From the NCBI GenBank assembly GCA_025774205.1, contig JALGWK010000007.1, forward strand, positions 1 through 16,570: 16,570 nt of DNA, read 5' to 3'. This document shows positions 1 through 16,570 of the stretch, one piece after another (the stretch's first letter is position 1; each line of letters begins with the position of its first letter). Below the pieces are notes generated by a model. It was given only the letters and a program-made list of their open reading frames with translations, did not search any database and had not been told where the DNA came from. Origin of the DNA: a bacterium (GTDB taxonomy: Bacteria; Blakebacterota; Blakebacteria; Blakebacterales; Blakebacteraceae). The translations under genes and the position numbers were made by a program.

Positions 1-294
1 CGGCCTTCCCCCCATGGCGTAGACATCGGAGAGACTGTTCGCGGCCGAGATGGCGCCGAAGGTGGCGGGATCATCCACAACCGGAGTAAAGAAATCCACC
101 GTCTGTATCAGCGCAGTCGACTCATCGAGACGATACACTCCGGCGTCATCCATGGTGGAAGTGCCCACCAGGAGATCGGGATGGTCCTCCCTGTCGAGTG
201 CGCTGAGTGCCTTTGCAAGGTCCTCCGGACCCAGTTTGGACGCTCAACCAGCGCAGGTGACGAGTGCCGTCAGTCTGGTGATGTCACCAGCCAT
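1..294 (-). CDS. selD: Selenophosphate synthase SelD, selenocysteine-containing, 3' part cut by window edge
   Basis: SelD makes selenophosphate from selenide and ATP, the selenium donor for selenocysteine and selenouridine. Translated from ATG at 294 through an in-frame TGA (246-244), the frame gives 98 residues to the window edge. It reads ...[15 protein letters not shown], then MDDAGVY, then [12 protein letters not shown] and [14 protein letters not shown], all diagnostic of the SelD N-terminal half. The TGA is codon 17 and the following Lys is residue 20, matching catalytic Cys17 and Lys20 of E. coli SelD. I therefore read the TGA as selenocysteine, not a stop. The ATG at 294 has AGGA 6 nt upstream; an in-frame ATG at 309 has no clear Shine-Dalgarno. 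It lies 53 bp downstream of the S9 peptidase gene with no evident terminator between, so probably in the same transcript. Standard gene calling would report a 16-codon fragment or a late start. Confidence 0.93.
219..231 (-). promoter_or_regulatory. Candidate bacterial SECIS hairpin in selD
   Basis: Immediately downstream of the in-frame UGA (246-244, minus strand) the mRNA reads GGUCC-GGA-GGACC: a perfect 5-bp stem with a 3-nt loop, extendable by a G-U pair to 218-232. The loop starts 17 nt after the UGA and its first base is G. Short bacterial SECIS elements, recognised by SelB, typically have a small G-containing apical loop about 16-37 nt after the UGA, which fits. The same bases encode the conserved KLGPEDL segment, so protein constraint explains part of the sequence. 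SelB binding is inferred. Confidence 0.6.
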
Positions 295-347
295 GCTCCG
301 TCCTTTCATTCATCACATTCATCCGCCGATCCCTCTCACTTCAGGTA

Positions 348-2582
348 TCAGTGATCCCGATCGGCTCCTTCTTTCAGGTAACGGTCGAAAAAGTCCGCCG
401 CCCGCCGGTAGACCTCCAGCCAGTTGCCATGAAGGAGGAAGCCGTGGACATCGTCCACGAAATAGAGTTCCTCGAAGATGACATCCCGCTTCGCGCGCAG
501 TCTCCGTACCAGGTCGATGCTCGCCTCGAAGGGGACATTCCGGTCATCGTCACCGTGCACGATGAGCACCGGCGAGCGCCATGAATCCATATCGGCCACG
601 GGGCTCGACTCGAAGGCAACCTGCATCATGGAATCACGGACCGACTGGCTTATGCCGGCGGATTCTCCCCGACCCCACCATTCGAGCTGGTCGGCCCAGT
701 TGTGAACCCCGTGCAGATCCACCCCCGCTTTGAAGAGATCTGAATCGCGCGCCAGCCCCAGTGCCGTCAGGTACCCCCCGTAGGAACCGCCCCACAGACC
801 GATCCGGTCGGGATCGACGTTTCCGTGCTCCTGCAGGAAATGACCCGCGGCGACGATATCCTGGTATTCCGACGCTCCCTGGTACCCGTACGCGTCCGGT
901 TCCCGGAAGTCCACCCCGTACCCGATCCCGCTCCGGTAGTTCACCGACAGGACCGCGTACCCCCGTGAGGCCAGGTACTGGTTGAAGCCGTAGGCATTGT
1001 GGTAGTAGCCGCGGTTGTGCCACCCCAGCAGCATCTGCCGACGTGATCCGCCGTGCATGAAGATGACCGCCGGCAGGCGGTCACGGCGCCGCAATCCCTC
1101 GGGGAGGAAAAGCTGGCCGTGCACGATCACGCCGTCAGCGGCCTCGAAAATCACCTGCTCCGGTTTCACCAGGTGATTGAGCGGATATCCCTCCGGGAGC
1201 GGCGAGACCCTCACCCCTGCCGCCTCATCCCTCTCCCTGATGTAGACACTCGCCGGTTCGAGAGCGTCGGACCGGATATAGGCAAGCCACTCCCGGTTGC
1301 GGACCGCGACCGGGTTCCAGGCGATGACCTCGCTGGCTTCTATCTCCAGCGTGTGCCCGTCGGCCAGACGTATCCGGCTCAGCTGCCGGTAATCGATCGA
1401 ACGGGTATTGTGGCTGACGATTATCGACGCTCCGTCCGGGGAGAGTGACGCGTTCTCCACTATCCCGTCGCCCGGCGTCAATTCACGTACCTCGCCACCC
1501 CCGTCGGGGATGACATAGAGATGGTTCCATCCGGACCACTCACCGGCGAAGACAATGTGGCCGTCACCGTACATCAGTCCGTAGGAACCGGAGACAGATC
1601 CGGGATAGTAGCCGGTGCCGTCCCCGGGCGAGCGCCACAGTTCGGTTGTTTCAGCGCTGCCGACATCCACGACGCAGATCGCGAAGCCGCGATGATCGAC
1701 CGGCCGGCGGAGGAAGGCGAGCCGGCTGCCGTCGGGTGACCAGCGCGGCGAGGTGTCACGGTCGACCGTATTGGTGAGCCAGCTCAGTTCTTCCCGCTCC
1801 AGGTTCCAGACTCCGAGGATCGCCCGTCCGTCGCGGGCGCTGGAGAAGGCGAGCATGGAACCGTCGGGAGACCACTGCAGATCGCTCAGGCCCGATCGGA
1901 CCTGGAAGAGGATTTTCGGCTCAAGAAGCGGAGGTTCTTCCCAGTCGAGGAAGACTGGATCCTGTCTCCCCCCCGCTCCACGCGGCGGAGGCGGAGGCGG
2001 AACCCGCCTGCTACGCACCCTGACTGTTACCGCTCCACTGGCTCCTTCTGAAGATCGAGCGGATCGATGCGGGAGAAGATCAAGGAGCATGCAGCGGCCG
2101 GCGGCGGTCCAGACGATCTGGTCCTCGACAGGGGAAATCCGGGGGGAAACCGGCCCGGCGATCCGGACCGGATCATCACCGTTCCATGACACCATCCATA
2201 GATCGCAGGATACCCCCTCCGGCACGCTCAGGGGATTGGGGAGTTCTCCATCGCGGTTCGCCGCACCGCCCCGCAGGTAGATAAGCCGTTCGCCGTCAGG
2301 CAGGAATTCCAGCGCGCCCAGTTCCTGACCATCATCGTCGAGATAGTCCGTGAGCCGGCGCGCTTCCCAGGCGGGGGCTTCGGCGCCCCAGACATTGCGC
2401 CGGCCCTCCTCGTTACCCAGCCAGGCGATCCGCTCACCCGCAGGAGACGCCACCAGACCGGAAGGGAAATGGAAACCCAGGATCTGCTCGAGATCCACCT
2501 CCTGGGCACCCGTGACAGAGGGGAGCGCGGCAACAGTGAGCAGCAGAATGAGCGCGAGCGCGGAAGCCTTCCGGGCGTTCAT
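348..2582 (-). CDS. Secreted S9-family (prolyl oligopeptidase/DPP-type) serine peptidase
   Basis: This 744-residue protein is an exported serine peptidase of clan SC family S9, expected to cleave peptides, often after proline, in the periplasm or outside the cell. Residues 1-26 form a Sec signal peptide (basic n-region, hydrophobic core, Ala-rich end before QEVD). Residues about 40-430 look like a TolB/DPP beta-propeller, with repeated SPDG blades (WSPDGSMLAFSS, WSPDGSRLAFLR, LSPDGASIIVSH). The alpha/beta-hydrolase domain starts near 490, with HGG at 510-512 near the oxyanion hole. The catalytic triad is complete: Ser600 in GGSYGG, Asp680 in HGDDDRNVP, His713 in DDVHGF. A proline run (PPPPPP) sits in a low-complexity linker near residue 195. 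The ATG at 2582 has GGAGGG 8 nt upstream and follows the guanylyltransferase gene by 27 bp. Family assignment is firm; the substrate is unknown. Confidence 0.93.
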   Translation of the reverse strand: MNARKASALALILLLTVAALPSVTGAQEVDLEQILGFHFPSGLVASPAGERIAWLGNEEGRRNVWGAEAPAWEARRLTDYLDDDGQELGALEFLPDGERLIYLRGGAANRDGELPNPLSVPEGVSCDLWMVSWNGDDPVRIAGPVSPRISPVEDQIVWTAAGRCMLLDLLPHRSARSSEGASGAVTVRVRSRRVPPPPPPRGAGGRQDPVFLDWEEPPLLEPKILFQVRSGLSDLQWSPDGSMLAFSSARDGRAILGVWNLEREELSWLTNTVDRDTSPRWSPDGSRLAFLRRPVDHRGFAICVVDVGSAETTELWRSPGDGTGYYPGSVSGSYGLMYGDGHIVFAGEWSGWNHLYVIPDGGGEVRELTPGDGIVENASLSPDGASIIVSHNTRSIDYRQLSRIRLADGHTLEIEASEVIAWNPVAVRNREWLAYIRSDALEPASVYIRERDEAAGVRVSPLPEGYPLNHLVKPEQVIFEAADGVIVHGQLFLPEGLRRRDRLPAVIFMHGGSRRQMLLGWHNRGYYHNAYGFNQYLASRGYAVLSVNYRSGIGYGVDFREPDAYGYQGASEYQDIVAAGHFLQEHGNVDPDRIGLWGGSYGGYLTALGLARDSDLFKAGVDLHGVHNWADQLEWWGRGESAGISQSVRDSMMQVAFESSPVADMDSWRSPVLIVHGDDDRNVPFEASIDLVRRLRAKRDVIFEELYFVDDVHGFLLHGNWLEVYRRAADFFDRYLKEGADRDH

Positions 2583-2609
2583 CAGGTATCCCTCCTGGCG
2601 ATTCTCGGA

Positions 2610-3716
2610 CTACAGATGAGGACTCCCCTCATCTTTCAGTGCCTTCACCACTTCCTTGACATCCTGGGCCCGGTCGGAACGCATGACGAGGACCGCGTCG
2701 CCGGTCATTACAACTGTCAGTCCCTCCACCCCGATGAGCGCCACCGTAGCGCGTTCACCCTCATCGTTCATGACCAGGCAGTCCCGGCTGTCGATCCTGA
2801 TCGATGGACCGAGGACCAGGTTCCCTTCCTCGTCCTGTTCGAGGGCGCGCATCAGCGCGTCCCAGGCGCCCAGATCGTCCCAGCCGAAGTTCGCGGGGAG
2901 CATGGAGACCGACGAGGCCTTCTCCATCAGCGCGTAATCTATCGAGATGTCCTCCAGCTCTTCGAAGAGGGCGAGGGTTCCAGCCTCGTCACCGGCGGTA
3001 ATCGTCTCCACCAGACGCCCGGTGGTCTCGAAGTGTGCCGGTGAGGCCTGTTCGAACTCGAGGAGGAAGTCGGAAATCGTCCAGAAGAACATCCCCGAGT
3101 TCCAGAAGTACCGACCTGAGTCCAGGTACCGGGCTGCTGTCGCCGCGTCCGGTTTCTCGTGGAAGGCCGCCACCGGGACAACGGGACCGTCACCGGCGTC
3201 ACCATTTGCGTCCGCAACCTCGAGATAGCCGTACCCGGTGGCTGGACGGGTCGGCGGCACGCCCATCACCATGAGCCCGCCGTGCTCCCCGACATGATCG
3301 AGGGCGGTCGCGATGTCGTTCCGGAAGGCCTCGGTTGAATCGATCTGATGATCGGCCGGGAAGATCGCCAGTGAGGCGTCGAGCGCCTCCTCCCCCTTCG
3401 TAGCCAGGAGCCAGGCCGCGGCCCAGACCAGCGCGCCGGCGGTATTCCGCCTGGTCGGTTCGGCGATGACATTCTCCCTCGGAACCGTCAGTCCTGAGTA
3501 GCGGATGGTCTCCACCAGAGAGTGGCCTGTAATGATGAAGATATTCTCGGTCGGGATGACGGTATCGAGCCGGTCGATGGCCTCCTCCAGCAGGGATCTC
3601 CCGTCGTGACCGAGCGGGAGCAGCTGTTTCGGACGGGTGGCGCGTGAGAGGGGCCAGAAGCGCTCGCCCACTCCCCCGGCCATGATCACCGCATATCGTT
3701 TCCGTTCATCTGCCAT
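2610..3716 (-). CDS. manC: Mannose-1-phosphate guanylyltransferase (GDP-mannose pyrophosphorylase)
   Basis: It converts mannose 1-phosphate and GTP to GDP-mannose and pyrophosphate, supplying activated mannose for cell-surface glycans; cytoplasmic. The 368-residue protein has the full nucleotidyltransferase signature: GGVGERFWPLSR (14-25) with Lys30 of RPKQ, EPTRRNTA (86-93), FPADH (119-123), PTRPATGYGY (155-164), EKPD (187-190), YFWNSGMFFW (203-212), and FGWDDLGAW (277-285). It is the short, monofunctional form without the C-terminal phosphomannose isomerase domain of longer ManC proteins. The start ATG lies 6 nt after the stop of the upstream lyase gene, and its Shine-Dalgarno (AAGGA) sits inside the last codons of that gene, so translation is probably coupled. 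No other sugar-nucleotide gene is nearby. The symbol manC is by function; manB or rfbM are used elsewhere. Confidence 0.94.
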   Translation of the reverse strand: MADERKRYAVIMAGGVGERFWPLSRATRPKQLLPLGHDGRSLLEEAIDRLDTVIPTENIFIITGHSLVETIRYSGLTVPRENVIAEPTRRNTAGALVWAAAWLLATKGEEALDASLAIFPADHQIDSTEAFRNDIATALDHVGEHGGLMVMGVPPTRPATGYGYLEVADANGDAGDGPVVPVAAFHEKPDAATAARYLDSGRYFWNSGMFFWTISDFLLEFEQASPAHFETTGRLVETITAGDEAGTLALFEELEDISIDYALMEKASSVSMLPANFGWDDLGAWDALMRALEQDEEGNLVLGPSIRIDSRDCLVMNDEGERATVALIGVEGLTVVMTGDAVLVMRSDRAQDVKEVVKALKDEGSPHL

Positions 3717-3722
3717 CGTGGC

Positions 3723-5114
3723 TCAGTCCTTCGGCTTGAAGCGGGCCTGGAAGAACCGGAGATACTGCGGTTCATGCACCATCTCGAACCCAGTTATGGA
3801 GTCGCGACGGTCCCAGACCTCCCAGATCGTTTCGGCGGTCACATCCATGTGCGCCTGGGTGTAGACCCGGCGCGGGATGGTGAGCCGTACCAGTTCCAGC
3901 CCCACCCTGATGTTCTCACCGGTCTCCTTGTTCCTGCCGGCCGATACGATACCCCGTTCCATGCTGCGGACACCAGCCTCGAGGAAGATCTCCGCGGCCA
4001 GCTTCTGGGCCGGGAACTCCTCCTGGTCGAGGTGGGAGAGGAACGCCCCGGCGTCGAGGAAAACCGCGTGACCGCCCACCGGCTGGATGATCGGGATCCC
4101 CTCCGCGGCGATCTTCTCGCCCAGGTAGACCACCTGGCCCACCCGCGCGGCGATATGGTCATCCTCCACCGATTCATGGATTCCGCGTGCCAGCGCCTCC
4201 ATGTCACGACCCGCCATGCCGCCGTAGGTATGCAGACCCTCGTAGATGACCACCATGTTCCGGGCCTGCTCGAAGACCTCAGCGTCACGCAGGGCAAGAT
4301 AGCCGCCGATGTTGACCAGGTGGTCCTTCTTCGAACTCATCCAGGCCCCTTCCATGAAGGAGCAGATCTCGAGGACGATCTCCGCCACGCTCTTATCCGC
4401 GTAGCCCGGTTCCCGCTGCTGGATGAAGTAGGCGCCCTCGGCTATCCGGGTCTTGTCGAGGTAGACCGGGATTCCGTGCTTCTGGCAGAGCGTATGGAGG
4501 TCGCGGATGTTCTCCATGCTGATCGGCTGTCCGCCGGCCATGTTCACCGTGGTTGCGAGACAGAAGTAGGGGATCCGATCGGCGCCCACCCGATCGATGA
4601 GATCCTCCAGCTTGTTCAGGTCCACATTCGCCTTGAAGGGGTGTTCGCCCGCCGGATCGTGGGCCTCGTCGATGATCACATCCACGAACGTACCGCCCGC
4701 GAGTTCCTGGTGCAGCCTGGTGGTGGTGAAGTACATGTTCCCCGGGATGAAATCACCGTCGGAGATCAGGATCTGGCTGATCATGTGTTCGGCGGCGCGG
4801 CCCTGGTGGGTCGGGACCAGGTAGGGGAAACCGTAGACCTTCTCGACCGATTCGCAGAGGTTGTAGAAGTTCTCACTGCCGGCGTAAGCCTCATCGCCGA
4901 GCATCATGCCGGCCCACTGATTGGCCGACATGGCGCTCGTTCCGCTGTCGGTGAGCAGGTCGATGTAGACGTCTTCGCTCTTCAGCAGAAAGGTGTTCCA
5001 TCCCGCCTCATCGAGCGCGTCGAGCCGCTGTTCGCGGGTGGTCATCCGGATCGGCTCGACCACCTTTATCTTGAATGGTTCCGCCCACGATGTTCGGCGC
5101 GTTCCCCTGGTCAT
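3723..5114 (-). CDS. tpl: Tyrosine phenol-lyase-like PLP-dependent beta-eliminating lyase
   Basis: A 463-residue member of the tyrosine phenol-lyase/tryptophanase family (fold-type I PLP enzymes). Tyrosine phenol-lyase splits L-tyrosine into phenol, pyruvate and ammonia. At a constant offset of +6 from the Citrobacter freundii enzyme (recalled numbering), all key residues are present: Tyr77, Arg106, Phe129-Thr130, Asn191, Asp220, Arg223, Lys262 and the PLP Lys263 (MSSKKD), His349, Arg387 (SMERG), Arg410, Phe454-Phe455. Thr130 and Arg387 favour tyrosine phenol-lyase over tryptophanase, which has Asp and Ile there. Differences from the reference are Lys221 after Asp220 (normally Ala), Ser261 before the lysine pair (normally Gly), and EGAW for DGCT at 255-258. 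The ATG at 5114 has AGGAG about 6-7 nt upstream. It is first in the apparent minus-strand operon. Family is certain; exact substrate is inferred from residues. Confidence 0.85.
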   Translation of the reverse strand: MTRGTRRTSWAEPFKIKVVEPIRMTTREQRLDALDEAGWNTFLLKSEDVYIDLLTDSGTSAMSANQWAGMMLGDEAYAGSENFYNLCESVEKVYGFPYLVPTHQGRAAEHMISQILISDGDFIPGNMYFTTTRLHQELAGGTFVDVIIDEAHDPAGEHPFKANVDLNKLEDLIDRVGADRIPYFCLATTVNMAGGQPISMENIRDLHTLCQKHGIPVYLDKTRIAEGAYFIQQREPGYADKSVAEIVLEICSFMEGAWMSSKKDHLVNIGGYLALRDAEVFEQARNMVVIYEGLHTYGGMAGRDMEALARGIHESVEDDHIAARVGQVVYLGEKIAAEGIPIIQPVGGHAVFLDAGAFLSHLDQEEFPAQKLAAEIFLEAGVRSMERGIVSAGRNKETGENIRVGLELVRLTIPRRVYTQAHMDVTAETIWEVWDRRDSITGFEMVHEPQYLRFFQARFKPKD

Positions 5115-5183
5115 TACGTTCTCCTTCTCCTGCCGGTGTTATGTGGAATGAGACTGCCGGACGGTATCGGTCCAGCGTGGTGG

Positions 5184-5212
5184 AACCTACCTGTTGAGTC
5201 GGGCATTATCAA
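5184..5212 (-). promoter_or_regulatory. Weak candidate promoter for the tpl-manC-S9-selD unit
   Basis: On the minus strand TTGATA (5212-5207) is followed after 17 bp by TAGGTT (5189-5184), giving a 5/6 match at -35 but only 3/6 at -10. An overlapping alternative uses GATAAT (5210-5205) as a -10 without a good -35. It lies 70-100 bp upstream of the lyase start. Matches are marginal. Confidence 0.22.
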
Positions 5213-5221
5213 GTGCGCCCG

Positions 5222-5251
5222 TTGACGTCCCGGCGCGTGATTCTGTATCGT
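5222..5251 (+). promoter_or_regulatory. Candidate sigma70-type promoter for the amidohydrolase gene
   Basis: TTGACG (5222-5227) and TATCGT (5246-5251) are separated by 18 bp, matching the -35 in 5 of 6 and the -10 in 4 of 6 positions. A transcript starting near 5258 would carry a leader of about 70 nt holding both inverted repeats described below. Confidence 0.4.
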
Positions 5252-5263
5252 CCTGTAAGCTCC

Positions 5264-5285
5264 GGAGCGACCTTCCGGTCGCCCC
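5264..5285 (+). repeat. Leader hairpin upstream of the amidohydrolase gene
   Basis: GCGACC (5267-5272) and GGTCGC (5277-5282) form a perfect 6-bp stem around a TTCC loop, extended past one mismatch by GG/CC. It lies between the candidate promoter and the start codon. No T-run follows, so it is not an intrinsic terminator. Confidence 0.5.
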
Positions 5286-5308
5286 GGTGATCAGTCAACT
5301 CCATCACC
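5286..5308 (+). repeat. Inverted repeat GGTGAT-N11-ATCACC in the amidohydrolase leader
   Basis: Perfect 6-bp arms GGTGAT (5286-5291) and ATCACC (5303-5308) are separated by 11 nt and directly follow the previous hairpin. The right arm ends about 21 nt before the start codon. It could be a DNA operator or part of a leader RNA fold; nothing in the sequence decides between these. Confidence 0.4.
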
Positions 5309-5329
5309 TCTTGAACAGGGTGGTACCCG

Positions 5330-6841
5330 ATGTTCCGACTCCCATTCCCGCGCGCCTTCACCGGTATAATCCTCATCATTCTCGTGTTCCTCCCGGCCGC
5401 CGTGTCCGCCCGGCAGCAGAGCAACGCCAGCCAGAATCCACCGGCGGAGCATGGTGAGAGGTACGATCGCCTGCTGATCCGGAACGTGTTCGTCATCGAC
5501 GGGAACGGCACGCCGACCCGGGGGCCGATGAACGTGATCGTGGAGAACGACCGGATCGTATCGGTGGGAGGACGCGGCTCAGGAAATTTCGACGCCGAGA
5601 TAGACGGCGCGGGGCGCTACCTGCTGCCCGGATTCATCAACCTGCACGTCCACCTGCAGGATTCACGCGGCAGCATGGCGATGCCCTTCGAGTACCAGAT
5701 GAACCTGTGGCTCGCCAGTGGCATCACGACCGTGCGGGACGTGGGGAGCGATTTCGGAAAGGCGGAACGGCTGAAACGACAGAGTGAGCGCGGCACGCTC
5801 GCGGCTCCGCGCATTTTCATCTACATGCGCGCGGGCGGCAACACGCCCGAGGAAGCCCGGCAGAGCGTCCGCGACGTCCAGGAAGCAGGCGCGGACGGAG
5901 TCAAGGTCTTCGGCATGGATCGTGCGCCCCTGGCCGCCCTGCTCGACGAGGCGCAGAAGCTGGGACTGCGGGTTGCCCGCCATATCGGCGTGGAGGAGAG
6001 TGACGTCTGGGATGACATCGCCGGCGGCACCGCCACAATAGAACACTGGTACGGGATCCCCGACGCAGCGATCCCCTACGGATCGCAGAGTTTCCCGCCC
6101 GATTACAACTACAACAACGAACTCCACCGGTTCCGCTGGGCCGGCCGGCTCTTCAGGGACGCCGACCCGGAGAAGCTGAGTCTGGTCCTGCAGGGCATGG
6201 CCGATGCCGGGGTAGCCTGGTGCCCCACCCTGACCATCTACGAGGCAAGCCGCGACGTACAGCGCGCCCGCACCCAGCCGTGGTTCGAGGATTACCTGCA
6301 CCCGGCTCTCGAGCAGTACTTCACACCCGACCTTTCCAGTCACGGCTCCTACTTCCTCGGCTGGACGACGAAGGATGAGATCGAATGGAGCCGGAATTAC
6401 CAGCTCTGGTTCGCCGCCCTGCGCGAGTTCGCCGAACGGGGCGGTATCATCTGCGCCGGCGAGGACGCCGGCTTCATCTACCGGCTCTACGGGTTCGGGT
6501 ATGTCAGGGAACTGGAACTCCAGCAGGAGGCCGGCTTCCATCCGCTCGACGTGATCCGGCATGCTACCGGCAACAACGCCCTCATGCTCGGCCGGGAGAA
6601 CGAGCTCGGTCGGGTGAAGCCAGGATACATGGCGGATCTGATCCTTGTGAACGGCAATCCCCAGGAGAACTTCAAACTGCTCTACCCGACCGGGACCGAT
6701 GTGTTCGAGGAGGGTGAGGTGCGCCAGGGTGGGACCGTGGAGTGGACCATCAAGGACGGCATCTGTTATCGGGGCGCCGTCCTGATGGAAGAAGTCAGGG
6801 AAATGGTCGCGGAGGCCCGCCGGTCATCCGGCGGGAGCTGA
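5330..6841 (+). CDS. Secreted metal-dependent amidohydrolase (imidazolonepropionase-like)
   Basis: A 503-residue exported member of the amidohydrolase superfamily, which hydrolyses amide or ester bonds with one or two divalent metals. Residues 1-27 form a signal peptide ending at VSA-RQQ. A small beta domain (about 47-100, with VFVIDGNG and GRYLLPGF) precedes the TIM barrel. Metal ligands visible are His106 and His108 (HVH), Lys192 (VKVFG, possibly carboxylated), His218 (RHIG), His239 (IEHWYG) and Asp379 (AGEDAGF), a complete set. The C-terminal strand segment RVKPGYMADLILVNGNP returns to the beta domain, as usual in secreted amidohydrolases of this type. ATG at 5330 is preceded by AGGGTGG. 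It is transcribed divergently from the lyase operon and stands alone. The natural substrate cannot be told; family members include dipeptidases and cyclic-amide hydrolases. Confidence 0.9.
   Translation: MFRLPFPRAFTGIILIILVFLPAAVSARQQSNASQNPPAEHGERYDRLLIRNVFVIDGNGTPTRGPMNVIVENDRIVSVGGRGSGNFDAEIDGAGRYLLPGFINLHVHLQDSRGSMAMPFEYQMNLWLASGITTVRDVGSDFGKAERLKRQSERGTLAAPRIFIYMRAGGNTPEEARQSVRDVQEAGADGVKVFGMDRAPLAALLDEAQKLGLRVARHIGVEESDVWDDIAGGTATIEHWYGIPDAAIPYGSQSFPPDYNYNNELHRFRWAGRLFRDADPEKLSLVLQGMADAGVAWCPTLTIYEASRDVQRARTQPWFEDYLHPALEQYFTPDLSSHGSYFLGWTTKDEIEWSRNYQLWFAALREFAERGGIICAGEDAGFIYRLYGFGYVRELELQQEAGFHPLDVIRHATGNNALMLGRENELGRVKPGYMADLILVNGNPQENFKLLYPTGTDVFEEGEVRQGGTVEWTIKDGICYRGAVLMEEVREMVAEARRSSGGS
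6816..6835. repeat. GC-rich hairpin at the amidohydrolase 3' end
   Basis: CCCGCCGG (6816-6823) and CCGGCGGG (6828-6835) make a perfect 8-bp stem with a TCAT loop, inside the last codons of the amidohydrolase and 20 bp before the convergent small gene ends. No T-tract follows on either strand, so it is at best a weak terminator or a 3'-end stabilising fold. Confidence 0.5.
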
Positions 6842-6855
6842 CGTCTCCGGTCGAA

Positions 6856-7068
6856 TCATGATTCTTCATCGGGGCGCATTGCCTCCAGCATGAGGTCGAG
6901 GGTGAACTGATACTGGTACCGGTAGGCGATAACAAAGCCCTGCAGTTCCTCTTCCGTGAATTCCCGATCGTCCTGCCGGAATTCCCGGAGCATGAGCAGC
7001 AGGGTCGCGAGACCCGAGGCCTGTACCATGATCGAAAGAGTGGTGGCGTCCAGACTGAGCTGGTCCAA
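6856..7068 (-). CDS. Small unknown protein, 70 residues, UUG start
   Basis: Not recognised. The frame starts with TTG (7068-7066) preceded by GGGGAGG with a 5-nt spacer, one of the strongest Shine-Dalgarno sites in the window, which argues that this short gene is real. The product is acidic and probably all-helical: a moderately hydrophobic N-terminal stretch (ATTLSIMVQASGLATLLLML) followed by an acidic EFTEEELQGF segment and a Tyr-rich RYQYQF patch. No signal peptide or cysteine pair is seen. It is divergent from the cyclic-nucleotide-domain gene across a 50-bp gap and convergent with the amidohydrolase (14-bp gap). A shared divergent control region with its right neighbour is plausible; function is open. 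Confidence 0.65.
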   Translation of the reverse strand: MDQLSLDATTLSIMVQASGLATLLLMLREFRQDDREFTEEELQGFVIAYRYQYQFTLDLMLEAMRPDEES

Positions 7069-7118
7069 TGGAACCTCCCCGGAAAGGATTGTAGACCACT
7101 TTCAAAAGGGTTGTTATC

Positions 7119-7715
7119 ATGCCATCCATGGAAAACAAACGTGAGCAGAGTTTACAGCCGGAGGACCTCACTCCTCTAGACTTTTTTAGTGACTTCAGCG
7201 AAGCCGAGCTGAGGGAGCTCATCCCGTATCTCGAGCAGTGCCGTTATCATCCCGAAGAGGGACTGATATTCGGCGAGGACCTCCGCCGGAAGGGGATCCA
7301 GATCATCGCGGAGGGGGAGGTCGACGTCATCAAAAGGGTCGGGGATGAGGAGGGTATCGTACTGGCAACCCTGCACCGCGGAGATATCATCGGCGAGGCT
7401 TCCATGTTCGACGATTCTCCCCATACTGCTTCAGTGGAAACTTCGCAGGAAGCCGTGACGATATCGATCCCCCGTGACACCTATTACGTACTCGTGGCAG
7501 AGAAACCGCATCTGGCAGTGAAGATCGCCAACCAGGCTGCCAGCGTCCTGAGCGTCAGGCTCCATCAGTCGAATGAAACGGTCTATATGTACGCCATGTG
7601 GAGCCGGAGCCTCAGCCAGAAGATTCCGGAGAGCTTCTGGCACTGGCAGGACATGCAGTCGCGGGAGAGCCTCACCACCCACGACCTCGACGCCAAAAAG
7701 GAAGAAGATCAGTAA
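7119..7715 (+). CDS. Stand-alone cyclic nucleotide-binding domain (CAP_ED) protein
   Basis: A 198-residue cytoplasmic protein built around one cNMP-binding beta-roll, about residues 20-150. Typical elements are FSDFSEAELREL near the start, GEVDVIKR (66-73), LHRGDIIGEASMF (85-97) and the turn DDSPHTASV (98-106). In cAMP receptors the phosphate cassette reads PR-[ST]-A; here the arginine is His102, so canonical cAMP binding is doubtful. No helix-turn-helix follows: the C-terminus is a short helix and a charged tail. It therefore looks like a sensor or scaffold, not a Crp-type transcription factor. ATG 7119 has AAGGG 8 nt upstream; ATG 7128 lacks any ribosome site. A TTGTAG-17-TGTTAT promoter-like pair (7089-7117) lies so close that its -10 abuts the start. 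The gene ends in a tandem repeat and a strong terminator. Confidence 0.88.
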   Translation: MPSMENKREQSLQPEDLTPLDFFSDFSEAELRELIPYLEQCRYHPEEGLIFGEDLRRKGIQIIAEGEVDVIKRVGDEEGIVLATLHRGDIIGEASMFDDSPHTASVETSQEAVTISIPRDTYYVLVAEKPHLAVKIANQAASVLSVRLHQSNETVYMYAMWSRSLSQKIPESFWHWQDMQSRESLTTHDLDAKKEEDQ

Positions 7716-7750
7716 GGGTACCTGACAGTAAGGGCACCTGACAGTAAAGG
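7710..7750 (+). repeat. 16-bp tandem repeat spanning a stop codon
   Basis: CAGTAAGGGTACCTGA (7710-7725), CAGTAAGGGCACCTGA (7726-7741) and a partial CAGTAAAGG (7742-7750) are direct, head-to-tail copies differing at one base. The first copy contains the last codon and TAA stop of the cyclic-nucleotide-domain gene; the third merges into the terminator stem. Confidence 0.9.
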
Positions 7751-7784
7751 CCGGCGGCGCGACTCACGCGACCACCGGCCTTTT
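7746..7784 (+). terminator. Intrinsic terminator after the cyclic nucleotide-domain gene
   Basis: AAAGGCCGG (7746-7754) pairs perfectly with CCGGCCTTT (7775-7783). An inner stem GG-CGCG / CGCG-A-CC closes an ACTCA loop. The downstream arm runs into TTTTCCTTTC. It lies between two convergent genes; the opposite strand gives only TTTACT after the stem, so termination there would be weaker. Confidence 0.87.
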
Positions 7785-7839
7785 CCTTTCAGGACCTGTC
7801 GGGCTTTGAAAATTCTTCAGGTCTGCTTCTGTCGATCAC

Positions 7840-8592
7840 TCATGCCGCGGGCGGCGGTGGAGGTGGCGGCGGAGCCACGGCCCTGCCCCTGCCTCTCATC
7901 ATTCCCCGTTGGAACATTCCCTGAGCGTCGAACTGGTCCATCCGGTTCTGCCGGAACTGCCAGTCGCTCCCCGAAGCGGGCGGGATCGCCTGCCCCCGGG
8001 GGCGCATGCTCCGGGTGTTACCGCGCATACCGGCCCGGCCGGTGTTCTGCGACCAACCCCGACCGAATCCGGCCTGGCCCTGCCCGGCTCCACGTCCCCG
8101 GTCGAATCGGGACATCCCGCGACCCATCGTTCCCCGCCGGGAGGTCATCCCTGACCGTCCGCTCATGGTCCGGGCGCCCAGGAATCCCATGGTCCGCCCG
8201 ATCTGTTGCTGCTGTTCTTCGGTGAGGACCTCCAGCATCTCGGCCCGGTTGCGCATGGCCTGTACCTTCTGCGCGTTCTGCAGTTGTGAGAGGGCGTTCA
8301 TGGCCCGCTCCAGTTCCCTGAGGTCGGGTTCCTCCTCCAGCCTCAGTTTCGAGAGGTCGGCCCCAGCCTGGATCAGGGCCACCCGGGCCTCAGTCGCCGC
8401 TTCAAGGTGCCGCTCGCTGATCGACTCGATCTCTGCCTTCTGATCCTCTGTGAGATCCAGCCGCTGCAGCCAGGTCTGCCGCTGTGCCTGCTGAGGCTGC
8501 CGGGGCGGCTGAACCTGCTGGGCATCGCTGCCCGTCTGAGCCATGACCACAATCAGGGCGACGCCCGCCATTATCATGCTTGTTCGTTTCAT
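7840..8592 (-). CDS. Spy/CpxP-like periplasmic protein with Met/Arg/Gly-rich tail and polyproline end
   Basis: About 250 residues. A signal peptide ends near residue 25 (TGSDA-QQ). A Gln-rich linker is followed by a helical hairpin domain (about 42-140) with two LTxxQ-type motifs, LDLTEDQ and VLTEEQQQQ. These are the hallmark of the Spy/CpxP/zinc-resistance-associated family of periplasmic chaperones and stress or metal sensors. From about residue 142 the protein becomes low-complexity and basic: many Gly, Arg and Met, with no acidic patches, ending in APPPPPPPPAA. The tail is about 100 residues and is not part of typical Spy or CpxP. ATG at 8592 has AAGGG 7 nt upstream; the adjacent ATG at 8595 is also possible. 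It is the last gene of the right-hand minus-strand block, 131 bp after the TPR gene, with a hairpin in its leader. Confidence 0.8.
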   Translation of the reverse strand: MKRTSMIMAGVALIVVMAQTGSDAQQVQPPRQPQQAQRQTWLQRLDLTEDQKAEIESISERHLEAATEARVALIQAGADLSKLRLEEEPDLRELERAMNALSQLQNAQKVQAMRNRAEMLEVLTEEQQQQIGRTMGFLGARTMSGRSGMTSRRGTMGRGMSRFDRGRGAGQGQAGFGRGWSQNTGRAGMRGNTRSMRPRGQAIPPASGSDWQFRQNRMDQFDAQGMFQRGMMRGRGRAVAPPPPPPPPAA

Positions 8593-8609
8593 CATCTTTC
8601 CCTTTCCCT

Positions 8610-8630
8610 AGTGCCCCGAGTCAGGGCACT
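8610..8630 (-). repeat. Leader hairpin before the Spy-like gene
   Basis: AGTGCCC and GGGCACT (7-bp perfect arms, 7-nt loop) end immediately before the Shine-Dalgarno-bearing AGGGAAAGGGAAAG and the start codon on the minus strand. There is no T-run. Formation of the stem leaves the ribosome site free, so it might stabilise the 5' end or bind a regulator. Confidence 0.5.
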
Positions 8631-8723
8631 TGCTGGTACGCAGCGTCCCCATTTCGCCGCCTTTCCCCCATTAGACACCATGAGGGACCGCACTCTTTTG
8701 TCATGATTGATGACGTGTCGATC

Positions 8724-10823
8724 TCAGTGATCAGGGGGATGGGGGTGGAGCGCCAGCAGGGTGATCTCCCGGCTGATCTCCCGGTCGAGCAGGTTGTCCG
8801 TCACCGTCACCCGCAGCCGGTAGGGTCCTTCGGGGTACTCCTCCAGGCTCAGGTTCGGCCGGTGGGTGTTATCCGCCCGCCGGCTCCGATATCGTGAGGA
8901 GAGGGCGACGACAGACTCACCCCGGGTGATCCCCAGGAGGGCCGCGACCGAGGACTGGATGGTCCGGGGCCGTCTCTCATAATCCGTTTCCGGGAAGATC
9001 TCGTAGGTGATGTCGTAGTCGGTGATCCCCTCGATATCCCGGCTGAGATTATAGACTTCGAAATAGACCTGGAAGGCACGATCGATATCACACACTCCCG
9101 CCGGTTGGGGCAGGTACGCCAGGCCTTCATCGAGGAGGTGCTGTTCCGGCTCGCCGAGGGTGTCGGCCGAGGCCAGGACCAGGTCGCTCACGGCGAGCCC
9201 GCTCCCGGAAAAATCGCGAATGTCGAGGGCCACCGGTCCCATCGAACCATACCGCTGGGAGGCCCGGTGGGAGATAAACGCGGAAACCTGGTATTCGCCC
9301 GGATCGACCTCTATGGCGATCGCCTCCACGAACCTTCGTGACCTCTGGATCCGGGTCGCGGGACCTGCCCGGACCATCCTGGCCCGCTCCACCTCGGCGC
9401 TGATCCGAAGGTCGTCATCCAGCAGGGTGATCTCGCTGAGCATGGCTTCGGACGGCAGTGAATCGAGCGTGGCGCCGACCAGTTCAGATACCGGGATCGA
9501 GAACAGGGAGTGGACCAGCGTTCGGCCTTCCGAACCCCGGAACTGGGCTACCCTGAAGGCCGGACTGAGTGATTCGTTCAGTTCCTCCAGGTTCGAGATC
9601 ATCGGCAGGCGGTTCTTCAGGGTGTCATTCAGGGCGAGACTGTCGCCGGTCAGCTGCAGCTCACCACCGACCGACGGATCACGCAGGACGAAGAGGAGTC
9701 CCTCCCACTTCCAGATCCAGAATGAGAATCGACCCGGTCCCCTTGGCGGTTCGAAATCAGTGTTGAAGAACGTGGTGCTGTTGCCCGAGTCGAAGGAACT
9801 CACCGGCAGGCCGAGTTCGAGCATCCTCGATCGCCACTGTGACTGGAAATCACCATCCATGATCATATTGAGGCTCAGACCGGAGGTGCTCGTGACGCGG
9901 TAATCAGGCAGACCGTACCTCACCACGAGTTCCCCTCTGACGTCCCATGGGAAGGTCGCCCCTCCGAACCGGTTCCGTGCCTCCGCGACCCGCCACAGGT
10001 GCTCGATGAATCGGGTGGCGTACCCGTCCAGCTGGGCTCCACCCCGACGGGCCCAGTAACGCCTGCGGTAGAGAGCCCGGGCCTCGTCCTCGAGCGCCTG
10101 GTACTGCTCCTCTTCGGCCCGGGTCAGGAGGGGTGAGATGTCGAAGATCACCTCCCGTTCACGCGGGGAGAGGATCGAAAGATAGCGCCGGGCCACGAGA
10201 GCGGCAGACGCCCATTCCCGTTTCTTCAGGTACAGTTTGAGGAGTGGTCGGTAGATCCTCGGATCGGTCCTGAAATCCACCAGTGACCGGGCCGCGAGAG
10301 ATTCGGCCAGTTCCCATTCCCGCATGTCGACCGAGAGTTCCAGCAGCGAGATGGTGGCTTCCATGTGATGGGGATCGGCCTGGAGCTGATTCTCGAAATC
10401 GATCCCGGCCCGGAGGGAATCACTGAGTCCTTCCAGGTACGCCCTACCCCTCTTCAGGTATACATCGGGATAAGATGGATTCAGTTCGATGACCCGATCG
10501 AAGGCACGGACGGCGTTGCGCGCCCGCCGTTCGGTGAGTCCCCGGTCGAGGAGCGTGAGGTAGACCTCGCCCTGCACCATCCAGGCCCTGACATCTTCCC
10601 GGTCGATCCGGGTGGCGCGCCGTATCAACCGGAGCGCCTCTTCACCCCGGCCTGCCTCCAGGGCGGTCCGGGCCTGCCCGACCAGGTCCTCCTGGCCCGC
10701 GACCGGCATGACTGTCAGCAGGGTCAGGAACAGGGTGAGACGGATGATGAAAGAGGTTCCGGTCAGACGCGGAGTCGATCGGTCGGCACCGGAGCAGGAC
10801 CGGCCGGAAGCGGGCCGGTCAAT
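8724..10823 (-). CDS. Secreted TPR + GWxTD-family protein (start uncertain, probably AUU)
   Basis: About 699 residues. A hydrophobic signal segment (IIRLTLFLTLLTVMPVAGQ) is followed by several tetratricopeptide-like helical pairs (RTALEAGRGEEALRLIRRA, AFDRVIELNPSYPDVYLKRG and others). A GWxTD-type region then carries YWARR, a helical ARNRFGG and PWDVRGELVVRYGLPDYR. The C-terminal half is beta-rich, with YQVSAF, DLVLAS and VYFEVYNLSRD. GWxTD proteins occur in Gemmatimonadota, Acidobacteriota and relatives; their role is unknown. The only ATG giving a longer frame (10928) lies deep in the radical SAM gene without a usable ribosome site, and a GTG at 10865 is poorly placed. ATT at 10823-10821 overlaps the preceding TGA and has AGGGAG 7 nt upstream, so I take it as the start; CTG at 10766 is another option. 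Stop and frame are secure; the start is not. Confidence 0.82.
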   Translation of the reverse strand: MDRPASGRSCSGADRSTPRLTGTSFIIRLTLFLTLLTVMPVAGQEDLVGQARTALEAGRGEEALRLIRRATRIDREDVRAWMVQGEVYLTLLDRGLTERRARNAVRAFDRVIELNPSYPDVYLKRGRAYLEGLSDSLRAGIDFENQLQADPHHMEATISLLELSVDMREWELAESLAARSLVDFRTDPRIYRPLLKLYLKKREWASAALVARRYLSILSPREREVIFDISPLLTRAEEEQYQALEDEARALYRRRYWARRGGAQLDGYATRFIEHLWRVAEARNRFGGATFPWDVRGELVVRYGLPDYRVTSTSGLSLNMIMDGDFQSQWRSRMLELGLPVSSFDSGNSTTFFNTDFEPPRGPGRFSFWIWKWEGLLFVLRDPSVGGELQLTGDSLALNDTLKNRLPMISNLEELNESLSPAFRVAQFRGSEGRTLVHSLFSIPVSELVGATLDSLPSEAMLSEITLLDDDLRISAEVERARMVRAGPATRIQRSRRFVEAIAIEVDPGEYQVSAFISHRASQRYGSMGPVALDIRDFSGSGLAVSDLVLASADTLGEPEQHLLDEGLAYLPQPAGVCDIDRAFQVYFEVYNLSRDIEGITDYDITYEIFPETDYERRPRTIQSSVAALLGITRGESVVALSSRYRSRRADNTHRPNLSLEEYPEGPYRLRVTVTDNLLDREISREITLLALHPHPPDH

Positions 10824-11841
10824 AGGTGAACTCCCTGATATCGTAACTGCCCTGTCGGGGTCCACCCACCTGAGACGGTCTGAGGGCCGAGGCGATGATC
10901 CGCTGCTGTTCCGCCATACCCGTGTCATCGAGAGCCGTTATCCCCTCCTGCCGCGCGATCACTCCGTAGACCGCGCCGGGCATTTCCACATGCCTGCTGA
11001 AGTATACCATATCCTTCGAATCGAGAGGCAGTTCGCCGAGCACATCGATCGTATCCCGGATGTGTCCGTCACTGTACTCCCGGCCTCCTGCTCCGAGGAG
11101 TATGACGAGCGACACCTCCAGTCCGGCCACCTTCATCGCCGTCACGGTTGTGATGACATCATCAACAGTGCCCGGTTTGTTGAGCCACCGCAGGAGTGGA
11201 TCGTGCCCCGACTCCATACCGATGCAGATCCTCCGGAGTCCCCTCTCCCTGAGTCGCCGGTACTCATCCGGCTCCTTCTTCGCCCCCGAGAACCCGTCGA
11301 GGAAGGTGTGCATCCCCCCGCTCCATGGCGGCGTTCCCCGGTAGTGGGCAGCCACGATGTCGAGCAGCGGCAGGAGATCTTCGGTCGGCAGGACGAGCGC
11401 GTTTGCGTCCCCCAGAAAAATCGATCGCCTCAGACCGATCCCTTCCCCGAGGAAGGAGTCGATCCGCGTCAGGTGTTCACGCAGGCCATCACCATCAGTG
11501 GCCGAGAAGGGTGTATCCCGGTAAAAGGCGCAGAACGTACAGGCATTGAACCGGCAGCCGTGGGTGAGCTGGACAACCAGGGCCATGTACTGATCGGGCG
11601 GGAGGATGCCGACCGGTGACCAGGTACGGGCGAATTCATCCGCCCCGGCCAGAAGGGAGTCACTGCTCACGGCAGCAACTTTCTCGAGGATGGCGTAGAG
11701 GGTGGGTGGCGGTGGTTCAGCCGGTCCGGCGCCGGCTACCGGCTCGAGACCGGCCAGGTCGCCGTCGACAACCTGATCGAGCAGGGGCGCAAGGCGGTCG
11801 CGGGTACGTTCCCACAGCGCGACCGCCTCATCCGATTCCAT
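10819..11841 (-). CDS. Radical SAM enzyme (Elp3/HemN-like core), N-terminus longer than first ATG
   Basis: From ATG 11841 the frame gives 340 residues. The [4Fe-4S]/SAM motif is CRFNACTFC (Cys96, Cys101, Cys104), spaced CX4CX2C, one residue more than the canonical CX3CX2C; a similar spacing is known in some uncharacterised radical SAM families. Further core elements are SIFLGDANALVLP, RRICIGMESGHDPLL (a radical SAM GxES-like strand) and LVILLGAGG. There is no SPASM or B12 domain. The product is unknown; radical chemistry on a small molecule or peptide is expected. The frame continues open and protein-like upstream of this ATG to a stop at 12099 (see 11842-12096), so the true start is probably earlier and non-canonical. 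It follows a lipoprotein gene and overlaps the start of the TPR gene, suggesting an operon. Confidence 0.87.
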   Translation of the reverse strand: MESDEAVALWERTRDRLAPLLDQVVDGDLAGLEPVAGAGPAEPPPPTLYAILEKVAAVSSDSLLAGADEFARTWSPVGILPPDQYMALVVQLTHGCRFNACTFCAFYRDTPFSATDGDGLREHLTRIDSFLGEGIGLRRSIFLGDANALVLPTEDLLPLLDIVAAHYRGTPPWSGGMHTFLDGFSGAKKEPDEYRRLRERGLRRICIGMESGHDPLLRWLNKPGTVDDVITTVTAMKVAGLEVSLVILLGAGGREYSDGHIRDTIDVLGELPLDSKDMVYFSRHVEMPGAVYGVIARQEGITALDDTGMAEQQRIIASALRPSQVGGPRQGSYDIREFTY

Positions 11842-12096
11842 CCAGGTGTATTTCCGGCCTCTCCCCGAGATCCGTTCGATCGCGAGGATCCGGCCGTTGA
11901 GCCCCCACCTGAAGGTCCGGTCGCCCTCGATGAGGCGCCACGGCCTCCCTTCATGATCGACGGCCAGAATGAGACCGGGATCGAGTCCGACGACCAGACT
12001 GCCCGCGCCGAGCCTCAGCGTGGGCCTGATCCCGTCTATATCCCTATGCCAGTTCCAGAGAGGGATCGCCGGTCGAAGGCCGCAGCCTCTCCCCTC
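11842..12096 (-). other. Probable N-terminal coding extension of the radical SAM gene without ATG/GTG/TTG
   Basis: In the radical SAM frame, 85 codons upstream of ATG 11841 are free of stops back to the TAG (12099-12097) that ends the lipoprotein gene. They have the same G/C-rich third positions as the gene and read plausibly as protein: LRLGAGSLVVGLDPG, then LILAVDHEGRPWRLIEG, DRTFRWGLNGRILAIERI and SGRGRKYTWM. The DRTFRWGLNGRIL segment recalls N-terminal regions of related radical SAM proteins. None of these codons is ATG, GTG or TTG. Candidate starts are CTG 12018, ACG 12021, ATC 12030 or ATA 12039; none has an ideal ribosome site. Confidence 0.6.
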
Positions 12097-12098
12097 CT
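12089..12098 (-). promoter_or_regulatory. Near-perfect Shine-Dalgarno with no canonical start after it
   Basis: AGGAGGGGAG overlaps the TAG stop of the lipoprotein gene on the minus strand. In the radical SAM frame the codons at the right distance are GGC and TGC; the CTG at 12085 is out of that frame and meets a stop after 13 codons. Such a strong site suggests radical SAM translation begins nearby. Confidence 0.5.
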
Positions 12099-12936
12099 AC
12101 TTGACCTTGATGGCGGAGGTCATGGTCATCGTCATGGGGATGTCCATGCCCTGGGCCGAGATGCCACCGTTCATGCTGCCCTTCGACTCACTCGAAAGAA
12201 GCATGCCGGTCACGGCGTCGATGATGATCGTCCCGTCACCGGTTCCCGAGAGGGCGAAATCGACGGGCGTTCCCATCATATCGCCCCCGCCGCCCAGACT
12301 GATCTCCTGCTCAGATTCGATCTTGAGCGCCCTCGTCCCCTCGAAGATGATCTCCTCGACGCAGTTGTAGGTATCGACGAACTCGAACAGCAGTTCGACA
12401 CCCTGCTGGTTGGCCGTGAAGCCGTAGTCCCGGGTCCAGGTTACGCCGGGCCGCATCGGTTCCTCCGGCAGATACTGGAAGAAACTGCGGAGTTCCTCGG
12501 TATATGCTTCCGCGCCGCCCTGATACTCGACCCAGGGGTTGCCGGCGATCCCGCTTGCCTCCAGGACCTCTCCCCGTTCGTTGAGGGTAAACATGGCCTC
12601 GAGTCCGACGAGGGTGTCGACATCGGGCATCATGCCGGTGGGATCGGGCGTGTCAGACGAATACGAGGCGTCTGTCACCGAGACCTTGAACTGCCTCTCA
12701 CCGACTGCTTCAACCGCGAACTCGGTGTTCGATGATAAGTTCGAGATCTGTTCACCCATGCCGGGGATATCCATCGCCTGGCTCTGGGCGCTCGTCGACA
12801 CGTAATTGACGGTCGTTCCCGCCGGCCAGACATTGAGAGCGGCCGATGATCCCGCGCCGCCCGCGGCACAGGCTGATCCCATCAGGGCGAGGACCGCCAG
12901 GGCGGCGGTCAGGTTGCGTCGTGCATCAGACTTCAT
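12097..12936 (-). CDS. Lipoprotein of unknown function (possibly DUF6263-like)
   Basis: The start is ATG 12936, with GGAGG 7 nt upstream; an ATG at 13047 in the same frame would only add a non-hydrophobic leader. The 279-residue product has a lipoprotein signal, ALAVLALMGSAC, with acylated Cys23, followed by a Gly/Ala/Ser linker. The mature part is beta-rich with alternating strands: WPAGTTVNYVSTSAQSQAMD, TEFAVEAVGERQFKVSV, FTLNERGEVLEASG, GTIIIDAVTGMLLSSES and IPMTMTMTSAIKVK at the end. This pattern resembles secreted DUF6263-type proteins, a similarity from memory and tentative. It is first in the right-hand minus-strand block. Its stop TAG is in frame with, and immediately upstream of, the open radical SAM frame. 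It is probably anchored to a membrane facing the periplasm. Confidence 0.82.
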   Translation of the reverse strand: MKSDARRNLTAALAVLALMGSACAAGGAGSSAALNVWPAGTTVNYVSTSAQSQAMDIPGMGEQISNLSSNTEFAVEAVGERQFKVSVTDASYSSDTPDPTGMMPDVDTLVGLEAMFTLNERGEVLEASGIAGNPWVEYQGGAEAYTEELRSFFQYLPEEPMRPGVTWTRDYGFTANQQGVELLFEFVDTYNCVEEIIFEGTRALKIESEQEISLGGGGDMMGTPVDFALSGTGDGTIIIDAVTGMLLSSESKGSMNGGISAQGMDIPMTMTMTSAIKVK

Positions 12937-13032
12937 CAGGTTTCCTCCCGGGTGGTTTCCGGTTTTCTCATATTCAGTAGCTGCAAGCCGTGAAGGCCGT
13001 GCGTCATGGAAGTGTACGGGAAACGACACCAT

Positions 13033-13055
13033 CAGTTTCAGACACACTTGAACTG
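13033..13055. promoter_or_regulatory. Possible operator: CAGTT-N13-AACTG inverted repeat
   Basis: CAGTTTCA (13033-13040) and TTGAACTG (13048-13055) form a near-palindrome, perfect over the outer 5 bp, in the divergent region between the lipoprotein gene and the GWxTD lipoprotein gene. Its position suits a regulator of either gene. The symmetry could be chance. Confidence 0.25.
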
Positions 13056-13078
13056 AGATTGACCGAACGCATGTAAAC

Positions 13079-13084
13079 TACAAT
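13079..13084 (+). promoter_or_regulatory. Candidate -10 element (TACAAT)
   Basis: TACAAT matches the sigma70 -10 consensus in 5 of 6 positions. No -35 sits at 16-18 bp (TTGACC at 13059 is only 14 bp away). It overlaps the ATG at 13086, which would then lie at the transcription start, so it favours the later start at 13137. Confidence 0.25.
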
Positions 13085-13136
13085 CATGCAACATTCATAT
13101 CACCAACGGCAACCATGGATCGTGACAGGCCTGATT

Positions 13137-15359
13137 ATGAAAAACCCTCAATACCCTGTTCTTCCCCGCCAGATTTCACGCCTGGCGCTCCTCTTCATCG
13201 TTGGCTCCCTGGTGACTGCCTGTGCCGGCCCCTCCTCCCTGGAGGTGACCCGGGCCCTGGCTCCCCAGGTCTCCTCCGACCGGATCGAAGAGGTCAGACT
13301 CACGGCGCTGCTCGTCGACGGCCCCACACTCCGGCAGATGCGCCAGAGCGAGGACCTGGGTGCCTGGCTCGATGACTGGTGGCAGCGGCTCGATCCGATC
13401 CCGACGACACCGGTAAACGAAGCCATGCAGGTCTACCAGCAGCGGCTCGAGTTCCTGAAGAACCGATTTCCTGAACTGATCGAGAACGAGTGGCCGGAAC
13501 TCATGGTCCTGTTTCTCCATCACGGTTCCCCCGACTGGCAGGGCCCTGAATTTGTCCCGTGGCCCCGACCTGATGATGAAGGGAACGAGCGCACCATCCC
13601 GACCATCTCCGGGGGATTCCAGTGGGAGCGGATGAGGTACGGCGCGCCCCACTCTTTCACACTGGTCATTGAACAGGGGAAGGTACGCGATGACCCTGAA
13701 GAGCCTGTACCCACCGGCCCGCCCTCCCTGGTAGGAACCTGGGAGGCGCTGGAGGGAAGTCGGGCGGGCACTGCCGAGCGCATCGACGCCCTCAACCGGA
13801 TCTCATGGTACGAACTGCCCGCGATCGCCTCACGACTGCTGAATATTCCCCGGTCGAGATTCTCCGGCATGCAGGAGGAATACCAGGCCGCCCTGGAGCG
13901 GATCTCCGTCCGCAGCGCCTATCGCCTCGGAGTCGAGGGCATCCGACGTCTGGCCGCCCTGCGAGCGGCCGGGGCCTCTCCCGACCTCTGCATCCGTCGA
14001 GCGATGTCGGGTGATTACAGCCTCCGGAACCTGCTGACCGACCTGCGGCCCCTCGCTGCCCGGCGGTATATTCTGTCCCAGGGGGGTAACCGCGGTCCTC
14101 ATCCCCTGCTCTGGCTGAATCCCGACGGGCTCCTGGACAGCCTGGTCAGGGATTTCCCCGCCTCCCACACGATGACGGGATGGGACTGGCGGGGTGACGT
14201 CTTCCTCGCCTTCGGCGCTCCCGCGTATCTGGATATCAATAACCGTGAGGCCCGATACCTCTGGGGAACACCGGAGATTCTCGGGATCAGCGACACCATG
14301 CTCGGCAAGGTGGACGCGGCCCTGCTCGATGATCAGCTGGGCTCATTCATCCAGCAGACGATCGGCACCATCCAGCGGCGCCGGATCCAGGCGAACCAGG
14401 CAGCGGAGACTGTCTCGGAGATACTGGCCGATGGCGGCAGCACCGCGGTGACCAGGGGCATGCTCGATCAGCTCCATGTGCTGGCCCCGCCCCTGGTATA
14501 CAACATGGGCCTGCCGGAGGGGATCCGTCCGATACCGATCTCGATGGATGTCGTGGCCTTCCCGACCGAGACCGATTCAGTCGAGGTGCAGACCACCTTC
14601 GGTATCCCGGCCAACTCTGTGCGGATGAGGGCCCAGGAGGATTTCCTGATCACCGATCTCAGGACCACCATCGTGATGGTCGACCACGATATGAACGTGG
14701 TCCACGCCGAGACACGTCAGCAGGGATATGTGATCAATACCTCGGAGGGCACTACGGGGAGGTTCTTCCTCGACACCTATCGATTCAGGATCCCCCCCGG
14801 CTCCTACATCGCTTTCCTGTCCGCTGAGGACCCGAACGGAGAGAAGTCGGGCGCGGCGATGGTCAGCGTCGATCTTACCGCGATGGGCGCCAACCAGCTG
14901 CATGTCTCTCCCATCCTGCTCGCCTCGGACATCCAGCCGACCGAAGAGGATGGCAAGTTCGTCAGAGGAGGACTGCAGATACTCCCGGCCCCATCGAGAC
15001 GGTTCCTCTACGGGGACGACCTGTTCTTCTACTACGAGGTCGAGAATCTCAGCCGCTCGGCGGTCGGGGATCACGTGATCAGCGAGTCCCTCTACATCAT
15101 TCCGAATGATACCGAGGAAGGGATCATCACCATCTCGACCGGTCAGGACATATCCAGCCTGACCCCTTCATTGAGCCGGAGCATGCAGATAGATCTCTCG
15201 AGTCTCGGCCGGTCGTATGAAGGCGCGGTGCATCTCGTGGTACTGGTGACTGACCGGGTGTCTGGTGAACAGGCAGTGGGAGCCACCCTGCTGATCCTGC
15301 GCCACCCCCGGGCAGAGGGAGAGGAACCACCGCCGAACGGGAACCGGGACAACCACTGA
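13137..15359 (+). CDS. GWxTD-family lipoprotein, paralogous to the TPR + GWxTD protein
   Basis: The 740-residue product starts at ATG 13137, with AGG about 9 nt upstream. It has a lipoprotein signal ending SLVTAC (Cys29). A first GWxTD-like unit reads LDDWWQRLDPIPTTPVNEAM followed by RLEFLKNRF and LMVLFLHHGSPDW. A second, near the middle, reads GWDWRGDVFLAFGAPAYLD and YLWGTPE. The C-terminal half is beta-rich: PPGSYIAFLS, SPILLAS, DDLFFYYEVENLSRS and VLVTDRVSGEQAVG. It ends in a hydrophilic tail. The C-terminal half aligns by eye with that of the TPR + GWxTD protein on the other strand. An upstream ATG at 13086 would add 17 residues before the signal and lacks a ribosome site. The M24 peptidase gene follows after 18 bp, so they are probably co-transcribed. 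Role unknown; membrane-anchored, probably in the periplasm. Confidence 0.85.
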   Translation: MKNPQYPVLPRQISRLALLFIVGSLVTACAGPSSLEVTRALAPQVSSDRIEEVRLTALLVDGPTLRQMRQSEDLGAWLDDWWQRLDPIPTTPVNEAMQVYQQRLEFLKNRFPELIENEWPELMVLFLHHGSPDWQGPEFVPWPRPDDEGNERTIPTISGGFQWERMRYGAPHSFTLVIEQGKVRDDPEEPVPTGPPSLVGTWEALEGSRAGTAERIDALNRISWYELPAIASRLLNIPRSRFSGMQEEYQAALERISVRSAYRLGVEGIRRLAALRAAGASPDLCIRRAMSGDYSLRNLLTDLRPLAARRYILSQGGNRGPHPLLWLNPDGLLDSLVRDFPASHTMTGWDWRGDVFLAFGAPAYLDINNREARYLWGTPEILGISDTMLGKVDAALLDDQLGSFIQQTIGTIQRRRIQANQAAETVSEILADGGSTAVTRGMLDQLHVLAPPLVYNMGLPEGIRPIPISMDVVAFPTETDSVEVQTTFGIPANSVRMRAQEDFLITDLRTTIVMVDHDMNVVHAETRQQGYVINTSEGTTGRFFLDTYRFRIPPGSYIAFLSAEDPNGEKSGAAMVSVDLTAMGANQLHVSPILLASDIQPTEEDGKFVRGGLQILPAPSRRFLYGDDLFFYYEVENLSRSAVGDHVISESLYIIPNDTEEGIITISTGQDISSLTPSLSRSMQIDLSSLGRSYEGAVHLVVLVTDRVSGEQAVGATLLILRHPRAEGEEPPPNGNRDNH

Positions 15360-15377
15360 ATCCAGGAGGCAGAAATC

Positions 15378-16562
15378 GTGGAGCTGAACGCGATCCAGCA
15401 GGCAGTGAAGGAGGCCGGTTTCGACGGCTGGCTCTTCTACGACTTCCACAACCGCAATCTCATCGACTACAACATCCTCGGTCTCGATCCCGAGCGGATG
15501 TCGACCCGGCGCTGGTTCTACTGGGTGCCGGCCGAAGGGGAACCGGTGCGGCTCGTTCACGGTGTGGAGCCCTCGAAGCTCGATGACCTCCCCGGTGAGA
15601 AGCGGATCTACAGCCGCTGGGTGGAACTGCACGAGGCCATGAAGACCCTCTTCGGCGATGCCCGTACGGTCGCCATGCAGTACTCGCCTCTGTGCGACAT
15701 CCCCTATATCTCCATGGTCGACGCCGGCACCATCGAACTGGTGCGCGAAGCCGGAGGGGTGGAGATCGTTTCCTCGGCCGACCTGGTCAGCCGGTTCGAA
15801 GCCGTCTTCGGCGAAGAAGGCGCCGAGAGCCACCGTCGGGCGATGCACACCATCCTGAAGGTGAAGGACGAAGCCTACGCGAAGATCGGCGCCGCCGTCA
15901 CCGACGGTGAAACCCTGACCGAATACGATATCGCCCGGTTCATCCTCGACCGTTTCGAGGAAGAGGGCCTCGACGCCGGCGGTCATGTCCCGATCGTGGG
16001 CGTTGACGGGCATCCGGCCGATCCCCACTTCGAACCGACCGAGGAGAACGCTCATCCCTTTGCCATGGGGCAGTGCGTCCTGATCGACCTGTGGGCACGC
16101 GAGAAGCCGCCGACCTCGATCTTCGCCGATGTCACCTGGTGCGGCTTTATCGGCCAGGACCCTCCCGAGGAGTACCAGCGGATGTTCGAGGCGGTCTGCG
16201 CCGGTCGTGACGCCGGCGTGGCGCTCGTCAGGGAACGGTTCGCCGCCGGCGAATCCCTCGAAGGCTGGGAGGTCGACGACGCCGTCCGTGCCGAGGTGGT
16301 GAAGGCCGGCTTCGGAGATCAGTTCATCCATCGCACCGGTCACTCGATCGGTTTCGATGTCCACGGCAACGGAGCCAACATCGACAACTACGAAACCCGT
16401 GACCAGCGCACGATCCTGCCCGGCACCTGTTTCAGCATCGAGCCGGGCATCTACTTCGCCGACCATCGCGCGGTCAGAACCGAGATCGACGTTCTGATCA
16501 CAGCGGAGGGCGAGGTGGAGATCGTCGGGGATGTACAGCAGGAACTGATATTGGTGCCCTGA
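15378..16562 (+). CDS. M24-family metallopeptidase (Xaa-Pro aminopeptidase type)
   Basis: A 394-residue cytoplasmic protein (no signal peptide) with the pita-bread fold of family M24: an N-terminal creatinase-like domain (about 1-145) and a C-terminal metal domain. All five dinuclear-metal ligands are visible: Asp237 (LIDLWA), Asp251 (FADVTW), His322 (RTGHSIG), Glu355 (SIEPGIY) and Glu369 (VRTEIDV). It probably removes an N-terminal residue before proline or cleaves Xaa-Pro dipeptides, recycling peptides made by peptidases such as the S9 enzyme nearby (inference). The start is GTG 15378 with a perfect AGGAGG 8 nt upstream, 18 bp after the GWxTD lipoprotein stop. Prolidase and creatinase-type members share these ligands, so exact specificity is open. 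The gene is complete; its TGA lies 8 bases from the window end. Confidence 0.93.
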   Translation: MELNAIQQAVKEAGFDGWLFYDFHNRNLIDYNILGLDPERMSTRRWFYWVPAEGEPVRLVHGVEPSKLDDLPGEKRIYSRWVELHEAMKTLFGDARTVAMQYSPLCDIPYISMVDAGTIELVREAGGVEIVSSADLVSRFEAVFGEEGAESHRRAMHTILKVKDEAYAKIGAAVTDGETLTEYDIARFILDRFEEEGLDAGGHVPIVGVDGHPADPHFEPTEENAHPFAMGQCVLIDLWAREKPPTSIFADVTWCGFIGQDPPEEYQRMFEAVCAGRDAGVALVRERFAAGESLEGWEVDDAVRAEVVKAGFGDQFIHRTGHSIGFDVHGNGANIDNYETRDQRTILPGTCFSIEPGIYFADHRAVRTEIDVLITAEGEVEIVGDVQQELILVP

Positions 16563-16570
16563 ATCACAAG

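Follow-up and report, generated by a model that had tools for sequence, protein, structure and literature searches.

A bacterial selD gene with a predicted selenocysteine at the catalytic position of its product

The minus strand at the left edge of the 16,570-nucleotide stretch of DNA analysed here (the window) almost certainly carries, as judged by sequence comparison, the 5' portion of a selD gene of ordinary bacterial kind, with selenocysteine (Sec) as catalytic residue. Contig C412, which makes up the window, comes from a draft genome (G000; 3.09 Mb, 527 contigs, 86% complete), one of the four species of our phylum sample together with G001 of the same genus and G002 and G003 of the same family, G003 belonging to another genus. 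Translation of positions 294 to 1 gives the first 98 codons of selD, starting at ATG 294, in a frame that stays open up to the contig edge and whose sole stop is a TGA at codon 17. The initial annotation had read this frame as SelD continuing past the TGA, and the NCBIfam selD model TIGR00476 agrees: it matches the window peptide, with Cys placed at the TGA, over model positions 1-95 (2e-36). The 98-residue fragment scores 125.8 bits, above the model cut-off of 125 despite the gene being partial, and the complete G001 orthologue scores 351 bits. The features are as follows.

1-294, minus strand: selD, first 98 codons, selenide, water dikinase with predicted Sec17 (translation; TIGR00476; complete orthologues in G001 and G003)
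244-246, minus strand: in-frame TGA, codon 17, predicted selenocysteine (alignment to E. coli SelD, PDB 3u0o, via the G001 orthologue; TGA in G000, G001 and G003)
235-237, minus strand: codon 20, AAA, the conserved Lys20 of SelD (translation, codon comparison, 3u0o alignment)
296-305, minus strand: Shine-Dalgarno-like AAGGACGGAG, judged good, ahead of ATG 294 (sequence)
218-232, minus strand: apical hairpin GGGUCC-GGA-GGACCU, candidate bacterial SECIS (folding; conservation in G001 and G003; Sec genes compared with Cys genes)
204-246, minus strand: extended stem-loop including the UGA and the apical hairpin, its lower stem predicted and less certain (folding)
348-2582, minus strand: upstream gene, S9-type peptidase with TolB-like propeller, the same neighbour being found in G001

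Identity as a selenophosphate synthetase is indicated by the match to the curated selD model together with the presence of Cys/Sec17, Lys20 and the conserved acidic motifs. Alignment of the G001 orthologue with E. coli SelD (residues 5-341, E = 1e-66) places the UGA residue on catalytic Cys17 and the lysine on Lys20, as the initial annotation had proposed. The first two acidic SelD motifs (metal and ATP site) are present in the window peptide, and the third, TDVTGFG, is found on C32, another contig of this draft, and also in G001.

Contig C32 is the second place in G000 hit by the selD model (C32:2992-3321, model 201-309), running off that contig's end. It reads EVMLSLNAAAAEAMLEAGATACTDVTGFGLGGHGHQ... 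through to a stop, is equivalent to residues 202-345 of the complete G001 gene, and matches the C-terminus of this single-domain gene at 72% over 144 codons. C32 therefore most likely holds the last 144 codons of the window's own selD; its reading as the end of a second or fused SelD was dropped because of this match. C412 and C32 do not overlap directly and about 103 codons between them are unassembled. A third place, on C233, belongs to the wider superfamily but is only distantly related; it covers model positions 40-261 at 78 bits and has no TGA.

Comparison within the family extends the reading frame beyond the window. In both G001 and G003 a single-domain selD is complete, at 345 codons, and is interrupted once, by a TGA at the same codon; the presence of TGA at this position in two related genomes excludes chance. 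No selD was found in G002 (assembly 72% complete). The contig edge inside the gene and the fragmented state of the 527-contig draft could suggest that an error of sequencing or assembly hides a TGC or TGT codon (Cys-SelD), a possibility that the initial annotation had itself raised. However, two other family genomes have TGA at this codon, and its occurrence in three separate species-level genomes makes such an error very unlikely. Most of the similar SelD genes collected from these genomes and from other bacteria likewise have TGA (80 of 95, the other 15 having TGT or TGC for Cys), a majority partly due to the choice of the 95 genes by their similarity to the window gene.

Gene order in G001 matches the window (cNMP-binding protein, amidohydrolase, tyrosine phenol-lyase, mannose-1-phosphate guanylyltransferase, S9 peptidase, selD), and over codons 18-98 the two genes have 89% identical residues, with dS 0.72, dN 0.078 and a ratio of 0.11. 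This ratio indicates selection at the protein level downstream of the TGA, which argues against a pseudogene in which a nonsense mutation broke selD while another SelD does the work. Such redundancy does exist in the family, since G003 has, besides its Sec-SelD, a SelD of the Cys type joined to a cysteine desulfurase. Yet the stop is common to different genera, the frame has no other disruption, and the selD model search found no second SelD over cut-off in G000 or G001, so that decay of the gene is scarcely credible.

Other genes of the window deserve brief mention. Tyrosine phenol-lyase (3723-5114, minus strand) scores 735.6 bits against a curated cut-off of 720.7 and adjoins mannose-1-phosphate guanylyltransferase, a pair kept in G001. 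Two large proteins (8724-10928, minus strand, and 13086-15359, plus strand) give weak matches, below curated cut-off, to the GWxTD domain, and one of the two has TPR repeats.

The initial annotation had deduced that the genome encodes SelA, SelB and tRNA-Sec, and all three are found in the same draft. The selA gene on C467 scores 382 bits, over the curated cut-off, and C490 shares 114 identical overlapping bases with it, so that selA is one gene. SelB is encoded on C389 (313 bits, over cut-off) and tRNA-Sec on C455 (65.9 bits against a gathering score of 47), the latter called by ARAGORN as tRNA-SeC with anticodon TCA. G001 also has selA, selB and tRNA-Sec; G003 has selA and tRNA-Sec, with no selB over cut-off in its 63% complete assembly. 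Genetic codes in which UGA is reassigned occur in some bacteria, and the codon could be thought to specify another amino acid through such a code or because a near-cognate tRNA simply reads through it. This is most improbable: the upstream gene 348-2582 terminates in TGA, which is thus also a normal stop in the window organism, the genome has a dedicated tRNA-Sec and SelB, and the codon lies at the sole catalytic position occupied by Cys or Sec.

Other uses of selenium were also sought. Selenouridine synthase (TIGR03167), another use of selenophosphate, gave no match over cut-off in the four genomes. The GrdB model PF07355 had no match, but its control likewise gave none, and matches to the formate dehydrogenase alpha model were all below cut-off and without internal TGA. 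Reading through all TGA codons of the window yielded long but uninformative frames. G001 (L158, C48:4928-5146) and G003 (L159, C147:1793-2011) each encode a SelW-like (Rdx) protein whose frame contains one TGA, in G003 within a CAVU motif; this second selenoprotein of the phylum was not found in the incomplete G000.

The sequence after the UGA, AAACUGGGUCCGGAGGACCU, folds into a hairpin that starts 14 nt past the first base of the UGA, with a loop that starts 20 nt past it and contains G. With its lower stem the structure has a predicted energy of -16.4 kcal/mol and a z score of -1.25, weak when taken alone. Across the family genomes the hairpin keeps the form GGGUCC-GG(A/C)-GGACCU, and G000, G001 and G003 share the same codons at positions 20-23 and 25 while most flanking codons differ. 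Against a synonymous-codon null the hairpin has p = 0.07 in G000, 0.02 in G001 and 0.007 in G003, values to be read with the family peptide KLGP(E/A)DL in mind, which by itself favours the letters GGTCC...GGACC. The 80 Sec genes have a mean hairpin score of 13.6, their synonymous-codon shuffles one of 7.5; for the 15 Cys genes the corresponding means are 6.2 and 4.6. Scores are far higher in Sec than in Cys genes (Mann-Whitney p ~1e-4, relatedness ignored). Such a conserved hairpin is what is expected of a bacterial SECIS element, for which it is a candidate.

By analogy with known families, the UGA at codon 17 of the mRNA would be followed by this small SECIS hairpin, on which SelB carrying Sec-tRNA-Sec (anticodon UCA) would dock to insert Sec instead of termination. 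The finished SelD would then make selenophosphate from ATP and a reduced form of selenium, and SelA would use this product to make Sec-tRNA-Sec. Since this synthesis needs the selenophosphate of SelD, the enzyme would help to make its own active residue. The finding implies that UGA is decoded as selenocysteine in this sparsely sampled lineage, where standard gene callers are prone to mis-annotate selD. The initial annotation foresaw the latter, and a mechanical ORF list indeed places the start of the G001 gene 26 codons past the UGA, at an internal GTG.

The motif around the catalytic residue varies among SelD proteins. E. coli SelD belongs to the same family by sequence and shares the positions of Cys17 and Lys20 with the window gene, but it is of the Cys type, GCGCK (Cys17, Cys19), whereas the window has CAGUASK (Cys14, Sec17, no Cys19). 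In a sample drawn with a Cys14 query and with relatedness ignored, Cys14 (CxxU) is found in 34 of the 80 Sec-SelD genes, Cys19 (UxC) in 10 and both in none (L022-L133); Cys14 is present in 0 of the 15 Cys-SelD genes. A speculative and rather unlikely proposal is that the phylum, maybe one without reported selenoproteins, has a Sec-dependent SelD of a CxxU type (Cys14-Ala-Gly-Sec17) in which Cys14 could be a resolving thiol.

NifS-SelD fusions are reported to be rare, with two instances in prokaryotes (PMC4561486). The fusion of G003 (C304, L134:773-2989), carried alongside the stand-alone Sec-SelD, is a 738-residue protein composed of a NifS-type cysteine desulfurase and a Cys-type SelD with the motif LGCACK. 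It has the C-terminal SelD domain in common with the window gene but differs by its N-terminal cysteine desulfurase and by Cys (TGT) in place of Sec, and is separate from the window's orthologue. G004, G032 and G047 have open frames of comparable size (744-748 aa) that also carry LGCACK.

Selenocysteine at the catalytic position of SelD, invoked in the initial annotation, has long been known (PMC1794560, PMC4561486). SelD ranks second in frequency among bacterial selenoproteins, with Sec-SelD of, for example, Clostridioides difficile, Geobacter and Desulfovibrio among the selenoproteins (PMC1794560). In tblastn searches against plasmids, SelD genes of other bacteria alone matched. Known Sec-SelD resemble the window gene in the position of Sec, Lys20, the single domain of about 345 residues, the SECIS-like hairpin past the UGA and the genomic selA, selB and selC; the sole difference is sequence divergence, the best matches outside its own family reaching at most 71% identity. 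The organism belongs to a small phylum, but selenium use is described for almost all bacterial phyla (PMC5029168), and the window gene is therefore most simply taken as a correctly read, ordinary selenoprotein gene, a real but ordinary case of a known arrangement that leaves the picture of SelD unchanged.
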